From contig NZ_FXTB01000009.1 in assembly GCF_900182605.1 (NCBI RefSeq), forward strand, positions 62,001-126,000: 64,000 bases of DNA, read 5' to 3'. Under the pieces are notes generated by a model. The model ran no database searches and had not been told where the DNA came from. It saw nothing but the letters and a program-made list of their open reading frames with translations. Numbering within the stretch: position 1 is the first letter of the stretch; every line of letters starts with the position of its first letter. Position numbers and translations under genes: made by a program. Below, one piece after another: positions 1 to 64,000 of this stretch. The DNA comes from Saccharicrinis carchari (GTDB lineage Bacteria > Bacteroidota > Bacteroidia > Bacteroidales > Marinilabiliaceae).

Positions 1-1364
1 ATGTTGAGAATCTCCATAATAGGGATAAAGTGGCCTCCTCACATAAAGAAGCGATTAAGCTGGCTTTTAATGCCGGCATTGATATGTCTATGATTCCTTA
101 TAACTATGTGCAGTATTGTGATTTACTCGTTGAGCTAGTGAATGAAAAAGAGATTAGTATGGAGCGATTAAATGATGCCGTAAGACGTATTTTAAACCTC
201 AAATATAAATTGGGTCTTTTTGATACCCCCGTAGTAAAACCTAATCCGGATATCTTTAGTAAAACGCACAATAAAATAGCCTATACAGCGGCATCGGAAG
301 CAATTACCTTGTTGAAAAATAAATCGGAGTTGTTGCCTCTTTCCAAAAGCAAAAGGATATTAGTAGCCGGCCCCAATGCCAATAGTATGCGAACGGTAAA
401 TGGTGGGTGGAGCTACTCGTGGCAAGGAGAAAAAGCAGAGGAGTATGCGATGGAATATAATACCATATTAGAAGCCATTGAAAATAAATTTGGAAAAACA
501 AATGTTGTTCATGTGCCTGGTGTAGAGTATAATATGCATGGCCGAACCTATATGGATGAGCATAAGGTAGATTTTAATGCGGCCGTTAAAGCTGCAAAAA
601 ATGTGGATGTCATTATTTTATGCCTTGGCGAAAATTCCTACACAGAAAAGCCTGGCGACCTGAATGATTTAACGATTTCTGAGAATCAGGAAAAATTGGC
701 GCTTGAGCTCGCTAATACCGGCAAGCCAATCGTGTTGGTACTTAATGCGGGTCGGCCTCGCATTATAAGTGGGTTTGCAGATAATATGACCGCCATTATT
801 CAAACCTATTTGTGTGGCAACCATACAGGTGATGCCCTGGCCGATATACTAAGCGGCGATGTAAACCCTTCCGGAAAATTGCCTTATACCTATCCAATGT
901 TCAATAATTCCCTGGGCACTTATTATCATAAGCACAGCGAAGAAAGTAAAACACCAGAAGGCATGTATAATTACGAGGGTGGTTTTTATCAACAGTTTAA
1001 ATTTGGGCACGGTTTAAGTTATACTTCTTTTAGCTACACTAATCTCCAGGTTTCACAAAATGAGTTGAATAATAATACGGAGTTATCTATTAGTGTTGAT
1101 GTTAAAAATACCGGAGAGCGAGCCGGAAAAGAGGTGGTAATGCTCTATTCAGCCGACTTGTATGCTTCGCTTGCTCCTGATGTGAAACGCCTGCGCCGTT
1201 TTAATAAGATTCTTTTAAATCCCGGAGAAACAAAAACGGTCACTTTTTCTATTACAGCCAACGATTTATCGTTTATCAATGCACTGGGCCAACGAGTTAC
1301 AGAACCCGGTGATTTTGAACTCACGGTTGCCAATCTATCCAAAACGATCACCCTCATTAAATAA
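1..1364 (+). CDS. Glycoside hydrolase family 3 beta-glucosidase, C-terminal part (5' end outside window)
   Basis: The reading frame is open from base 3 without a start, so the gene begins upstream of the window; the GTG at 30 is an internal valine. The visible protein starts at the end of the first GH3 barrel domain (AGIDMSMIPY), so the nucleophile Asp lies outside. It continues through the GH3 C-terminal alpha/beta domain (GPNANSMRTVNGGWSY, GKPIVLVLNAGRP) and ends with a fibronectin-III-like domain (VVMLYSADLYASLAPDVKRL), the usual GH3 order. The family releases terminal glucose, xylose or similar sugars from oligosaccharides, normally in the periplasm of Bacteroidetes. The next gene starts 26 nt downstream and encodes an exported sugar-binding-like protein, so the two probably form the end of a polysaccharide-use operon. 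Substrate cannot be read from the sequence. Confidence 0.93.
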   Translation, partial: VENLHNRDKVASSHKEAIKLAFNAGIDMSMIPYNYVQYCDLLVELVNEKEISMERLNDAVRRILNLKYKLGLFDTPVVKPNPDIFSKTHNKIAYTAASEAITLLKNKSELLPLSKSKRILVAGPNANSMRTVNGGWSYSWQGEKAEEYAMEYNTILEAIENKFGKTNVVHVPGVEYNMHGRTYMDEHKVDFNAAVKAAKNVDVIILCLGENSYTEKPGDLNDLTISENQEKLALELANTGKPIVLVLNAGRPRIISGFADNMTAIIQTYLCGNHTGDALADILSGDVNPSGKLPYTYPMFNNSLGTYYHKHSEESKTPEGMYNYEGGFYQQFKFGHGLSYTSFSYTNLQVSQNELNNNTELSISVDVKNTGERAGKEVVMLYSADLYASLAPDVKRLRRFNKILLNPGETKTVTFSITANDLSFINALGQRVTEPGDFELTVANLSKTITLIK

Positions 1365-1390
1365 TTTATTAATCACTTAAATCAAATACA

Positions 1391-4300
1391 ATGGCACATG
1401 TAAAACATCTACTTTTATTAGCCTTGTTAATAGGCTTTAATCTCTCTGCCTATGCGCAGGATGTAACATTATTGGATTTTGAATCCGATAATCTGAATAT
1501 GGGAGCCTGGAATGGCGTTGCCGTACAGCGAGTTTCCAGTTCAGATATCCCGGCAGGCAATTTATCTGCCTACGCTATAGAGTATACCCACCCCGGAAAT
1601 AATTGGTGGGGGGGTGCTTATTTTAATGACCTTGCCCAAAAGGTTGATGTAACCGTAACCCCTTACGTAAAGTTCAAGGTTTATTCAAGTAGCCCCGTCT
1701 ATATCCAGGCTAAACTCGAAGGAGGCGATAACGGGAATAATTATGAACGTGGTTATCAACTAAGCCATGATCAACTCAACAAATGGACCGAAGTGGTTTT
1801 TAACTTTGGAACCGTTACCGACGATAATAACTATGGTACACTCGTTGTGTGGTTTGACGCCCCCAATAATTATGCAATGGCGGGCTCTAAATTTTACCTG
1901 GATGATATTGTAAAAACGAGTACAGCACCTGCCGGAAAAATTAGTTTCCTGCCATCGGATAACTCCATAGTATATGCTGCCCCTTCAAAATTGCATCTTG
2001 GCTCATATACTTACAAGCTTCAAAAAAATGGCGCAGACATTACAAATTCTAGTTTAGATGGTGTTTTATACTTAAAAAACAGCGCAAATACCGACATCCC
2101 CTTCACAGCAGAGCTGAACGAGGGCGACCAAAGTAATAAGTTCTTTTCCAATATTTCAATTACACCTTCAATGGCATTGATGGACGGGACGTATACCTTT
2201 GGTATAGTTGACAACACCTTAACCTATGCCGATGGTTCATCCACCGCTGTTAACGGTAGCCACAGTTCATTTACCATTGATTCTAATGGTTATGGTGTAT
2301 TGAGCATGTATGAAGATTTTGACACCAATTCTAATACCCTTGTTGTTGATGCGGTGGAGGGTACCGTTTCGGAAGTAGCCAACCCGAGTGGTGCCGGCAA
2401 GGTAGCCATGTTTAACAAAGGCGAAAATGAATGGGGCCGAATCCACTATGAACTGAACAGACCTGTGGATCTGTCTGCCGGAAAAGTATTTTCCTTTGAC
2501 GTTTACCATAGCGCAACGGCCGATTTTAGGTTTAAACTGTCAGAAATAAAAGGGGACGGTGGCGTAGCCAAAGAAATAGATTTGGCCTATACCACACCGG
2601 GAGCCTGGCAAACACTCACCGTTGATTTTTCCGATGTGTCTTTTGCTGATGTTGACTTCAACCATATCCTTATTTATCCGCTTGGGGCCGACACTAAAAA
2701 TGCCAATATTTATTTCGACAACTTGCAAGGAGCAGCATTGCAGTCAGCAACTATAAGTTTTTTACCGGCAGAGGGCGCTACAGAAATAAATGGCTTTACA
2801 GATAAATTAACCATTAAATCAAATGTTAAATTGCTGAATGCCGATGGATCGGAAATTACAGATTTGTCAGCACGAGCTTACATGAAAAAAGGCATCGATG
2901 ATTTTACAGATTTTGAGGTAGCCATTAATGAGGATAAAACCCTTATCACCTTTACCTTAACTAAGTTGCCGATGAATATTTCAACACAATATACATTTGG
3001 CATTAACGATAACGCCATTAAATTCCACGATGAGGCCGGTACTTTAACTGGTTTGGAAAGTACATTTACATCCAATGCAATCAATCCGTCAAGTACAGTT
3101 GTTTACTCGGATTACGAAACAGTTGAACTTATTAATTTCGGGAGCTGGAATAACTCTTCAAAGTTTGAGAAGGTGGCCAATCCGGCCAAAGATGCAGTAA
3201 ATGGATCCGATAATGTAGGAGCTTACATACATGGTGGTGGCGATGCCGGTATTGGTGATGATTTGCCCGGTAATGTAAATTTTGTGGCCACTCCCTATTT
3301 CCGAATAAAAGTATGGTCGGCACACCCGGCGCTGGTAAGGCTCAAGCTTGAGAATAATCCGGACTGGGGAACAAACAGGGAGATAGGTGTTCAATTAAAA
3401 CCTGAGCAAACCGGAAAGTGGACCGAACTGTTTTTTGACTTCTCGGGAACAGCGTTTACCAACTTAAATAAGATAGTACTTACCATCGATCCGTCAAGCA
3501 CTTTTTATACAGCCGGAGATAAAATTTATTTCGATGATATTGTGGCAAGTAATACGGCACCACAAATTGAAATGACTTCTTACCCGACCGATAACGCGGT
3601 AGGGGCGCCACTTATAGGTACTTATTATATTAAAACAAACCTAAGCTTTGATTTGCCCGGAAGCGCAGCGTTAACGAATGCTAATTTAGGCGACTACTGG
3701 AAATTAAGAAAGGACAATAGCGCTGGTGCTGAAGTTGCGGCTGCCATTAATTTCGATGCAGCGCAGAATATGCTGCAATTAACGCCTTTGTCCTTATTGG
3801 ATGCCAACACTAGCTATTGGTTGGGTGTACCCGATGGCGACTTGAGTTACTCTTCGGGTGATGTAGTAAATGGTTTAAACATCACTTTTACTACGGGTGA
3901 GGCACCTGTATTTACAATGTACAACGACTTTGATGGTACCGATGTAACAACGGTTGTTGAAGGAATGGGAGATCCCGCAGGAGCATTGAACCCGGGGCAG
4001 CTGAACCCGGATGGATCATTCTCGTTTGTGGCTCAGTGGGATAAAGGAACCAGCTGGGGCGGTTGGGAACGCATTCATGTTGAGTTGAATAAAGCCATTG
4101 ACTTTACAGAAGATAATGTAATCTCATTAAAAGTCTATTCGCCCAAAGCAACTTTTGTGCGACTCAAAGTGGGCACCGAAAAAGATAATGAAGGAGGTAT
4201 TTATAAAGAAACGGATGCACAAGTAACCACGATAGATGGATGGCAAACACTATATTTTGGCCTCGGTGAAATGCCTTCAAATGATTATTCGCATTTGTTT

Positions 4301-4612
4301 ATATATATTGATGGAGGCGTTGAAGATGCACAAACTTACTACATCGATGATATTAAAGGACCCGCCCTGAGAGAAGCCACAGCAATAGATAACACAGATA
4401 GTTTGGAGAATTTATCCATCAGCCCCAATCCGGCAACATCTTACATTAAAATTCAAAATATAACCAATGAGATGGTTCAAATATTCAACGTGTCAGGTGT
4501 ACTGGTTAAGCAGATTCGTAATTCCAATACCGCCATTAACATCGATGATTTAAATACAGGTATCTACTTTGTTAAGGTTGGCGATAGGCTCAGTAAATTC
4601 ATAAGAAAATAA
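1391..4612 (+). CDS. T9SS-exported protein with alternating carbohydrate-binding-like and Ig-like domains
   Basis: A signal peptide (about residues 1-22, ending SAYAQ) is followed by four related beta-sandwich segments, roughly 26-170, 305-450, 577-722 and 845-990. They share openings such as LDFES, YEDFD, SDYET and YNDFD and ends such as FYLDDI, IYFDNL, IYFDDI and YYIDDI. Three Ig-like segments (starting ISFLP, ISFLP and MTSYP) separate them. The last 75 residues (SISPNPATSYIKI, GIYFVKVGDRLSKFIRK) form a type A sorting domain for the type IX secretion system, so the protein should end up on the cell surface or outside the cell. The four segments resemble galactose-binding-like carbohydrate-binding folds ending in a conserved D-D/N. 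No catalytic domain is visible, so a binding or scaffold role beside the GH3 enzyme is inferred. Confidence 0.85.
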   Translation: MAHVKHLLLLALLIGFNLSAYAQDVTLLDFESDNLNMGAWNGVAVQRVSSSDIPAGNLSAYAIEYTHPGNNWWGGAYFNDLAQKVDVTVTPYVKFKVYSSSPVYIQAKLEGGDNGNNYERGYQLSHDQLNKWTEVVFNFGTVTDDNNYGTLVVWFDAPNNYAMAGSKFYLDDIVKTSTAPAGKISFLPSDNSIVYAAPSKLHLGSYTYKLQKNGADITNSSLDGVLYLKNSANTDIPFTAELNEGDQSNKFFSNISITPSMALMDGTYTFGIVDNTLTYADGSSTAVNGSHSSFTIDSNGYGVLSMYEDFDTNSNTLVVDAVEGTVSEVANPSGAGKVAMFNKGENEWGRIHYELNRPVDLSAGKVFSFDVYHSATADFRFKLSEIKGDGGVAKEIDLAYTTPGAWQTLTVDFSDVSFADVDFNHILIYPLGADTKNANIYFDNLQGAALQSATISFLPAEGATEINGFTDKLTIKSNVKLLNADGSEITDLSARAYMKKGIDDFTDFEVAINEDKTLITFTLTKLPMNISTQYTFGINDNAIKFHDEAGTLTGLESTFTSNAINPSSTVVYSDYETVELINFGSWNNSSKFEKVANPAKDAVNGSDNVGAYIHGGGDAGIGDDLPGNVNFVATPYFRIKVWSAHPALVRLKLENNPDWGTNREIGVQLKPEQTGKWTELFFDFSGTAFTNLNKIVLTIDPSSTFYTAGDKIYFDDIVASNTAPQIEMTSYPTDNAVGAPLIGTYYIKTNLSFDLPGSAALTNANLGDYWKLRKDNSAGAEVAAAINFDAAQNMLQLTPLSLLDANTSYWLGVPDGDLSYSSGDVVNGLNITFTTGEAPVFTMYNDFDGTDVTTVVEGMGDPAGALNPGQLNPDGSFSFVAQWDKGTSWGGWERIHVELNKAIDFTEDNVISLKVYSPKATFVRLKVGTEKDNEGGIYKETDAQVTTIDGWQTLYFGLGEMPSNDYSHLFIYIDGGVEDAQTYYIDDIKGPALREATAIDNTDSLENLSISPNPATSYIKIQNITNEMVQIFNVSGVLVKQIRNSNTAINIDDLNTGIYFVKVGDRLSKFIRK

Positions 4613-4639
4613 TTAAAATATAATTTTCACGAATGATTT

Positions 4640-4677
4640 AGAGGGTGTTTACTTTGGTAAATGCCCTCTTTTTTTTT
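4640..4677 (+). terminator. Rho-independent terminator after the GH3/T9SS operon
   Basis: The stem AGAGGGTGTTTA (4640-4651) pairs with TAAATGCCCTCT (4658-4669) over 12 bp, two of them G-U wobbles, around a 6-nt loop. Eight T residues follow. It starts 28 nt after the stop codon of the T9SS protein. Confidence 0.9.
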
Positions 4678-5011
4678 GTGACAGAGAATTTAATCAAGGG
4701 GCTAGCCAATAATTTTCTTAATCTTCAAATAACTATTCTTTAATTATCCAACTTTCCTCTCTTCACTTGATGTTTTTCCCAAAAGTAGTATTGACGGCAA
4801 CAAGCGTGTATTAATTAATGCTATTTATATTACCATTGGTTTTTATCCTACCATAACCACATATCTAATTTTTGTTAATATTTGTTGAACAATATTTAAG
4901 CTTAAGCCTTGTTTATTGTGACAACAAAATTTTATGGTTCATTTTTTTTTGTAAATTGTGGGTGATTATTTAACGCATGTTAACAGATTATCTTTAAAAC
5001 CTTGATTCAAC
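4678..5011. other. Gene-free AT-rich region upstream of the act cluster
   Basis: This 334-bp stretch between the terminator and actA holds no convincing reading frame. It should contain the act promoter. The nearest match to the Bacteroidetes -7 element is TATCTTTA at 4989-4996, seven of eight positions, but no TTTG lies 19-21 nt upstream of it, so I do not call a promoter. Confidence 0.5.
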
Positions 5012-6151
5012 ATGAAGATATTTTCTTGTATTACACCTGTAAATATCAGGTTTGTTCTATTAGCCTCCCTGTTGTGTTCTTTCTCCATACATGCCTTTTC
5101 ATCCCAAAACGGAAAGCCCTACGCCGAGTCCGACGAGTTTAATTTGATGATGGGCGAACGTCTTTTCGAGGGATTAATTACTACAGGCGAAAACACCCCT
5201 TCATGTATCTCGTGCCATGCCAAGTTCACCGGCGACAGCATCAACTGGAATCCCACGGCCATGGAGATTGCAATGGCTACTCAGGGACTTGATTTTGAAG
5301 ACTTCAAAAGTATTGTTAATAGCCCTGCAGACGGATTTATAGCCAAGGTGCACAAAGGGTATGATTTAAGTGACGAGCAAGTAGCACAAATAAGGTTTTA
5401 CCTAAAAACATTGGGAACCGAAGGGCCTGGCGAAAAACCCGCAAACTACCCTCAACTTTTGTTATTCGTGTTCTTGGGTCTCCTTATGGCACTGGCGCTT
5501 ATTGATTTGCTATTCACCAAAATAGTGCGCTATAAAATGGTGCATATCCTCATTATAGTTATTGGCGTAACCGTACATTTAAAAATGGCTTATGCAGGGG
5601 CTGCCGGTTTAAGCCGGAGTGAAGGTTACATGCCCGACCAGCCCATCAAATTTTCGCACAAGGTACATGCCGGCGATAATAAGATTGATTGTATGTACTG
5701 CCATTTTAGTGCCGAAACAAGTAAATCGGCAGGTATTCCCGGTCCGGGCTTGTGTATGAACTGCCACGTAATTGTGCGTGAAGGAAGCCTTTCGGGAAAA
5801 TCTGAAATTGCCAAGCTGATTAAACATTACGAAGAAGGAACGGACATTGAGTGGGTGCGGGTGCACAACCTGCCCGACCATGTATTTTTTAGCCATGCCC
5901 AGCATGTTAAAGCCGGAAAAATAGATTGCAACCAGTGCCATGGCCCGGTAGAGGAAATGCATATACTGAAACAGCAAAACGACCTTTCCATGAGCTGGTG
6001 TTTGGATTGCCATAAAACTACCAATGTGCAGTTTAATAACGATTATTATTCCATTTACGATAAATATCATAGCGAGCTGGCGCAAGGGGCACGTGATTCC
6101 ATAAAGGCAGTTGACATAGGTGCTAATGATTGCATGAAGTGCCATTACTAA
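5012..6151 (+). CDS. actA: Alternative complex III subunit ActA, hexaheme cytochrome c
   Basis: ActA is the multiheme electron-exit subunit of alternative complex III, which oxidises menaquinol and reduces a cytochrome c or an oxidase. There is an N-terminal signal/anchor (12-29) and a monoheme cytochrome domain with CISCH at 65-69. Two membrane segments follow (about 147-168 and 175-191). The C-terminal periplasmic domain has CXXCH at 227, 248, 306, 330 and 374, the last only one residue from the end. The usual description of ActA is pentaheme, so the N-terminal heme domain makes six here. The TM-to-pentaheme layout and the position before actB make the family assignment firm. A 157-nt gap before actB is long compared with the overlaps in the rest of the cluster. 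Confidence 0.93.
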   Translation: MKIFSCITPVNIRFVLLASLLCSFSIHAFSSQNGKPYAESDEFNLMMGERLFEGLITTGENTPSCISCHAKFTGDSINWNPTAMEIAMATQGLDFEDFKSIVNSPADGFIAKVHKGYDLSDEQVAQIRFYLKTLGTEGPGEKPANYPQLLLFVFLGLLMALALIDLLFTKIVRYKMVHILIIVIGVTVHLKMAYAGAAGLSRSEGYMPDQPIKFSHKVHAGDNKIDCMYCHFSAETSKSAGIPGPGLCMNCHVIVREGSLSGKSEIAKLIKHYEEGTDIEWVRVHNLPDHVFFSHAQHVKAGKIDCNQCHGPVEEMHILKQQNDLSMSWCLDCHKTTNVQFNNDYYSIYDKYHSELAQGARDSIKAVDIGANDCMKCHY

Positions 6152-6308
6152 CTTGTTATAGTTAAATGTATAATTAATAGGATTATCTATTGGAACGATT
6201 GGTAAATCCATTTTAATGCTGGAATGAAACGAACCCTCAAAGGTTTGGGTCAGGCTATGTAGTAAAAAATCATATATAAAAGCATGTAATACCATACACA
6301 TTGTAGGA

Positions 6309-9293
6309 ATGAAAAAATACTGGAAAAGCTTAGAAGAATATAAAGAAGGGGTAAAAGACGACCATGTCCACTTGCCCAATAAAATTCAAGCTAGCGAGGC
6401 GTTGAAAGCATCGCGGAGGGATTTTTTAAAGTATTTTGGATTTAGCGTGGCCTCGGCTGCGGTGCTGGCCAGCTGTGAGCGTCCCGTAAAAAAGGCCATC
6501 CCCCTGCTCATTCAACCCGAAGAGGTTCGTCCCGGCGTTGCCAGCTTTTATGCCTCTACCTTTTATGTGGGCAGCGAGGCGGTTCCCATCCTGGTAAAAG
6601 TGCGCGATGGCCGTCCCATTAAAATTGAGGGCAACGAGCTAAGCAAACTGACCCATGGAGGAACTTCAGCCCAGGTACAGGCTTCGCTTTTAGGATTGTA
6701 TGATGAATCGCGACCCAAAAATCCTACCTTTAATAAAGAGGAAATAACCTGGGAAAAAGCCAATGCCGGTATTAAAACAACGCTGGATAATTTATCAGCC
6801 GATAAAGATATCGTGCTTTTAACGGCTACTATTATCAGCCCTTCGCAAAAAGCTTTGATCGAAAAATTTAAAGCTAAATACCCCAACTTAAAACAAATTA
6901 GTTTAGATACATATTCCTATTCGGGACTGCGGGAAGCTTATGAGGCTTTGGTTGGTGAAGCTATCATTCCAAGCTACAGGTTCGACAAGGCAAAGGTTAT
7001 CGTTTCGTTCGGTGCCGACTTTTTAGGTACCTGGCTCATGCCAACGGTTTTTACTCATCAATATGTACAAAACAGAAAACTCGACGACGGACAAAAAAAC
7101 TTATCCAAACATATTCATTTCGAGGGCTTAATGTCCTTGACCGGCTCTAATGCCGACGAGCGATATGTAATTAAGCCATCACAGGAAGGAAAATATGTGT
7201 TGTCGCTCTATAACGAGGTGGCCAAAACCATGGGTTTAACTACCCTGAACAAGGGAGGCTTCGAGAAAGAGGTGAAAGCTGTGGCCACACAATTGCTTGC
7301 CAACAAGTCAGCATCCCTGGTGCTGTCCGGCTCCAACGATAAAAATATCCAGTTGCTTGTTGGCGGCATAAATGCAATGTTGGGCAGCTACGGCAGTACC
7401 ATCGATATAAATCAGGAGATTAACCTCTACCAGGGGAATGACCGGGCGCTGGATCAAGTGATGCAGAGTTGTAAACAGGGCGAAGTAGGTGCGCTGATTT
7501 GTTTGGAATCGAACCCGGCCTACAATATGCACCATGCCGGATCTTTTAAAGAAGCCATTAAAAATGTTGGCTTTAGCGTTAACATCACCTCTCAAAACGA
7601 CGAAACAAGTGCCTTGTGCAACTATGTGTTGCCGGCCAGTCATTTCTTGGAATCGTGGGGCGATGCGGAAGCTGTGTCAGGGATGCTTAGCTTAACGCAA
7701 CCTGTTATCCGCCCCATTTATAACACCAAAGATATAAATCAGATTTTACTAAACTTATTGGGCGAGGACATCAACTCCTACGATTATCTCTATCAATATT
7801 GGCAAGATAATGTCATCCCCCAATCCCCTGACGAAAACCCATTTATCTCCACCTGGAAAAAGACCTTGAGTGCGGGGCTACTTTCTGTAGAACGCGACAA
7901 GCCTGCCAAATCAATTGTAAATCCGGATCTTTCGTCGGCTGCATCAAAGGTGAGCTCCAATAAATATGCGGATGGATTGGAACTCATCGCTTATCAATCG
8001 GTTCCGGTGGGCGATGGCAAAATGGCCAATAACCCCTGGTTACAAGAGTTGCCCGATCCTGTATCGCGCGTTTGTTGGGACAATTATTTTTCAGTTTCGC
8101 CAAGGTTGGCAGAAGAAAAAGGATGGAAACAGGGCGATGTTATTTCTGTTTCGGGCATCCAGCTGCCTGTTTTTGTGCAACCCGGAAATCACAATCAGGT
8201 TATCAGTGTGGCCTTGGGATATGGACGAACCATGGAAGGCCCCAAACCGGAGGTAATAGGCAAAGATGTTAAACATCTGTTTGTATCAAAAGATAAAAGC
8301 GTTATATACCATACGGCTATCGCCGATGCAAAAAACACAGGCCGATTGTACGAACTGGCTACCACCCAAAGCCACCATTCCATGGAAGGCAGGGCCATCG
8401 TCCGCGAGACCTCACTGAGCCAATATCTAAAAGATCCCGCTTCGGGCAACGAGATGCACGCTGAAATAGAAAAGCTGCATACTACCTTATATAATAAACA
8501 CGAGTACAAAGGTCATCACTGGGCTATGTTTATCGACCTGAATTCGTGTACGGGTTGTAACGCTTGTGTGGTGGCATGTAATGTCGAAAACAATGTGCCC
8601 GTGGTGGGTAGGGATGAGGTACGCCGCTCGCACGAAATGCATTGGATACGAATAGATCGCTATTACACGCAAGCCCCCGACGATCCGGCCAGCCTTCGTG
8701 TAGTGCGCCAGCCTGTTATGTGCCAGCATTGCGATAATGCGCCTTGCGAAAATGTTTGTCCGGTAGCCGCCACCAACCATAGCTCAGAGGGCATTAACCA
8801 GATGGCCTATAACCGATGCATAGGCACGCGTTATTGTAATAACAACTGCCCTTACAAGGTACGACGCTTCAACTGGTACGATTATAACGGAGCAGATGCC
8901 ATCCCCTATAACCGAAAAGATCCGGCGGGCATGTCCACCGATCTGAAACGACTGGTGCTCAATCCCGACGTAACGGTACGTGCCAAAGGGGTTATCGAAA
9001 AATGCTCCTTTTGCATTCAGCGTATCCAGGAAAAGAAGTTGGATGCAAAAAAAGCCGGTGAACCTCTGCGCGACGGAGCTATACAGACCGCCTGTCAGCA
9101 AGGCTGCCCGGCCAAGGCCATTACTTTTGGCGATATGAACGACGAAAAAAGTGCGGTAAGCAAAATGATGAAAGACCCGCGCAGGTATCATCTTTTAGAG
9201 GAATTGCATACCCTGCCCAGCGTGGCCTATCTTACCAAAGTACGAAATATGGAAGAAGAATTAAATTCAGTACCCGAACATAAAAACGCATAA
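6309..9293 (+). CDS. actB: Alternative complex III subunit ActB, molybdopterin-oxidoreductase-like and iron-sulfur protein
   Basis: The N-terminus has a Tat motif (SRRDFLK, residues 35-41), a hydrophobic stretch and a lipobox LASC with Cys56. It should be exported folded and then lipidated on the periplasmic side of the inner membrane. Residues about 60-720 resemble a molybdopterin oxidoreductase large subunit; in this family the domain is known not to hold the cofactor. Residues about 740-960 are a four-cluster ferredoxin domain with cysteines in CTGCNACVVAC, CQHCDNAPCENVCP, CIGTRYCNNNCP and CSFCIQ..CQQGCP. The clusters form a wire between the quinol site in ActC and the ActA hemes. The gene ends 3 nt before actC. 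Length (994 residues) is normal for the fused Bacteroidetes form. Confidence 0.95.
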   Translation: MKKYWKSLEEYKEGVKDDHVHLPNKIQASEALKASRRDFLKYFGFSVASAAVLASCERPVKKAIPLLIQPEEVRPGVASFYASTFYVGSEAVPILVKVRDGRPIKIEGNELSKLTHGGTSAQVQASLLGLYDESRPKNPTFNKEEITWEKANAGIKTTLDNLSADKDIVLLTATIISPSQKALIEKFKAKYPNLKQISLDTYSYSGLREAYEALVGEAIIPSYRFDKAKVIVSFGADFLGTWLMPTVFTHQYVQNRKLDDGQKNLSKHIHFEGLMSLTGSNADERYVIKPSQEGKYVLSLYNEVAKTMGLTTLNKGGFEKEVKAVATQLLANKSASLVLSGSNDKNIQLLVGGINAMLGSYGSTIDINQEINLYQGNDRALDQVMQSCKQGEVGALICLESNPAYNMHHAGSFKEAIKNVGFSVNITSQNDETSALCNYVLPASHFLESWGDAEAVSGMLSLTQPVIRPIYNTKDINQILLNLLGEDINSYDYLYQYWQDNVIPQSPDENPFISTWKKTLSAGLLSVERDKPAKSIVNPDLSSAASKVSSNKYADGLELIAYQSVPVGDGKMANNPWLQELPDPVSRVCWDNYFSVSPRLAEEKGWKQGDVISVSGIQLPVFVQPGNHNQVISVALGYGRTMEGPKPEVIGKDVKHLFVSKDKSVIYHTAIADAKNTGRLYELATTQSHHSMEGRAIVRETSLSQYLKDPASGNEMHAEIEKLHTTLYNKHEYKGHHWAMFIDLNSCTGCNACVVACNVENNVPVVGRDEVRRSHEMHWIRIDRYYTQAPDDPASLRVVRQPVMCQHCDNAPCENVCPVAATNHSSEGINQMAYNRCIGTRYCNNNCPYKVRRFNWYDYNGADAIPYNRKDPAGMSTDLKRLVLNPDVTVRAKGVIEKCSFCIQRIQEKKLDAKKAGEPLRDGAIQTACQQGCPAKAITFGDMNDEKSAVSKMMKDPRRYHLLEELHTLPSVAYLTKVRNMEEELNSVPEHKNA

Positions 9294-9296
9294 CTA

Positions 9297-10679
9297 ATGT
9301 ACGTATCACCATTAAGGGAGCCTTTAGTTACCGGGGCAAAGAGTTACAAACAGGTAACCGATGATATCATAAGGCCTATGGAGGGCAAGCCCGGCAAGCT
9401 TTGGTATGCCGGTTTGACCTTGGCCTTGTTGGCATTGGCGGTGGGGGGTTTTGCCATTTACCTTACGGTATGGGATGGAATTGGCACCTGGGGCCTCAAC
9501 AAAACAGTAGGCTGGGGCTGGGGCATCACCAACTTTGTATGGTGGGTGGGTATCGGCCATGCCGGTACGTTTATCTCGGCTATTTTGCTGCTGTTCCGTC
9601 AGAAATGGCGCACCAGCATCAACCGCAGCGCCGAGGCCATGACTATATTTGCGGTGATGTGCGCAGGACTGTTTCCCTTGATACACATGGGACGACTGCC
9701 ACTGGCCTTTTTTGTTTTTCCTTATCCCAACACCCGCGATCTGTGGGTCAACTTTAATTCCCCTCTTCTGTGGGACGTATTCGCTATCTCTACCTATTTC
9801 CTGGTTTCAGTATTGTTTTGGTATATGGGCCTAATACCCGATATCGCTTCCATTCGCGATAGGATGAAAAAAGGTATTGGTAAAAAGATTTATGGGCTAT
9901 TGAGCTTTGGCTGGACAGGTTCGGCCCGTCACTGGTCGCGCCACGAATCCATGAGTTTGATATTGGCCGGATTGGCCGCCCCTCTGGTACTTTCGGTACA
10001 TACCATTGTGAGTATGGACTTTGCCACATCGGTTATCCCGGGCTGGCATACCACTATCTTTCCGCCCTATTTTGTGTCGGGTGCCGTGTTCTCGGGCTTT
10101 GCCATGGTGCTCAGCCTTATGATTATCACCCGTAAGGCACTCAATCTGGAAAATTACATTACGGTTGGGCACGTAGAATCAATGAACAAGGTAATTATTG
10201 CCACGGGATCCATTGTGGGTATCGCCTATGTAACCGAGTTTTTTATGGCCTGGTACTCGGGAGTGGTGTACGAGCAATATGCCTTTATAAACCGTGCCTT
10301 TGGACCCTACTGGTGGGCCTACTGGATTATGATGGCTTGTAATGTAATTACGCCTCAACTTTTTTGGTTTAAAAAGATACGGCGCAATCTGGCAGCTACC
10401 TTTGTGATATCCATTTTTATCAATATCGGAATGTGGTTCGAGCGTTTTGTCATTATCGTAACCTCACTACACCGCGATTTTTTACCTTCGAGCTGGGTGA
10501 TGTACTATCCAACCTGGGTTGAGGTAGGGGTGTTTTTGGGTACCTTCGGATTGTTCTTCACCATGTTCTTTTTATTTATCCGGTTCTTCCCGGTGGTGGC
10601 CATCGCCGAAGTAAAAAGTGTGCTGAAGAGTTCGGGCGAAAAATTTATCAAGAAAGGAGGTCGCGATGAGAAGCAATAA
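9297..10679 (+). CDS. actC: Alternative complex III subunit ActC, NrfD/PsrC-like quinol-binding membrane protein
   Basis: A polytopic protein of 460 residues with about ten hydrophobic segments, of the NrfD/PsrC family. It is the expected quinol-oxidising membrane subunit of alternative complex III. The N-terminal cytoplasmic stretch (about 45 residues) precedes the first membrane span ([19 protein letters not shown]). Conserved-looking histidines and acidic residues lie in spans 2-4 ([25 protein letters not shown]) and later ([10 protein letters not shown]). The start follows the actB stop after 3 nt. The 3' end overlaps the actD start by 14 nt, which suggests translational coupling. ActF downstream is a distant relative of the same fold. 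Confidence 0.95.
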
Positions 10680-11205
10680 ATATATAACGGGTCTTTTTTG
10701 GGATGATAAAGAGCTGATTAAGGCCATCAAAGAAATACAGGATAAGGATGTTGCCATATTTGATGTGCGCACCCCCTTCCCCGTACATGGCTTAGATGAT
10801 GTGCTAAAATTAAAGCGGTCGCGTTTACCACGATTGGGCTTTGTGGCGGGGGCTTTGGGTGGCATTTTGGCATTTTGGTTTCAAGCCTGGGTTTTTACAA
10901 CAAGCTGGCCGCTTAATTTTGGAGGTAAACCATTTTTCTCTGTGCCTTCCTTTATTCCGGTAACCTTTGAAATGGCCGTACTTTTTGCCGCCATATCACT
11001 GGTAGTAGGTTTTCTAATAAAATCAGGCTTAGGGCCTGGTGCAGAAACCATTATTTTTGACGAGAGAACAACGGATGATGCCTTTTTGATAGTGGTTGAA
11101 GTAAATGAAAAAAATAAATCGGAGATGATTTCTGAAATGTTGACTAGTGCAGGAGCTCAGGAAGTAAAGTATGTTGAACCTACTAAAACCGATAGCCATG
11201 CATGA
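10666..11205 (+). CDS. actD: Alternative complex III subunit ActD (DUF3341)
   Basis: A 179-residue protein of the DUF3341 family. An N-terminal soluble domain (about 1-55, [14 protein letters not shown]) is followed by two membrane spans (about 58-78 and 102-122) and a short soluble tail. In solved alternative complex III structures this subunit is a peripheral membrane scaffold without cofactors. The start lies inside actC and is preceded by AAGGAGG at 7 nt, an unusually good Shine-Dalgarno for Bacteroidetes, where such sites are often absent. The end overlaps the preferred actF start by 8 nt. Confidence 0.92.
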
Positions 11206-12394
11206 GGAGTCTGTAAAGGAATTTAAAATGGATTTTATCTTCCCTAAAAAGGGAACAACAGTGCTTGCCGCAGCTGCAATAGTTGGCCTTGTGCTGACCC
11301 TGTTAGGTTTTTTTGCGGGCGGGATAGATGGCCACCGCTTTTGGGCCAACATTCTGCTTAACGGTTTTATGATCATCGGCCTCTGCCTCGGTGCCGGTTT
11401 TTTTGTAGCGGTACATTTGATTTCTGAATCGGGCTGGCAAACCGCTGTGCAGCGTATCGGGGAAGCCATCGCCAGCCGCATTTGGTTGGGCGCACTGATG
11501 ATGATACTTATTATTTTTGGGGCACATTCTCTGTACCACTGGACACATACCGAAGATTTGGACGCTTTGCTACAGATGAAACAACCTTATTTAAACCTGC
11601 CCTTTTTTATCGCCCGCATGTTATTTTACCTGGCGGGATGGATTTTTCTTCTGGGCAAGATAAGGCAGGTTTCGCTGATGAGCGACACCAACCCCGACAT
11701 GAAATTATTTTACCGCCTGCGCACCTATTCCGCGGTTTTTGTGGTGTTTTTTGCTATCACCAGTTCTACCGCTTCGTGGGATTGGCTCATGAGTATCGAT
11801 GCCCACTGGTTTAGCACCCTGTATGGCTGGTACACTTTTTCGGGTTTGTTTGTAAATGCCATTGCCGTTATCATCATATTTTTGGTGGTGCTGCAAAAAA
11901 TGGGTTACATGCAGCACGTGAACGAGGAGCATATGCACGATATGGGGAAATACCTTTTTGGCTTCAGTATTTTTTGGGCTTACCTTTGGATATCGCAGTA
12001 CCTGCTAATCTGGTATGCAAATATTCCCGAAGAAACCACCTATTTTGTTACCCGGATCAAAGGCTTCGAAACACTGTTTTATTTAAACTTAATCATCTGC
12101 TTTGTGGCACCATTTTTTGCGCTCATGTCGCGTGGAAGTAAACGGAAGTCTGATTGGTTATTGTACGTTTCCATTATCGTTTTTATGGGCCATTGGGTCG
12201 ATTTGTATCTTGCCATCATGCCCGGTGCAGTTGGCGCAGAACATGCGCATATCGGTTTATTCGAGATTGGGATGACCCTTGTTTATGTTTCCGTGTTTGC
12301 ATGGTTTGTGTTTAAAGCCCTCACAAAAGCGAAGCTCGTTCCCGAGAACCACCCTTTTTATAAAGAAAGTTTCGACTATGAAAATATCAAGTAA
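11198..12394 (+). CDS. actF: Alternative complex III subunit ActF, quinol:cytochrome c oxidoreductase membrane protein
   Basis: A polytopic membrane protein with about ten hydrophobic segments, related to ActC and annotated in Bacteroidetes as quinol:cytochrome c oxidoreductase. In-frame ATGs occur at 11171, 11198 and 11228. I prefer 11198 because it overlaps the actD stop by 8 nt, like the other junctions of this operon; 11228 is also possible, and 11171 would give a larger overlap. Typical sequences include HSLYHWTH, SSTASWDWLMSI and MGHWVDLYLAIMPG. The gene sits before, not after, the ActE cytochrome gene, the reverse of the commonly described order. Confidence 0.92.
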   Translation: MHEESVKEFKMDFIFPKKGTTVLAAAAIVGLVLTLLGFFAGGIDGHRFWANILLNGFMIIGLCLGAGFFVAVHLISESGWQTAVQRIGEAIASRIWLGALMMILIIFGAHSLYHWTHTEDLDALLQMKQPYLNLPFFIARMLFYLAGWIFLLGKIRQVSLMSDTNPDMKLFYRLRTYSAVFVVFFAITSSTASWDWLMSIDAHWFSTLYGWYTFSGLFVNAIAVIIIFLVVLQKMGYMQHVNEEHMHDMGKYLFGFSIFWAYLWISQYLLIWYANIPEETTYFVTRIKGFETLFYLNLIICFVAPFFALMSRGSKRKSDWLLYVSIIVFMGHWVDLYLAIMPGAVGAEHAHIGLFEIGMTLVYVSVFAWFVFKALTKAKLVPENHPFYKESFDYENIK

Positions 12395-12962
12395 ATACTA
12401 TCTGAGCTTGCCCATTGCATTGGCATTTACCCTGTTTTCCGTTTCATGTGATAAGGACCGAAACAAGCCGGGTTACAGTTATTTCCCGGATATGGAAGAG
12501 AGCAGAAGCTACGAAACCTATAGCGAGAATCCGGTGTTGGAGGGTGGCAACACCAATTTGCTGCCCGTGGAAAATACCATACCTCGTGGCATCATTCCCT
12601 ACCAGTTCGAAAAGACCGAGGAAGACCGTAAACTGGCCGGTCAAAACCTCCTGAATCCTTATCTGGGGAAACCCAATGAGGCACAGATATTAAAAGAAGG
12701 AAAACGCCTGTACAACATTTATTGTTTGCATTGCCATGGCGACAAAGGTGATGGTAAAGGTTTTTTGTTTACCAGTGGCAAATACCCCTACCCACCGGCC
12801 AGCCTGCTCACCGATAAGGTAGTTACCAAGCCCGATGGCGAAATGTTTCATGCCATATCCATCGGCTTTGGCGTTATGGGCGCCCACCAGGGCCAAATCC
12901 AACCCGACGACAGATGGAAAATTGTGAGCTATATCAGAAGGGAGTTGATAGAGCGGCAATAA
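12378..12962 (+). CDS. actE: Alternative complex III subunit ActE, monoheme cytochrome c lipoprotein
   Basis: The start at 12378 gives a clean lipoprotein signal (MKISSKYYLSLPIALAF, Cys24 in SVSC) and overlaps actF by 17 nt; an upstream in-frame ATG at 12279 lies inside actF and gives no signal peptide. The class I cytochrome domain has CLHCH near residue 113, and a likely distal Met in GFGVMGAH. ActE sits next to ActA in the complex and is thought to pass electrons to the acceptor. It is the last gene of the act operon. No cytochrome c oxidase gene follows; the next gene lies on the opposite strand. Confidence 0.92.
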   Translation: MKISSKYYLSLPIALAFTLFSVSCDKDRNKPGYSYFPDMEESRSYETYSENPVLEGGNTNLLPVENTIPRGIIPYQFEKTEEDRKLAGQNLLNPYLGKPNEAQILKEGKRLYNIYCLHCHGDKGDGKGFLFTSGKYPYPPASLLTDKVVTKPDGEMFHAISIGFGVMGAHQGQIQPDDRWKIVSYIRRELIERQ

Positions 12963-13007
12963 GGGTTAAATGAGCAACAACAAAATATTGTGTAATTTAG
13001 GTGGATT

Positions 13008-15428
13008 TTAGTAAATAGGGGGGTACTTATCGGGATTAAACTCACTTAGGATTCCATAAATGGCTTCGTATAAATCTTCAGCATTGGGGTTGGAGAAGTA
13101 ATCGCCGTCGGTACCAAAGGCCGGACGGTGATCCTTGCCCGTCACCGTCTGTGGTTCAGAGTCGAGGTATTTAAATCCTCCTTGTTTTTCAAGCACCTGC
13201 TGCATCATGTAAGCCGTGGTACCTCCCGGCACGTCTTCATCGAAAAACACCACCCGGTTGGTCTTTTTTATGGAGTGCAGAATCACCCCGTGAATATCAA
13301 AAGGTAACAGTGTTTGTACATCAATTAATTCAACTGAGATTCCTACCTCATTTAATTGCTGAACGGCTTCTTGAGCAATCCTGACGCAGGAACCATAAGT
13401 TACTACGGTAACATGAGTGCCCTGCTGCAGCACTTCCGGTATACCTAAAGGCACAGTAAATTCTCCTATATTGTCAGGACGGGGCTCACGTACCCTGTAT
13501 GCATTCAAGGGTTCTATCACCAAGCCGGGGTCATCGCCTTGCAATAGGGTGTTGTACATGCCGGCAGCTCGTGTCATATCACGAGGTACGCAAACGTAAA
13601 CGCCCCTGATGGAATTGATAACCATACTAGTGGGGGAGCCGGAGTGCCAAATACCTTCGAGGCGATGGCCACGGGTGCGCACTATCATGGGAGCTTTTTG
13701 TCCACCTTTGGTCCGGTATCGTAGCGTGGCCAGATCATCACTTATGGTTTGCAGTCCATACATTAAATAATCGAAATATTGTATTTCGGCTATGGGTCTG
13801 AACCCACGCAGGGCTAATCCCAGGCCGGTGCCTATGATGCTTGTTTCCCGTATTCCTTCGTCCCATATACGTCGTGTGCCGTACTTTTTTTGTAATCCTT
13901 CCATCGACTGGTTTACCCCTCCCAGTGTACCGGTGTCTTCGCCAAAACTAACCAGTTGGGGTATTTTGGCAAAGAGCGCATCAAAATTGTCGCGTAATAT
14001 TTCTCTTCCGGGCACTTTAACCGTGTCATCGGCGTAGTGAGGTGGAACCACCGATACTTTTAGCGTTGAAAACTCATCCTCGGCATAGAGCCGATTGTTG
14101 TACATTATATGTGCTTTGTTTTTGTAGGCAATAATCCATTGTTGCAATCTTTGTTTTAAGCTGTTCTCTTTTGCGCAGGTAGTGCATAGGTGGCGCGCTA
14201 TTTTTCGGGCGGTGGATAGAATTTCCTTTCTGTTTAGTACATAAACACCTTTCAGGCTGCTTATTAATTCTTTTAGCGCTTCATCCTGACTTGCGGAACA
14301 GACGCACGACTTAGTTTCAATAAGATGAATTAAATCGTCACGTTCCTTGTTTAATGGATTACTATACATTTCCCATGCATTTTTTTGCGCTTCCTGCGCC
14401 TCACCTAAGGCAGCTTCTTCTATTTGTTCACATTCCGTTGCGCTGGCAATGGAGCGTTCTATCATCCACTCTTTCATCTTAAGCAGGCAGTCGAATTCTT
14501 TTTCCCACTGTAAACGTTCTGCCGATTTGTAGCGCTCGTGCGATCCGGAAGTAGAATGACCAATGGGCTGTGTTAACTCTTCTATATGAAACAGCACGGG
14601 TACATGTTCCTTTCGGCAGCGTGCTATTCCGTCCTGATAGACCTGGCACAAACCCGCATAATCCCATCCTTTTAATTTATAAATGAGGATACCCGTAGTA
14701 TCCTTTACCCCTTTTTCGAATCCTTTAAGAAGATCAGAAATGCTATTTTTGGCGGTTTGTAAGTGTTTAGGAACGGAAATGCCGTATCCATCGTCCCAAA
14801 CCGACACGGCCATAGGTATCTGATGCACCGCGGCCGCATTCATGGTTTCAAAAAAATGCCCCTCGGAGGTGCTGGAATCGCCAATGGTACCAAAGGCCAC
14901 CTCGTTGCCATTGCGGCTAAATTTAAGATGATTTTTTATAGCCGGGTTGTTACGATATAATTTAGATGCTAAAGCCAAACCTAACAATCGTGGCATCTGA
15001 CCTCCGGTAGGCGAAATATCTGATGAGGTACATTTTATATCAACGATATTTTTCCATTGACCCGACTCCTTTATGATGCGCGTTCCAAAATGGTTGTTAA
15101 AGGAGCGTCCACCGTTATCCGGATTCAGGTCGGTATCTGTTTGGCCATATAGTGCGGCAAAAAATTGCATCGGGGTGGTCATGCCGGCTGCCAGCATAAA
15201 GGTTTGGTCGCGATAATAACCCGAACGCCAATCGCCTTTTTTAAACTGTTTGGCCATGGCTATTTGTGCCAGCTCCTTCCCATCGCCAAAAATACCAAAT
15301 TTGGCTTTTCCTCCCAACACCTCTTTGCGTCCCAACAAACTTAAATTGCGACTAAGATGGGCGATACGGTAATCTTCCAGAACCTCTTTTTTAAACTCGT
15401 GAAAACTGATTCCTGATTGTGATGTCAT
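13008..15428 (-). CDS. Fused alpha-keto acid dehydrogenase E1 (alpha-beta)
   Basis: One 806-residue chain carries both E1 subunits of a 2-oxo acid dehydrogenase complex, the thiamine-diphosphate enzyme that decarboxylates pyruvate or branched-chain 2-oxo acids. The alpha half (about 1-430) has the ThDP motif as GDSSTSEGHFFETMNAA followed by DDGYGISVP. The beta half (about 465-806) has FGEDTGTLGGV, GLALRGFRPIAEIQYFDY and VDVQTLLPFD-type sequence (IDVQTLLPFD). Fused E1 proteins are common in Bacteroidetes and are usually annotated as 2-oxoisovalerate or pyruvate dehydrogenase E1. No E2 or E3 gene is nearby, so the substrate cannot be fixed from context. The gene converges on actE with about 45 nt between the stops. 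Confidence 0.88.
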   Translation of the reverse strand: MTSQSGISFHEFKKEVLEDYRIAHLSRNLSLLGRKEVLGGKAKFGIFGDGKELAQIAMAKQFKKGDWRSGYYRDQTFMLAAGMTTPMQFFAALYGQTDTDLNPDNGGRSFNNHFGTRIIKESGQWKNIVDIKCTSSDISPTGGQMPRLLGLALASKLYRNNPAIKNHLKFSRNGNEVAFGTIGDSSTSEGHFFETMNAAAVHQIPMAVSVWDDGYGISVPKHLQTAKNSISDLLKGFEKGVKDTTGILIYKLKGWDYAGLCQVYQDGIARCRKEHVPVLFHIEELTQPIGHSTSGSHERYKSAERLQWEKEFDCLLKMKEWMIERSIASATECEQIEEAALGEAQEAQKNAWEMYSNPLNKERDDLIHLIETKSCVCSASQDEALKELISSLKGVYVLNRKEILSTARKIARHLCTTCAKENSLKQRLQQWIIAYKNKAHIMYNNRLYAEDEFSTLKVSVVPPHYADDTVKVPGREILRDNFDALFAKIPQLVSFGEDTGTLGGVNQSMEGLQKKYGTRRIWDEGIRETSIIGTGLGLALRGFRPIAEIQYFDYLMYGLQTISDDLATLRYRTKGGQKAPMIVRTRGHRLEGIWHSGSPTSMVINSIRGVYVCVPRDMTRAAGMYNTLLQGDDPGLVIEPLNAYRVREPRPDNIGEFTVPLGIPEVLQQGTHVTVVTYGSCVRIAQEAVQQLNEVGISVELIDVQTLLPFDIHGVILHSIKKTNRVVFFDEDVPGGTTAYMMQQVLEKQGGFKYLDSEPQTVTGKDHRPAFGTDGDYFSNPNAEDLYEAIYGILSEFNPDKYPPIY

Positions 15429-15677
15429 AACTTTTTAATAGAAGGTTATACTAAAATTGGACAACTCAATAAAGTATCAAGTCGATCGTATCGTGTAGCA
15501 AAGTTGAGCCGTTTTTTTATACGGGATTTCTTTGCTTTTGTAACTAGAATTGCAATGATTCGATACTCTAATGCAAAGCTATTAAGAATTATTAAAATTA
15601 ATACTTAATTATATCATATCGAATTTATCTGTAACTGCAAACATATCGTATGCTACGTTGTTTACCGATAAATTACG

Positions 15678-15685
15678 TAGTTTTG
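15678..15685 (+). promoter_or_regulatory. Candidate promoter -7 element for the small membrane protein gene
   Basis: TAGTTTTG matches the Bacteroidetes sigma-70 -7 consensus TAnnTTTG exactly, 32 nt before the ATG at 15718. A TTG at 15658-15660 stands 17 nt upstream, slightly closer than the usual 19-21 nt, so the -33 assignment is weak. Confidence 0.45.
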
Positions 15686-15717
15686 TAAATTCAAAAACTA
15701 TATAAATTATTAAAGCT

Positions 15718-15963
15718 ATGTTTTTAAAAGTACTGTTGTTGAGTATTGTGCTGGTGGGTGTGGTGTTTGTGCTTATGGCGATTGGGGTGTTAATTAAAAA
15801 AAACGGTAAATTCCCTAACTTGCATATCGGGAGTAATAAAGAAATGCAGAAAAGAGGTATTTCATGTGCCACTACGCAAGATAAAATGGAAAGAAAAGGG
15901 AGTATCAAAATTAAACCTTTGCATTTAGGCGAAGATGGCGATAGCCATAGTTTGAGCTGTTAG
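15718..15963 (+). CDS. Small membrane protein, possibly NqrM-like
   Basis: An 81-residue protein with one N-terminal membrane span (about 3-26), then a hydrophilic tail with a conserved-looking segment (HIGSNKEMQKRGISC) and a second Cys at the very end. Short proteins of this layout in Bacteroidetes are often annotated only as membrane or secreted protein. The neighbour apbE suggests a link to NqrM, the small cysteine-bearing membrane protein that helps mature Na+-NQR and is often encoded beside apbE. Only two cysteines are present here, fewer than in proteobacterial NqrM, and no nqr genes are in the window, so this is an inference. Codon use and the upstream promoter-like element support a real gene. 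Confidence 0.7.
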   Translation: MFLKVLLLSIVLVGVVFVLMAIGVLIKKNGKFPNLHIGSNKEMQKRGISCATTQDKMERKGSIKIKPLHLGEDGDSHSLSC

Positions 15964-16167
15964 GGTAAGGGGCAAAGTGCTTGGGGCTTGGTGCTTGGAG
16001 CAAAAAAAAGCGAAAAGTAGTGAGTGAAAAGCATTTAGCGTAGAGATTGATTGGCAGCTTTGTTTGGTGATTTTTTCTACTGCCTCAAACGGGTATTCAA
16101 TAACCCCATAGGTCTGTACAGTATTTGCTTTCAGCCTATTGACTTCTCGCCATAGCATAATCTCACT
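15964..16167. other. Gene-free gap with a short imperfect repeat
   Basis: The 204 bp between the convergent small-protein gene and apbE include the G-rich tandem GTGCTTGGGGCTTGGTGCTT (15977-15996), repeated units of about GCTTGG. No terminator with a T-run is obvious. Confidence 0.5.
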
Positions 16168-17172
16168 TCACTCAGCGGCAATCAAACTTTCAAAGCCGGG
16201 TGTGTATTTCACTTGATTATTGCCATTGTGGTCAACATAAATAAAGTAGCCTTCTACGTTCGGTAGATTTTTTATGAGTTGGTAACTTTTTTTTACCCCC
16301 ATTACCATGCAGGCCGTTGCATAAGCGTCGGCACTCATGCAGTCGGGTGCGATAATGGTAGCACTTAGTAGCGAATGCTGTACCGGATAGCCTGTTGTAG
16401 GGTCGATAGTATGAGCATATTTTTTCCCCTTGCGGATATAAAAATTACGGTAATTGCCTGATGTAGCCAAAGCAGCGTCGCTTAAAGAGAGTATAGCTTG
16501 TAGTTCTCTGCTAAGTAGCGTTTTATCGTCTGTAGGCTGGTCAATTCCCACCCGCCAGGGAATACCTTTGCTATTGAGCCCGGCAGCCCGTATCTCGCCA
16601 CCTATCTCCACCATATAGTTTTTTATGCCTTGGGCTAATAGATAATTGGCTGCCTCATCCACCCCAAAGCCTTTGGCTATGGCGCTGGCATCAAGCATAA
16701 TACCCGGCCTGTCTTTCTCTAAAAAAGCATCTTTCAAGCGCAGCTTATCCATACCTACAAAAAGCAAGAGCGAATCAATCAACTCAGTGGTGATACTGTC
16801 CTTTTTTTTAAATCCAAAGCCCCATGCGTTCACCAATGGAGCCACTGTCATATCAAAAGCCCCATCGCTGTTATCGTAAATCTCTTGTCCTTTTAAAAAC
16901 ACCTTTTCCAGCATGGCATCTGTTCTGGCACCTAGCTCGCTAAAATTAAATTTGCTGATAGTAGAGGTGTCTTTATAGGTAGATAGCGACCAATCTACCT
17001 TATTCAATACCTTCAGCAGCCCTTTATCCAGGCTATCAGTTTGTTGTATAGGTTGATAAATAACATGGTAATAGGTGCCAAAAATCTGCCCTTCCATTTT
17101 CACATAATCGTGCGATGTTTGCACGCACGAAAAGAAAAGCAGCGCAATTAACGGGATGAGAATATTTTTCAT
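16168..17172 (-). CDS. apbE: FAD:protein FMN transferase ApbE, lipoprotein
   Basis: ApbE moves FMN from FAD onto a Thr of target proteins such as NqrB, NqrC and RnfG on the periplasmic side. The protein (334 residues) has a lipoprotein signal with lipobox LFFSC (Cys16), the substrate region GQIFGTYYHVIY, the central DASAIAKGFGVDEAANYL helix-loop, and the conserved HTIDPTTGYPVQ motif near 255. Length is typical. It lies 14 nt downstream of pyrH on the same strand, probably co-transcribed. The small membrane protein gene at 15718 converges on it. Confidence 0.95.
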   Translation of the reverse strand: MKNILIPLIALLFFSCVQTSHDYVKMEGQIFGTYYHVIYQPIQQTDSLDKGLLKVLNKVDWSLSTYKDTSTISKFNFSELGARTDAMLEKVFLKGQEIYDNSDGAFDMTVAPLVNAWGFGFKKKDSITTELIDSLLLFVGMDKLRLKDAFLEKDRPGIMLDASAIAKGFGVDEAANYLLAQGIKNYMVEIGGEIRAAGLNSKGIPWRVGIDQPTDDKTLLSRELQAILSLSDAALATSGNYRNFYIRKGKKYAHTIDPTTGYPVQHSLLSATIIAPDCMSADAYATACMVMGVKKSYQLIKNLPNVEGYFIYVDHNGNNQVKYTPGFESLIAAE

Positions 17173-17186
17173 TGTATTTGTTGAAA

Positions 17187-17891
17187 TTAATTTTTCACCA
17201 GCGTACCTATCTTTTCGCCTTTAACCACTTTAAGCAGGTTTCCGGGGGTATCCATGTCGAAAACAATAATAGGCAGGTTATTTTCCTTACACATGGTGGA
17301 GGCTGTTAAATCCATCACTTTGAGCTCGCGTTGATAAATCTCGTCAAAGCTTATTTCGTCGAACTTGGTGGCCGTAGGGTCTTTTTCGGGGTCGGCGGTA
17401 TAAACACCATCTACCCTTGTACCTTTGAGCATCACGTCTGCTTTAATTTCGATACCCCGTAGCGACGAACCGGTATCGGTGGTAAAATAAGGATTGCCTG
17501 TTCCTGCCGAAAGAATAAGCACTTCGCCGTTTTCTAATGCTTCTATGGCTTTGGGCTGAGAATAAAATTCACCAACCGGTTCCATGCTTATGGCGGTGAG
17601 TACCCGTGCTTTTATACCGGCATTGTTAAGTGACGATTTTAAGGCCAGGCTGTTAATTACCGTGGCTAACATTCCCATCTGGTCGCCCTGGTATCGGTCG
17701 AAACCTTTAGCAGCACCACTTAAACCCCGGAATATATTGCCGCCACCAATAACAATAGCTACTTGAACACCCAGCTCACAGACTGCTTTTATCTGCCGGG
17801 CATACGCCTCAAGCTTGTTATTGTCGATACCGTAATTTTGCTCGCCCATGAGCGATTCTCCGCTCAACTTCAATAATACTCTCTTGTACAT
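17187..17891 (-). CDS. pyrH: UMP kinase
   Basis: PyrH phosphorylates UMP to UDP with ATP in the cytoplasm, the first step from UMP towards UTP and CTP. The amino-acid-kinase fold shows KLSGESLMG at the N-terminus, the GGGNIFRG nucleotide loop, DQMGMLAT and the TGNPYFTTDTGSSLR acceptor region. At 234 residues it is full length. It is transcribed ahead of apbE with a 14-nt gap and is divergent from the TonB receptor gene. Confidence 0.97.
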   Translation of the reverse strand: MYKRVLLKLSGESLMGEQNYGIDNNKLEAYARQIKAVCELGVQVAIVIGGGNIFRGLSGAAKGFDRYQGDQMGMLATVINSLALKSSLNNAGIKARVLTAISMEPVGEFYSQPKAIEALENGEVLILSAGTGNPYFTTDTGSSLRGIEIKADVMLKGTRVDGVYTADPEKDPTATKFDEISFDEIYQRELKVMDLTASTMCKENNLPIIVFDMDTPGNLLKVVKGEKIGTLVKN

Positions 17892-18043
17892 AGGATGTTA
17901 TTATTAGTTTTTAAAATCAACTGTGTAAAGCTAAAAGGTTTTTTTCAATAGAAAAAAGTGCAGTTTAAAATTTCTTGCATATCGCTTAAATTATCGTGGT
18001 GAGTCCTTAACCGTAAAAACTCTGGGGAATTCTTTTTTTAGCT

Positions 18044-18168
18044 AAAGGGCAAAAAAACCATCAGCCCTTTCCCATTCATCCTAAAAAAACGACCGCTCGG
18101 TAATTTCTATTTCACCCTTTGTGGGTTTGGTGGCAATTTGCCTATATCAATTATAAATACACCGAGCG
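18044..18168 (+). promoter_or_regulatory. Structured leader before the TonB receptor gene
   Basis: Two pairings are visible. AAAGGGC (18044-18050) pairs with GCCCTTT (18064-18070). CGCTCGGT (18094-18101) pairs perfectly with ACCGAGCG (18161-18168), whose last base is immediately before the ATG at 18169. The second stem would bury the translation start region if the 59-nt interior permits it. No known riboswitch core was recognised. A regulatory role is inference. Confidence 0.4.
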
Positions 18169-20304
18169 ATGAGAGCACTTATTCTTCCCTTTATATTTTT
18201 AATAGCCCTTAATGCCGTTGCACAAACAACAGTTACAGGCAAAGTGACCGATAAAAAAGGAGAACCCTTGGTGGGAGTAAATATTTATTTTAAAGATACC
18301 TACGACGGAGGCGTATCGGATAGCAATGGTAATTTTAAAGTATCGACCCGCAAAAAAGGAAATTTAACTTTGCTGGCACGCTTTATTGGCTACAAAACGT
18401 TTGTTCAAGTGCTTGCGGAAGGCAAGCAGCAAATAGCCATCCTGTTAAAAGAAGATACGCAAAGCATTGACGCCGTTACGGTAACGGCAGGAACTTTTGC
18501 TGCGGGCGACAAACACAAGGCATCGCTTTTAAAAACACTGGATATATACACTACGGCGGGTTCGCTGGGCGACATTACCAATGCACTGAACACCTTGCCG
18601 GGAACGCAGCAAGCCAATGACGACGGACGTTTGTTGGTAAGGGGAGGCGATGCCTACGAAACCAGGACGCTTATTGATGGTGTGCTGGCCGGAAAGCCCT
18701 ATTACTCAAAAGTGCCCGATGTGAAGGCGCGGGGGCGGTTTTCGCCTTCGTTATTTTCGGGCGTGCTATTTAACACAGGCGGCTATTCGGCGGAATACGG
18801 TCAAGCGCTATCCTCGGTGTTGGTGTTGGAAAGTAACGATTTGTTTACCGAGGATAGGTTGTCGCTTTCACTTATGAGCGTGGGGGCAGAACTCAATTAC
18901 ACTGAGGCATGGAAAAATAATTCAATTTCGATATTGGGAAGCTACACCAATTTGGCACCCTATTTTGGCATGGCTAACACCCGCCTAAACTGGGAAAAGC
19001 CCACCGAAGCACTGCAGGGAAGCGTCATCTATCGCCATAAAACAAAGAAGAACGGCATGTTAAAAGCTTATTTTACTGGCGATGGCGGCACATCCCGCTT
19101 TAATAGCGATACGGGTATCGACGATGGTCAATACAGCACAGAATCCACCGGGCGAAGTTATTATGGAAATGTAACCTATCGGCAGCCATTAGGGCAATCT
19201 ACGGCTTTAAAAGCTGGCACATCAGTAACTCTTGATAATCCGGACATTCGCTATGCTACGCAGCGTATAAAAAATAAGGAAGTCAATCTGGAGACCAAAT
19301 TAATGTTGATAAGCGAAGTATCCGATGGTGTAGTTTTAAAATATGGTGTAAGTAATACCGCAAGCGACTATCATCAACAATACAGGGCCCATCCCGACTC
19401 GGTGGAGTACAATCCCTATTTCCGGGATTACCTGACTGCAGCGTTTGCTGAGGCGCACATTCAAGTGTCTAAAAACCTGGCTTTATCATCGGGGCTTAGG
19501 TGGGAATACTCCTCGTTGCTCAAAAGGAACAATGTTGCACCCCGCATAGGATTAGCGGCTGCAACGGGTAGGCAAAGTCAGGTTTCGGCATCCTACGGAC
19601 ATTTTTACCAGAACCCGCATCCCGATGAGCTCAAGTTTTCATCCGACCTTAACTTTGAGCGGGCCGACCATTATATACTTGGATTTCAATCCGGTGCTAC
19701 GAATAAACGATTTCTTCGCCTGGAATCGTATTATAAAAAATACACACAATTAGTTAAATATGAGGGCAGAGCCTTTTATAGTTCCGATTATTACAGCAAC
19801 AAAGGGAATGGTTATGCGCTGGGTATTGATTTGTTTTGGCGGGATAACGAATCGGTGAGGTTTTTAGAATATTGGTTGTCGTATGCGTATGTGGATACCC
19901 GTCGGAAATACAAAAGCTTTGATTTTAGGGCTCAGCCTGATTTTGTGTCCAGGCATAATTTTTCCGTAGTGGGCAAGTATTGGATGTCGGCCATTCATTG
20001 TCAGTTGGGGGCTACGTACTGGATGGCCAGCGGACGAAACTGGTACGAGCGAACTGCCCATGCTACCCTTAGCCATCAGGCTGATTTAACGCACGAGCTT
20101 AATCTAAGTTTAAGCTACATCACCCAATTTTTTAGTAAACCTGCCATTGTTCATGTGTCGTTGTCCAATGCATTGGGCACCAATAATGTTTATGGCTATC
20201 GTGAGGGCCCCATCCGTAATGTAAACGGAAGCACTGTTTATTTGCCTATCACAAACTATATTAATCAGTTTGCGTTTATAGGTATTTTTATAACTTTAAT
20301 CTGA
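18169..20304 (+). CDS. TonB-dependent outer-membrane receptor with carboxypeptidase-like regulatory domain
   Basis: A signal peptide (1-19, ending NAVAQ) is followed by a carboxypeptidase-regulatory-like beta-sandwich (about 21-100: VTGKVTDKKGEPLVGVNIYF). Next comes a plug domain (about 115-215: GSLGDITNALNTLPG, GRLLVRGGDAYETRTLIDG) and a beta-barrel to the end. At 711 residues it is shorter than SusC-type receptors, and no susD gene follows, so it belongs to the non-Sus TonB receptors that take up small ligands or peptides. The substrate is unknown. Downstream lie a small exported helical protein and a LytS/LytTR pair in the same direction, suggesting a functional link. Confidence 0.9.
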   Translation: MRALILPFIFLIALNAVAQTTVTGKVTDKKGEPLVGVNIYFKDTYDGGVSDSNGNFKVSTRKKGNLTLLARFIGYKTFVQVLAEGKQQIAILLKEDTQSIDAVTVTAGTFAAGDKHKASLLKTLDIYTTAGSLGDITNALNTLPGTQQANDDGRLLVRGGDAYETRTLIDGVLAGKPYYSKVPDVKARGRFSPSLFSGVLFNTGGYSAEYGQALSSVLVLESNDLFTEDRLSLSLMSVGAELNYTEAWKNNSISILGSYTNLAPYFGMANTRLNWEKPTEALQGSVIYRHKTKKNGMLKAYFTGDGGTSRFNSDTGIDDGQYSTESTGRSYYGNVTYRQPLGQSTALKAGTSVTLDNPDIRYATQRIKNKEVNLETKLMLISEVSDGVVLKYGVSNTASDYHQQYRAHPDSVEYNPYFRDYLTAAFAEAHIQVSKNLALSSGLRWEYSSLLKRNNVAPRIGLAAATGRQSQVSASYGHFYQNPHPDELKFSSDLNFERADHYILGFQSGATNKRFLRLESYYKKYTQLVKYEGRAFYSSDYYSNKGNGYALGIDLFWRDNESVRFLEYWLSYAYVDTRRKYKSFDFRAQPDFVSRHNFSVVGKYWMSAIHCQLGATYWMASGRNWYERTAHATLSHQADLTHELNLSLSYITQFFSKPAIVHVSLSNALGTNNVYGYREGPIRNVNGSTVYLPITNYINQFAFIGIFITLI

Positions 20305-20364
20305 ACCACTCATAAACGAAAAAAATAAATGTAGTTCAGGTTAACCCCGACTTTGTTGAAGTTG

Positions 20365-20390
20365 TACTTTTGCAAAAAAAAGTTTTTTGC
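20365..20390 (+). promoter_or_regulatory. Candidate -7 element and hairpin before the helical-protein/LytSR genes
   Basis: TACTTTTG (20365-20372) is an exact match to TAnnTTTG, about 113 nt before the ATG. A suitable TTTG at 19-21 nt is missing, so confidence is limited. It runs into an 8-bp hairpin GCAAAAAAAAGTTTTTTGC (20372-20390), which could instead mark the end of the receptor transcript. Confidence 0.35.
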
Positions 20391-20484
20391 GGCATTGAAA
20401 GTCAACGAAATCAAACTTAGTCGCTGTCAGAGACAGAAATAATTTTTATTATTTGGGCTTAATTAACCGCCAAATGGCACAAAT

Positions 20485-21138
20485 ATGATTATCATGAATT
20501 ATAAAGCAATTGCGATTATCACCCTATTTATTATTCCTTCGCTATTTTGCGTAAAAGCATCGGCGGGTAATTACACGGAAGTGATGCAGCAGCATATCGA
20601 GAAAATGTACAAGGCTAAAACAGCCCGGGAATTAAGTGCTATTTCGGGTGTGTTTTACCGGGTGGCAGAAAAGGAAAGCGATGCATGGTTACCTTTGTAT
20701 TATTCTGCTTATTCCTTGGTAAGAATAGCTTTTTTTACGAAGGATAGAGAGGAGATTGATAAGTATTTGGATATGGCTCAGGCTTATGTAACTAAGCTAA
20801 AAGAGGCCAGACCGGAGGAATCGGAAGTATATGTACTGCAAGCCTTGTTGTACTCCATGCGCATCAGTGGTGCAATGAGCGGGATGAAATACTCCACATT
20901 GTCGAATGAAGAACTCGACCAGGCCGAAAAATTGAACAAAAACAATCCGCGAATTTATTATTGCAGGGGCAACAATGTTTTTCATACACCCAGCCTGTTT
21001 GGAGGGGGGAAAGGGAAGGCAAAACCCCTATTCGAAAAAGCAATAAATCTTTTTGAAAGTGAGCAGTACGAAACGCCTTTTTGGCCAAGCTGGGGCCATT
21101 GGCATACGAAGCAGATGCTGGAACAATGTAATAATTAG
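20485..21138 (+). CDS. Exported helical-repeat protein of unknown function
   Basis: A 217-residue protein with a signal peptide (about 1-27; ATGs at 20485 and 20494 are both usable) and an all-helical body with degenerate TPR-like pairs: YYSAYSLVRIAFFTKDREEIDKYLDMAQAY as loosely spaced elements, and NPRIYYCRGNNVFHTPSLFGGG. The FGGGKGKAKPLFEKAI loop before the last repeat and the closing WPSWGHWH are distinctive. Proteins of this shape accompany TonB receptors in several Bacteroidetes, but I know no function. It ends 5 nt before the sensor-kinase gene, so it is likely co-transcribed with it. Confidence 0.75.
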   Translation: MIIMNYKAIAIITLFIIPSLFCVKASAGNYTEVMQQHIEKMYKAKTARELSAISGVFYRVAEKESDAWLPLYYSAYSLVRIAFFTKDREEIDKYLDMAQAYVTKLKEARPEESEVYVLQALLYSMRISGAMSGMKYSTLSNEELDQAEKLNKNNPRIYYCRGNNVFHTPSLFGGGKGKAKPLFEKAINLFESEQYETPFWPSWGHWHTKQMLEQCNN

Positions 21139-21143
21139 AAACA

Positions 21144-22202
21144 ATGAAAAGAATAAAAAATAAAAAACTTCGCATCTCAAGATATGTTGTACTTGGACTT
21201 GTTTCAATATTGATTGGAATTCTGTGTGTACTCCTCCTGGGTGGCGAAGTCCGTATGAGTGTAAAGTCATGGGCTTTTAATATCGGTTACTCTTTAACCT
21301 TAGGGTATGGTTTGTTTGCCAATGGTTTTATCGCTTCTCTAATTGGAAAACGATGGATACATTGGATTAAATATCCTAAAAGAAGCATCGTCATTTCATT
21401 TGTAGTAACTACACTCTATTCTACATTTGTAATATTTTTTGCCAATTGGCTTTGGTTTATTGTTTTGTTAGATTATTCATGGAGCAAGTTTTTAACCTTC
21501 GGCACTAATATCCTTCTTATTGAATATATTGTACTCTATATTATTACCATGTTTTTTTACGCCAAAGCATTTTTTAATGAGTGGCGCGAAACATTAATTG
21601 CAGAGGAGGCTTTAAAAAAGGAGGCGGTATCCCTACAATACAAGGTGCTGAGCAATCAGGTGAACCCGCATTTTCTGTTCAACAGTTTAAATGTGCTGGG
21701 CTCTTTAATCAGGTTAGATGCGGACAGGGCCGGGATATTCGTAAATAAATTATCCGATTTTTATCGCAATCTACTGGCTGCCAGGGGAAAAGAAATTGTA
21801 CCACTGAACGAGGAAGTGGATTTTGTGAACCAATATCTCGTTTTGCAAAAAGAACGCTTTGGCGATAACATAGTAGTAGATATTGAAACGGATAAGCTAA
21901 ACCATCACCAGGTTATTCCCATGACTTTGCAAATGTTGGTAGAAAATGCCATTAAGCACAATCAGGTAAACAAAGAAAATAAATTGCAGATAAAAATATA
22001 CGTTCAAGACAACTATCTGATAGTAAAAAATAGTGTTACACCTTATTTGAACCCCATAGGTGGTGAAAAATTGGGCTTGAAGAACCTGAGCGAGCGATAT
22101 CAATTTTTGACCGACCGGCCCTTTGTGATTGAAAGAAAACAAGATGAGTTTATAGTGAAAGTACCGCTGCTGCAATTAGAAGATAATGTAAAACGAGCAT
22201 GA
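21144..22202 (+). CDS. LytS/YehU-type sensor histidine kinase
   Basis: A 352-residue membrane kinase. Four hydrophobic segments lie between about residues 12 and 145, then a short coiled linker, the His_kinase domain with phosphoacceptor motif NPHFLFNSLN (about 171-180), and an HATPase domain with the N-box LVENAIKHN near 258 and the GLKNLSERY G-box near 315. No extracytoplasmic sensor domain is visible, so a signal within or at the membrane is likely. The stop overlaps the start of the response regulator by 4 nt, so the two form a two-component system. Confidence 0.93.
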   Translation: MKRIKNKKLRISRYVVLGLVSILIGILCVLLLGGEVRMSVKSWAFNIGYSLTLGYGLFANGFIASLIGKRWIHWIKYPKRSIVISFVVTTLYSTFVIFFANWLWFIVLLDYSWSKFLTFGTNILLIEYIVLYIITMFFYAKAFFNEWRETLIAEEALKKEAVSLQYKVLSNQVNPHFLFNSLNVLGSLIRLDADRAGIFVNKLSDFYRNLLAARGKEIVPLNEEVDFVNQYLVLQKERFGDNIVVDIETDKLNHHQVIPMTLQMLVENAIKHNQVNKENKLQIKIYVQDNYLIVKNSVTPYLNPIGGEKLGLKNLSERYQFLTDRPFVIERKQDEFIVKVPLLQLEDNVKRA

Positions 22203-22981
22203 AAGTTTTAATCATAGAAGATGAGCCTTTGGCAGCATCGCATCTGAAAGCGTTGATTAATGAGTGCGACACGGAGATGGAGGTAGTTGACGTGCTCGAT
22301 TCGGTAAAAAGTGCCGAAGCCTGGTTAAACGCCAACGCGCATCCGGCATTAATTTTTATGGATGTGCATTTGGGGGATGGACTCTGTTTCGAGATATTTA
22401 AGCGGGTAAATATTGCTTCCTTCATCATTTTTACCACAGCCTACGATCAGTATGCCTTGCAAGCTTTTAAAGTAAACAGCATCGATTACCTCTTGAAACC
22501 ACTGTCCAGACAGCCCTTATGCAACGCCTTGCAGAAATATAAAACCTTTGCGGCCAAAGAGCATGCCGACAAGATGCTGCCGGATATGTCGATGTTGCTT
22601 GAAGCCATTCAAAACAAAACACCCCAATACAAAGAGCGCTTTGTAGTAAAGGTAGGCGCGCATATCCGCCTGGTAAAAACAGATGAGATTGCTTGTTTTT
22701 ACAGTTCCGAAAAGGCCACTTATCTGCTTACTCAAAGCGGCAACAACTATTTGGTTGACTACCCCCTGGAAAAGCTGACAGGCATGCTGGATCCGGCAAA
22801 GTTCTTCCGCATAAGCCGACAATATATCGCAGCCATTGATGCCATCGACGATGTAGTTTCGCTGGGCCCCTTACGCTTAAAAGTAAAAATGGCAGCTTGC
22901 AAACGAAATGATATGTTGGTGTCGCGCGATAAGGTAAAGTCATTTAAAAAGTGGCTGGAAGGCAACAACGTGCACGGTTAA
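22199..22981 (+). CDS. LytTR-family response regulator
   Basis: The receiver domain (1-120) has the acidic pair E7/D8, phosphoacceptor D55 in LIFMDVHLGDG, T80 and K100 in LLKPLSR. The LytTR DNA-binding domain follows (about 145-255: FVVKVGAHIRLVKTDEIACFYSSEKATYLLT, ISRQYIAAIDAID as typical LytTR segments). It is the partner of the overlapping LytS-type kinase. Probable targets are the linked receptor and helical-protein genes, an inference from location. A 65-bp gap separates it from the convergent transporter gene. Confidence 0.94.
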   Translation: MKVLIIEDEPLAASHLKALINECDTEMEVVDVLDSVKSAEAWLNANAHPALIFMDVHLGDGLCFEIFKRVNIASFIIFTTAYDQYALQAFKVNSIDYLLKPLSRQPLCNALQKYKTFAAKEHADKMLPDMSMLLEAIQNKTPQYKERFVVKVGAHIRLVKTDEIACFYSSEKATYLLTQSGNNYLVDYPLEKLTGMLDPAKFFRISRQYIAAIDAIDDVVSLGPLRLKVKMAACKRNDMLVSRDKVKSFKKWLEGNNVHG

Positions 22982-23046
22982 GTAGGGCCGGGCTATTGAT
23001 GCTTAAATAATCCTTGCTTTGTGGAATAAAGCCATTCGGGTTCTGC

Positions 23047-24444
23047 TTAACCCAATATCATACCTACAATAGTGGCCGATAGTAGCGAGGCCAATGTGCC
23101 GGCAAGCAATGCCCGAACGCCCAATTGGGTTAGCGTAATTCTTTGCGAAGGAGCTATGGCACCGATACCTCCTATCTGGATGCCTATAGATGCAAAGTTG
23201 GCAAAGCCACAGAGAACGTAGGTAGCAATGTAAATTGATTTTTGGTTGGCAAAGGCACCAGCTTCTTTAAGTTCGCCCAGGCTAATATAACCGATAAACT
23301 CGGTAAGGATAAGTTTTTCGCCCAGTACACGTCCTACTAATTCAATATCTTCGGTGGCAACACCGATGAGCCACATCAGTGGCGAAAAAAGATAGCCCAA
23401 TAAAAATTGCAGGTTCAGCTCCGTGTATTCGCCATTGGTAATACCGGCTATTGTTTCGTTTAGCCCGGTGTAATAGCCCAACTTTAAAAAAAAATAATTG
23501 GCCATGGCAATAAAGGAAATAAAAACCAGTAGCATGGCTCCCACATTTATAGCCAGCTTAAGGCCTTCTGTAGTTCCATTAGATACCGCATCCAATACGT
23601 TTTTACCTATCCTTGCCTTGCTTACCTGTACTGTGTTGTCTATTTCCTGTGTTTGTGGCAACAAAATCTTTGAAATAACCACTACACCCGGCGCTGCCAT
23701 AATAGAGGCTGCTAACAGGTGCTTGGCGTACATTACCTCTTGAACGGGGTCGCCACCACCTAATATTTTTATATATACCGCCAACACTCCGCCGGCCAGC
23801 GTAGCCATGCCACCCGACATGACCAACAACATCTCTGAGCGGTTCATTTTATCGAGGTAAGCCTTAATCAGCAAAGGAGATTCGGTCTGTCCCAAAAATA
23901 TATTGCCCGCCACCGAAAGACTCTCGGCACCGGACAAGCCCATCAGCTTGGTCATGAGCCAGGCCAAAACATATACTACTTTTTGAATGATGCCATAATA
24001 AAACAGCAGGCTGGTGAGCGCAGAAAAAAAGATGATGGTGGGCAGAATAATAACGGCAAAATTGAGCATGGGCGATTCAATAACCCCTGAACCAAAGCTT
24101 TTAAACAAAAAGGAAGTGCCTGCCTGGGTAAAATTTAATATCTGAACAAATCCACGGCTTACAAACTCAAAAAAACTTTGAATAAAAGGCACGTTTAATA
24201 TCGATACGGCCAACACAAGTTGAATGGAGAGGCCGATACCTACCACTTTCCAATTAACCGCTTTTCGGTTAGTGCTAAAAAGCAAAGCAATACCTATCAA
24301 CACTAACATACCAATTACACCACGAAATATTCCGGTAAATGAAAGGCCGGTGCTCCCGGCAACATCAACAGCCTGACTTGCCCAGGCAGGCTGCGTTATA
24401 GCCAGTAACAACAAAGCAGTGGCCGCAAGTAGTTTTTTGATCAT
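23047..24444 (-). CDS. Concentrative nucleoside transporter, NupC/CNT family
   Basis: A 465-residue inner-membrane transporter that imports nucleosides with H+ or Na+. The CNT core shows the nucleoside-binding motif GQTESPLLIKAYL (about 187-199), GGMATLAGGVLAVY and the C-terminal ATYVLCGFANFASIGIQIGG. The first 24 residues (MIKKLLAATALLLLAITQPAWA) look like a cleavable signal peptide, which is found in Bacteroidetes members but is absent from E. coli NupC. The gene stands alone and converges with the LytTR gene. Confidence 0.93.
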   Translation of the reverse strand: MIKKLLAATALLLLAITQPAWASQAVDVAGSTGLSFTGIFRGVIGMLVLIGIALLFSTNRKAVNWKVVGIGLSIQLVLAVSILNVPFIQSFFEFVSRGFVQILNFTQAGTSFLFKSFGSGVIESPMLNFAVIILPTIIFFSALTSLLFYYGIIQKVVYVLAWLMTKLMGLSGAESLSVAGNIFLGQTESPLLIKAYLDKMNRSEMLLVMSGGMATLAGGVLAVYIKILGGGDPVQEVMYAKHLLAASIMAAPGVVVISKILLPQTQEIDNTVQVSKARIGKNVLDAVSNGTTEGLKLAINVGAMLLVFISFIAMANYFFLKLGYYTGLNETIAGITNGEYTELNLQFLLGYLFSPLMWLIGVATEDIELVGRVLGEKLILTEFIGYISLGELKEAGAFANQKSIYIATYVLCGFANFASIGIQIGGIGAIAPSQRITLTQLGVRALLAGTLASLLSATIVGMILG

Positions 24445-24578
24445 TTATTTGTGTATGAGGTTTTGTTGATAGCTTGCGAAAAAAAATAATGAAGTCCGCA
24501 AATTTGGTTCAACAGCTTAATTAACAGTGGTCTAAATTACCCCTTTTTTAAGCATCAAAGTGCGCTTACAAAGCTTAT

Positions 24579-25175
24579 TTAGGAAGCACTCCTGCGCTGT
24601 ATTTCGTCCCTGATTTCCGAGGCCTTTTCATAATCCTCGTTTCCTATCGCCTCGTTTAACAGCTTGTTGAGTTCGTCCAGCGACTTGCGCGAGTATTTCG
24701 ATTCGCTTCCTCGCGAGGCTTGTTCGTCCACATCCACATGCAAGCCCTTATCCTTGCCCATATCCAAAACAATACCCGCTGATTGCATAATTGTTTCGTA
24801 GGTATATAGGGGACAATTAAATCGTAATGAGAGGGCTACCGCATCCGAAGTGCGGGAATCTATTCTGAGTTGTTTGCCGTCTTTAGTACAAACAAGTTCG
24901 GAGTAAAAAATTCCTTCTTCCAGCTTATAAATAATCACTTCGTTAATTTCGATGCCAAAAGCACGCGAAAAATTTAAAAACAAATCATGGGTGAGCGGAC
25001 GTGGCGGTTCCAATCCTTCTAACTTAATGGCTATGGATTGTGCCTCCACACCACCAATAATTATAGGAATCCTCCTTTCTCCATCCTCTTCGGCAAGAAC
25101 CAAAGCGTACGCTCCCGATTGAGTTTGACTGTAGGACAAGCCCAGTATATTCAGTTTAATTTTCTTTTGGCTCAT
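24579..25175 (-). CDS. Bifunctional nuclease-domain protein with UvrB/UvrC motif
   Basis: The N-terminal 130 residues form a BFN (DUF151) domain: LSYSQTQSGAYALVLAEEDG as spaced elements, ERRIPIIIGGVEAQSIAIKLEG and IDSRTSDAVALSLR. The last 40 residues are a UVR motif (ELNKLLNEAIGNEDYEKASEIRDEI). BFN proteins in other bacteria and plants have been reported to have DNase/RNase activity; the role in Bacteroidetes is not established. It is divergent from the L21/L27 operon. An exact TAnnTTTG match lies on its strand about 66-73 nt upstream of the start (complement of 25241-25248), without a clear -33 partner. Confidence 0.88.
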   Translation of the reverse strand: MSQKKIKLNILGLSYSQTQSGAYALVLAEEDGERRIPIIIGGVEAQSIAIKLEGLEPPRPLTHDLFLNFSRAFGIEINEVIIYKLEEGIFYSELVCTKDGKQLRIDSRTSDAVALSLRFNCPLYTYETIMQSAGIVLDMGKDKGLHVDVDEQASRGSESKYSRKSLDELNKLLNEAIGNEDYEKASEIRDEIQRRSAS

Positions 25176-25383
25176 AGGCTAACTTCTCAATAGCAAATAC
25201 AAATAAAGTATTTTAAAAGTATATTCTTAAAATATAAGAACAAATATAACAAAATGTTTTTAACAATTTCTAAATATTAAAAGCAGTTCTGTTTCCCTTG
25301 TTTTTATAGGGGTTGTGCCCGCGTATTATCTCGGTGGGTAAAGGATTAATGTTACTGTTATTCATGCTTTTAAATAAAAGGGT

Positions 25384-25414
25384 TTTGCAGAAATAAAATT
25401 TATAACTACTTTTG
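25384..25414 (+). promoter_or_regulatory. Consensus promoter of the rplU-rpmA operon
   Basis: TTTG (25384-25387), exactly 19 nt, then TACTTTTG (25407-25414): a full match to the Bacteroidetes housekeeping consensus TTTG-N19-TAnnTTTG. Transcription should start near 25420 and leave a leader of about 80 nt before the L21 gene, within the range known for autogenously controlled ribosomal genes. The rest of the 327-bp gap (25176-25502) is AT-rich and gene-free. Confidence 0.8.
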
Positions 25415-25502
25415 CACTCCGATGTTTCTTGCGGGGCTTGATAAAGTGGCTGATTATTAGAGAAGAAGCCCGCCTCCTGGATTAAATTTTAAACAATTTG
25501 TG

Positions 25503-25817
25503 ATGTACGCGATTGTAGATATTGCAGGACAGCAATTTAAAGTAGAAAAAGACAGCAAAATTTATGTACACCGTTTAGCGCTGGACGAAGGAGCCGCTGT
25601 TGAGTTTGAAAAAGTGATGCTTATTGATAACGATGGAACGGTTCAGGTTGGAGCGCCAATTGTAGAAGGAGCTAAAGTTACCGCTAAGGTACTTACACAT
25701 GTTAAAGGTGACAAGGTGATTGTTTTTAAAAAGAAAAGAAGAAAAACATACAGAAAAAAGAACGGTCACCGTCAACAATTTTCTCAAATTCAAATTGAAG
25801 ACATTTTAGTTGGATAA
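25503..25817 (+). CDS. rplU: 50S ribosomal protein L21
   Basis: L21 is a structural protein of the large ribosomal subunit. The protein begins [17 protein letters not shown], carries [15 protein letters not shown] and ends with a basic tail ([16 protein letters not shown]) that binds 23S rRNA. I place the start at the ATG at 25503; a GTG stands just before it at 25500. It precedes rpmA by 17 nt, the conserved pairing, and follows a consensus promoter. Confidence 0.98.
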
Positions 25818-25834
25818 TAAAAAATTAAAATAAA

Positions 25835-26098
25835 ATGGCACATAAAAAAGGAGTCGGTAGTTCAAAAAACGGTAGAGAGTCTGAAAGTAAACGTTTGGGT
25901 GTTAAAATTTTTGGCGGTCAATCAGCTAAAGCAGGTAACATCATCGTTCGCCAAAGAGGAACTCAGCATCATCCGGGTGATAACGTAGGTATGGGTAAAG
26001 ATCATACTTTATTTGCGCTTGTCGAAGGAACGGTAACATTCCGTAGGAAAAAAAACGACAGATCTTTTGTTTCAGTTGAGCCGTTGGCCGCTGAGTAA
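25835..26098 (+). CDS. rpmA: 50S ribosomal protein L27
   Basis: L27 reaches towards the peptidyl-transferase centre. The N-terminus [16 protein letters not shown] is canonical and lacks the cleaved extension of Firmicutes; [22 protein letters not shown] is the conserved core. It is the second gene of the rplU operon and is closed by a terminator 28 nt after its stop. Confidence 0.98.
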
Positions 26099-26126
26099 TT
26101 AAAAGTATTTGCACTGATTAAAAGAG

Positions 26127-26173
26127 TCTCCTGATTTGCTTACATTAGAAGCTGATTCAGGAGATTTTTTTTT
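26127..26173 (+). terminator. Rho-independent terminator of rplU-rpmA
   Basis: TCTCCTGA (26127-26134) pairs with TCAGGAGA (26157-26164); an inner GCTT/AAGC pair shortens the loop. A run of nine T residues follows. Confidence 0.85.
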
Positions 26174-26233
26174 ATACATTGCCTATCTAACCCAAACCAC
26201 TACGCGTATCTAAAATAATAATAACACCCCACA

Positions 26234-27508
26234 ATGCTAACGCTAAAGTTTATACAAGAAAATAAAGATGAAGTTATTGAGCGCCTTAAGGTTAAACGCT
26301 TTGATGCTGCACAAATAGTCCGGGATATTATTGAACTCGACGATAAGCGCAAAGCTACGCAAAGTGCTGCTGATGCAAAGCAGGCCGAAATGAACTCCCT
26401 CTCTAAAGAGATAGGGATGTTGTTTAAACAAGGTAAAATTCAAGAGGCCAACCAGGCCAAAGCGCAAACCGCGGAGCTAAAAGAAACCATCAGGGAGTTA
26501 AACGATGTGCTCAATAAAACTACCCTGGCATTGGATGGCGAGTTGGTAAAACTCCCTAATATTCCGCACTCATCGGTAACACCCGGCAATAGCGATGCCG
26601 ATAATGTAATGGTAAAAGAGGGGGGGGCGCTTAAGCCAATACAAGGCGCAAAACTGCCCCACTGGGAGCTGGTAAAAAAATATGATATCATAGACTTTGA
26701 GCTGGGTACAAAAATTACCGGTGCAGGTTTTCCGGTTTATAAAGGTAAAGGTGCTAAATTACAGCGTGCTTTAATCAGCTTTTTTTTAGATGAAGGCGAA
26801 AAAGCTGGCTACAACGAAGTGTTACCGCCCATAGTGGTGAACGAAGATTCGGGCTTTGGTACCGGTCAGTTGCCCGATAAGGAGGGAATGATGTACCATG
26901 CCGCCGCCGATAATCTGTACCTGATTCCTACTGCCGAAGTACCTGTTACCAATATGTATCGTAACGAAGTACTGAAGGAGGAAGAACTACCCATAAAAAA
27001 TATGGCTTACACGCCCTGTTTCCGTCGCGAAGCCGGATCGTGGGGCGCCCATGTGCGTGGACTCAACCGCCTGCACCAATTCGATAAGGTAGAGATTGTA
27101 CATATATCGCATCCCGATACATCGTATCAGGCGCTGGACGATATGGTGGCTCATGTGGAAGGCTTGATTAACAAGCTGGGTTTACCTTATCGCATCATGC
27201 GTTTGTGTGGTGGCGATATTAGCTTTACCTCAGCACTTACCTTCGATTTTGAAGTATATTCGGCCGCCCAGGATCGGTGGTTAGAAGTAAGCTCTGTTTC
27301 CAATTTCGAGGCTTACCAGGCCAATCGTTTGAAGTGTCGTTATAAAGGCAAGGATATGAAAAAGGCCGAACTGGTGCATACCCTAAACGGCAGTGCCTTG
27401 GCATTACCGCGTATTGTGGCCGCTCTGTTGGAGAATAACCAAACAGCCGAGGGTATTAAAATACCCGAAGTTTTGGTGCCGTATTGTAATTTCGACACGA
27501 TTAATTAG
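26234..27508 (+). CDS. serS: Seryl-tRNA synthetase
   Basis: SerRS charges tRNA-Ser and tRNA-Sec with serine. The N-terminal coiled-coil arm spans about 1-110. The class II catalytic core has FRREAGSWGAHVRGLNRLHQ (motif 2) and NGSALALPRIVAALLENNQT (motif 3), with GTGQLPDKEGMMY before them. At 424 residues it is full length. It stands alone between the L27 terminator and a hairpin at 27517. Confidence 0.98.
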   Translation: MLTLKFIQENKDEVIERLKVKRFDAAQIVRDIIELDDKRKATQSAADAKQAEMNSLSKEIGMLFKQGKIQEANQAKAQTAELKETIRELNDVLNKTTLALDGELVKLPNIPHSSVTPGNSDADNVMVKEGGALKPIQGAKLPHWELVKKYDIIDFELGTKITGAGFPVYKGKGAKLQRALISFFLDEGEKAGYNEVLPPIVVNEDSGFGTGQLPDKEGMMYHAAADNLYLIPTAEVPVTNMYRNEVLKEEELPIKNMAYTPCFRREAGSWGAHVRGLNRLHQFDKVEIVHISHPDTSYQALDDMVAHVEGLINKLGLPYRIMRLCGGDISFTSALTFDFEVYSAAQDRWLEVSSVSNFEAYQANRLKCRYKGKDMKKAELVHTLNGSALALPRIVAALLENNQTAEGIKIPEVLVPYCNFDTIN

Positions 27509-27516
27509 TATTTACA

Positions 27517-27555
27517 GGACAGTTTTCTGACGAAGAATATGTTGAAAACTGGTCC
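27517..27555 (+). terminator. Hairpin after serS, possible terminator or attenuator
   Basis: GGACAGTTTTC (27517-27527) pairs with GAAAACTGGTCC (27544-27555) with a single bulged base, a stem of 11 bp. The following sequence TTATTGTTAAACTT is only partly T-rich, so termination may be incomplete and allow read-through into the small gene at 27582. Confidence 0.5.
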
Positions 27556-27581
27556 TTATTGTTAAACTTAAATAATATATT

Positions 27582-27848
27582 TTGGTACAAGGAGAAACGA
27601 AAAGAGAAAAGAAAAATAAAAAAAACAAAACCATAGCCGGACTTTTAATGGGAATTGGTTTAATGTTGGTTGTTCAGGTAATAATAGCCGAACCATCCAT
27701 CAACAAGATAATCAAAGAAGATGCTGTGGAAAAAAATAAAGCGCGCCCCATGATGGAAAACGACAAGAAATGGTACGACAGCAATGCAGTGGCCATGGTC
27801 GGAAATACAGTGCAGTATAGCTACGCAACCGCAAAAATTAAAAAGTAA
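27582..27848 (+). CDS. Small membrane protein, unknown function, non-ATG start
   Basis: An 88-residue frame with a very basic N-terminus (KREKKNKKNK), one membrane span (about 18-37, LLMGIGLMLVVQVIIA) and a hydrophilic tail. The only plausible long start is TTG at 27582; ATT at 27579 is just before it and an in-frame stop lies at 27573. A shorter version from ATG 27648 would cut into the membrane span, so the TTG start is preferred. The basic N-terminus and single span predict a type II topology with the tail outside. I do not recognise a family. Confidence 0.5.
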   Translation: MVQGETKREKKNKKNKTIAGLLMGIGLMLVVQVIIAEPSINKIIKEDAVEKNKARPMMENDKKWYDSNAVAMVGNTVQYSYATAKIKK

Positions 27849-28046
27849 ACAGCAACATAGACTTACTAGCAGAGCTTCTGTAAGGGGATTAGGATAACAA
27901 CATCAAAACAAATCCCGAATGACAACTATATGGCACTAACTATAGTACGGAGGTTTGTAATTACAGAGATAAGAATGGTAATCCACGAACTGCTATATCT
28001 GTAACACCCAACAAATACGAAGAATAGCTATTTAAATACCATCAAC

Positions 28047-28346
28047 ATGTTTATATATAATACCACTTTTGTGGTAAATATCAGTAGCTTCGATACTTGG
28101 CAAAAGTGGTTGTACACCACGTGTAAGCCCTTAATAAAAAACCTGGTTCCTGCTTCGGAAGTAGCCGTATACGAGGTTATGAGTATTGAAAACGAAGAAG
28201 AGAGAACCGTGTCGGTACAATGGAAAGTGGCTTCCCCGGACGATTTGGATGCCATTAATAAACAATCGCCCCTTATGCTAAAACAAATGAGCTCGGATTT
28301 TGGTGAAAAGGTGTTGTTTTTTAGTACTATTTTACGATCGTTATAA
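28047..28346 (+). CDS. DUF4286 family protein
   Basis: A 99-residue protein of the small Bacteroidetes family DUF4286, recognised from the opening [11 protein letters not shown] followed by W..WL ([13 protein letters not shown]) and the C-terminal [11 protein letters not shown]. The function of the family is unknown; the alpha-beta pattern suggests a compact soluble domain, possibly a dimeric ferredoxin-like fold. It ends 8 nt before ruvC and is probably translated from the same message. Confidence 0.8.
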
Positions 28347-28354
28347 TTTATGGA

Positions 28355-28906
28355 GTGGTAAAAGAACGCATCATATTGGGTATCGACCCCGGAACAACCG
28401 TAATGGGCTACGGCGTAATCAGGGTATTGGGAAACCAGCCTTCGCTGGTGTCGATGGGTGTGCTGGAACTACAAAAGTACCAAAACCATTACATCAAACT
28501 AAAAAAAATATACGAAACCATTACCCGTTTGTGCGATAACTACACACCCGATGAGCTGGCTATCGAAGCACCTTTCTTTGGGAAAAACGTGCAGTCGATG
28601 TTAAAGCTGGGTCGTGCACAAGGAGTGGCTATGGCTGCTGCCCTGGCACGCGACCTGCCCGTTTTTGAATATGCCCCTTTAAAAATAAAACAGTCTATCA
28701 CCGGTAACGGACGGGCAAGCAAAGAGCAGGTAGCCCATTTTCTAACAAGATATTTAAAAATAGAAACCGATCCTAAATACTTAGATGCCACCGATGGTGT
28801 GGCGGCAGCACTATGCCATTTCTTCCAGAATCAGGGTATTAAAAAAGAAAATACGGTGAAGAGTTGGAAAGAATTTATGAGTAAAAACCCGGGTAGGGTT
28901 AAATAA
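28355..28906 (+). CDS. ruvC: Holliday junction resolvase RuvC
   Basis: RuvC cuts four-way DNA junctions symmetrically together with RuvAB. The acidic active site is present: Asp in [12 protein letters not shown] (residue 11 with the GTG start), Glu in LAIEAPFFG, and two Asp in [12 protein letters not shown]. The start is GTG at 28355; the ATG at 28350 is in another frame and stops at once. Length is 183 residues, normal. No ruvA or ruvB is adjacent. Confidence 0.96.
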
Positions 28907-28915
28907 AAATTCAGT

Positions 28916-29344
28916 TTATAAATCACTTTGCTCAAGGTCCGAAATCTTACGTCGCCATTCATCCGGAATGAGAAGTGATGACTGTGTTTTAGGATCAAAA
29001 CCTACCATTACCGAGCTACACGTGGCCTTTAAAATGTTTTTATCGTCCACTATATGCTGTATCAGCTTCATGCTTTTGTCGCCGATATATAAAACTTTGG
29101 TTTTAACCCTAAGCTTATCGCTAAGGAAAACGGGAGCGAGAAAGTCCGTTTTAATGGAAGCCACGATAGCACCAAACTCCTTCCAGTTCACTTCGTTTTT
29201 AAATACTTTATTAAAATAACCCAATCGGCCCAAATCAAAATATTCCTGAATGGTGGAGTTGTTGGCATGTCCCAACCCATCCATATCGTTAAAGCGTATT
29301 TGTATGTTATCGGAATGGTTGAAATGGATATTTTCTGTTTTCAT
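28916..29344 (-). CDS. Acyl-CoA thioesterase, 4HBT hotdog family
   Basis: A 142-residue single hotdog domain with the catalytic segment IRFNDMDGLGHANNSTIQEY, whose Asp and the following GH.NN are typical of 4-hydroxybenzoyl-CoA/YbgC-type thioesterases. It probably hydrolyses an acyl-CoA in the cytoplasm; the substrate cannot be told. It starts 2 nt after the stop of the TsaC-like gene, so the two are co-transcribed. It converges with ruvC, 9 nt between the stops. Confidence 0.88.
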   Translation of the reverse strand: MKTENIHFNHSDNIQIRFNDMDGLGHANNSTIQEYFDLGRLGYFNKVFKNEVNWKEFGAIVASIKTDFLAPVFLSDKLRVKTKVLYIGDKSMKLIQHIVDDKNILKATCSSVMVGFDPKTQSSLLIPDEWRRKISDLEQSDL

Positions 29345-29346
29345 AA

Positions 29347-29910
29347 TTATTCCCTGATTATTTTAATTTGCCCGTCAACCTCCAGTTTTAGAATGCTCGA
29401 AGGGGCAGGGTTTGCTGTTTCCTCCTGGCGAAATTGCACAATATAATCAACGCCATTTTTAACTTCGTCCGATATTTCGCCAAAATGTTGGGGCGAAGCT
29501 TGTCCGCTTATATTGGCCGATGTAGAAACAATGGGTTTTTTAAATCTCGCGCAAAGCTTTTTCGAAAACTCCTCTTTTGTAATGCGTATGCCCACGCTGT
29601 TATCTTCGGCCAGAAGGTTTTGGGCCAGGTTTTTAGCTTTGGGATAAATGATGGTAAGTGGCTTTGCACTCAGGTCTATCAAATCCCAGGCCATCTCCGG
29701 CACTTTAGCTACATAGGCACTCAGCTTGGCATCATTGTCCAGCAACACCAATGCACTTTTACTATCGTGGCGTTGCTTTAGCGCATACACTTTTTTTACT
29801 GCTTCCTGGTTAGTGGCATCGCACCCGATACCCCAAATAGTATCGGTGGGGTACAAAATCAAACCACCTTTTTGCAATACCTCTACCGCTTTTTTTATAT
29901 CGTCATTCAT
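29347..29910 (-). CDS. L-threonylcarbamoyladenylate synthase, TsaC/Sua5/YrdC family
   Basis: A single YrdC domain of 187 residues, without the Sua5 C-terminal domain. It makes threonylcarbamoyl-AMP from Thr, bicarbonate and ATP for t6A37 modification of ANN-reading tRNAs. Motifs: GLILYPTDTIWGIGCDA, ALKQRHDSKSALVLL, SVGIRIT and PIVSTSANISGQAS. It heads a two-gene unit with the thioesterase. A 163-bp AT-rich gap separates it from dapD upstream. Confidence 0.92.
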   Translation of the reverse strand: MNDDIKKAVEVLQKGGLILYPTDTIWGIGCDATNQEAVKKVYALKQRHDSKSALVLLDNDAKLSAYVAKVPEMAWDLIDLSAKPLTIIYPKAKNLAQNLLAEDNSVGIRITKEEFSKKLCARFKKPIVSTSANISGQASPQHFGEISDEVKNGVDYIVQFRQEETANPAPSSILKLEVDGQIKIIRE

Positions 29911-30073
29911 TTTTTCAGACTACTGGATAATAGACCCTATTGATAATAGATTATTAGACATTACAGTAGTAGAAAAGAGACAGGAAGAGAACGACTTTTT
30001 ATTTACAAGATTCTTATCCCTGATCTCTTATCTCCTAGTTATCCTCGTATTACAACATCCTATCTTCCCATCA

Positions 30074-30892
30074 TTACACTGCTACATCATTCTCGCGTAA
30101 TGCATCGTTCAACGAAGTTTTTTTATCTGTCGATTCTTTTCGCTGGCCAATGATGAGTGCCGCGGGCACTTGAAAATCTCCGGCGGGGAATTTCTTGGTG
30201 TAGCTTCCCGGAATCACCACGGAACGTGGCGGAACGTAACCTTTGTATTCAACGGGACTGTCACCGGTAACATCGATAATTTTTGTAGAACCGGTGAGCA
30301 CCACGTTGGCTCCCAACACGGCTTCTTTACCCACGCGACAACCTTCTACAACTATACATCGCGAACCGATAAAGGCATCATCTTCAATAATTACAGGGGC
30401 GGCCTGAATGGGTTCTAACACCCCTCCAATACCCACACCACCGCTAAGATGAACATTTTTACCTATTTGTGCACAGCTACCTACTGTGGCCCAGGTATCC
30501 ACCATTGTGCCACTCTCAATGTAAGCGCCAATATTAACATACGAGGGCATCAAAACAACACCACTTGATATGTAAGCACCATAGCGAGCCACAGCATGGG
30601 GAACGACCCGTATACCCAACTCGGCATAATTTTTTTTGAGCGCCATCTTATCATGAAATTCCATCGGCCCTGCTTCTAAAGTCTCCATCTTTTGAATGGG
30701 AAAATACAGGATAACGGCTTTCTTTACCCACTCATTCACCTTCCATTCATCGCCATTTGGTTCTGCTACCCTTATCTTGCCTTTGTCCAGCATCTCCATT
30801 AAAGTACGAATAACATCTTGCGTATCCGTTGTTTTTAAAAGTTCCCGGTTGTCCCAGGCTTGCTCAATAACTTTTTTGTATTGCTCTAACAT
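30074..30892 (-). CDS. dapD: Tetrahydrodipicolinate N-succinyltransferase
   Basis: DapD converts tetrahydrodipicolinate and succinyl-CoA into N-succinyl-2-amino-6-ketopimelate in the lysine/diaminopimelate pathway. The N-terminal helical domain (1-100) is followed by a left-handed beta-helix of hexapeptide repeats (about 105-215: VNIGAYIESGTMVDTWATVG as typical repeats, GVGIGGVLEP, DDAFIGSRCIVVEG) and the C-terminal PPRSVVIPGSY. At 272 residues it is full length. It is monocistronic here, divergent from the gene at 31122. Confidence 0.97.
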   Translation of the reverse strand: MLEQYKKVIEQAWDNRELLKTTDTQDVIRTLMEMLDKGKIRVAEPNGDEWKVNEWVKKAVILYFPIQKMETLEAGPMEFHDKMALKKNYAELGIRVVPHAVARYGAYISSGVVLMPSYVNIGAYIESGTMVDTWATVGSCAQIGKNVHLSGGVGIGGVLEPIQAAPVIIEDDAFIGSRCIVVEGCRVGKEAVLGANVVLTGSTKIIDVTGDSPVEYKGYVPPRSVVIPGSYTKKFPAGDFQVPAALIIGQRKESTDKKTSLNDALRENDVAV

Positions 30893-31121
30893 GATAGTTC
30901 TCTTTATTGTTTATTGCAAAAATAGGACGAAAGCATACGAATAGCAAATCATCTACCTGTATAATGTGATAATTTGAAAGTATGTGTAGAAATGATATTT
31001 ATAACCAAACAATTTGATGTTGTGGAAGTTAAAGTTTGGTTAATAGGATAGCAACTTTATTTATTCCATTATTTTGTTTTGTAAGTTTACCTTCGTAACA
31101 GCTTTTGAAGCGCTTTAATAT

Positions 31122-31946
31122 ATGAAACATTTATACATCACATCTGCCATTCTTCTTATCCTGACACCAAAATTTTCCTTTTCGCAACCGCTTCAAAGCA
31201 AACGATTTGGTATTTATATTCTACAAAACTCCATAGAGGAGGCGGTGCAGTTTGGGGCCGTTAAAAATATAAAAACCGGTGAAGTCAGCCTTACGGATGA
31301 GGAAGGATTCTTTGCTATTTCCGGTTTAGTGGGCGATACATTAAAGTTTCATAGTTTGGGATATCGCGATACCTCATGGGTAATCCCCGGCATATGGTTT
31401 GCCATGGACCAAAAGATAGAACTAAAAGTGGAACCTAATGTTTATGATCTCCCGGAGGTTGACGTGGTACGCTATTATTCGTATGCACATTTTAAACAAG
31501 CCTTTAAAGATTTAAGGATACCAAAAACCGAGAAGGATATCGCCAGGGAGGTTTTCAGTTCTTGGGATCCGCTTTTTAAAGAGGCAGCAGCACAAGGAAG
31601 AATAGATGCTATGGCTCAAGGTGGTTCGGTAGGCCTAGGAATAGGCATTGGGGGCAAGGATAAATTGCGTTTGCAGCGCGAAGCAGTAGATAAGCTGGAG
31701 GAAGTTCAGGATAAAAGTCAGCGTTTTAACTATCTGGTATCGCGTGCAAACATTAAGCACCTAACCGAGTACAAAGGTACCTGTTTAGATTCTTTTATGG
31801 TATTTCTGAATACAGGTTACAATTTGCATTATCAAATGGAGGAGTACGATCTATTATCTGCTATAATAAACGCATCAGCACATTTTAAAGCGTTAAAAGG
31901 CAACGAAGAATGGTTTTTGAATAGGCAGGATAGCGATAAGTTTTAA
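31122..31946 (+). CDS. Exported protein with carboxypeptidase-like regulatory domain
   Basis: A 274-residue protein with a signal peptide (1-21, ending KFSFSQ). A CarboxypepD_reg-like beta domain covers about 25-105 (AVKNIKTGEVSLTDEEGFFAI, then DTLKFHSLGY). The rest is helical and hydrophilic, with a glycine-rich stretch GGSVGLGIGIGGKDK near 167-181. Domains of this kind are common on Bacteroidetes periplasmic and outer-membrane proteins; this one lacks any plug or barrel. Function unknown. It lies 107 nt before the helicase gene. Confidence 0.78.
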   Translation: MKHLYITSAILLILTPKFSFSQPLQSKRFGIYILQNSIEEAVQFGAVKNIKTGEVSLTDEEGFFAISGLVGDTLKFHSLGYRDTSWVIPGIWFAMDQKIELKVEPNVYDLPEVDVVRYYSYAHFKQAFKDLRIPKTEKDIAREVFSSWDPLFKEAAAQGRIDAMAQGGSVGLGIGIGGKDKLRLQREAVDKLEEVQDKSQRFNYLVSRANIKHLTEYKGTCLDSFMVFLNTGYNLHYQMEEYDLLSAIINASAHFKALKGNEEWFLNRQDSDKF

Positions 31947-32053
31947 AAAAAGTCCCTGCGTTTATTGATGTGCCCAATTATATTCCAATAGAAAAGATAG
32001 GACTGTTGTGGATGGATTTTGTTATTTTGCAAATTATTCAAATAAATAGCAAC

Positions 32054-34282
32054 ATGAGCCAGCAACCGGATAGCTTGCCACAATTAGTGGCCAGGTTTAT
32101 CAACAACACCAATCAAAATATTTTTCTCACGGGTAAAGCCGGCACGGGAAAAACTACTTTTTTACGCAGCATAAGGCAACATACCCACAAAAGTGTTATT
32201 GTGGCGGCTCCCACCGGTATTGCTGCCATCAATGCAGGAGGCGTTACGCTTCACTCTCTGTTTCAACTCCCTTTTGGCGCTTTTATTCCCGACAACAACG
32301 GACTTAACATGCCATACGCAAGCACGCAGGTAAATACGCCGCGCACGCTGCTGTCTTCGTTTCAAATGCACAAAACCAAACGCAACATGCTCAAAAAAAT
32401 GGAGCTGTTAATTATTGATGAGGTGAGTATGCTAAGAGCCGACCTGCTGGATGCCATCGACCTGATATTGCGTAGTGTGCGCCGTCAAAGGGATTTGCCT
32501 TTTGGAGGTGTTCAGATCCTCTTTATCGGCGATTTATTGCAACTGCCTCCTGTGGTAAAGGACGACGAGTGGAGCTGTATCGGAGCCTACTATCCCAGTG
32601 TTTTCTTTTTTAGTGCGCAAGTGCTACGCCAAACTCCCCCCTTATATATTGAGTTGGAAAAAATATACCGCCAAAGCGACAATACTTTTATCAACTTGTT
32701 GAATAACCTGCGCAACAATAAAATGACGGAGGCAGATGCTCAGTTGCTTAATAAATATTACCGACCGGATTATGAGCAGAAAAGTGATGAGGGCGTTATC
32801 CTGCTCACCACGCACAACCGTATCGCTAATGATAAAAACAGGAAAGCCCTGCAAAACATCAAAGGAAAATCGCATTTTTTTAAAGCCGAAATTTCGGGTG
32901 ATTTCAAGGAGTTCAGTTATCCTACCGAAGACAGGCTGGAGTTTAAGATAGGTGCGCAGGTGATGTTTACCAAAAATGATTATTCGGGCGAACAGAAATA
33001 CTTTAATGGCAAAATAGGCAGCATCACTAAGCTAAATAAAGATCAAATAGAGGTTAGCTTTGCCGATGGTTCGGCACCGGCTAATGCCGAGCCATACTTG
33101 TGGGAAAATAAAAAATATACGGTGAATAAGGATTCTAACGAAATAGACGAAAGCACAGTGGGTACTTTTAAGCAGTACCCCCTAAAGTTGGCCTGGGCCA
33201 TTACGGTGCACAAAAGCCAGGGATTAACTTTCGACAAGGCCATCATCGATGTTCAGAATGCCTTTGCACCGGGGCAGATTTATGTGGCATTGTCGCGATT
33301 ACGCAGTTTAGATGGCCTTATTCTTACTTCACCTATTCCATCAGAAGGCATTAAAGTGGATTCTTCACTAGCATCCTTCGCCGAGATAAAGAAAAAACCC
33401 GAGGAGCTGAACCCCATTTTGCAGAAGGAATCAAAGAAATATTTTAACAACTTTGTAATGGAGGCCTTTGATTTTTCGGGATTAATGCAAGACCTGAGCT
33501 ATCATATCTCGACCTATAATAAAAATGCCAAAAAATCGGTCAAACAACAATATAAATCTGTTGCCCTGGAATGGTTAAAAGAAACCGAGCCATTGCGTAC
33601 CGTAGCTGATAATTTTAAAGCGGAGGTAAACCGGATTGTAAATTCGGGACAGCCAAATTACCTCGCTCATTTGTTGGAACGGATAAACAAGGCAACGGCT
33701 TATTTTGAGCCTCGGATAAAAGAAATACACGATAATATTAGGGAGCATTGCAACGAGTTGAAGGGCATTAAAGGTGCCAAAACCTATCATACCGAACTCA
33801 TCGACCTGTCCAATCTGTACTACGGTTGTTTGCAGATGATTTATAAAGCCCAGGGCTTAATCAAATCATCGCTTCAAGGAAAGCCTTTTGACAAAAGTAC
33901 CATTAAAAAACCAGCCTTTCCCGAATCCCGCGAAAAGCCTACTCCATCGCGAAAACGGAAGAGTTCTGCAGAGATTAAACCCAAGGAAGATACCAAGCTG
34001 CTTACTTTTAAAATGTACAAGGCGGGCAAAGACGTAAAAACCATTGCCCAGCAAAGGTCGCTCACCGTAGGCACCGTAGAAGGACACCTGGCACATTACG
34101 TGCAGCTGGGGCAATTGGACGTGCTCAATTTTATTGGTAAAGGGAAGCTGGCCATCATAGAAAAGACCATCCATAAATTAGATAGCTTTGCCCTTACACC
34201 GCTAAAAAATGAACTGGGCAAAGATTATTCCTACGGCGAACTGAGGCTTGCTGTGGCCTATATGTTATCGCAGAAAGCTTGA
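32054..34282 (+). CDS. Pif1/RecD-like ATP-dependent helicase with C-terminal HTH domain
   Basis: A 742-residue SF1B helicase. Walker A GKAGTGKTTFL (near 30), Walker B LIIDEVSMLRADLLD (near 120), the SF1 motif GDLLQLPPVV, a C-terminal RecA-like end with AWAITVHKSQGLTFDKAIID and YVALSRLRSLDGLIL, then a helical region and a C-terminal helix-turn-helix domain (about 655-742: KDVKTIAQQRSLTVGTVEGHL). The ATG at 32054 is chosen because the motif spacing and family start fit (MSQQPDSLPQ); an upstream in-frame ATG at 31970 adds 28 residues without similarity. It probably unwinds DNA at replication or repair intermediates; the precise role is unknown. Confidence 0.88.
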   Translation: MSQQPDSLPQLVARFINNTNQNIFLTGKAGTGKTTFLRSIRQHTHKSVIVAAPTGIAAINAGGVTLHSLFQLPFGAFIPDNNGLNMPYASTQVNTPRTLLSSFQMHKTKRNMLKKMELLIIDEVSMLRADLLDAIDLILRSVRRQRDLPFGGVQILFIGDLLQLPPVVKDDEWSCIGAYYPSVFFFSAQVLRQTPPLYIELEKIYRQSDNTFINLLNNLRNNKMTEADAQLLNKYYRPDYEQKSDEGVILLTTHNRIANDKNRKALQNIKGKSHFFKAEISGDFKEFSYPTEDRLEFKIGAQVMFTKNDYSGEQKYFNGKIGSITKLNKDQIEVSFADGSAPANAEPYLWENKKYTVNKDSNEIDESTVGTFKQYPLKLAWAITVHKSQGLTFDKAIIDVQNAFAPGQIYVALSRLRSLDGLILTSPIPSEGIKVDSSLASFAEIKKKPEELNPILQKESKKYFNNFVMEAFDFSGLMQDLSYHISTYNKNAKKSVKQQYKSVALEWLKETEPLRTVADNFKAEVNRIVNSGQPNYLAHLLERINKATAYFEPRIKEIHDNIREHCNELKGIKGAKTYHTELIDLSNLYYGCLQMIYKAQGLIKSSLQGKPFDKSTIKKPAFPESREKPTPSRKRKSSAEIKPKEDTKLLTFKMYKAGKDVKTIAQQRSLTVGTVEGHLAHYVQLGQLDVLNFIGKGKLAIIEKTIHKLDSFALTPLKNELGKDYSYGELRLAVAYMLSQKA

Positions 34283-34346
34283 AGCATGGAGGAATTTGAT
34301 AAGTAGAATAACAAATCGTTATGAATAGAATAGAGTAAAAACAGAC

Positions 34347-35240
34347 GTGAAAGCTTCAAAACAAAACATACCTACCTACGGACTGCAATCCTTCAGCCAT
34401 CCGCAATATGCCGACAGGCAGTTTCATGTGGAGCTTTTTGATGCTAAGCGGCATTTTAAGGTGAGCTATCCGCATCGGCACGATTTTTTTGAAGTGCTCT
34501 TCCTGACCAAAGGCTCCGGCTTGCATGTAATTGATACCCGCGAATATACCATTGAGCCACCGTGTGTGTTTTTTATGTCGCCGGGGCAGGCACATAAAAT
34601 TGAACTGTCGGGCGATATTGAGGGGTACATTTTTATTTTTGCCCCTGAGTTTTATCTCTTCGACAAGAACAACCAGAACCGCTTGCTGGAGTTTCCCTTC
34701 TTTTTTACCATCCATCAGGATAATCCGCCATTGGAATTGACTAGGGCTTCGGATGGCAAATTTTTGGAGCAGTTATTTCTGAAAGCCATTGCAGAGCTGG
34801 CCAAAGATAAGAGTCACATCGGGTTGTTGCGCTCTGTTTTAGATACCATCTTACATTACACCTCTATGCTTTACCCAAGCCAGGAGCAGGAGCCCAAATT
34901 TGGCAAGGGACATTTGTTGGTAAAACGTTTTTATCAATTGGTTGAGGATAATTATCAGAAGAATATAGGTGTAAATCAATATGCAGATCTATTGGCCGTT
35001 ACCCCTCATCATCTTACCCAAACGCTCAAGCAGCTAACCGGTCGAACATCTAACGAGGTAATCCGCAGCAAGCAGATATTGGAGGTAAAGCGTTTATTGG
35101 TACATTCGGCTCTTTCGGCAACACAAATAGCCGATCGTCTTAATTTTGCCGACCAATCCTATTTTACCCGTTTTTTTAGAAAAGCCACAGGCCTTACCCC
35201 ACTGCAGTTTCGTGAGCATATGCGCAATAGGGTGTTGTAG
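34347..35240 (+). CDS. AraC-family transcriptional regulator with cupin domain
   Basis: The N-terminal 150 residues have a cupin sensor domain (HRHDFFEVLFLTKGSG, PPCVFFMSPGQAHKI). The last 100 residues contain two HTH motifs of the AraC type (LAVTPHHLTQTLKQLTGRT; SATQIADRLNFADQSYFTRFF then KATGLTPLQFR). The start codon is GTG at 34347. The inducer is probably a small molecule bound in the cupin pocket. Its targets are unknown; neighbours on both sides are unrelated, so it may act elsewhere. Confidence 0.93.
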   Translation: MKASKQNIPTYGLQSFSHPQYADRQFHVELFDAKRHFKVSYPHRHDFFEVLFLTKGSGLHVIDTREYTIEPPCVFFMSPGQAHKIELSGDIEGYIFIFAPEFYLFDKNNQNRLLEFPFFFTIHQDNPPLELTRASDGKFLEQLFLKAIAELAKDKSHIGLLRSVLDTILHYTSMLYPSQEQEPKFGKGHLLVKRFYQLVEDNYQKNIGVNQYADLLAVTPHHLTQTLKQLTGRTSNEVIRSKQILEVKRLLVHSALSATQIADRLNFADQSYFTRFFRKATGLTPLQFREHMRNRVL

Positions 35241-35304
35241 GTTAAGTAAGGATTGGGATAGGGTGTTGGATTTTTGCCGGCTTTCCGAATTAGCTTTGCT
35301 CTAC

Positions 35305-35324
35305 CTTGTATCGTGGAATACAAG
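35305..35324. terminator. Small hairpin between convergent genes
   Basis: CTTGTAT (35305-35311) pairs perfectly with ATACAAG (35318-35324) around a 6-nt loop, in the 118-bp gap between the AraC gene and the receiver/ATP-grasp gene. There is no T-run on either strand, so a terminator role is only possible. Confidence 0.3.
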
Positions 35325-35358
35325 AAGTGCTCAGGAGGCGGAAGTAATGCCTGTTAAG

Positions 35359-38331
35359 CTATAGCCAACTCACCATTGCCTTTTGTTTTTCGCCGTCCAT
35401 AAGTATTTGTAAGGGTTCTTCAAACTCTACATGCGTAAAGTGGGCAGTTTGCCCCACGATACGTTGCTTTTTGAGCACCTCAAAGTTTACGTATTCGTCG
35501 GTTTGGTTGTGGTGGATCGAAAAGTAGCCCACATTCATTGAAGTTACATTATGAAAAAAGTGCGATCCCAGGGAGGCCTCCAGCGGAAAATCCTGCAATC
35601 CCATTTCAACAATCACCTTAGCATACGAAATTTGTGACCATAACACGGGTATCCCGGTATATTTGTCGCGTGTTCCCCATCTGCCGGGACCAATAAGTAA
35701 ATACTCCTTACTATCCTGTTCCATTTTTTTGTTTAGGAGCGCTATTTCCGAAGCCATCTCATTGGTTTGTATTCGGTTAAACTTTTCAGGAGCCATAAAA
35801 ATAACATCCTTGATGTGTTCTATCCGGCCGTTACCCATACCTTTTTCCGATGCCAATATAACTTTAGCTGTATCTACCTTAGTGAAGTCAATTTTTGCAT
35901 TGTTTTCTAATCTTATCAGGGGTTTAATCTGGAGTAGATACAATGTAGGTAGATGATTTTCGGGGTTTAAGTCTACGGCAAATTCAATTTCAACGGGGGC
36001 ACCCATGGCTTCTTTAAAAAACTTTAGCAGCAGTTCCAGGCTTTTGGATAAAGGGATATAGTCGTATTTTAATATATTGGCAAAATTGACGATGCGTGGT
36101 CCCTTGGCATCCAGGTTGTTGGTGATGCGATCGTAATTATAATCGTAAACAGAGGCGCAGTAACGCAGGTTGCCGTCCTCTTCTGCTTCTTTCATGGGTA
36201 GTTTGCGTATAAAAGAATCTTCGTTCAGCTTTTTTATATCGTATTCGTTTACTTCCAGGTCGAGGGCATAGAAGTAGGACTGGGAATCTTTTACCTGATC
36301 TTGTATGGAGTTGAGCTCAAGGTTAGGAAATTTAGGACAGAAACGCCATGCCTTTTCGCCACCTACCACATATTTACCGAGTCCCACGCCCAAAACGGCA
36401 AAACCATCTTCGGGTTTCATGTACGAAAAAGGATAGTAGTTATAGCTTTGCGCAATACCGCTTATGTGTGGATAAAACCGGTTATGCGCTGTCTCGCCCA
36501 CAATTTTTTGGATGATAACCGCCATTTTTTCTTCTTCTATTTTGTAGTTAACGGCCTCAAAATAAGCCCTTGCCGATGGTCTGAAGATAGAGGCGTAAAC
36601 AAGTTTTATAGCTGTAATAAGGTGTTCCAGACGAACCTCAATATCGGGGTGGTTGTTCGGAAGCATAAAGGTTTCGTATACCCCTGCAAAAGGTTGGAGC
36701 AGGGAGTCCTCGAAGAGACCGGAGGAACGCACGGCCAATGGCTCGTTGATGACCGAAACATATTTGCGGAGTTTGTTTTTAAGTTTATCGGTAAAGGTAG
36801 CCCTAATAAAAAGCTCTCGCACGCTGTCGTACTTTTGCTCTACATAAATTTGGCGGTATAAGTTGTTTCGTTCAATAAATTCGCTGAATTCATCGGCACC
36901 TACGATGGCGGTGGTGGGTATGCGTATGGCCAGGTCAGGTAATATTTTTTTAAAGTCGATGTTCTCCACAAAATGGCATAAAAAGGCGAGTCCCCGGCCT
37001 TTGCCACCAAAGCTGCCTTCGCCAATGCGGGTAATATAACGATTACTGTTGATCAAGGAAGATTCAAATAATACCACGCGTCCGCGCAGCCTTTTTAATT
37101 TCACTTGCTCAAATACGCGCAGAATAGCCTGCCGTAATTTATTGGAACTGTCAAAATCTTCAATCTTATAAGGGCGTAGCCGTTTAGCCATGTTTATTTC
37201 GCCACGAGCCATCAGCCAGGTGCTTATGCCGTTTCGTTTGGCATGGTATAATAGCGACTCCGCTGATACGGTTTTTATGCACTCGTTAAATTCTTTTAGG
37301 TTGCGAGCTACCGAAACGGTCATCCCCCTGGAGTTTTTAAATACAAAGTTGCCAAAGCCCAATTTAACATGAATAAAGTCGTAGATGTCCTGCGATAAGG
37401 ATTCAGAATTTTTGTCGATAAAATCGGCACCAATAGCTTTGGCTCTCTCGGCATTGCAAGGATCCGAAGATTGTAACAGCGCGGGCAGGCTGGTTTTAGA
37501 TTTTACATAGCGTATAAGATCCACACCGGCATCTTCATCGGGGACTCCATTGCGGTTGTATTTAACATCTGAGATAACACATATCAGATATTCGCGGTAT
37601 TTTTCTACTATTTCTATGGCATCCTCATAGTTGCTTACCAGTAACACCTTAGGGCGAGCCCGCATTTTAAGAATTTTGTGCAGCTGGTCGTATCCTTCCT
37701 CGGCTAATACTGCCTGGGTCTGTTTCATTATGATGGAGTACAGCAAGGGCAGATAACGGGTGTAATATTTTTGCGAATCTTCAACTAAAAGTATAATTCT
37801 TACATCACCTATTTTGGTGTCCTTGTCGGCGTTCATTTTATCTTCAACGTATTTTATCATCGCTAAAAACACCTTGGAATCGCCGTTCCACACAAATACT
37901 TTGTCTATATATTTTACGTTGGGCCCTGACTCGTCGAAAAACCGAAGATCGCTGTTGTTGTTTACCATAGCGAGCAAGGGCATCTTAGGCACTTTTTGTT
38001 TTATTTTTTTGCTAATGGCCACGGGTGTTTTTTTATCCAGCCCCGCCATCAGAATTACCATGTCAAAATGCCTTTTTTCCATGAGCTCCATAGCTTCATC
38101 GCCATTTGATGCCGAAGTGATGCGTGGTGCCGTAAATAGGTTAAGTTGCAAAAATTCGCCATAAATACGGTCGAAAAACCGGCCTTCGCGTACGATGGAA
38201 TAAGCATCGTAATGGTTGGCAATCAGCAACACCTCTTTTGCTTTATACTCCATCAGCTCCGGGAAAATATCCTGGTCGCTTTTCTTCCGCTTATAAACCT
38301 GACTTAATGTTTGCTCTTTTTCGTTTCCCAT
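35359..38331 (-). CDS. Tandem receiver-like domains fused to a PEP-synthase-type ATP-grasp domain
   Basis: A 990-residue protein. Residues about 32-165 form a receiver-like domain that lacks the phosphoacceptor Asp (FDMVILMAGLD). Residues about 176-325 form a second receiver with the full set: E184/D185 (LVEDS), D255 (VISDVKYN), S288-289 and K307. From about 430 to 860 lies a PPDK_N-type ATP-binding domain (GEGSFGGKGRGLAFL, AVRSSGLFEDSLLQPFAGVYETFM, LYLLQIKPL). A final 130-residue part (GPGRWGTRDKYTGIPVLW) has no clear counterpart. The swivelling phosphohistidine domain and PEP-binding barrel of true PEP synthase are missing. Related proteins in Bacteroidetes are annotated only as PEP/pyruvate-binding; the reaction is unknown. 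Confidence 0.85.
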   Translation of the reverse strand: MGNEKEQTLSQVYKRKKSDQDIFPELMEYKAKEVLLIANHYDAYSIVREGRFFDRIYGEFLQLNLFTAPRITSASNGDEAMELMEKRHFDMVILMAGLDKKTPVAISKKIKQKVPKMPLLAMVNNNSDLRFFDESGPNVKYIDKVFVWNGDSKVFLAMIKYVEDKMNADKDTKIGDVRIILLVEDSQKYYTRYLPLLYSIIMKQTQAVLAEEGYDQLHKILKMRARPKVLLVSNYEDAIEIVEKYREYLICVISDVKYNRNGVPDEDAGVDLIRYVKSKTSLPALLQSSDPCNAERAKAIGADFIDKNSESLSQDIYDFIHVKLGFGNFVFKNSRGMTVSVARNLKEFNECIKTVSAESLLYHAKRNGISTWLMARGEINMAKRLRPYKIEDFDSSNKLRQAILRVFEQVKLKRLRGRVVLFESSLINSNRYITRIGEGSFGGKGRGLAFLCHFVENIDFKKILPDLAIRIPTTAIVGADEFSEFIERNNLYRQIYVEQKYDSVRELFIRATFTDKLKNKLRKYVSVINEPLAVRSSGLFEDSLLQPFAGVYETFMLPNNHPDIEVRLEHLITAIKLVYASIFRPSARAYFEAVNYKIEEEKMAVIIQKIVGETAHNRFYPHISGIAQSYNYYPFSYMKPEDGFAVLGVGLGKYVVGGEKAWRFCPKFPNLELNSIQDQVKDSQSYFYALDLEVNEYDIKKLNEDSFIRKLPMKEAEEDGNLRYCASVYDYNYDRITNNLDAKGPRIVNFANILKYDYIPLSKSLELLLKFFKEAMGAPVEIEFAVDLNPENHLPTLYLLQIKPLIRLENNAKIDFTKVDTAKVILASEKGMGNGRIEHIKDVIFMAPEKFNRIQTNEMASEIALLNKKMEQDSKEYLLIGPGRWGTRDKYTGIPVLWSQISYAKVIVEMGLQDFPLEASLGSHFFHNVTSMNVGYFSIHHNQTDEYVNFEVLKKQRIVGQTAHFTHVEFEEPLQILMDGEKQKAMVSWL

Positions 38332-38513
38332 TTTAAACTGCGTTTTATGGTGGCCAAGGTAGCAAATTAGGCAAATTTATGGGAATAGCTTAGGAAAAAT
38401 AAACACAAAAGTGAGGGATGACCTTTTTTACCTGAAAAATTCATCCATTTTTCACTGACAGAAGCGCAGCACCGCTTATGATTGCAGACACTTTTTTGAG
38501 GCTTAAACTTATG

Positions 38514-38546
38514 CTGCCCTACTCATAAATTTTATAAATAGGGCAG
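38514..38546 (-). terminator. Hairpin directly downstream of aminopeptidase P
   Basis: CTGCCCTA (38514-38521) pairs perfectly with TAGGGCAG (38539-38546), 8 bp with a 17-nt AT-rich loop, starting 8 nt after the pepP stop. Flanking AAACTT and AGTTTAAAC could extend the stem. A T-run is missing on either strand, so it may stabilise the 3' end rather than terminate. Confidence 0.5.
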
Positions 38547-38553
38547 TTTAAAC

Positions 38554-39948
38554 TCAAGCTCCTGATTTTACCATATGCTCTACATCTTCGGGATTAATGG
38601 GAATACGCTCACCCAGAATTCTGTTTCCCGTTTCGGTAATTAAGATGTCATCTTCTAACCTTATCCCTCCAAATGTTTTATACGATTCCAGTTTATCGTA
38701 GTTGATATAGGCGGTATGTTTTCCTTTGGCTTTCCATTGATCAATTAAAGCCGGTATAAAATAAATACCCGGTTCGTTGGTCACTACAAAGTTAGGTTCT
38801 AGCCTGCGCCCCAGGCGTAAAGCTGCCAGGCCAAACTGCGTACTGCGCGGCGTTTCCTCGTCGTAGCCCACCAGCGTGTCGCCATAATCTTCCATGTCGT
38901 GTACGTCCAGGCCAATCATATGACCTAGGCCATGCGGCATAAATAAGGCATGTGCACCGGCAGCAACCGCTTCGTCCACATCGCCCCTCATCAAGCCCAG
39001 GTCTTTAAGTCCGGATGCAATGGTACGCGCTGCCAACAAATGCACCTCTTTATACGTAATGCCGGGTCGACTCGCTGCCAGTGCCTTGTTGTTGGCATCG
39101 AATACGATCTGATAAATTTCTTTTTGTTTTTGCGTAAACATTCCCCCCACGGGTGAGGTGCGGGTATGGTCCGTGGCATAATGGAGCGGCGATTCGCTGC
39201 CTGCATCCAGTAATAACAGGTCGCCTAGCTTTAGGGTATTACCATGATAATGGTTATGCAGGGTTTCGCCACGCACCGAACAGATAACAGGGAAGGAAAC
39301 CATCCCACCTCCCGACATGGATATGCCTTCAACTATACCGGTTATTTCCTGCTCTGTAATTCCGGGTTGTGCCATTTTCATCGCAGTGGTATGCATGCGG
39401 TAGGCCGTTTGCATGTGGCGTTCCATTTCTTCTATTTCGCAGGGTTCCTTTATGGATCGCAAGGCAATACAGGCATTTATCAATGGGAGCGAGGCTTGAT
39501 TTTTTACCTGTGCCGGCAGAATATTTAAGAGCTCACTGAGTACAATGATATTTTTTCCTCTGTAGGGCGGGGTGAAATGAATTTTACGCCCTTGCAACAG
39601 CGCCTTACCGATGATATCTTTCAGCTTGGCAAAAGGGTGGGTTTGCGAAATGCCTGCCTTGGCCGCATTTTGTTTTAAGGTAGGCTGAGGACCCATCCAT
39701 ATAATATCATCTATGGTAAAGTCGTCCCCAAACAATATTTCTTCGCCACTTTCAAAGTCGATAAGTCCGGCCAGGCCCGGATAATCCAATCCGAAGAAAT
39801 ACAAAAAAGTACTGTCCTGTCTAAAATGGTAGGTGTTGTTTGTATAATTCATACTGGCATCTACATTGCCCATAAAAAGGGCGATGCCGGTATTTAATTT
39901 AGATTTTAAACGATGGCGGCGTTTGGTATAAGTATTTATTGAAAACAT
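38554..39948 (-). CDS. Xaa-Pro aminopeptidase (aminopeptidase P, M24B)
   Basis: Removes N-terminal residues preceding proline. The aminopeptidase P N-terminal domain (about 1-150: NVDASMNYTNNTYHFRQDS, FYFFGLDYPG-like sequence) is followed by a pita-bread domain with the metal ligands in LLLDAGSES, ATDHTRTSPV, HGLGHMIGLDVHD, TNEPGIYF and GIRLEDDILITETG. The start at 39948 (MFSINTYTKRRHRL) fits the family. An upstream in-frame ATG at 40005 would add a short hydrophobic run that is probably not translated. Length 464 residues. Confidence 0.94.
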   Translation of the reverse strand: MFSINTYTKRRHRLKSKLNTGIALFMGNVDASMNYTNNTYHFRQDSTFLYFFGLDYPGLAGLIDFESGEEILFGDDFTIDDIIWMGPQPTLKQNAAKAGISQTHPFAKLKDIIGKALLQGRKIHFTPPYRGKNIIVLSELLNILPAQVKNQASLPLINACIALRSIKEPCEIEEMERHMQTAYRMHTTAMKMAQPGITEQEITGIVEGISMSGGGMVSFPVICSVRGETLHNHYHGNTLKLGDLLLLDAGSESPLHYATDHTRTSPVGGMFTQKQKEIYQIVFDANNKALAASRPGITYKEVHLLAARTIASGLKDLGLMRGDVDEAVAAGAHALFMPHGLGHMIGLDVHDMEDYGDTLVGYDEETPRSTQFGLAALRLGRRLEPNFVVTNEPGIYFIPALIDQWKAKGKHTAYINYDKLESYKTFGGIRLEDDILITETGNRILGERIPINPEDVEHMVKSGA

Positions 39949-40082
39949 AGTATAAAATTTTAGCACAAGATAAAAAAGGAATGTCAAAAAATACATGTGA
40001 TACATCAGTATTGCTTATATTTAAGCAGTCGATTTAAACCGAGATGTAATTGTATCGAGTAATTTTTAATCAAATAATTATA

Positions 40083-40868
40083 ATGAGAACACTGACCATA
40101 ATCCTAAGTTCAATCATGTTTACGATGATGGGCGTTTTAAATGCACAAAATTCAGATGCCTTTATAAAAAAGGAATTTGTTAAGGATGGAGCTACATTAA
40201 AGTATAATATTCTCTATCCTCAAAAGATGAAATCCGGGAAAAAATATCCCCTGGTATTGTTTCTTCATGGATCCGGTGAGCGAGGTACCGATAATCAAAA
40301 GCAGCTCACCCATGGATCAGCACTATTTTTGAAAGAGGAGCTTAGAAAAAAGTATCCTGCCGTTGTACTTTTTCCACAATGTCCGCCAAAGGTGATGTGG
40401 ACGCACCGGAAAAAGGAAAAGTCACCCACAGGGGATTGGGAATTCGAATTCCCCCTTGGACAGCAACCCACCCTGCCTGCCTTTTTGGTGAATGAGTTGG
40501 TAGATGAATGGTTAGCTTCGGGTAAGATAGATACGCGCAGGGTTTATATTATGGGCTTATCTATGGGAGGGATTGGTGCACTGGACTTTTTGTATCGATG
40601 GCCTGAGAAATATGCTGCTGCCAATGTTATATGTGGTGGCCATGATCCCCAATTGGTTTCTGCCTATCAGCATGTTCCCATTTGGTTTTTTCATGGTGCT
40701 AAAGATGATGTGGTGCCGCCCTTGTATTCGCGCCAAATATACGAAGAACACAAAAAATGGAATGCGAAAACAAAATATACCCTTTATCCGGAGGCTAATC
40801 ACAATAGCTGGGATCCGGCTTTTGCTGAACCCCATTTTTTAAAGTGGTTGTTTAAGCAGAAAAAGTAA
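40083..40868 (+). CDS. Exported alpha/beta-hydrolase (esterase/peptidase-like)
   Basis: A 261-residue protein with a signal peptide (MRTLTIILSSIMFTMMG..NAQ) and a compact alpha/beta-hydrolase fold. The apparent triad is visible: Ser in GLSMGGIGALD, Asp in HGAKDDVVPP and His in EANHNSWDPAF. The oxyanion region is LFLHGSGERG. This resembles phospholipase/carboxylesterase or PHB-depolymerase-like hydrolases of Bacteroidetes, some of which act on sugar acetates or feruloyl esters; the substrate is not predictable. The ATG at 40083 is chosen because it opens the signal peptide. Confidence 0.88.
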   Translation: MRTLTIILSSIMFTMMGVLNAQNSDAFIKKEFVKDGATLKYNILYPQKMKSGKKYPLVLFLHGSGERGTDNQKQLTHGSALFLKEELRKKYPAVVLFPQCPPKVMWTHRKKEKSPTGDWEFEFPLGQQPTLPAFLVNELVDEWLASGKIDTRRVYIMGLSMGGIGALDFLYRWPEKYAAANVICGGHDPQLVSAYQHVPIWFFHGAKDDVVPPLYSRQIYEEHKKWNAKTKYTLYPEANHNSWDPAFAEPHFLKWLFKQKK

Positions 40869-40930
40869 GGTAGCTAATAGAGGATGCTTTAAAAGAACAG
40901 TTTCGCAAAGGGGGCTGTATTGGCTTATAG

Positions 40931-40950
40931 TTGGTATAAGATTATACCAA
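40931..40950. repeat. Perfect 20-bp palindrome between convergent genes
   Basis: TTGGTATAAG-ATTATACCAA-type symmetry: TTGGTATAA and TTATACCAA are exact reverse complements separated by GA. It lies 62 nt after the esterase stop and 94 nt before the histidine-kinase stop. Without T-runs it could be a protein-binding site or a weak bidirectional terminator. Confidence 0.5.
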
Positions 40951-41043
40951 AGTGCCCCAATGAGTCAGGGATTTGCTTGAACATATAAATCACACGGAAA
41001 GTCAGCGACGTTTTAAAGATAACTGCGTATTAGCTTTAAATTC

Positions 41044-43503
41044 TTATTGGGGAAAAGCAGGGATCGTAAAATAAAAAGTACTGCCCTTTCCGGGTTCCGA
41101 CTCTAACCAAATATTACCGTTTAACATTTCAACAAAAGCTTTTGAAATGGCCAGACCCAGTCCGGTGCCCTCTTGGGGGAATGCCTGTTCGGCCTGTACA
41201 AATCGTTCGAAGATGTAGGGTTGTCTGTCTTTTTTTATCCCCAATCCGCTGTCCTCAACAAAAAACCTGATATTATCGCCTTTTGTTTCAAAGCCAAATT
41301 TCACATGTCCTGAATGGGTAAATTTAATGGCGTTTTTTACCAAATTGGTTAGTATGGCCTGTATTTTTTCCTGATCGGTATAGCATTCTGTTTCTTGGTC
41401 GATACTTATTTCGAACCGCAAATTTTTTTTGTATGCCTCGTGCTGTAATAGTTTGTGGGTCAACCGTACCTGCTGGCTTAGGTTAACCATTGTATTGCGC
41501 ACCGTCATCTGCCCTGACTCAATTTTTGAGATATCAATAATGTCGTTGATAATGCTTAGCAAGAGTTGTCCGCCGTGGTCGATAATGTTAATGTATGCTT
41601 CCCTTTCCTTCTCATTGGGTTGCGATTGCTTCAGTAAATCGGTAAAGCCCAGGATGGCGTTCATGGGTGTACGTATCTCGTGGCTCATATTGGCCAGGAA
41701 TGCTGTTTTTAAACGGTCGCTTTCTTCGGCCTTTTTCTTGGCTTTACTAAGGGCTTCTTCTTGCAGCTTTCGTTCTGTTATATCCTCCAGAAAGCTAAGA
41801 CTTGCCGGCTTACCTTCCCAAATAAACCGTACCGTATTTATTTCTATCCATTTAAACTCAAGCGCTTTGTTAAGCGCCCTAAAAGTGAGTACTACAGGGG
41901 CTTTTTCATTTTTTGAAATATGCTTAAGACTTGCTTTCAATAATGGCTTATCTTCGGGGTGTACAATTTTGTATATAGATGTGCCGGTCAATTGATCCGG
42001 CTGATAACCCAAAGTAGCTGTAATGCGCTTGTTCACATATTTACAAAGCCCACCCTGTTCCACGAGTATAACCTCACCCGCATTTTCTACCAGTTGCCTA
42101 TATCGCAACTGGCTCTCTTTTAACGCAGTTTTTTGCTGCTCTAATTCGCTGTTTTTATGTTTTAATAATAGATTATTTTTATTTTTTAACCGGTATGCAA
42201 TATAAATAACAATTGAAGTCATAAAAACTGCCAGCAAAATTAATAAGGCAGTCATCTTAATAGCAAAAATCCTTTGCTCCTCCAAATATTTCAGTTCCTC
42301 TTCCTTTTTACTGAAATTGTATTGGGCTTCAATATGTTTTACGTTCTGTTTATTTTGCAAACTTTGCATGCTGTCCTTCAATAGCGAAAGGAGCATGTAA
42401 TCGCGATATGCTTTTTCGTAATTTCTTTCGAGTGTGTAAAGTTCTGAGGAGTGCTGATAATTTTCCGTAATGAGTTCTATGTTATTCAGTTCTTTGGCTA
42501 TGTCCCTCGCCCAATCAAGGTGCAAGCGGGCTTTGGCATAGTTACCCAACTGAATGAGCGTGCCTCCGATGTTATTGTACAACAGAGCAATATCTTTTGG
42601 ATGGCATGATTTTTTTCTAAGGCTCAAGGATTTTTGGTAATACTCCAGTGCCTTCGTGTGTTGCTCCAGGCTACCATAAACAGAACCTATGTTGTTATAA
42701 GTTACGGCTATTCCAATCGTATTGTTAAGTTCTTCTTTAAATTGTAGCGACTGCAATAAATAATCAAGGGCTTTTTGGTGCTGGTTTAAATCTTTATAAA
42801 CAATACCAATGTTGTTCAACGTTTTTGCTGTGCTAATCGTGTCGTTATATTCTTCCTTTAATTTTAATGACTGTTCAAGGTACTGTAGCGATTTGTTATG
42901 GTCTCCTAATTTTCGAAACAAGATGCCTATGTTGTTCAATGTTTTGGAGAGTCCGGATTTATCGCCTATTTCGTTTTTTAATTGCACCGCTTGCAGGTAA
43001 TAATCCAGCGCTTTGTCGTATTGTTTTAAGTGCCGATAAGCGATACCGATATTGTTTAAATTTTTTACACACCCTTGTTTGTTTTTTGATTCTTCGTTTA
43101 AGTTTCTGGCCTGTTGGTAGTACTGCAAAGCCTGGTCGTATTTATTCAGTTGTCGCTGAAGGATGCCGATGTAGTTAAGCGATTCTGCAATTTTGGGCTT
43201 ATCATTGGTTTTTTCAATCTCGGCCAGCGCTTCAAAGCCATATTCGAGCGCCTTGTTGTATTCGCATGATGCTCGGTACGCCTTACTGGTATTAAGAAGT
43301 GCGTAGGCTCTTTGAATGTGTGTTTGTTTGTTCGAAAGCTTTGTTTGTACAGTTTCGTTTTTCACTTGCGCCCTTATATCGCTAAAATGGAGTGCACAAC
43401 AAAGTAAGCTTAAACAAAAAAAGCTTTGTAGTTTAACGGTTCGTATATTGGATAATTTGGATGAGATTAATAGGGAAAAATACAGAAATATCTTGGCAGG
43501 CAT
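41044..43503 (-). CDS. TPR-PAS sensor histidine kinase
   Basis: The N-terminal part (signal/anchor, then about eight TPR units with repeated LNNIGI..LKQYDKALDYY patterns, about residues 45-395) lies in the periplasm. One membrane span follows (about 405-428), a PAS domain (about 460-580, YRQLVENAGEVILVEQGG), a HisKA phosphoacceptor FLANMSHEIRTPMNAILGF and an HATPase with NLVKNAIKFTHSGH and GTGLGLAISKAF. There is no receiver domain. I place the start at the ATG at 43503, which gives a signal/anchor after MPAKIFLYFSLL; an ATG at 43614 is in frame but adds a non-signal-like 37 residues. The partner regulator is not in the window. Confidence 0.9.
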   Translation of the reverse strand: MPAKIFLYFSLLISSKLSNIRTVKLQSFFCLSLLCCALHFSDIRAQVKNETVQTKLSNKQTHIQRAYALLNTSKAYRASCEYNKALEYGFEALAEIEKTNDKPKIAESLNYIGILQRQLNKYDQALQYYQQARNLNEESKNKQGCVKNLNNIGIAYRHLKQYDKALDYYLQAVQLKNEIGDKSGLSKTLNNIGILFRKLGDHNKSLQYLEQSLKLKEEYNDTISTAKTLNNIGIVYKDLNQHQKALDYLLQSLQFKEELNNTIGIAVTYNNIGSVYGSLEQHTKALEYYQKSLSLRKKSCHPKDIALLYNNIGGTLIQLGNYAKARLHLDWARDIAKELNNIELITENYQHSSELYTLERNYEKAYRDYMLLSLLKDSMQSLQNKQNVKHIEAQYNFSKKEEELKYLEEQRIFAIKMTALLILLAVFMTSIVIYIAYRLKNKNNLLLKHKNSELEQQKTALKESQLRYRQLVENAGEVILVEQGGLCKYVNKRITATLGYQPDQLTGTSIYKIVHPEDKPLLKASLKHISKNEKAPVVLTFRALNKALEFKWIEINTVRFIWEGKPASLSFLEDITERKLQEEALSKAKKKAEESDRLKTAFLANMSHEIRTPMNAILGFTDLLKQSQPNEKEREAYINIIDHGGQLLLSIINDIIDISKIESGQMTVRNTMVNLSQQVRLTHKLLQHEAYKKNLRFEISIDQETECYTDQEKIQAILTNLVKNAIKFTHSGHVKFGFETKGDNIRFFVEDSGLGIKKDRQPYIFERFVQAEQAFPQEGTGLGLAISKAFVEMLNGNIWLESEPGKGSTFYFTIPAFPQ

Positions 43504-43802
43504 TAAAATTCTTACATATTTTTTATTGTACAAACAAATACCAAAACCTTTTTTTAAAATCTCAGAATTGGAAGCACTAATAACAATAATGCGGCCATAC
43601 GCAGTTACTTTCATATTGTAGTTTTGCCTGTTTGATTCCTAAGAACAGTTTAATGAATAATTGCGAATTCGTAGAAATAATTACGAATTTGAAACAATTG
43701 ACTATACGGTACGGTGGGTTTGGTGTTCGAGGATTTTGTCCAAAGCGAAAATATAATATAGCAAGACGCTTTTTTTAGGGATAAACATACTTAAGGATGG
43801 GT

Positions 43803-43839
43803 AAAAAAAAATCCGAAGACGCTAGTGCATCTTCGGATT
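43803..43839 (-). terminator. Strong Rho-independent terminator, minus strand
   Basis: AATCCGAAGA (43810-43819) pairs perfectly with TCTTCGGATT (43830-43839), a 10-bp stem with a 10-nt loop. On the minus strand it is followed by a run of T (the A-run 43803-43810). It lies about 200 nt after fabD and ends the candidate structured RNA. Confidence 0.85.
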
Positions 43840-44003
43840 ATTTCAGATTTATTCGTTTTTAAATAAACAGGTGTCAGTATGTCTGCCAACACGTTCTAAG
43901 TCCCTAATAGCAGTACCTAAAAGCCCTTAATGGTGATAAGCCTCCACCAGGGAATGCGGGGTAATTGTGTTGCGATTTAAAAATAGAAGTCTTCTGGCAT
44001 ACA
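43803..44003 (-). ncRNA. Candidate rod-shaped structured RNA downstream of fabD (6S-like?)
   Basis: The 200-nt gap between fabD and the histidine kinase has a rod of nested pairings. On the + strand GTATG (43877-43881) pairs with CATAC (43998-44002), CAACAC (43887-43892) with GTGTTG (43967-43972), TACC (43914-43917) with GGTA (43960-43963), and CCC plus TGGTG (43924-43926, 43931-43935) with CACCA plus GGG (43945-43952). A strong terminator on the minus strand follows. A rod with an internal bubble and a terminator recalls 6S RNA, but I cannot confirm the family from sequence alone. Orientation is taken from the terminator's T-run. Confidence 0.45.
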
Positions 44004-44041
44004 TTTTTTAAATAACAGTGAGTATGCTCATATTTCAATTT

Positions 44042-44929
44042 CTATTGCAGAGCACTCACACCCGCTACCTGCATGCTTCGGTCTACTTTTTTCACCAGTC
44101 CCTGCAAAACTTTTCCGGGGCCTACTTCGGTAAATGAGGTAGCGCCATCGGCTATCATGTTTTGTACGGTTTGTGTCCAACGGACGGGCGCCGTTAACTG
44201 TGCCACCAGGTTTTCTTTAATTTGAGCAGGCTCGGTAAAGGGTTGGGCACTCACGTTTTGATATACGGGGCAAACGGGGTTGCTGATTTCGGTGGCTTGA
44301 ATTGCTGCGGCCAGCTCTTCGCGGGCAGGCTCCATCAGTGGCGAGTGGAAAGCGCCGCCCACGGGGAGTTTGATGGCTCGCTTCGCTCCTTTTTCGGTGA
44401 GCAGTTCGCAGGCCTTGTCTATACCGGCAAAAGAGCCTGAGATAACCAACTGTCCGGGACAGTTGTAATTAGCGGCAACTACTACCTCGTCAATACTTTC
44501 GCAAACCTCTTCTACAATGGCATCCTCCAGTCCAACGATGGCGGCCATGGTTGACGGCTCTGCTTCGCATGCTTTTTGCATAGCCAGGGCGCGTTGCGAA
44601 ACCAGTTTTAATCCGTCCTCAAACGACATGGCTCCCGCAGCCACCAAGGCGCTAAACTCCCCTAAGGAGTGCCCGGCCACCATTTCGGGTTTAAAGGCAT
44701 CTCCCATAGTTTTAGCCAATAAAACGGAGTGTAGAAAAATGGCGGGTTGGGTAACTTTGGTTTGTTTTAGGTCTTCATCGCTACCTTCAAACATAAGGTC
44801 GGTAATCCGGAAGCCTAAAATTTCGTTTGCTTTTTCAAATAGCGCTTTAGCTTCTTCTGATTTTTCGTACAGATCCTTGCCCATACCAACAAATTGGGCA
44901 CCTTGACCCGGAAATACAAATGCTTTCAT
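44042..44929 (-). CDS. fabD: Malonyl-CoA:ACP transacylase
   Basis: FabD moves malonyl groups from CoA to acyl-carrier protein to start each elongation step in fatty-acid synthesis. Motifs: FPGQGAQFVGMG at the N-terminus, QPAIFLHSVLL, the nucleophile Ser in GHSLGEFSALVAAG (about 90-103) and the His in GGAFHSPLMEPA. At 295 residues it is full length. It is not beside other fab genes here; downstream lies a structured-RNA candidate. Confidence 0.97.
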   Translation of the reverse strand: MKAFVFPGQGAQFVGMGKDLYEKSEEAKALFEKANEILGFRITDLMFEGSDEDLKQTKVTQPAIFLHSVLLAKTMGDAFKPEMVAGHSLGEFSALVAAGAMSFEDGLKLVSQRALAMQKACEAEPSTMAAIVGLEDAIVEEVCESIDEVVVAANYNCPGQLVISGSFAGIDKACELLTEKGAKRAIKLPVGGAFHSPLMEPAREELAAAIQATEISNPVCPVYQNVSAQPFTEPAQIKENLVAQLTAPVRWTQTVQNMIADGATSFTEVGPGKVLQGLVKKVDRSMQVAGVSALQ

Positions 44930-45436
44930 ATGATTTTATTTTCTTTTATGGATTATATGGAACTCTCGGGAAATTTAATCATTTCTCTTTAGGTGTATTA
45001 AATGATCGAATTTGCATGTTCGTTTCATATAATTATCGTTAGATGTTTAATAACGTTTACTCTCAATTACTATTCTTCATTCGTGTTGCACCTTGCTTTA
45101 ATAAGCCTGATTTTTTCCTGTCTTACTCATCAAATTCATCAATAGAACAGCGAGGGATTTACCATACAACCGTTGGTTTTTACCTATAAATATAACTGCA
45201 AATATAATAAAAAGCTTCAGGAGTAAATAATAGCAGAAGAAGACAATACCGGTTGAAATGCAATATTCTGATTGGAATAGAATGGATTTTGCTTAATTTT
45301 AACGAATTTAAACAACAGGAAAGCGTAAAGAATGTGGCAGCTAAAAAATTGTGTTGTTTACATCCGTGTATTTTATACCGCTCCGTGTTTTTGTTTTATA
45401 GTTATACCTGCATCAATTACAATAAATTACAGCACT
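44930..45436. other. 507-bp gene-free divergent region with a candidate promoter for the MlrC gene
   Basis: No credible gene is present between the divergent fabD and the MlrC-like gene. A small frame at 45253-45498 overlaps the latter in another frame and lacks family features. Near the right end, TTG at 45272-45274 and TAATTTTA at 45294-45301 are separated by 19 nt and differ from the Bacteroidetes consensus only in the first -33 base and the last -7 base; transcription would start near 45308. Confidence 0.4.
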
Positions 45437-46990
45437 ATGAAAAAATATTTGTTAAGTCTTGTTGCTATGGTGGTTTTACTTTGGGCCTGTACAAATAAAA
45501 AGCAGCGCGAACTTCCCAAAGTAGCCATAGCCGGAATTGCTATTGAGTCGAGTACTTTTTCGCCGGCTCAAACCCACGAGGAAGATTTTCATACGGACAT
45601 TCAAGAGGAGGTCTTTTCCTTTTATCCGTTTTTTGCTGCTGATTCTCTAAACCGAAACCGAGCCGATTGGGTTCCTACGCTTCGTGCCAAGGCCATTCCC
45701 GGCGGAATAGTAACCCGCGAAACCTATGAGTCATTGGTAAGCAAAACCCTGAATTTGCTTAAAGCGGATTTACCTTACGATGGATTGTTTTTAGATATTC
45801 ACGGTGCGATGAGCGTGGTGGGATTGGACGATCCCGAAGGAGATTTTATAGTGCGAATAAGAGAAGTGGTGGGTTATGAAACAGTTATTTCTACCTGTAT
45901 GGATTTGCATGGCAACGTATCCAAACGATTGGCTCAAAACACAGATTTAATGACTTGTTACAGGCTGGCTCCGCACGAGGATGCTATGGAATCGAAAAAA
46001 AGAGCGGTGGATAATTTATTGTACCGCTTAGAGAACGGATTAGGAAAACCGGCCTATAAAGCCTGGATTCCCGTGCCTATTTTATTACCCGGTGAAAAAA
46101 CCAGTACACGCATAGAGCCGGGGAAAAGCCTTTATGCCAAAGTGGAACCCCTGGCCAATCAAAAAGGTGTGGTGGATGCTGCCATATGGGTGGGGTATGC
46201 CTGGGCCGATGAGCCACGGAACCATGCGGTAGTTATGGCCGTGGGCGACGATAAGGGAAAAGTAGAAGAGGCAGCCGAAGAATTGGCTCATACCTTTTGG
46301 AACGTGAGAAAAGAGTTTGATTTTGTAGCGCCGGTGGCCGACTTAGACGAGTGTCTCGACAGAGCCATTGCAAGTGCTAAAAAACCTTTTGTAATCAGCG
46401 ATATGGGCGATAACCCTACAGCAGGCGGAGCAGGTGATGTTACCTGGACACTAAACGAAATTTTAAAGCGTAAAGAGTTTAAAAGAGCAGACGGACCCAC
46501 CTTGATATATGCCTCCATTCCAGGTCCCGAATTGATTGAGCAAGCGGTAAAGCTGGGGGTAGGCGCAAAGGTTAAAGCCAATGTGGGTGCTATGGTAGAC
46601 GATCGTTTTTCGCCACCCATAGAATTATCGGGTGTGGTAACTGCCATAAAACAGGGCGATAGAAATGCCATAACCGAAGTGGTGGTAAAAACCGGGAGCT
46701 TACATGTTATTGTTACTCAAAAGCGGAAGCCCTACCATCGTTTGGTCGATTTTACCGATTTGGATCTCGATCCCGAAAATTCAGCTATTGTTATGGTTAA
46801 AATAGGCTACCTGGTGCCTGAGCTGTATAATATGCGTGGCGATTGGCTCATGGCCTCAACACCGGGAGGTGTGGATCAGGATTTGGAACGACTGGGGTAT
46901 GAGCGCATTAACAGACCCATGTTTCCGCTCGATAAAGATATGGAAGAACCGGATTTGTCAGCTCGTTTTATCCCGCTATCGGGTTCGTGA
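45437..46990 (+). CDS. MlrC-like M81 metallopeptidase, lipoprotein
   Basis: A 517-residue protein of the M81/MlrC family, first described in microcystin degradation, where MlrC opens linearised peptide products. Likely zinc ligands sit in FLDIHGAM and MDLHGNV; DMGDNPTAGGAGD is conserved. The start at 45437 gives a lipoprotein signal (MKKYLLSLVAMVVLLWAC) with Cys18, so it should be anchored in a membrane and act on the periplasmic or surface side. Upstream in-frame ATG 45332 gives a non-signal extension. The M81 family also includes uncharacterised members in soil and marine bacteria; the natural substrate here is unknown. Confidence 0.88.
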   Translation: MKKYLLSLVAMVVLLWACTNKKQRELPKVAIAGIAIESSTFSPAQTHEEDFHTDIQEEVFSFYPFFAADSLNRNRADWVPTLRAKAIPGGIVTRETYESLVSKTLNLLKADLPYDGLFLDIHGAMSVVGLDDPEGDFIVRIREVVGYETVISTCMDLHGNVSKRLAQNTDLMTCYRLAPHEDAMESKKRAVDNLLYRLENGLGKPAYKAWIPVPILLPGEKTSTRIEPGKSLYAKVEPLANQKGVVDAAIWVGYAWADEPRNHAVVMAVGDDKGKVEEAAEELAHTFWNVRKEFDFVAPVADLDECLDRAIASAKKPFVISDMGDNPTAGGAGDVTWTLNEILKRKEFKRADGPTLIYASIPGPELIEQAVKLGVGAKVKANVGAMVDDRFSPPIELSGVVTAIKQGDRNAITEVVVKTGSLHVIVTQKRKPYHRLVDFTDLDLDPENSAIVMVKIGYLVPELYNMRGDWLMASTPGGVDQDLERLGYERINRPMFPLDKDMEEPDLSARFIPLSGS

Positions 46991-47001
46991 GTGCCGTTAT
47001 T

Positions 47002-47457
47002 TCACTTTAAATTGGACAAAGGAATATTGTTGACGGGTACGGGGTAGCAGGCCGGGAACTCACTTTTTAGCTTTTTGTAGAGCGGGAATGCTTCGTTCTT
47101 GCTTCTAAAATCGCCTACTTGCACCCTCCAAAAAGGCGCTTCGTAAACAACATAAGGCCTTTCGTCGGGAAACAAGCTTAGCAGGTGGGCTTTTACTTGC
47201 GTGGCTTCTTTTTTGGCATTGTTATTAGATCCTAAATAGAGTTGTATCCGGAAACCGTCTATTAACTTGCTTCTGTTGTTGGCGTTGATATGCATACCTA
47301 CCAGGTTGGCAATGCCCGTATCCTGAACAATGGTAAGGTTTCCACCACCGGGGCTTTGACTTTGCAGATCGTTAAAAAAAGTAAGACCTGCATTTTCCTG
47401 CGACGTGGCCACCCCAAAGAATAAACATAGTACAACGGTAAAAACGATTTTAAACAT
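47002..47457 (-). CDS. Exported SPOR-domain protein
   Basis: A 151-residue protein with a signal peptide (about 1-18, FKIVFTVVLCLFFGVATS) and a C-terminal SPOR domain (about 65-140: IDGFRIQLYLGSNNNAKKEA, APFWRVQVGDFRSKNEAFPLYKKL). SPOR domains bind denuded peptidoglycan glycan strands. It lies 8 nt after the UspA-like gene, in the same direction, and 11 nt before the convergent MlrC stop, so it is the second gene of a two-gene unit. Confidence 0.88.
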   Translation of the reverse strand: MFKIVFTVVLCLFFGVATSQENAGLTFFNDLQSQSPGGGNLTIVQDTGIANLVGMHINANNRSKLIDGFRIQLYLGSNNNAKKEATQVKAHLLSLFPDERPYVVYEAPFWRVQVGDFRSKNEAFPLYKKLKSEFPACYPVPVNNIPLSNLK

Positions 47458-47465
47458 ATCTTTAG

Positions 47466-48326
47466 CTAATAATTAGTGCTCAAAGATAGCATTTCTTTTG
47501 TTGGTATGGCAAGTACAGGGCAGTCTGATTGGTTAATGATCTGATTGGCAAAGGGTTTAATCAAATTATCGAAAGGATTGCCGGAGTGATGTATTCCGGT
47601 TGCTAAAACATCTGCATCTATACTGCTGGCAAAGTTTAATAGTACCATGGCCCTGTCTCCCTGTTTCAATATCTTCGACTCTACGCTCAGCTTTGTGTTT
47701 TTTTCGATAAACTTAACCGTTTGTCGTACATACACATTTACGCGACTATTCAACAGGTTATACCCTTTTTCCTTAACGCCAACGACAAATATTTTTGCAT
47801 CAAACAGTTTAGCCAATCCCACAACTGCAGGAACTTTTTGCCGACTCGCTTTCCGGTTGCTTATGGGCAATACTATTTTATTTATCCCTCTCCATACCCG
47901 CTCGGGTCGTATTGCTAGCACGGGTGCGGGCGATGCACTTACCAAACGGTAAGCATTGCTGCCGATATATTTATCCTCGAAGCCCGAAGCGCCGTGTGTT
48001 CCCATTACAATTAAGGTGGTGTCGTCGTACTTGGCCTGATTGCTAATTTCCTTGAATACGTTCCCTTCTCTCACTTTATAGTCTATGGTTCCACCCGGCA
48101 CCCTGTAGTCCTTTTTGCAATTGTATACAATATCACTCAGCCATTCTTCTGCATTTTCCGAAACCAATAAACCGGCATTTTTTTGCAAGTACACTTGCGC
48201 CGACATTTTGGTATTGACATGTATGATACGTAAATCGCTATCCAATTTATTTGCTATGGCTATACCATGCTTTAAGGCATTCATAGCACTTTCGGAAAAA
48301 TCAATAGGAACCAATATTCGCTTCAT
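47466..48326 (-). CDS. Universal stress protein, tandem UspA domains
   Basis: A 286-residue protein with two UspA domains: 1-145 (PIDFSESAMNALKHGIAIA, then VMGTHGASGFEDKYIGSNAYRLVSASPAPVLAI, the ATP-binding G-2x-G-9x-G-S/T type) and 150-280 (VLPISNRKASRQKVPAVVGL, ATGIHHSGNPFDNLIKPFANQI), the second more divergent. Such proteins help cells survive stress and bind ATP in some families. It precedes the SPOR gene by 8 nt. A 19-bp palindrome lies 33 nt upstream. Confidence 0.92.
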   Translation of the reverse strand: MKRILVPIDFSESAMNALKHGIAIANKLDSDLRIIHVNTKMSAQVYLQKNAGLLVSENAEEWLSDIVYNCKKDYRVPGGTIDYKVREGNVFKEISNQAKYDDTTLIVMGTHGASGFEDKYIGSNAYRLVSASPAPVLAIRPERVWRGINKIVLPISNRKASRQKVPAVVGLAKLFDAKIFVVGVKEKGYNLLNSRVNVYVRQTVKFIEKNTKLSVESKILKQGDRAMVLLNFASSIDADVLATGIHHSGNPFDNLIKPFANQIINQSDCPVLAIPTKEMLSLSTNY

Positions 48327-48358
48327 CTGATTATATTTGTTTTGTACAATATATCAAT

Positions 48359-48377
48359 TTACGTATTTTATACGTAA
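48359..48377. promoter_or_regulatory. Palindrome upstream of the UspA gene
   Basis: TTACGTAT (48359-48366) and ATACGTAA (48370-48377) are exact reverse complements around TTT, in the 95-bp gap between the glucosidase stop and the uspA start. Its position 33-51 nt upstream of the start fits an operator. No match to a known operator was recognised. Confidence 0.5.
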
Positions 48378-48421
48378 AAAAAATAAAATAGTTATATCCT
48401 GATGCTTAGCTCCATCCGGGG

Positions 48422-51118
48422 TCAGGTGTTTTCTTCACTTTCCGGTTTAATGGTTACTTCATGATCCCAATGGGGTTTTTCCAATAATTTATCAAAATCG
48501 GTAGTCCTAAACATTACCATTAAATAGGCAATCATTCCGGTCCATCCGGTTTGGTGGCTTGCACCTATGCCGGCACCATTGTCGCCATGGAAATACTCGT
48601 AAAACAACAAGTTGTTTTCCCAATGCTCATCTTTCTGAAACTCCTTGTACCATCCATAAACAGGGCGATAACCGTCTTCGTCTTCTAAAAATATATTCTC
48701 CAGACGCTTTATTATTTCCTGTGCCACTTCAATTAAGTTCATCATATTGCCAGAGCCTGTTGGGCATTCTACCTTTAAATCGTCGCCATAAAAGGCATAT
48801 TGTTGATAAAGTGCTCTAATAATAATGCTGTTGGCCGGGAACCAGATGGGGCCGCGCCAGTTAGAGTTGCCACCAAACATGGTATTGTCAGACTCGCCAG
48901 GTACATATTTAACCGTGAACTCTTCCTTATTCCAGGTAAAAACATAGGGGTTTTTTTCGTGGTATTTTGAGAGCGAGCGGATGCCGTAATCACTTAGAAA
49001 TTCCTCTTCGTCGAGCATTACTTTAAGTATGCTTCTTAGCTTGCTCTCATTGACCACCCCTAAAAGTCTGCGCCCATTTTTTCCCTTGCGCTGCGGATCG
49101 GCAATATTTTTGGATAGTCTTTTAGTACGTGTTACCATGTATTTGTGATGAGCCGCTAAGGTAGGTATCATCTCCTGGCGTTCGGGCTCCAGCACCGTAA
49201 CGGCACACATAGGTAATAAGCCTACCAGCGAGCGCACCTTGAGCCGCTGGGCACTTCCATCAGGGAATCGCAGCACATCGTAAAAAAACTGGTCTTCCTC
49301 ATCCCACATTTCGTCTTCGCTATCGCCAATTTTGTCCATGGCAGAGGCAATCTCCAGAAAATGATTGTAGTATTGAACCGATTTGTCTTCATACTCTTCA
49401 TAGCCCAGATGCACCAACTCAAGGCATATCTCCAGCATATTTTGAGCATAAAGGGCCATCCATGCATTACCGTCGGACTGCTCTATGTGTCCGCCTGTTG
49501 GCAAGGTATGGCTGCGGTCGAAAACACCAATGTTGTCGAGACCCAAAAAACCACCCTGAAAAGCACTTTTAAAACGAGGATCTTTGTGGTTTACCCACCA
49601 TTTAAAATTACGGTCGAGTCCATCAAAACAGGTTTTCAAAAATTCCTTATCGATAAGCCCTTTGGCTTGTTTCATATTTTTGTACAAGGTAATTACGCCA
49701 AAAGCATGTACCGGAGGGTTTACATCGTTAAAACTCCACTCGTAAGCGGGGATCTGACCATTAGGATGCTGATAGTTATCTTGTAAAAACAGGGTAAGCT
49801 GGTTTTTAGCAAAGTCGGGATCTACCATGGTAAGTGGCAGGGTATGAAAAGCCAGATCCCAAACGGCATACCACGGATATTCCCATTTATCGGGCATACT
49901 AATGATATCATTATTTTTAAGGTGCTCCCAATCGTTGTTGCGAAGTATTCGACGCGGGCCGCCCTGGTATTCGTCGAGCCATTCCGAAACATCAAACTCG
50001 TAATACTGTTTGTTCCAGAGCATGCCTGCCAGCGCTTGTCGCAGAACCCTTTTTTCGTCTATGGAGCTGTCGGACGGATAGATGTTCTGATAAAATGCTT
50101 CGGTTTCATTTATTCGGGTCTCCACTATTTGATCGAATTTATCGAACACATGTTTTGGATTTTTACCCGATTTGAGCACCATTTTAATTTCGATGCTCTC
50201 GCCGGCCGGGATATTTACATCGTACATGGCTCCAGCCTTGGTGCCTCTGTTTTCAGGGTTTACGGCTTCGTTGTTATTATTGACAATAAAATCGTTAAGG
50301 CCATCTTTTACATAAGGTGTTTTGTTTGGGCTGTTGTAAATACGCTCGTTATTGGTTTCGTTATTGGTAAAAAGCCACAGGGGCGATAGTTCCGAGCTAA
50401 GCACATAGCTACCTATACCATCGCTGGTTGCAATTATTGCGTTATCGTCCAATAATTTAATGATTGGCTCGGTGCTTTTATAATTCCACCAGGTATTACG
50501 GAACCATAGGGTAGGCAGTAAAACCACGTTGGCGTCCTCGGTACTCCGATTAAATGCCGTAATTTTTATTAATATATTATTACACGATTTTTTGGCATAC
50601 TCTATATATACATCCAAATAGTGGCTATTTTCAAATACGCCGGTATCTAAAAGTTCATATTCAAAATCCTTAACGGTTCTGGCTGCATTGGTATCAACCA
50701 AATCATCGTATGGGAATTCGTTTAAAGGATATTTGTACAAATATTTCATGTAAGAGTGCGTCGGCGATGAATCCAAATAAAAATAGTATTCTTTTACATC
50801 CTCCCCATGATTCCCCTTTGGGCTTGAAAGGCCAAAAAGACGCTCCTTCAGTATTTTATCCTTTTTATTCCATAGCGACAAGGCAAAGCATAGCTGTTGT
50901 TTATCGTCGCTGATACCGGCAATGCCATCTTCGCCATATCTGTATACCCGCGAACGAGCCTGGTCGTGAGTAAAAGACAACCAGGGACTATCCATTCTCC
51001 CATCATCTTCGCGCACGGTGCCCCATTGGCGTTCGCTCAAATAAGGGCCCCATTTTTTCCATTCCGATATTCCCTCTGAACATGCGTTCAGACGTTCTTT
51101 TTCACTTTGTAATTTCAT
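48422..51118 (-). CDS. GH63-type glucosidase (MGH1-like)
   Basis: An 898-residue protein of the mannosyl-oligosaccharide glucosidase-like GH63 family, most like bacterial YgjK-type enzymes. An N-terminal beta-sandwich part (about 1-330) precedes an (alpha/alpha)6 barrel with typical segments PWYAVWDLAFHTLPLTMVDP, GQIPAYEWSFNDVNPPVHAF, GGNSNWRGPIWFPANS and YEYFHGDNGAGIGASHQTGW; the acidic catalytic residues are expected in these. No signal peptide is visible, so it is probably cytosolic and acts on imported or stored glucosides. Substrate unproven. Upstream lies a 153-bp AT-rich gap to the DEAD-box helicase gene. Confidence 0.9.
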   Translation of the reverse strand: MKLQSEKERLNACSEGISEWKKWGPYLSERQWGTVREDDGRMDSPWLSFTHDQARSRVYRYGEDGIAGISDDKQQLCFALSLWNKKDKILKERLFGLSSPKGNHGEDVKEYYFYLDSSPTHSYMKYLYKYPLNEFPYDDLVDTNAARTVKDFEYELLDTGVFENSHYLDVYIEYAKKSCNNILIKITAFNRSTEDANVVLLPTLWFRNTWWNYKSTEPIIKLLDDNAIIATSDGIGSYVLSSELSPLWLFTNNETNNERIYNSPNKTPYVKDGLNDFIVNNNNEAVNPENRGTKAGAMYDVNIPAGESIEIKMVLKSGKNPKHVFDKFDQIVETRINETEAFYQNIYPSDSSIDEKRVLRQALAGMLWNKQYYEFDVSEWLDEYQGGPRRILRNNDWEHLKNNDIISMPDKWEYPWYAVWDLAFHTLPLTMVDPDFAKNQLTLFLQDNYQHPNGQIPAYEWSFNDVNPPVHAFGVITLYKNMKQAKGLIDKEFLKTCFDGLDRNFKWWVNHKDPRFKSAFQGGFLGLDNIGVFDRSHTLPTGGHIEQSDGNAWMALYAQNMLEICLELVHLGYEEYEDKSVQYYNHFLEIASAMDKIGDSEDEMWDEEDQFFYDVLRFPDGSAQRLKVRSLVGLLPMCAVTVLEPERQEMIPTLAAHHKYMVTRTKRLSKNIADPQRKGKNGRRLLGVVNESKLRSILKVMLDEEEFLSDYGIRSLSKYHEKNPYVFTWNKEEFTVKYVPGESDNTMFGGNSNWRGPIWFPANSIIIRALYQQYAFYGDDLKVECPTGSGNMMNLIEVAQEIIKRLENIFLEDEDGYRPVYGWYKEFQKDEHWENNLLFYEYFHGDNGAGIGASHQTGWTGMIAYLMVMFRTTDFDKLLEKPHWDHEVTIKPESEENT

Positions 51119-51271
51119 TGTATTGTTTCTGTTACTTTATGGCGGAAAGTGCAACAAGTATTTATTTATGAAAGTGTTGCTGCATGTATGTAAAAGCAAT
51201 GTTGCTATTAAATTAAACCACTTGCCGTCCATATGGTGCAAGAGCTTATTACGATAAAAAAGGCAAAAGGT

Positions 51272-52603
51272 TTATTTTCTTTTCTGCCCTTTTGTTTTTG
51301 GTTTCTTGTATTTTGCAGCTACTGTTCTGTGGTATGAACCACCCAGGTTTACCTTTTTATTTTTTTCTTTCTTCTCATGAAAGGCCGAACCCTTTGTAGC
51401 ATCTATCTTAGGGGCTTTAATTAATGTTTTGCCCGGCATCTCAGTCGTTTCACTCTCCAGTTGCAAATCCGATACTTCTACTTCCGGAGGTAAAGGATCC
51501 AGGGCGATCTTTGTTCCCATCATGTTTAAAATATCGTGCCACATTTCCATGTCACTTTCTTCTACAAAGGATAAGGCATTCCCCTCGGCTTCGGCTCTAC
51601 CGGTGCGTCCTATGCGGTGCATATAGGCTTCGGCTTCGGTGGGCATATCAAAGTTAATTACATGGCTAACATTCAGAATGTCTAATCCACGCGAAATAAG
51701 ATCTGTGGCTATTAGTAAGCGCAGGCTGCCTTGTGCAAATTCCTCCACCATTCTAAACCTAAAGTTCTGCGATTTGTTGGAGTGTATTACGCCTACCTCA
51801 TCACCCACAACATTCTGTAGCTGCTTATAAACTATATCGGCCAACGCCCTGCTTTTAACAAACACCAGTACTTTATCCATGTTTTTTTGGATATTTAAGA
51901 GATAAAGTAACAGGTTTATTTTGGTATAAAAATTAGGCACCCGGTAGGCCGATTGAAAGATAAGATCAAGGGGTGTACCCGAAGCGGCCACTTCAATTTT
52001 AACCGGATTATAAAAATAATCTTTGATTACCTCTTCTACATCATAGGTTAAAGTAGCCGAAAACATCAGGTTTTGCCTTTTTTGGGGCAGCATATCCACA
52101 ATACGCCGGAGCTGTGGCTTAAAGCCCAGGTTTAGCATCTCATCCACCTCGTCCACTACCAGTTTCTGAATGGATTTGAGTCGTAATACTCCTGTTAAAG
52201 TTAAGTCTATCAGTCTGCCCGGGGTAGACACCAGTACATCTAAACCTTCATACACCATTTGTTTTTGGGTGTTAATGTTGGTTCCGCCATATATGCCCAC
52301 AATGCGCACGTTCATATATTCCGTCAGCTTTTTAAACTCGTTGGCCACCTGTTCCACCAATTCACGGGTAGGTACCAATACCAAAATACGGGGATGTTTT
52401 TGTGTGCTGAACTTTAAATTCCGCAATAAAGGCAATGCATACGATAAGGTTTTTCCGGTACCCGTTTGTGCAATGCCCACCACATCGCGACCCGACATGG
52501 CAACGGGAAAAACTTGTTCCTGAATGGGAGTGGCTTGTGTGAGCCCCATTTCGTTCAAGGCATTAAGAAGGACGGTATTTAAGTTTAAATCGGAAAAATT
52601 CAA
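51272..52603 (-). CDS. DEAD-box RNA helicase (motif II DEVD)
   Basis: A 443-residue RNA helicase. Q motif TQATPIQEQVFP; motif I AQTGTGKT; motif Ia PTRELV; motif II is DEVD (VVDEVDEMLNLGF) instead of DEAD; motif III SAT; motif VI HRIGRTGRA. A basic, lysine-rich tail (about 390-443, KKEKNKKVNLGGS then KKPKTKGQKRK) may bind RNA. Helicases of this type support ribosome assembly and mRNA turnover, often in the cold. It is followed by the GH63 gene and preceded by the repeat-rich gap at 52604. Confidence 0.94.
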   Translation of the reverse strand: MNFSDLNLNTVLLNALNEMGLTQATPIQEQVFPVAMSGRDVVGIAQTGTGKTLSYALPLLRNLKFSTQKHPRILVLVPTRELVEQVANEFKKLTEYMNVRIVGIYGGTNINTQKQMVYEGLDVLVSTPGRLIDLTLTGVLRLKSIQKLVVDEVDEMLNLGFKPQLRRIVDMLPQKRQNLMFSATLTYDVEEVIKDYFYNPVKIEVAASGTPLDLIFQSAYRVPNFYTKINLLLYLLNIQKNMDKVLVFVKSRALADIVYKQLQNVVGDEVGVIHSNKSQNFRFRMVEEFAQGSLRLLIATDLISRGLDILNVSHVINFDMPTEAEAYMHRIGRTGRAEAEGNALSFVEESDMEMWHDILNMMGTKIALDPLPPEVEVSDLQLESETTEMPGKTLIKAPKIDATKGSAFHEKKEKNKKVNLGGSYHRTVAAKYKKPKTKGQKRK

Positions 52604-52981
52604 AGTAGGTGTGTTTTTAAAATATTGCGCAAAGATACAGAAAAAAAGAATTACATCAGGTGCTTGCCTGCTGTGGTAGTAAAAAGATGTATTTTAATCG
52701 GTAGCAAAGGGCTTGGGTAATGCAGCTAAGAGCAGAGGAGGTTGGAGCCCGGGGCAGGTAGGCAGCTAAAGATTGCGAACTTAACTGCGTTAGGGATAGC
52801 AGCAGAAAGCCCGCAGCGGCCAGGAACGTTATATGCTTTACAAAGAAATTGGCCTTAGGGTGTTGCGGGTTTTTTATTTTTTGGGAACATTTAGCGAGGA
52901 CTTGCAGCGAAAAGCCCGGCCCGACAGCAGTAGTAGTAATTTAGGATAAATGCCGCAGGGAGGGCAACGCCCTAATAAGTA
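52604..52981. repeat. Intergenic repeat element with GCAGC..AAAGCCCG boxes and terminator-like hairpin
   Basis: This 378-bp gap holds no gene. Two boxes are alike: GCAGCAGAAAGCCCGC (52799-52814) and GCAGCGAAAAGCCCG (52904-52918). Between them CCCGCAGC plus GGCCA (52810-52822) pairs with TGGCC (50-54 of that block, 52850-52854) and GTTGCGGG (52862-52869), followed by a T-run from 52870. On the + strand this is a strong hairpin plus T-run. Similar paired boxes occur in intergenic regions of other Bacteroidetes in my memory; I cannot confirm a named RNA family. Box, stem and T-run read in the + direction, against both flanking genes (minus strand). Confidence 0.5.
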
Positions 52982-53428
52982 TTATCGTTTATCTTTAAAA
53001 AAGCTTTTTACTATTTGGGCACATTCTTCTTGTAAAATACCCGAGGTAATTTTGGTTTTGGGGTGAGCAATGGGCGGTGTGTGTTTTGAAAAGCCACGAT
53101 GCGGATCATTGGCGCCAAAAACTACACGATTTATCTGCGACCAAGCCAGGGCGCCCGCACACATGGCACAGGGCTCCAGGGTTACATAGAGGGTGCAATG
53201 GTTCAGATATTTACCTCCAAGTGCTTCGGCCGCCGCCGTTATAGCCAGCATTTCGGCATGCGCCGTAACATCGTTTAACGTTTCGGTGAGATTATGTGCT
53301 CGCGCAATTATTTGTTTGTTGCAAACGATTACGGCTCCAACGGGGATTTCATTTTTTTGGGCAGCCATTTGTGCTTCTTTTAAAGCTTGTTGCATGAAGT
53401 ACTGGTCGGAGAAATTGATTTTGGTCAT
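52982..53428 (-). CDS. tadA: tRNA adenosine deaminase / nucleoside deaminase TadA
   Basis: A 148-residue cytidine-deaminase-fold protein. Zinc and catalytic residues are present: HAEMLAI (His and Glu) and PCAMCAGA (the two Cys). It probably deaminates A34 of tRNA-Arg(ACG) to inosine; a guanine-deaminase-like role is possible for some short relatives. The start is the ATG at 53428. It is on the minus strand, divergent from aspS across about 194 bp. Confidence 0.9.
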   Translation of the reverse strand: MTKINFSDQYFMQQALKEAQMAAQKNEIPVGAVIVCNKQIIARAHNLTETLNDVTAHAEMLAITAAAEALGGKYLNHCTLYVTLEPCAMCAGALAWSQINRVVFGANDPHRGFSKHTPPIAHPKTKITSGILQEECAQIVKSFFKDKR

Positions 53429-53622
53429 CTTTTTACTTTATATGGGTCAATAACTGTACTTTTATTTATTTTCTTTCTATTTTCGCAGGTCAATACATTA
53501 AGCTATGCAACTAACTGTGTTAAATATTGTTTTAAAACCTATTTAACAGCTTTAAATGGTAACGAAAATAGTAAAATATCAGTACAGCACATAAAACCTT
53601 TGGTTATTTAATTTATCAGACA

Positions 53623-55380
53623 ATGTACAGATCACATACTTGTGGTGAGCTACGGCTTGCAGATACAGACAAAAATGTAAAATTGAGCGGATGGGTGCAA
53701 AAAATCCGCAATTTGGGGGGGATGACTTTTATCGACCTGCGCGATCGTTATGGGATTACCCAATTGGTTCTCGACGTGGAATCGAGGAAGGATTTGAGTG
53801 CACAAGCACGCCAGCTGGGTCGCGAATATGTGATTCAGGTAAGGGGTAATGTGGCCGAAAGGAGCAACAAAAATGCAAAGATGCCTACCGGCGACGTGGA
53901 AATACTGGTAGATGAAATTGTGTTGCTGAACCCCTCGGAGCTGCCCCCCTTTACCATTGAGGACGAAACCGACGGTGGCGACGAGCTGAGAATGAAATAC
54001 CGTTACCTGGACTTGCGTCGCAACCCGGTACGCCGTAACCTGGAGCTACGCCACAAGCTGGGTTTTGAAGTGCGTAACTACCTGAATCAGCAAAATTTTA
54101 TTGAAACTGAAACACCGGTACTGATAAAGTCGACACCAGAGGGCGCACGTGATTTTATAGTGCCCTCACGTATGAATGTGGGCGAGTTTTATGCGCTTCC
54201 TCAATCGCCACAGGTGTTTAAACAATTACTGATGGTAGCCGGTTTCGACAGGTATTTTCAAATTGTAAAATGTTTTCGCGACGAGGATTTGCGCGCCGAT
54301 CGTCAGCCTGAGTTTACACAGATAGACTGCGAGATGGCTTTTGTAGAGCAGCAGGATGTCCTCTCCACTTTTGAGGGTATGACCAAGCACTTGTTTAAGG
54401 TGATTAAAAACGTTGAATTTGATTTCGACTTTCCGCAGATGCCCTTTGATGAGGCATTAAAATATTATGGTTCGGACAAGCCGGACATCCGTTTCGATAT
54501 GAAGTTTGTTGAGATGAAAGAGATGTTGGGCGATACAGGATTTGTGGTGTTTGACAATGCCGAATATGTAGCCGGAATATGTGCCGATGGTTGTGCAGGA
54601 TATACGCGCAAGCAACTGGATAAATTAACTGACTTTGTTCGGCGTCCGCAGATTGGTGCACAAGGTTTGGTGTACGTGAAATACAATTCCGACGGTACAT
54701 TTAAATCTTCGGTTGATAAATTTTTTGATACGGCAACATTGGCGCAATGGGCCGAGAAATTTAAAGCTAAGCCGGGCGACCTGTTGTTGATATTGGCAGG
54801 CCCCCAGGCCAAAACGCAGAGTGCACTTTGCCAACTTCGCCTGGAAATGGGCGAGCGGCTGGGGTATAGAGATAAAAACAAGTTTGCACCCTTATGGGTA
54901 GTTGATTTTCCGTTATTGGAATGGGATGAGGAAACGGGACGTTACCACGCCATGCATCATCCTTTTACCTCACCCAAAAAAGAAGATGTGGCTTTGCTAA
55001 AAACCGACCCTGCCAAAGTAAGGGCCAACGCCTATGACCTGGTGATAAACGGTGTAGAAATAGGCGGTGGCTCCATCAGGATACACAACGACGAGTTACA
55101 AAATAAAATGTTTAAGTTGTTGGGCTTTACCGAACAGGAAGCAGAAAGCCAGTTTGGCTTTTTAATGAATGCTTTTAAGTATGGTGCTCCTCCGCATGGT
55201 GGGGTGGCATTAGGTTTTGACAGACTTACTTCACTGTTTGCCGGTATCGACTCCATACGCGATGTAATCGCATTTCCGAAAAACAATGCCGGCCGCGATG
55301 TAATGATTGATTCGCCATCGCCCGTAGCCGAAGAGCAACTGGACGAACTTTATTTAAAGTTAAAAAACAATAATAAATAA
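53623..55380 (+). CDS. aspS: Aspartyl-tRNA synthetase, bacterial type
   Basis: AspRS charges tRNA-Asp with aspartate. The OB-fold anticodon-binding domain spans 1-110, then the class II core with [19 protein letters not shown] (motif 2), the bacterial GAD insertion domain (about 300-400) and [16 protein letters not shown] (motif 3). At 585 residues it is full length. There are no adjacent synthetase or modifying genes, so discriminating versus non-discriminating type cannot be told. It ends before a bidirectional terminator. Confidence 0.98.
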
Positions 55381-55462
55381 TCTGCTTATCTGTTGGAAGG
55401 GCCCGTGTTGTGCGCGAAGATAGAATAGTACGGATGTTGAAATCCGAGTCAACAGGAATAAA

Positions 55463-55499
55463 AAAAGAGCTGTCTAATATAACCGGACAGCTCTTTTTA
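55463..55499. terminator. Bidirectional terminator between aspS and the acyltransferase gene
   Basis: AAAAAGAGCTGTC (55463-55475) and GACAGCTCTTTTT (55487-55499) are perfect reverse complements. The 8-bp GC-bearing stem core is flanked by A-run and T-run, so it works as a terminator on both strands, between two convergent genes. Confidence 0.9.
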
Positions 55500-55573
55500 T
55501 TTAATTAATATGAAGAGATTCCAAAAAGTGGAATGGTAGACTATTCATCGTAAACCAGGTGGAATACCGTAAT

Positions 55574-56707
55574 TTACTCCTTGTAAAAATTCTTTACCGG
55601 GTTGGCGTACATCTTCATTAATATCGAAGTAAGAAGTGTTTTATCGGCATCCACGCGTGCAATGTGATCATTTATGTATTTATTAAACTGATTTACATCT
55701 GCATCGGTGTATTTATGGGCAAATTTGGTGTTCTGGTTTACATTATCGGCGGCAATAAAGTTACCCGGCCAGAGCTTATAATTATTGTGAATTTGCTCAT
55801 CTATTATTTCGGCCAGCTTGGTCAATTGCTCGTTTCTATCCAAGTCCTTTAGTTCATCTAATTGCGCGTTGATCGGACTCCCTGCGCTAAAATGAACCCT
55901 GCCCTTGCGCCCTTTAATTCCTAATGCCATGTGCTTAAGGTCGTCGGCAGGTGTTTTTTTATATTCAGGATTTTCCTTTTTCAATAAGGACTCATGCGCT
56001 TTCAGGTAATCACAGGGATCGTACTCGTACGAAATAGAAAGCGGTACGATGCACATCTCTTTAAAACTATCCACAAAATTGCCATTGCCGCTCATATTAA
56101 TCATTTTTAAAAGGCTGGTTTGTGTTCTGTCGTCGCCATCCTTGGAGCGTCCTTCGCGCTGTGCTATCCAAACACTTTGTTTTCGCTCGGTAATATTGTG
56201 CCGCATATATTTCGACATCAACATGGAGCTTTGCAGCAATTGGCGCGCCGGCAGGTTTCGTCGTACTACAAACGACTTATTTAGCTTTACCAACTGGGTT
56301 ATCCAAGGATATATTAACAAGTTATCGCCAATAGCAATTTCGGAGGTGTCGTGACCGTTCTCGTGCAGCAAAATATTTAAAAAGGCCGAGTCCAATACAA
56401 TATCCCTATGGTTGGAAATAAAAAGATAGCTCTTGGCAGGATCTAACTTGTCGAGCCCTTCGCAGCTGACTCCCTGCGTTGTATTTTTAATTATATCCTT
56501 TATGTAAGGATAAATTAAACCAATCTGAAATTCTTTTACCGAGCGGATAGAAAGCAACTTTTGAGCATATTCGTTGACGGGGGTATGTGGAAAAAGAAAT
56601 TGAAGCAACTCGATAAATGATTCCTCTTTTATCAGCTTTTTAATTACTTCATGTATCTCATTATCTCGATACGGTCGTATTTCATTATATTCTTGATCAG
56701 TAGGCAT
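55574..56707 (-). CDS. 1-acyl-glycerol-3-phosphate acyltransferase-like protein
   Basis: A 377-residue protein of the PlsC-like acyltransferase superfamily. The catalytic block is FISNHRDIVLDSAFLN (His-x-Asp type, a recognised Bacteroidetes variant of NHx4D), with PLSISYEYDPCDYLKA further on. The exact acceptor (glycerophosphate, lipid A or ornithine lipid) cannot be told. The start at 56707 (MPTDQEYNE) is chosen because the promoter -7 element lies at 56731-56738 on the same strand; a further in-frame ATG at 56749 would lie upstream of that promoter. Confidence 0.85.
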   Translation of the reverse strand: MPTDQEYNEIRPYRDNEIHEVIKKLIKEESFIELLQFLFPHTPVNEYAQKLLSIRSVKEFQIGLIYPYIKDIIKNTTQGVSCEGLDKLDPAKSYLFISNHRDIVLDSAFLNILLHENGHDTSEIAIGDNLLIYPWITQLVKLNKSFVVRRNLPARQLLQSSMLMSKYMRHNITERKQSVWIAQREGRSKDGDDRTQTSLLKMINMSGNGNFVDSFKEMCIVPLSISYEYDPCDYLKAHESLLKKENPEYKKTPADDLKHMALGIKGRKGRVHFSAGSPINAQLDELKDLDRNEQLTKLAEIIDEQIHNNYKLWPGNFIAADNVNQNTKFAHKYTDADVNQFNKYINDHIARVDADKTLLTSILMKMYANPVKNFYKE

Positions 56708-56730
56708 ATTGATATTATATAGATTTTGTG

Positions 56731-56761
56731 CAAAAGTACCACAATCCATTTATAAACGAAA
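56731..56761 (-). promoter_or_regulatory. Promoter of the acyltransferase gene
   Basis: On the minus strand TACTTTTG (complement of 56731-56738) is an exact -7 consensus; TTTC (56758-56761) stands exactly 19 nt upstream, one base off TTTG. Transcription would begin near 56724, 17 nt before the start codon at 56707. This also decides the start choice. Confidence 0.65.
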
Positions 56762-56939
56762 TACTTTATTTCATTTTGGATAAAATCATCTAAAATCACT
56801 TCCAAAATATGGAACAGATTCCATTTTTTGGCATTTTTTGTTTTGTTGTAATCTGTAATGCTCACACAATCAGCAGTAATCGATTTTTGGCATGTCAATT
56901 GGATTGCGGTAAACGAATACAAACACAAACACACAAGTT

Positions 56940-57287
56940 ATGATTAAAATTAAAACACTCCGTAATATCGTTTTGATTTCCTTCACCAAAAACGATCGCT
57001 GTAGCAGCGAAGATATATCTAATTTTAAAAACGAACTCATTTACAAACTGACCACACCCTTCACAAATGTATTAATAGACCTGGAGGGGGTAGATATGAT
57101 TAATAAGGAAATTGTGGATGCTCTTGTAGCAACGCAACGATTGTCGGAGATGAATGAATGCCAGATAAGTTTATTCAATCTTCACGTACAAGTATATAAA
57201 GCATTAAGGCTCGCAAAGGCAGACCACATGTTCTTCTTTTGTGATGAGCCCAAGCCATTTTCGCAAGATATTTTAATGGCTTCATGA
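56940..57287 (+). CDS. STAS-like protein without an obvious phosphoacceptor
   Basis: A 115-residue protein with the beta-alpha pattern of a STAS domain (anti-sigma-factor antagonist-like): NVLIDLEGVDMINKEIVDALVATQ as the core, LFNLHVQVYKALRLA as the C-terminal helix. The usual D-S-x-G segment with a phosphorylatable Ser is replaced by INKEIVD, so it may not be regulated by phosphorylation. No anti-sigma kinase or phosphatase lies nearby. The first of three hairpin repeats begins 2 nt after its stop codon. Confidence 0.72.
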   Translation: MIKIKTLRNIVLISFTKNDRCSSEDISNFKNELIYKLTTPFTNVLIDLEGVDMINKEIVDALVATQRLSEMNECQISLFNLHVQVYKALRLAKADHMFFFCDEPKPFSQDILMAS

Positions 57288-57289
57288 TA

Positions 57290-57359
57290 GTGTTGTGTTG
57301 ATTCAATACCGGAAGTTGCTAATTCTTGTCCCCACTTGAACAACTTTCGGTATTTTTTT
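57290..57359 (+). ncRNA. Hairpin repeat element, copy A
   Basis: The copy opens with GTGTTGTGTTGATT (57290-57303). The stem AATACCGGAAGTTG (57305-57318) pairs with CAACTTTCGGTATT (57341-57354) over 14 bp with one G-U, around a 22-nt loop containing TTGTCCCC. Seven T residues follow (57353-57359). It can act as terminator for the STAS gene, but the conserved leader and its two relatives suggest a specific RNA element. Confidence 0.65.
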
Positions 57360-57423
57360 CAACAACATCGTTTTGTGTATTGCTATTTTTGCAATAAACA
57401 TTACCTTAGCAACCAGTAATTAC

Positions 57424-57483
57424 GTGTTGTGTTGATTGATGCCGGGGGTTGTATATTTTGTCCCCAAAATTATAACTCTCGGT
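57424..57483 (+). ncRNA. Hairpin repeat element, copy B
   Basis: The same 14-nt leader GTGTTGTGTTGATT begins at 57424. Downstream ATGCCGGGGGTTGTA pairs with TATAACTCTCGGTGT through about 15 bp, five of them G-U; the loop again contains TTGTCCCC. The stem has changed in sequence but kept its pairing. No T-run follows, so this copy is not a classical terminator. Confidence 0.6.
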
Positions 57484-57547
57484 GTTATTCAGGTTAGATA
57501 TATGCTTGGTGCAACTAGTAAAGTTGCATATGACCCAAGCTAAAGAT

Positions 57548-57618
57548 GTGTTGTGTTGATTGATACCGAGATTGTTTTTTGTCAAATTTTTGACTGGAGC
57601 AATTCTCGGTATTTTTTT
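57548..57618 (+). ncRNA. Hairpin repeat element, copy C
   Basis: The leader GTGTTGTGTTGATT begins at 57548. ATACCGAGA (57563-57571) pairs with TCTCGGTAT (57604-57612) and an adjoining TTG/CAA, with one bulge. The loop holds a small inner hairpin GTCAAA/TTTGAC. Seven T residues follow (57612-57618). Confidence 0.63.
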
Positions 57619-57683
57619 GCGCCGGATCACAATGCGACACACCATCTACCACGGATTGCTTATTCAGAAGGCGAGGCGGTTAA

Positions 57684-58673
57684 TTAAAACCGCTTTATGC
57701 CAATGATTTCTCTTATATCACGAATGGTTTTTTCGGCACTTGCCTGGGCTTTCTCACGCCCCATGTTAACTACTTTATTCAAGTAATTGGCATTGGCCTT
57801 TATATCCTCAATTTTTTCTCTTATCGGTGTATTAAACAAGATGATGTCTTCGGCCAATTGTTTTTTTAAGTCGCCATATCGAATTTCGCAACTGGCATAT
57901 TTGTCCTTAAAATACTGGAGCGTATCGGGTGAAGAGACCACTTCCATCAGGGTAAATAAGTTTTGCACCGGCTCCGATACGGGGGAGTTGGGTTCGCTTG
58001 GACCGCTATCGGTAACAGCGCTCATTACTTTTTTACGTAAAGCCTTTGGCTCATCTGCTAAATAAATACCGTTTCCTTCCGATTTCCCCATCTTACCTGA
58101 ACCATCCAGGCCGGGTATTTTTATTAACGCATCACCGTAATTAAACGGCTGAGGTATTTTAAAATATTCCTGCTTATACATGTGGTTAAAGCGGTTGGCA
58201 AACTTACGTGTCATCTCCAGATTTTGCTCCTGATCTTTACCTACAGGCACTTTATCGGCATCATGAATTAATATATCACATGCCATCAGTACCGGGTAGT
58301 TGAGTAGTCCTGCATTTACGTTGTCGGGCTGTTGTCGGGCTTTGTCCTTGAACGAAGTGGTGCGTTCCAACTCGCCCAGGTATGCATTCATGCTCAACAA
58401 TAGAGTCATCTCGGCAACGGCAGGCACATCGCTTTGTATGTAGAGTGTTGCCTGTTCGGGATCCAGTCCGCAGGCTAAGTATTCGGCCAACACTTGTTTA
58501 ACATTATTGTGCAGGTTTTCGGGTGTTGGATGGGTGGTCAATGAATGGTAATCGGCAATAAAAAAATAGCAATTGTATTCATTCTGCATACGCAAAAAGT
58601 TTTTTACCGCTCCAAAATAATTTCCCAAATGTAAGTTTCCGGTGGGCCGGATACCGCTCACTACCGTTTGCAT
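57684..58673 (-). CDS. trpS: Tryptophanyl-tRNA synthetase
   Basis: TrpRS charges tRNA-Trp. Class I signatures are present: HLGNYFGAVKN (HIGH-type) near residue 16 and GKMGKSEGN (KMSKS-type) near 195. At 329 residues it is full length. The gene is divergent from the CPBP protease, with a perfect palindrome in between, and its 3' end faces the three hairpin repeats. GCGGTT and AACCGC at its stop can form a short stem. Confidence 0.97.
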   Translation of the reverse strand: MQTVVSGIRPTGNLHLGNYFGAVKNFLRMQNEYNCYFFIADYHSLTTHPTPENLHNNVKQVLAEYLACGLDPEQATLYIQSDVPAVAEMTLLLSMNAYLGELERTTSFKDKARQQPDNVNAGLLNYPVLMACDILIHDADKVPVGKDQEQNLEMTRKFANRFNHMYKQEYFKIPQPFNYGDALIKIPGLDGSGKMGKSEGNGIYLADEPKALRKKVMSAVTDSGPSEPNSPVSEPVQNLFTLMEVVSSPDTLQYFKDKYASCEIRYGDLKKQLAEDIILFNTPIREKIEDIKANANYLNKVVNMGREKAQASAEKTIRDIREIIGIKRF

Positions 58674-58763
58674 TTTATCGTGTTTTAATTAATTCTTGTT
58701 TTACTAATTGAACGGACAAAAATCGCATTTTTTTCTTAAAACGTGGCTAACAAAGTTGAATAT

Positions 58764-58787
58764 TTATTTCTTGAGCTCAAGAAATAA
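58764..58787. promoter_or_regulatory. Perfect 24-bp palindrome in the trpS/CPBP divergent gap
   Basis: The left half TTATTTCTTGAG is followed at once by its exact reverse complement CTCAAGAAATAA, with no spacer. It lies 90 nt before trpS and 136 nt before the CPBP gene. A GAGCTC core recurs at 58791-58796. The lack of a loop favours a dimeric DNA-binding protein over an RNA hairpin. Confidence 0.6.
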
Positions 58788-58882
58788 GGTGAGCTCTTGC
58801 ATTATGCATTAGGGTGCCGGCTGGAGATTGTAAGGAATTTGAACATTCCTAATTAAAAGGTCGCGCTATAAATGGATAATTT

Positions 58883-58890
58883 TATATTTG
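58883..58890 (+). promoter_or_regulatory. Candidate promoter -7 element of the CPBP gene
   Basis: TATATTTG matches TAnnTTTG exactly, 33 nt before the ATG at 58924. No clear TTTG stands 19-21 nt upstream. Confidence 0.4.
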
Positions 58891-58923
58891 CTATAAATTA
58901 TTTTATTCATTTAAAGTAGAAAT

Positions 58924-59733
58924 ATGTTAGCACAAAAAGTTTATCCGGGTATTGGGCAGAGTTGGGGTATAATGGGAGTAGCCATTGTGTCCATGCTGGT
59001 TTTTTCGCCCTTGCAATTAGTTCTACAAGATATTATTGGAAAAGAACCTGCCTTGTTACTGTACTATCTGCTATCTATGGGTGCTGCCTTTGCCTTTGCC
59101 CATTTTATGCGTAAAAAAGAGATGGGCACCAGTGCCTACAGTATTCCAGGGAGTACGCCTAAAGTTATTATACTGGTATCCGTTGGAGCACTTGGTTTGC
59201 AACTGGGTGCCCTGTCGCCATTGACAAGCTTAATTCCCATGCCCGACATTTTTAAGCAGATGTTTCTGGAGATAGGAAGCATGACCGGTGTGTTTGGTTT
59301 TATGACCCTGGTAATTGCTGCCCCTATATTCGAGGAACTTATATTTAGGGGGGTAATACTCGATGGGCTGTTAAAACGATACTCCCCGGCAAAATCAATA
59401 TTTATATCCAGTCTTTTATTTGGTATCGTACACTTAAATCCATGGCAATTTATTACAGCTATGGGGGTGGGTAGCTTTATGGGTTGGGTTTATTACAAAA
59501 CCCATAACCTTTCTCTTTGCATCCTCATTCACTTTGTAAACAACCTGTTTGCGTTTATTACCATGCAATTTGTTAATTTGGAAGAAGAACTTGAAAAATC
59601 ATTTGTGGAATCGTATGGAGGGACGTTGAATGCTGTATTGATCATAATGGGCGGAACAACAGTCTTTATATTTTGCATGTACTTGCTCCAAAGGTATTTT
59701 TCTAAAACAGTAGTGACAGAAATGAGGGAATAA
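58924..59733 (+). CDS. CPBP-family intramembrane glutamic endopeptidase
   Basis: A 269-residue membrane protein with about eight hydrophobic segments. The CPBP (Abi/CAAX-like) motifs are present: EELIFRG (catalytic Glu pair, near 138-144), FGIVHLNPWQF (His) and ILIHFVNNLFAF (His and Asn). Members cleave membrane-anchored proteins or protect against bacteriocins; the target here is unknown. It stands alone after a promoter-like element. Confidence 0.9.
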   Translation: MLAQKVYPGIGQSWGIMGVAIVSMLVFSPLQLVLQDIIGKEPALLLYYLLSMGAAFAFAHFMRKKEMGTSAYSIPGSTPKVIILVSVGALGLQLGALSPLTSLIPMPDIFKQMFLEIGSMTGVFGFMTLVIAAPIFEELIFRGVILDGLLKRYSPAKSIFISSLLFGIVHLNPWQFITAMGVGSFMGWVYYKTHNLSLCILIHFVNNLFAFITMQFVNLEEELEKSFVESYGGTLNAVLIIMGGTTVFIFCMYLLQRYFSKTVVTEMRE

Positions 59734-59835
59734 TTGATACGTATAAACAAAGGCGCGTTAACTATGCCCCATAGCATAAAAAGAATTTGGTTTGCACGTA
59801 TGTTTATTAGGTGGAGGATATGTATATTTGCCCTT

Positions 59836-59860
59836 ATTCTTATTCAAACTAAATAAGAAT
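59836..59860. terminator. Hairpin in the CPBP/outer-membrane-protein gap
   Basis: ATTCTTATT (59836-59844) pairs perfectly with AATAAGAAT (59852-59860) around a 7-nt loop. An exact -7-like TATATTTG (59823-59830) lies just before it and could serve the gene at 59943. The stem has only weak A/T pairs and no T-run, so the role is open. Confidence 0.35.
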
Positions 59861-59942
59861 CACAATTCGGTTTTCACACATAAGGTAGGTGTAATTACAT
59901 GGTCTTAAAAAAATATTTGTTGTTTAATTAAAACTTTAGGCA

Positions 59943-60557
59943 GTGAAAAAATATTTCTTGATTGTATTATGCGTTTCCATTTCATCTATTTTGATGGCGC
60001 AAGAAACGCAAAAGCAAAAAGAAGTTGGACTTATTTTTAGTAATCTCGATAACTTTGGGTTGACGTACAAAACAGGCAACAACAAAGCTTTATGGCGATT
60101 TACCACCCTGTTTTTGAATGGGGAAAACGATGAGAGTAAAAAGGATGCATTCAAAAGAACGCAGAATTATTTTGGTTTTGGCGTTAAGGTGGGCAGAGAA
60201 TACCGAATACCCCTTGCAGAAAATATGGAATTAAAGTACGGAACTGATTTGTCATTCCAATATTCCCGATCAAAGTATGAACTTGATTATACTGACCCCG
60301 ACCATTCTGACCAACTGGATGAACGAACAATCTATCAACCGGGACTGAATTTGGTATTCGGCTTTAACTATTGGTTAAGTGATAACATTGTATTGGGAGT
60401 AGAGTTGCTCCCGGAATTTAGTTATAAAACAGGAGAAATCATTGAAAAAGGCAATTATTATGGTAATGGCGATAACGATTTAAAAAGTGATGTTTCCGGA
60501 TTCAACTACGGATTATCCAATAATTCTGCCTTGTTATCCGTAGCCTATAAATTTTAA
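59943..60557 (+). CDS. Outer-membrane beta-barrel-like protein
   Basis: A 204-residue protein with a GTG start at 59943, a signal peptide (about 1-19, ILMAQE end) and alternating beta-strands with aromatic ends: LWRFTTLFLNGEND, YFGFGVKVGREYRIP, ELKYGTDLSFQYS, LNLVFGFNYWLSDNIVLGVELLPEFSY. The last residues SALLSVAYKF fit a C-terminal barrel strand. The pattern suggests an 8-stranded small porin-like barrel. Function unknown. It is followed after 16 nt by mrp. Confidence 0.72.
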   Translation: MKKYFLIVLCVSISSILMAQETQKQKEVGLIFSNLDNFGLTYKTGNNKALWRFTTLFLNGENDESKKDAFKRTQNYFGFGVKVGREYRIPLAENMELKYGTDLSFQYSRSKYELDYTDPDHSDQLDERTIYQPGLNLVFGFNYWLSDNIVLGVELLPEFSYKTGEIIEKGNYYGNGDNDLKSDVSGFNYGLSNNSALLSVAYKF

Positions 60558-60573
60558 TAAAAAAAACAGCAAC

Positions 60574-61680
60574 ATGAGTTATTATCCCCAACTTGTATTA
60601 GATGCCTTAAAGCACGTGCGCCATCCCGGAAAGGGAAAGGATATTGTTTCGCTCGAAATGGTGGCCGACGACATTAAAATCGACGGAAAAAAAATTAGTT
60701 TCAGCCTTTTGTTCGATAGGCCCAACGATCCCATGATTCCGGCTTTGAAAAAAGCATGCGTTCAGGCTATCGAAACCTACGTAGGCGAAGATGCTGAAAT
60801 TAGAGGTAATATATATGTAAAAATAAAGCCCCGCCCCAAAGCCGAGCCCCAAAAGCTACTTCCCGAAGTAAAAAATATTGTGGCCGTAGCCTCAGGTAAA
60901 GGAGGCGTGGGAAAATCTACCGTCACCTCAAACCTGGCCGTGGCATTGGCTAAGGCAGGGTATTCGGTGGGTTTGTTGGATGCAGATATTTTTGGCCCCT
61001 CGGTGCCTAAAATGTTTAAAACAGAAGAGGATCGTCCCCTGTTAGATAAAATAGATGGACGGGATCGTATCATTCCCGTTGAAAAATACGGAGTAAAAAT
61101 GTTGTCCATAGGCTATTTTGTAAACCCTAAAGATGCTACTATTTGGCGCGGCGCCATGGCCACTAATGCCATTAAGCAATTGATTACTGAAGGTAACTGG
61201 GGTGCTTTGGACTACTTGTTAATTGATCTGCCGCCGGGTACGAGCGATATACACCTCACCATGGTTCAAACTCTGGCCATAAGCGGAGCCATTATCGTTA
61301 CCACACCGCAGGATGTGGCTTTGGCCGATGCAATAAAAGGGGTGAGTATGTTTAAAAGTAAAAACATCAATGTGCCTATTTTGGGCTTGGTGGAAAATAT
61401 GGCTTGGTTTACTCCTGCCGAACTACCGGACAACAAATACTATATTTTTGGTAAGGATGGTGGTAAAAATTTGGCCGAAGAGCTGGAGGTACCATTGTTG
61501 GGACAAATACCTATTGTGCAAAGCATCAGGGAAGGAGGCGACCACGGTGAGCCAGCTGCTCTGAATCAGGATAGTGTTACGGGCAATGCTTTTGCGGATA
61601 TGGCCACCAGGGTAGTAGCGGCCATAGAGGAGAGGAACAGCCATCTCCCGCCCACCCAAATTGTTGAAATAAAAACTTGA
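60574..61680 (+). CDS. Mrp/ApbC-like P-loop ATPase, iron-sulfur carrier family
   Basis: The N-terminal DUF59/MIP18 domain (about 1-90, LVLDALKHVRHPGKGKDIVSL) is followed by a P-loop ATPase (GKGGVGKSTVTSNLAVALAKAG, about 107-128; LIDLPPGTSD). Mrp proteins bind and transfer Fe-S clusters. In enterobacterial ApbC, a CXXC pair lies after ENM; here the segment is ENMAWFTPAELPDNKYYIFG with no Cys, so cluster binding must differ. It is immediately followed by a NifU-domain gene (6 nt between stop and ATG), a strong Fe-S context. Confidence 0.92.
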   Translation: MSYYPQLVLDALKHVRHPGKGKDIVSLEMVADDIKIDGKKISFSLLFDRPNDPMIPALKKACVQAIETYVGEDAEIRGNIYVKIKPRPKAEPQKLLPEVKNIVAVASGKGGVGKSTVTSNLAVALAKAGYSVGLLDADIFGPSVPKMFKTEEDRPLLDKIDGRDRIIPVEKYGVKMLSIGYFVNPKDATIWRGAMATNAIKQLITEGNWGALDYLLIDLPPGTSDIHLTMVQTLAISGAIIVTTPQDVALADAIKGVSMFKSKNINVPILGLVENMAWFTPAELPDNKYYIFGKDGGKNLAEELEVPLLGQIPIVQSIREGGDHGEPAALNQDSVTGNAFADMATRVVAAIEERNSHLPPTQIVEIKT

Positions 61681-61685
61681 TAATC

Positions 61686-61928
61686 ATGCAAAAAAATAGT
61701 CACATTCAAACGATAGAGGCCGCACTGGAGGAAATTAGACCTTACCTTAAGGCGGATGGGGGAGATATAGCGTTAATTGACGTGTCCGATGATTTAGTGG
61801 TGAAGGTGGAATTTATGGGGGCGTGCGTAGATTGTCCAATGAACTATCAGACCTTGAGGAACGGTGTTGAAAAAGTGATAAAGACAGCTCTTCCCCAAGT
61901 TAAAAAAGTAGTGGCCATAAAAGAATGA
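61686..61928 (+). CDS. NifU C-terminal-domain protein (Nfu-like)
   Basis: An 80-residue single NifU/Nfu domain with ALEEIRPYLKADGGDIALID and the conserved CVDCPMNYQTL CXXC that holds a bridging [4Fe-4S] cluster in a dimer. It should deliver clusters to apo-proteins. The ATG at 61686 is chosen over the TTG at 61677. The gene lies 6 nt downstream of mrp and is probably the other half of a small Fe-S delivery unit, with the cluster-binding cysteines that Mrp lacks. Confidence 0.93.
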   Translation: MQKNSHIQTIEAALEEIRPYLKADGGDIALIDVSDDLVVKVEFMGACVDCPMNYQTLRNGVEKVIKTALPQVKKVVAIKE

Positions 61929-62048
61929 TTGCAATGCAATATGTTATATAGTTTTTAATAATTTTAGCTAAAGCCGATATTTATGTCGGCTTTGGTTTTT
62001 ATCATATGTTGGTTCCCGGCAGCTAAAAAAGGCTCATATAAATACGTT

Positions 62049-62747
62049 ATGAATAAAAAATATAAATGGATTGGCTTTGATGCCGACGACACAATTTGGG
62101 AAAACGAAACTTTTTTTAGGGAAACGGAATATCAATTTGCAAAACTGTTATCGGAGTTTTGCGATGAGCAAACAATAATGCAAGAACTTTATAAAACCGA
62201 GTTGGACAACCTTAAAGATTACGGATTTGGTATTAAGGGTTTTATGCTTAGTATGATAGAAACGGCCATTCGCTTAAGCAAGGGCAAGGTAGGCATTGAT
62301 AAAATAAGTTGTATGATAGAGCTGGGTAAGTGCATGCTAAACAAACCGGTGAAATTTATCGACGGCAGCAAAGAAGTGATAGAAAGTTTAAGCAAAAAAG
62401 GGTATAAGCTGGTGGTGCTGACCAAAGGAGATTTGTTAGATCAGGAGCGGAAGCTAAGCAAGGCCAATATCAAGCAATATTTTCACCACATCGAAATAAT
62501 GAGCGATAAACAAGAGGCCAACTACAATAAAATACTGGAGCATTTAAACATAGAAGCCAGGGATTTTTTGATGATAGGGAATTCTTTAAAATCGGATATT
62601 CTGCCCGTACTCAATCTGGGAGGTTCTGCTGTGCATATCCCGTTTCACACCACCTGGGTGCATGAGGAAGTGGAGAACAACAAAAAGCTGGAAAACTTTT
62701 GGGAGTTGGAACAAATGGCACAGCTCGAAGAGGTACTTGGTTTGTAA
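62049..62747 (+). CDS. HAD-superfamily hydrolase
   Basis: A 232-residue phosphatase-like protein with HAD motif I GFDADDTIWENE, motif II VLTKGD and motif III-IV GNSLKSDILPVLN. A helical cap domain lies between motifs I and II (about 20-100), as in YjjG-type phosphatases. The substrate is unknown. The start at 62049 is chosen since an upstream in-frame ATG at 61983 adds a hydrophobic extension without family support. Confidence 0.9.
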   Translation: MNKKYKWIGFDADDTIWENETFFRETEYQFAKLLSEFCDEQTIMQELYKTELDNLKDYGFGIKGFMLSMIETAIRLSKGKVGIDKISCMIELGKCMLNKPVKFIDGSKEVIESLSKKGYKLVVLTKGDLLDQERKLSKANIKQYFHHIEIMSDKQEANYNKILEHLNIEARDFLMIGNSLKSDILPVLNLGGSAVHIPFHTTWVHEEVENNKKLENFWELEQMAQLEEVLGL

Positions 62748-62844
62748 GCTTACAAAACTACACTGGACATTCTCGTTTAAAACAGCTAACTTGCCTTGCG
62801 TTCAATTGCTTAAGAGTAGCTGTATATTGTAAAAATAAAACATT

Positions 62845-63234
62845 ATGAAAGCAAATAATCCAGTAGTTTGGTTCGAGATTTATGTGGATGACCTAAAAAG
62901 GGCACAGCAGTTTTATGAAAAGGTATTTAAAATTGAAATAAGCGAACTCCCCATGCCTGAAACCGAAAGTGGTGATATGAAAATGTTATTCTTCCCCATG
63001 GAAATGAACGGAGAAGGGGCAGCCGGTGCATTGGTAAAAATGGAAGGCGTGAAGGCAGGCGGGAATTCTACCCTGGTTTATTTTGGTAGCCAGGACTGTG
63101 CCATAGAGGAAAGTAGGGTGGTAGACGCTGGAGGCACGATTGTGCAATCGAAGCATTCGATCGGCGAATATGGTTTTATGGTTTTAGCTCATGATACTGA
63201 AGGGAATAAGTTTGGAATACATTCTCAGGCATGA
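62845..63234 (+). CDS. VOC-family (glyoxalase/bleomycin-resistance fold) protein
   Basis: A 129-residue protein with two beta-alpha-beta-beta-beta units of the VOC fold: VVWFEIYVDDLKRAQQFYEKVF at the start (about 6-27, written here as spaced elements of the family pattern) and VDAGGTIVQSKHSIGEYG later, ending GNKFGIHSQ. Related PF00903 proteins bind metals or small ligands; the ligand is unknown. It stands alone. Confidence 0.82.
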   Translation: MKANNPVVWFEIYVDDLKRAQQFYEKVFKIEISELPMPETESGDMKMLFFPMEMNGEGAAGALVKMEGVKAGGNSTLVYFGSQDCAIEESRVVDAGGTIVQSKHSIGEYGFMVLAHDTEGNKFGIHSQA

Positions 63235-63301
63235 GGCAGTATTTTATGGGATAGTTTTGTCAACTCAACCAGGAGTTGAGCCTTGTTTTGCATCAACATG
63301 A

Positions 63302-64000
63302 TCATTCAAATTCCAATGTAAACTCCAGAATCTCCGGTCTGTTTCCCACCCTAACCGGAGGTCCCCATGTGCCAAACCCCGTGCTCACATAAAAATGACT
63401 GTCGCCTTTTTGTTTATAGCCACGGCTCACTTCAAAAATTCGTTGGGTAATATAGCCAAAAGGCCAAAGCTGCCCATGGTGGGTGTGGCCACTAATCTGA
63501 AAATCTACACCTGCTTTCTGCGCCACATGGAGATTATAGGGTTGGTGATCCAGCATCACTATGGGTTTTTGTTTATCCAGCGATGCGATTAATTTATGAA
63601 CAGTTTTGCGTGGTTTTTGTGTAAAGGCGGTTCTTTGCTTGTCTTCACGGCCTACAAGGTAAAAGCTGTTGTCAATAAGCAGGGAGGTGTCTCTTAAAAC
63701 ACGTATGCCGTGATTTTCGAGGTACGCAACGGCATCTTCGGCACCACCTATATACTCATGGTTTCCTGTGGAAGCATATACACCTAAAGGGGCTTTGAGT
63801 TTTAAAAGATCTTTACCCAGATTTTGGTCGATAACGGGTTTCAGGTCTTCGTCTACTACATCTCCCGCCAGCAATATGATATCAGGATGCAAACCGTTGA
63901 TGGCATTTACCAGTTTGTTCGTTTTCCGTGGTCCTATGATGGTGCCCAAATGTATATCCGAAGCAGCCACTATTTTTACCGACTTTCTATCTCCACCGGG
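63302..64000 (-). CDS. Metallophosphoesterase (YkuE-like), 5' end outside window
   Basis: The reading frame on the minus strand stays open to the window edge (VKIVAASDIHLG at the start of the visible domain), so the N-terminus, possibly with membrane spans, lies beyond 64000. The GTG at 63970 is only an internal valine. Calcineurin-like metal-binding motifs are complete: SDIHLG, AGDVVDE, GNHEY, MLDHQPYN and GHTHHGQLWP. Membrane-linked relatives hydrolyse lipid-type pyrophosphates or nucleotides; the substrate is unknown. The VOC gene converges on it with 67 bp between. Confidence 0.92.
   Translation of the reverse strand, partial: PGGDRKSVKIVAASDIHLGTIIGPRKTNKLVNAINGLHPDIILLAGDVVDEDLKPVIDQNLGKDLLKLKAPLGVYASTGNHEYIGGAEDAVAYLENHGIRVLRDTSLLIDNSFYLVGREDKQRTAFTQKPRKTVHKLIASLDKQKPIVMLDHQPYNLHVAQKAGVDFQISGHTHHGQLWPFGYITQRIFEVSRGYKQKGDSHFYVSTGFGTWGPPVRVGNRPEILEFTLEFE

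Follow-up and report, generated by a model that had tools for sequence, protein, structure and literature searches.

Tandem hairpin units with a shared leader behind a STAS-domain gene in Saccharicrinis carchari: putative sibling small RNAs, a conserved start-codon partner and a decoy-like RNA

Immediately downstream of a STAS-domain gene in Saccharicrinis carchari, a 14-nt leader occurs three times in a row, each copy running into a hairpin. The locus lies in a 64-kb stretch of contig C9 (the window, that is, the whole stretch of DNA analysed), in a genome of 4.64 Mb, and raises a simple question: do such repeated units merely terminate transcription, do they bind a protein or soak up another RNA, or are they themselves a family of regulatory RNAs, and if so, with what do they pair?

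The base-pairing small RNAs (sRNAs) known to have been studied by experiment in the Bacteroidota come mostly from gut Bacteroides. Another case is Rfp18 of Flavobacterium psychrophilum, according to the accessible part of its source (PMC9723704). The reading preferred below, with tandem siblings, one seed, a start-codon target of frozen sequence and a predicted decoy in one genome, would give a marine lineage a ready-made system. It would also make testable the control of type IX surface proteins by start-codon occlusion and RNA decoys where no RRM_1 protein was found.

The array in the window and in related genomes

The leader, GTGTTGTGTTGATT (14 nt), stands without mismatch at 57290, 57424 and 57548, with spacings of 134 and 124 nt as originally predicted (Table 1), and no leader-like site with fewer than two mismatches was found in the window outside the array. 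On the forward strand each unit folds better than its dinucleotide shuffles (z = -3.8, -5.8 and -5.6 for A, B and C). The opposite strand gives -3.2 for A and -6.0 for C, but only -0.5 for B, which has no fold there; since the stem of B depends on G-U pairs, of the kind that the original prediction had invoked, the forward strand is indicated as the sense strand. In the unit folds only 3-4 of the 14 leader bases are paired, near the 3' end, and the remainder is free; in 100-nt stretches extending beyond the hairpin, the leader is able to pair with downstream sequence in some copies.

Table 1. Coordinates of the array, its flanking elements and the unlinked partners of the leader (window positions unless a locus or contig is given).
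Feature	Position	Strand	Remarks
Sigma-54-type promoter-like element, TGGCAT-N5-TTG	56888..56901	+	upstream of STAS gene
STAS-domain gene	56940..57287	+	115 aa; stop codon abuts unit A
Unit A	57290..57359	+	leader 57290-57303, hairpin 57305-57354, T-run to 57359
Bacteroidota-type promoter-like site, TTG-N19-TACCTTAG	57380..57409	+	ends 14 nt before leader B
Unit B	57424..57491	+	leader 57424-57437, hairpin 57437-57487
Unit C	57548..57618	+	leader 57548-57561, hairpin 57562-57613, T-run 57612-57618
PKD gene	L232:2246-7186	-	1,646-aa protein, own genome
A/C-loop noncoding element	~C3:166,260-166,400		own genome, unlinked to array

Other details of the original description fared unevenly. Small hairpins had been proposed for the gaps between copies, and the spacers do fold, but weakly (z = -1.5 and -2.0). 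A T7 run follows units A and C and none follows B, as had been noted; this is true of the window, but not of G003, G007 and G008, where unit B is followed by T5-T6. The loop motif TTGTCCCC(A), described as common to A and B (57326-57335 and 57458-57466), marks a genuine class difference: TGTCCCC is present in 14 of 15 A/B-type units and in none of the seven C-type units. No conserved complement of this motif was found in five loci and the window. Antisense open reading frames (ORFs) overlie the array in the ORF listing, and a protein-coding reading was rejected as unsupported, the loops and spacers diverging freely among relatives. Beyond the array, a trpS-like gene (named by eye) comes next in the window, at 57684-58673 on the opposite strand, and in G003, G006 and G008 a universal-stress-protein-like ORF, also recognised by eye, lies downstream on the same strand.

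A covariance search of relatives had been proposed as a check, and it returned the same array, with compensatory changes, in seven genomes of the genus. Exact copies of the leader are present in 11 of the 61 genomes searched (own plus 60 relatives), and the arrangement of STAS gene and array is syntenic in seven of the nine genus genomes (G000 and G003-G008), with three units each, or four in G005, giving 22 units in total. Over its first 12 bases the leader is invariant in all 22, whereas loops and spacers are divergent; the distance between the starts of B and C is only 88-89 nt in G003 and G008. A model built from the units (R1) gives E-values below 1e-12 in the seven array genomes only, among 71 genomes of the family; the best E-value in the other 64 is 2.9e-6, outside the genus. 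At E <= 0.01 the number of matched family genomes rises to 26, the weak matches not having been inspected singly. Unit A itself scores 1.0e-21, high by construction as it is part of the model. In a class sample of 395 genomes the own genome was the sole one to pass at E 1e-6; whether other genus members were included in that sample is not shown, and the family and class searches used stricter filters.

The absence of copies elsewhere had been named as grounds for refutation, and the outcome is mixed: in the own genome the R1 search places hairpin units at the array locus only, but the array is present in relatives, and whatever else matches the leader strongly does so as its complement (treated below). 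A scan of a GTDB collection of 257 billion bases with GTGTTGTGTTGATTGATNCC matched nine records. Five have two matches at the array spacing (loci not read in detail), namely Labilibacter marinus, L. sediminis, Plebeiobacterium sediminum, P. marinum and a Saccharicrinis MAG; a sixth, L122, is the A/C-loop RNA described below; the remaining three are a Moraxella, a gammaproteobacterial MAG and an actinobacterial MAG, and a few chance matches are expected given the amount of sequence scanned. At several loci in other genera, one plain terminator-like hairpin was seen by eye 3' of the STAS gene, from which the array looks like an innovation of the genus. An Rfam search, also proposed beforehand, yielded no family match at gathering score in the window. 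Permissive scans of seven and ten loci gave three and six matches, all below gathering scores, and at E <= 2 over the ten loci no sRNA family matched the array units.

That the stems covary and are under selection for structure, as the original prediction held, agrees with the alignment of the 22 units from seven genomes, evaluated against 500 shuffles with a structure specified by the analyst. Stem cells are paired in 94.6% of cases, five stem pairs are changed on both sides (equalled in 1 of 500 shuffles), and the covariation score of 0.281 (shuffles 0.201 +/- 0.019) was reached by none of the 500. The number of further pair types was not above the shuffles (405/500). Unguided RNAalifold recovered the same stem, with both-sided changes in six of its nine pairs.

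The STAS assignment rests on a Pfam match of 7.1e-05, at 23.0 bits for a cut-off of 22.6. The gene adjoins the array in all seven array genomes and was found in the same seven of nine genus genomes; since the downstream neighbours differ between genomes, the array appears to travel with the STAS gene and not with any downstream gene.

Upstream of unit B, TTG-N18..21-TAnnTT[TA]G is present in five of the seven genomes, while two show just the -7 box. Where complete, the site has the form TTG-N19/20-TAnnTT(T/A)G and ends 13-16 nt before the leader, a pattern which we take to be of the Bacteroidota promoter type. Mononucleotide shuffles contain such a site by chance in 0-19 of 1000 cases per unit, and the full site is absent before all 15 other units, including A and C. 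Unit A, for which no promoter of its own was seen and no transcript data were available, probably forms the 3' end of the STAS transcript. Before the STAS gene lies TGGCA(C/T)-N5-TTG, presumably a sigma-54 element as judged by the consensus. STAS loci numbered 30, of which 27 were examined (L128-L154); 25 of these have the element 39-52 nt before the start codon, a count made without a shuffle control, and genera without the array are among them. Sigma-54 regulation of the system is inferred and put forward as a suggestion; the sigma-54 regulon of F. psychrophilum includes gliding motility and exported proteins, as far as the available part of the report goes (PMC9723704).

A generic terminator scan placed no forward-strand site in 56750-57700 and left the three unit hairpins unflagged. 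Each hairpin is probably also the terminator of its unit, although this role has not been shown; the original statement that the elements are not simple terminators therefore holds for the whole unit and less so for its hairpin.

Complements of the leader at unlinked loci

Outside the array, the own genome contains a sole exact leader match (C2:7167), antisense to the start of a gene for a secreted protein that combines PKD repeats with a C-terminus of the type IX (CHU_C) kind; a PorP/SprF gene follows it. Against the NCBIfam type B sorting model the protein scores 33.7, just short of the cut-off (35). Exactly those seven of nine genus genomes that have the array and the STAS gene also have the PKD gene. 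In all seven, the leader complement lies at what we read as a GTG start codon, the frame being open further upstream, with a longest perfect stretch of 12-17 nt and a duplex energy of -21.5 to -29.9 kcal/mol.

Two tests address whether this site is held at the level of its bases. Among the seven 1.5-kb 5' regions around the PKD start, the words common to all comprise three 9-mers, two 10-mers and one 11-mer, every one of them falling within the complement of the leader. The 11-mer, TCAACACAACA, occupies position +8 in each gene, and no 12- or 13-mer is shared by all seven regions. Over the first ~500 residues (432 in G006), 22 asparagine, glutamine or histidine residues are invariant in the seven genomes, and their codon is invariant in three, precisely the three within the site, compared with none of the 19 elsewhere; for all two-fold residues outside the site, the codon is invariant in eight of 59. 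This frozen codon choice implies that bases are held there and not amino acids alone. Within 250 nt upstream of the PKD gene, neither a sigma-54 nor a Bacteroidota-type promoter was found in any of the seven genomes. Pairing of the leader with a secreted-protein mRNA at its start codon is predicted in all seven genes, in silico only.

Scanning near matches to the leader also uncovered a noncoding element, here termed A/C-loop RNA (its transcription being inferred), which is present in eight of the nine genus genomes and in none of 62 other genomes of the family. Its parts are GGTATC, an A/C-rich loop of low complexity and variable length, the closing arm GATACC (not the same in every genome), a core of 25 nt, and a hairpin with its T-run. 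Loop and 5' arm are complementary to the leader and the stem foot over 19-20 pairs in all eight genomes, at -25.2 to -33.6 kcal/mol. The core, TATATAGTTAAATGTAGTTCTAGGC, has no mismatch in the eight (L178-L185, 1501-1525, +) and may be a second seed.

The A/C-loop RNA comes after a hydrophobic-looking ORF of 48-55 aa. In the own genome the ORF has 51 aa and no Pfam or NCBIfam match. By eye, a TGGCA(T/C) element lies upstream of the ORF in eight of eight genomes, with a -12 part that fits the consensus poorly. The next gene after the A/C-loop RNA in the own genome encodes an NtrC-type sigma-54 activator/response regulator (Response_reg, Sigma54_activat, HTH_8); a similar gene start follows in five other genomes, again by eye, and such a start was not seen in the stretch inspected for G003 and G008. 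G002, a draft, has an A/C loop with a perfect 20-nt match, together with the transglycosylase site described below, yet lacks the array, the STAS gene and the PKD gene; either the array has been lost, or the assembly missed it, or the A/C loop has another use.

How strong these complements are was judged against leader duplex energies over 2,539 segments of 100 nt from the 64 kb. None reaches -25 kcal/mol, the best being -24.8, inside an ORF. All eight A/C loops and three of the seven PKD sites are stronger. The four others (-21.5, -21.9, -24.4 and -24.8) do not beat this background, and the case for them consequently rests on conservation and position. At E <= 0.01 in the own genome, R1 finds the three units and three leader-type matches. 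Of these matches, one lies antisense to the PKD start, another to the A/C loop and the third to the 5'UTR of a transglycosylase-SLT gene. The invariant leader's complement led to the predicted target and decoy at once, a route of discovery that can be reused.

Proposed mechanism, rival explanations and known systems

The explanation that we regard as probable is that the units are sibling sRNAs which repress the PKD surface protein through a 5' seed and are opposed by a decoy RNA. What computation shows is limited to the units with their conservation and covariation, the complementarity kept across genomes, the frozen codons and the promoter-like sites; transcription, processing, repression, the role as decoy and any sigma-54 control are inferred. 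Each unit would be an sRNA of about 65-75 nt (a predicted length) that begins with an unpaired 5' seed, GUGUUGUGUUGAUUGAUACC, and continues into a hairpin acting also as terminator, the last six seed bases serving in addition as the hairpin foot. Unit B would be made from its own promoter, unit A together with the STAS mRNA, and unit C via read-through or from an unrecognised promoter. The seed is predicted to pair with the first codons of the PKD mRNA, cover the start codon and so block the start of translation, a direction of regulation that is itself inferred. The A/C-loop RNA may mimic the start of that mRNA in an open loop and titrate the sRNAs. Such a model accounts for leader, mRNA site and loop being held together though their surroundings drift, and the small-RNA reading of the original prediction gains support from the promoter-like site before B and the conserved partners of the leader.

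Several observations weigh against it. Units A and C have no recognisable promoter, and transcript data are lacking; the short distance between B and C in G003 and G008 makes a single multi-unit transcript possible; and covariation between seed and target cannot be demonstrated because the first 12 seed bases are invariant. The generic scan, too, recognised none of the hairpins as a terminator. Being rich in A and C close to a start may in itself be useful for translation, and in G002 the A/C loop is present although the array, the STAS gene and the PKD gene are all missing. A bolder version, possible but in our judgement doubtful, is a three-part RNA switch under sigma-54, in which the STAS-linked sRNAs would silence the PKD protein and the A/C-loop RNA would release it, the two RNAs setting a surface-protein state (adhesion or gliding) and the copy number of 3-4 fixing the threshold.

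The main rival reverses the roles of the two RNAs: the array would be one sponge RNA, whose 3-4 leader copies soak up the A/C-loop RNA, the latter being the real regulator and acting via its invariant core. A sponge is usually built from complementary sites repeated one after another, as the leaders are in the array, and the mismatch-free 25-nt core in eight of eight genomes and the near contact of units B and C in G003 and G008 are further points in its favour. The PKD start and the A/C-loop RNA, however, agree in sense, which leaves the leader as the only one of the two RNAs able to pair with that start, and the frozen mRNA site (7/7) is left unexplained by a sponge. Moreover, a hairpin closes every one of the units, and B is preceded by a promoter-like site of its own. 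We consider the sponge unlikely.

Could the units instead do no more than terminate transcription, one after another, downstream of the STAS gene, each hairpin being preceded by a recognition sequence? T-rich stretches do follow the hairpins, most strongly after C, and a single simple hairpin follows STAS at several other-genus loci (by eye), but no terminator needs a leader of which 12 bases are the same in all 22 units and whose complement turns up again at conserved sites, nor does the generic scan score these hairpins as terminators; this reading is very improbable. Least probable of all is that the leader is a protein-binding site, either titrating an RNA-binding protein or acting as a DNA operator, and that its complements reflect a second use of A/C-rich sequence. 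Protein-sponge RNAs do carry a repeated identical motif beside hairpins, much as here, and the A/C loop is low in complexity and variable in length; a reverse complement of up to 20 nt between unlinked loci, conserved in 7-8 genomes, would nevertheless be unexpected of such a site.

Among known systems, the sibling-sRNA reading is closest in architecture to FopS of Bacteroides thetaiotaomicron. As described in the part of the FopS paper that was available, these are multicopy sRNAs of ~65-70 nt in which a conserved, unpaired 5' seed precedes a terminator hairpin; they have sigma-ABfr promoters, bind the start codon of outer-membrane protein mRNAs and block translation, and their 14 loci are intergenic (9), antisense (4) or 3'UTR-derived (1), with mainly SusC genes as targets (PMC11697453). 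Of this architecture, the array units show a mostly free 5' leader and a conserved hairpin, their length being predicted and the terminator role of the hairpin, which the generic scan did not flag, inferred; pairing is predicted at a start codon, here in 7/7 PKD genes; unit A, as the probable 3' end of the STAS mRNA, recalls the 3'UTR-derived member. Unlike FopS, the units form a tandem series of 3-4 copies downstream of a STAS gene (that paper nowhere uses the word 'tandem'), and the predicted target is a type IX PKD protein and not SusC. The units also have no Rfam match, whereas a FopS model was deposited according to the same text (PMC11697453), its presence in the Rfam copy used being unverified. 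Nor was RRM_1 (PF00076), the domain of an RbpB-type partner, found in the own genome, in a search whose control was positive in two of 14 genomes, including Bacteroides ihuae. The resemblance is one of predicted architecture, and identity of the array with FopS has not been shown.

The SisA-D siblings of Caulobacter share one 10-mer seed, depend on Hfq and have differing promoters, and the sponge CrfA carries the complement of that seed, to judge from the available portion of the source (PMC12559287). The common 12-nt seed of 22/22 units is comparable, their separate expression as sRNAs being inferred; so is the unlinked A/C-loop RNA, with its seed complement of 19-20 pairs in eight of nine genus genomes and its transcription likewise inferred. 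By contrast, the Caulobacter RNAs are alphaproteobacterial and Hfq-dependent, and the opposing RNA here is only predicted and, in the own genome, lies beside a sigma-54 activator gene. OmrA and OmrB of E. coli, as described in the same partial source (PMC12559287), are encoded in tandem and have almost the same 5' end, through which they pair with several mRNAs and repress synthesis; the tandem units with a shared 5' seed are alike in this, although OmrA/OmrB are two copies and Hfq-dependent. In the literature collection searched, the leader was not found as RNA or DNA letters, and no report of an sRNA in Labilibacter was found.

Other leader matches and further candidate targets

Across the nine genus genomes, the exact leader matches outside arrays number nine: five PKD starts, one A/C loop, the rpoD 5'UTR of G002 and two others; a reversed-pattern control gave two. 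Loci L009 and L028 carry exact matches at no known conserved site. With up to three mismatches, G000 has 31 leader-like sites, array included; outside the array, the six with 0-2 mismatches were inspected and the 22 with three were left out. Altogether, 29 candidate loci were inspected and four (L169, L170, L174, L086) had no site, although L169 holds the A/C-loop RNA.

Further targets were evaluated with 200 mononucleotide shuffles per site. L158 was rejected, its match looking like a chance one antisense to an ORF. The STAS 5'UTR was likewise discarded, with weak pairing and 2 to 56 of 200 mononucleotide shuffles as good; its start was taken from a wrong ATG in G007, and L135 and L147 of the eleven outgroup rows look likewise wrong.

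In the 5'UTR of rpoD, no convincing site was found in G001, G003, G004, G007 and G008 (20-139/200), and G006 had no match; the sites of G000 and G005 are weaker (5 and 8/200) than those of the two G002 copies, L213 and L221, in which AAAT(C/T)AACACAACACACAC lies ~40 nt before the start and 0 and 1 of 200 shuffles were as good. Upstream of the transglycosylase-like gene, the site is unconvincing in G007 (10/200), G001 (43/200) and G008 (175/200). In G003 it runs up to the ATG, with 5/200 shuffles as good, and in G000, G002, G004, G005 and G006 it lies 14-16 nt before the ATG, matched by only 0-2 of 200 shuffles.
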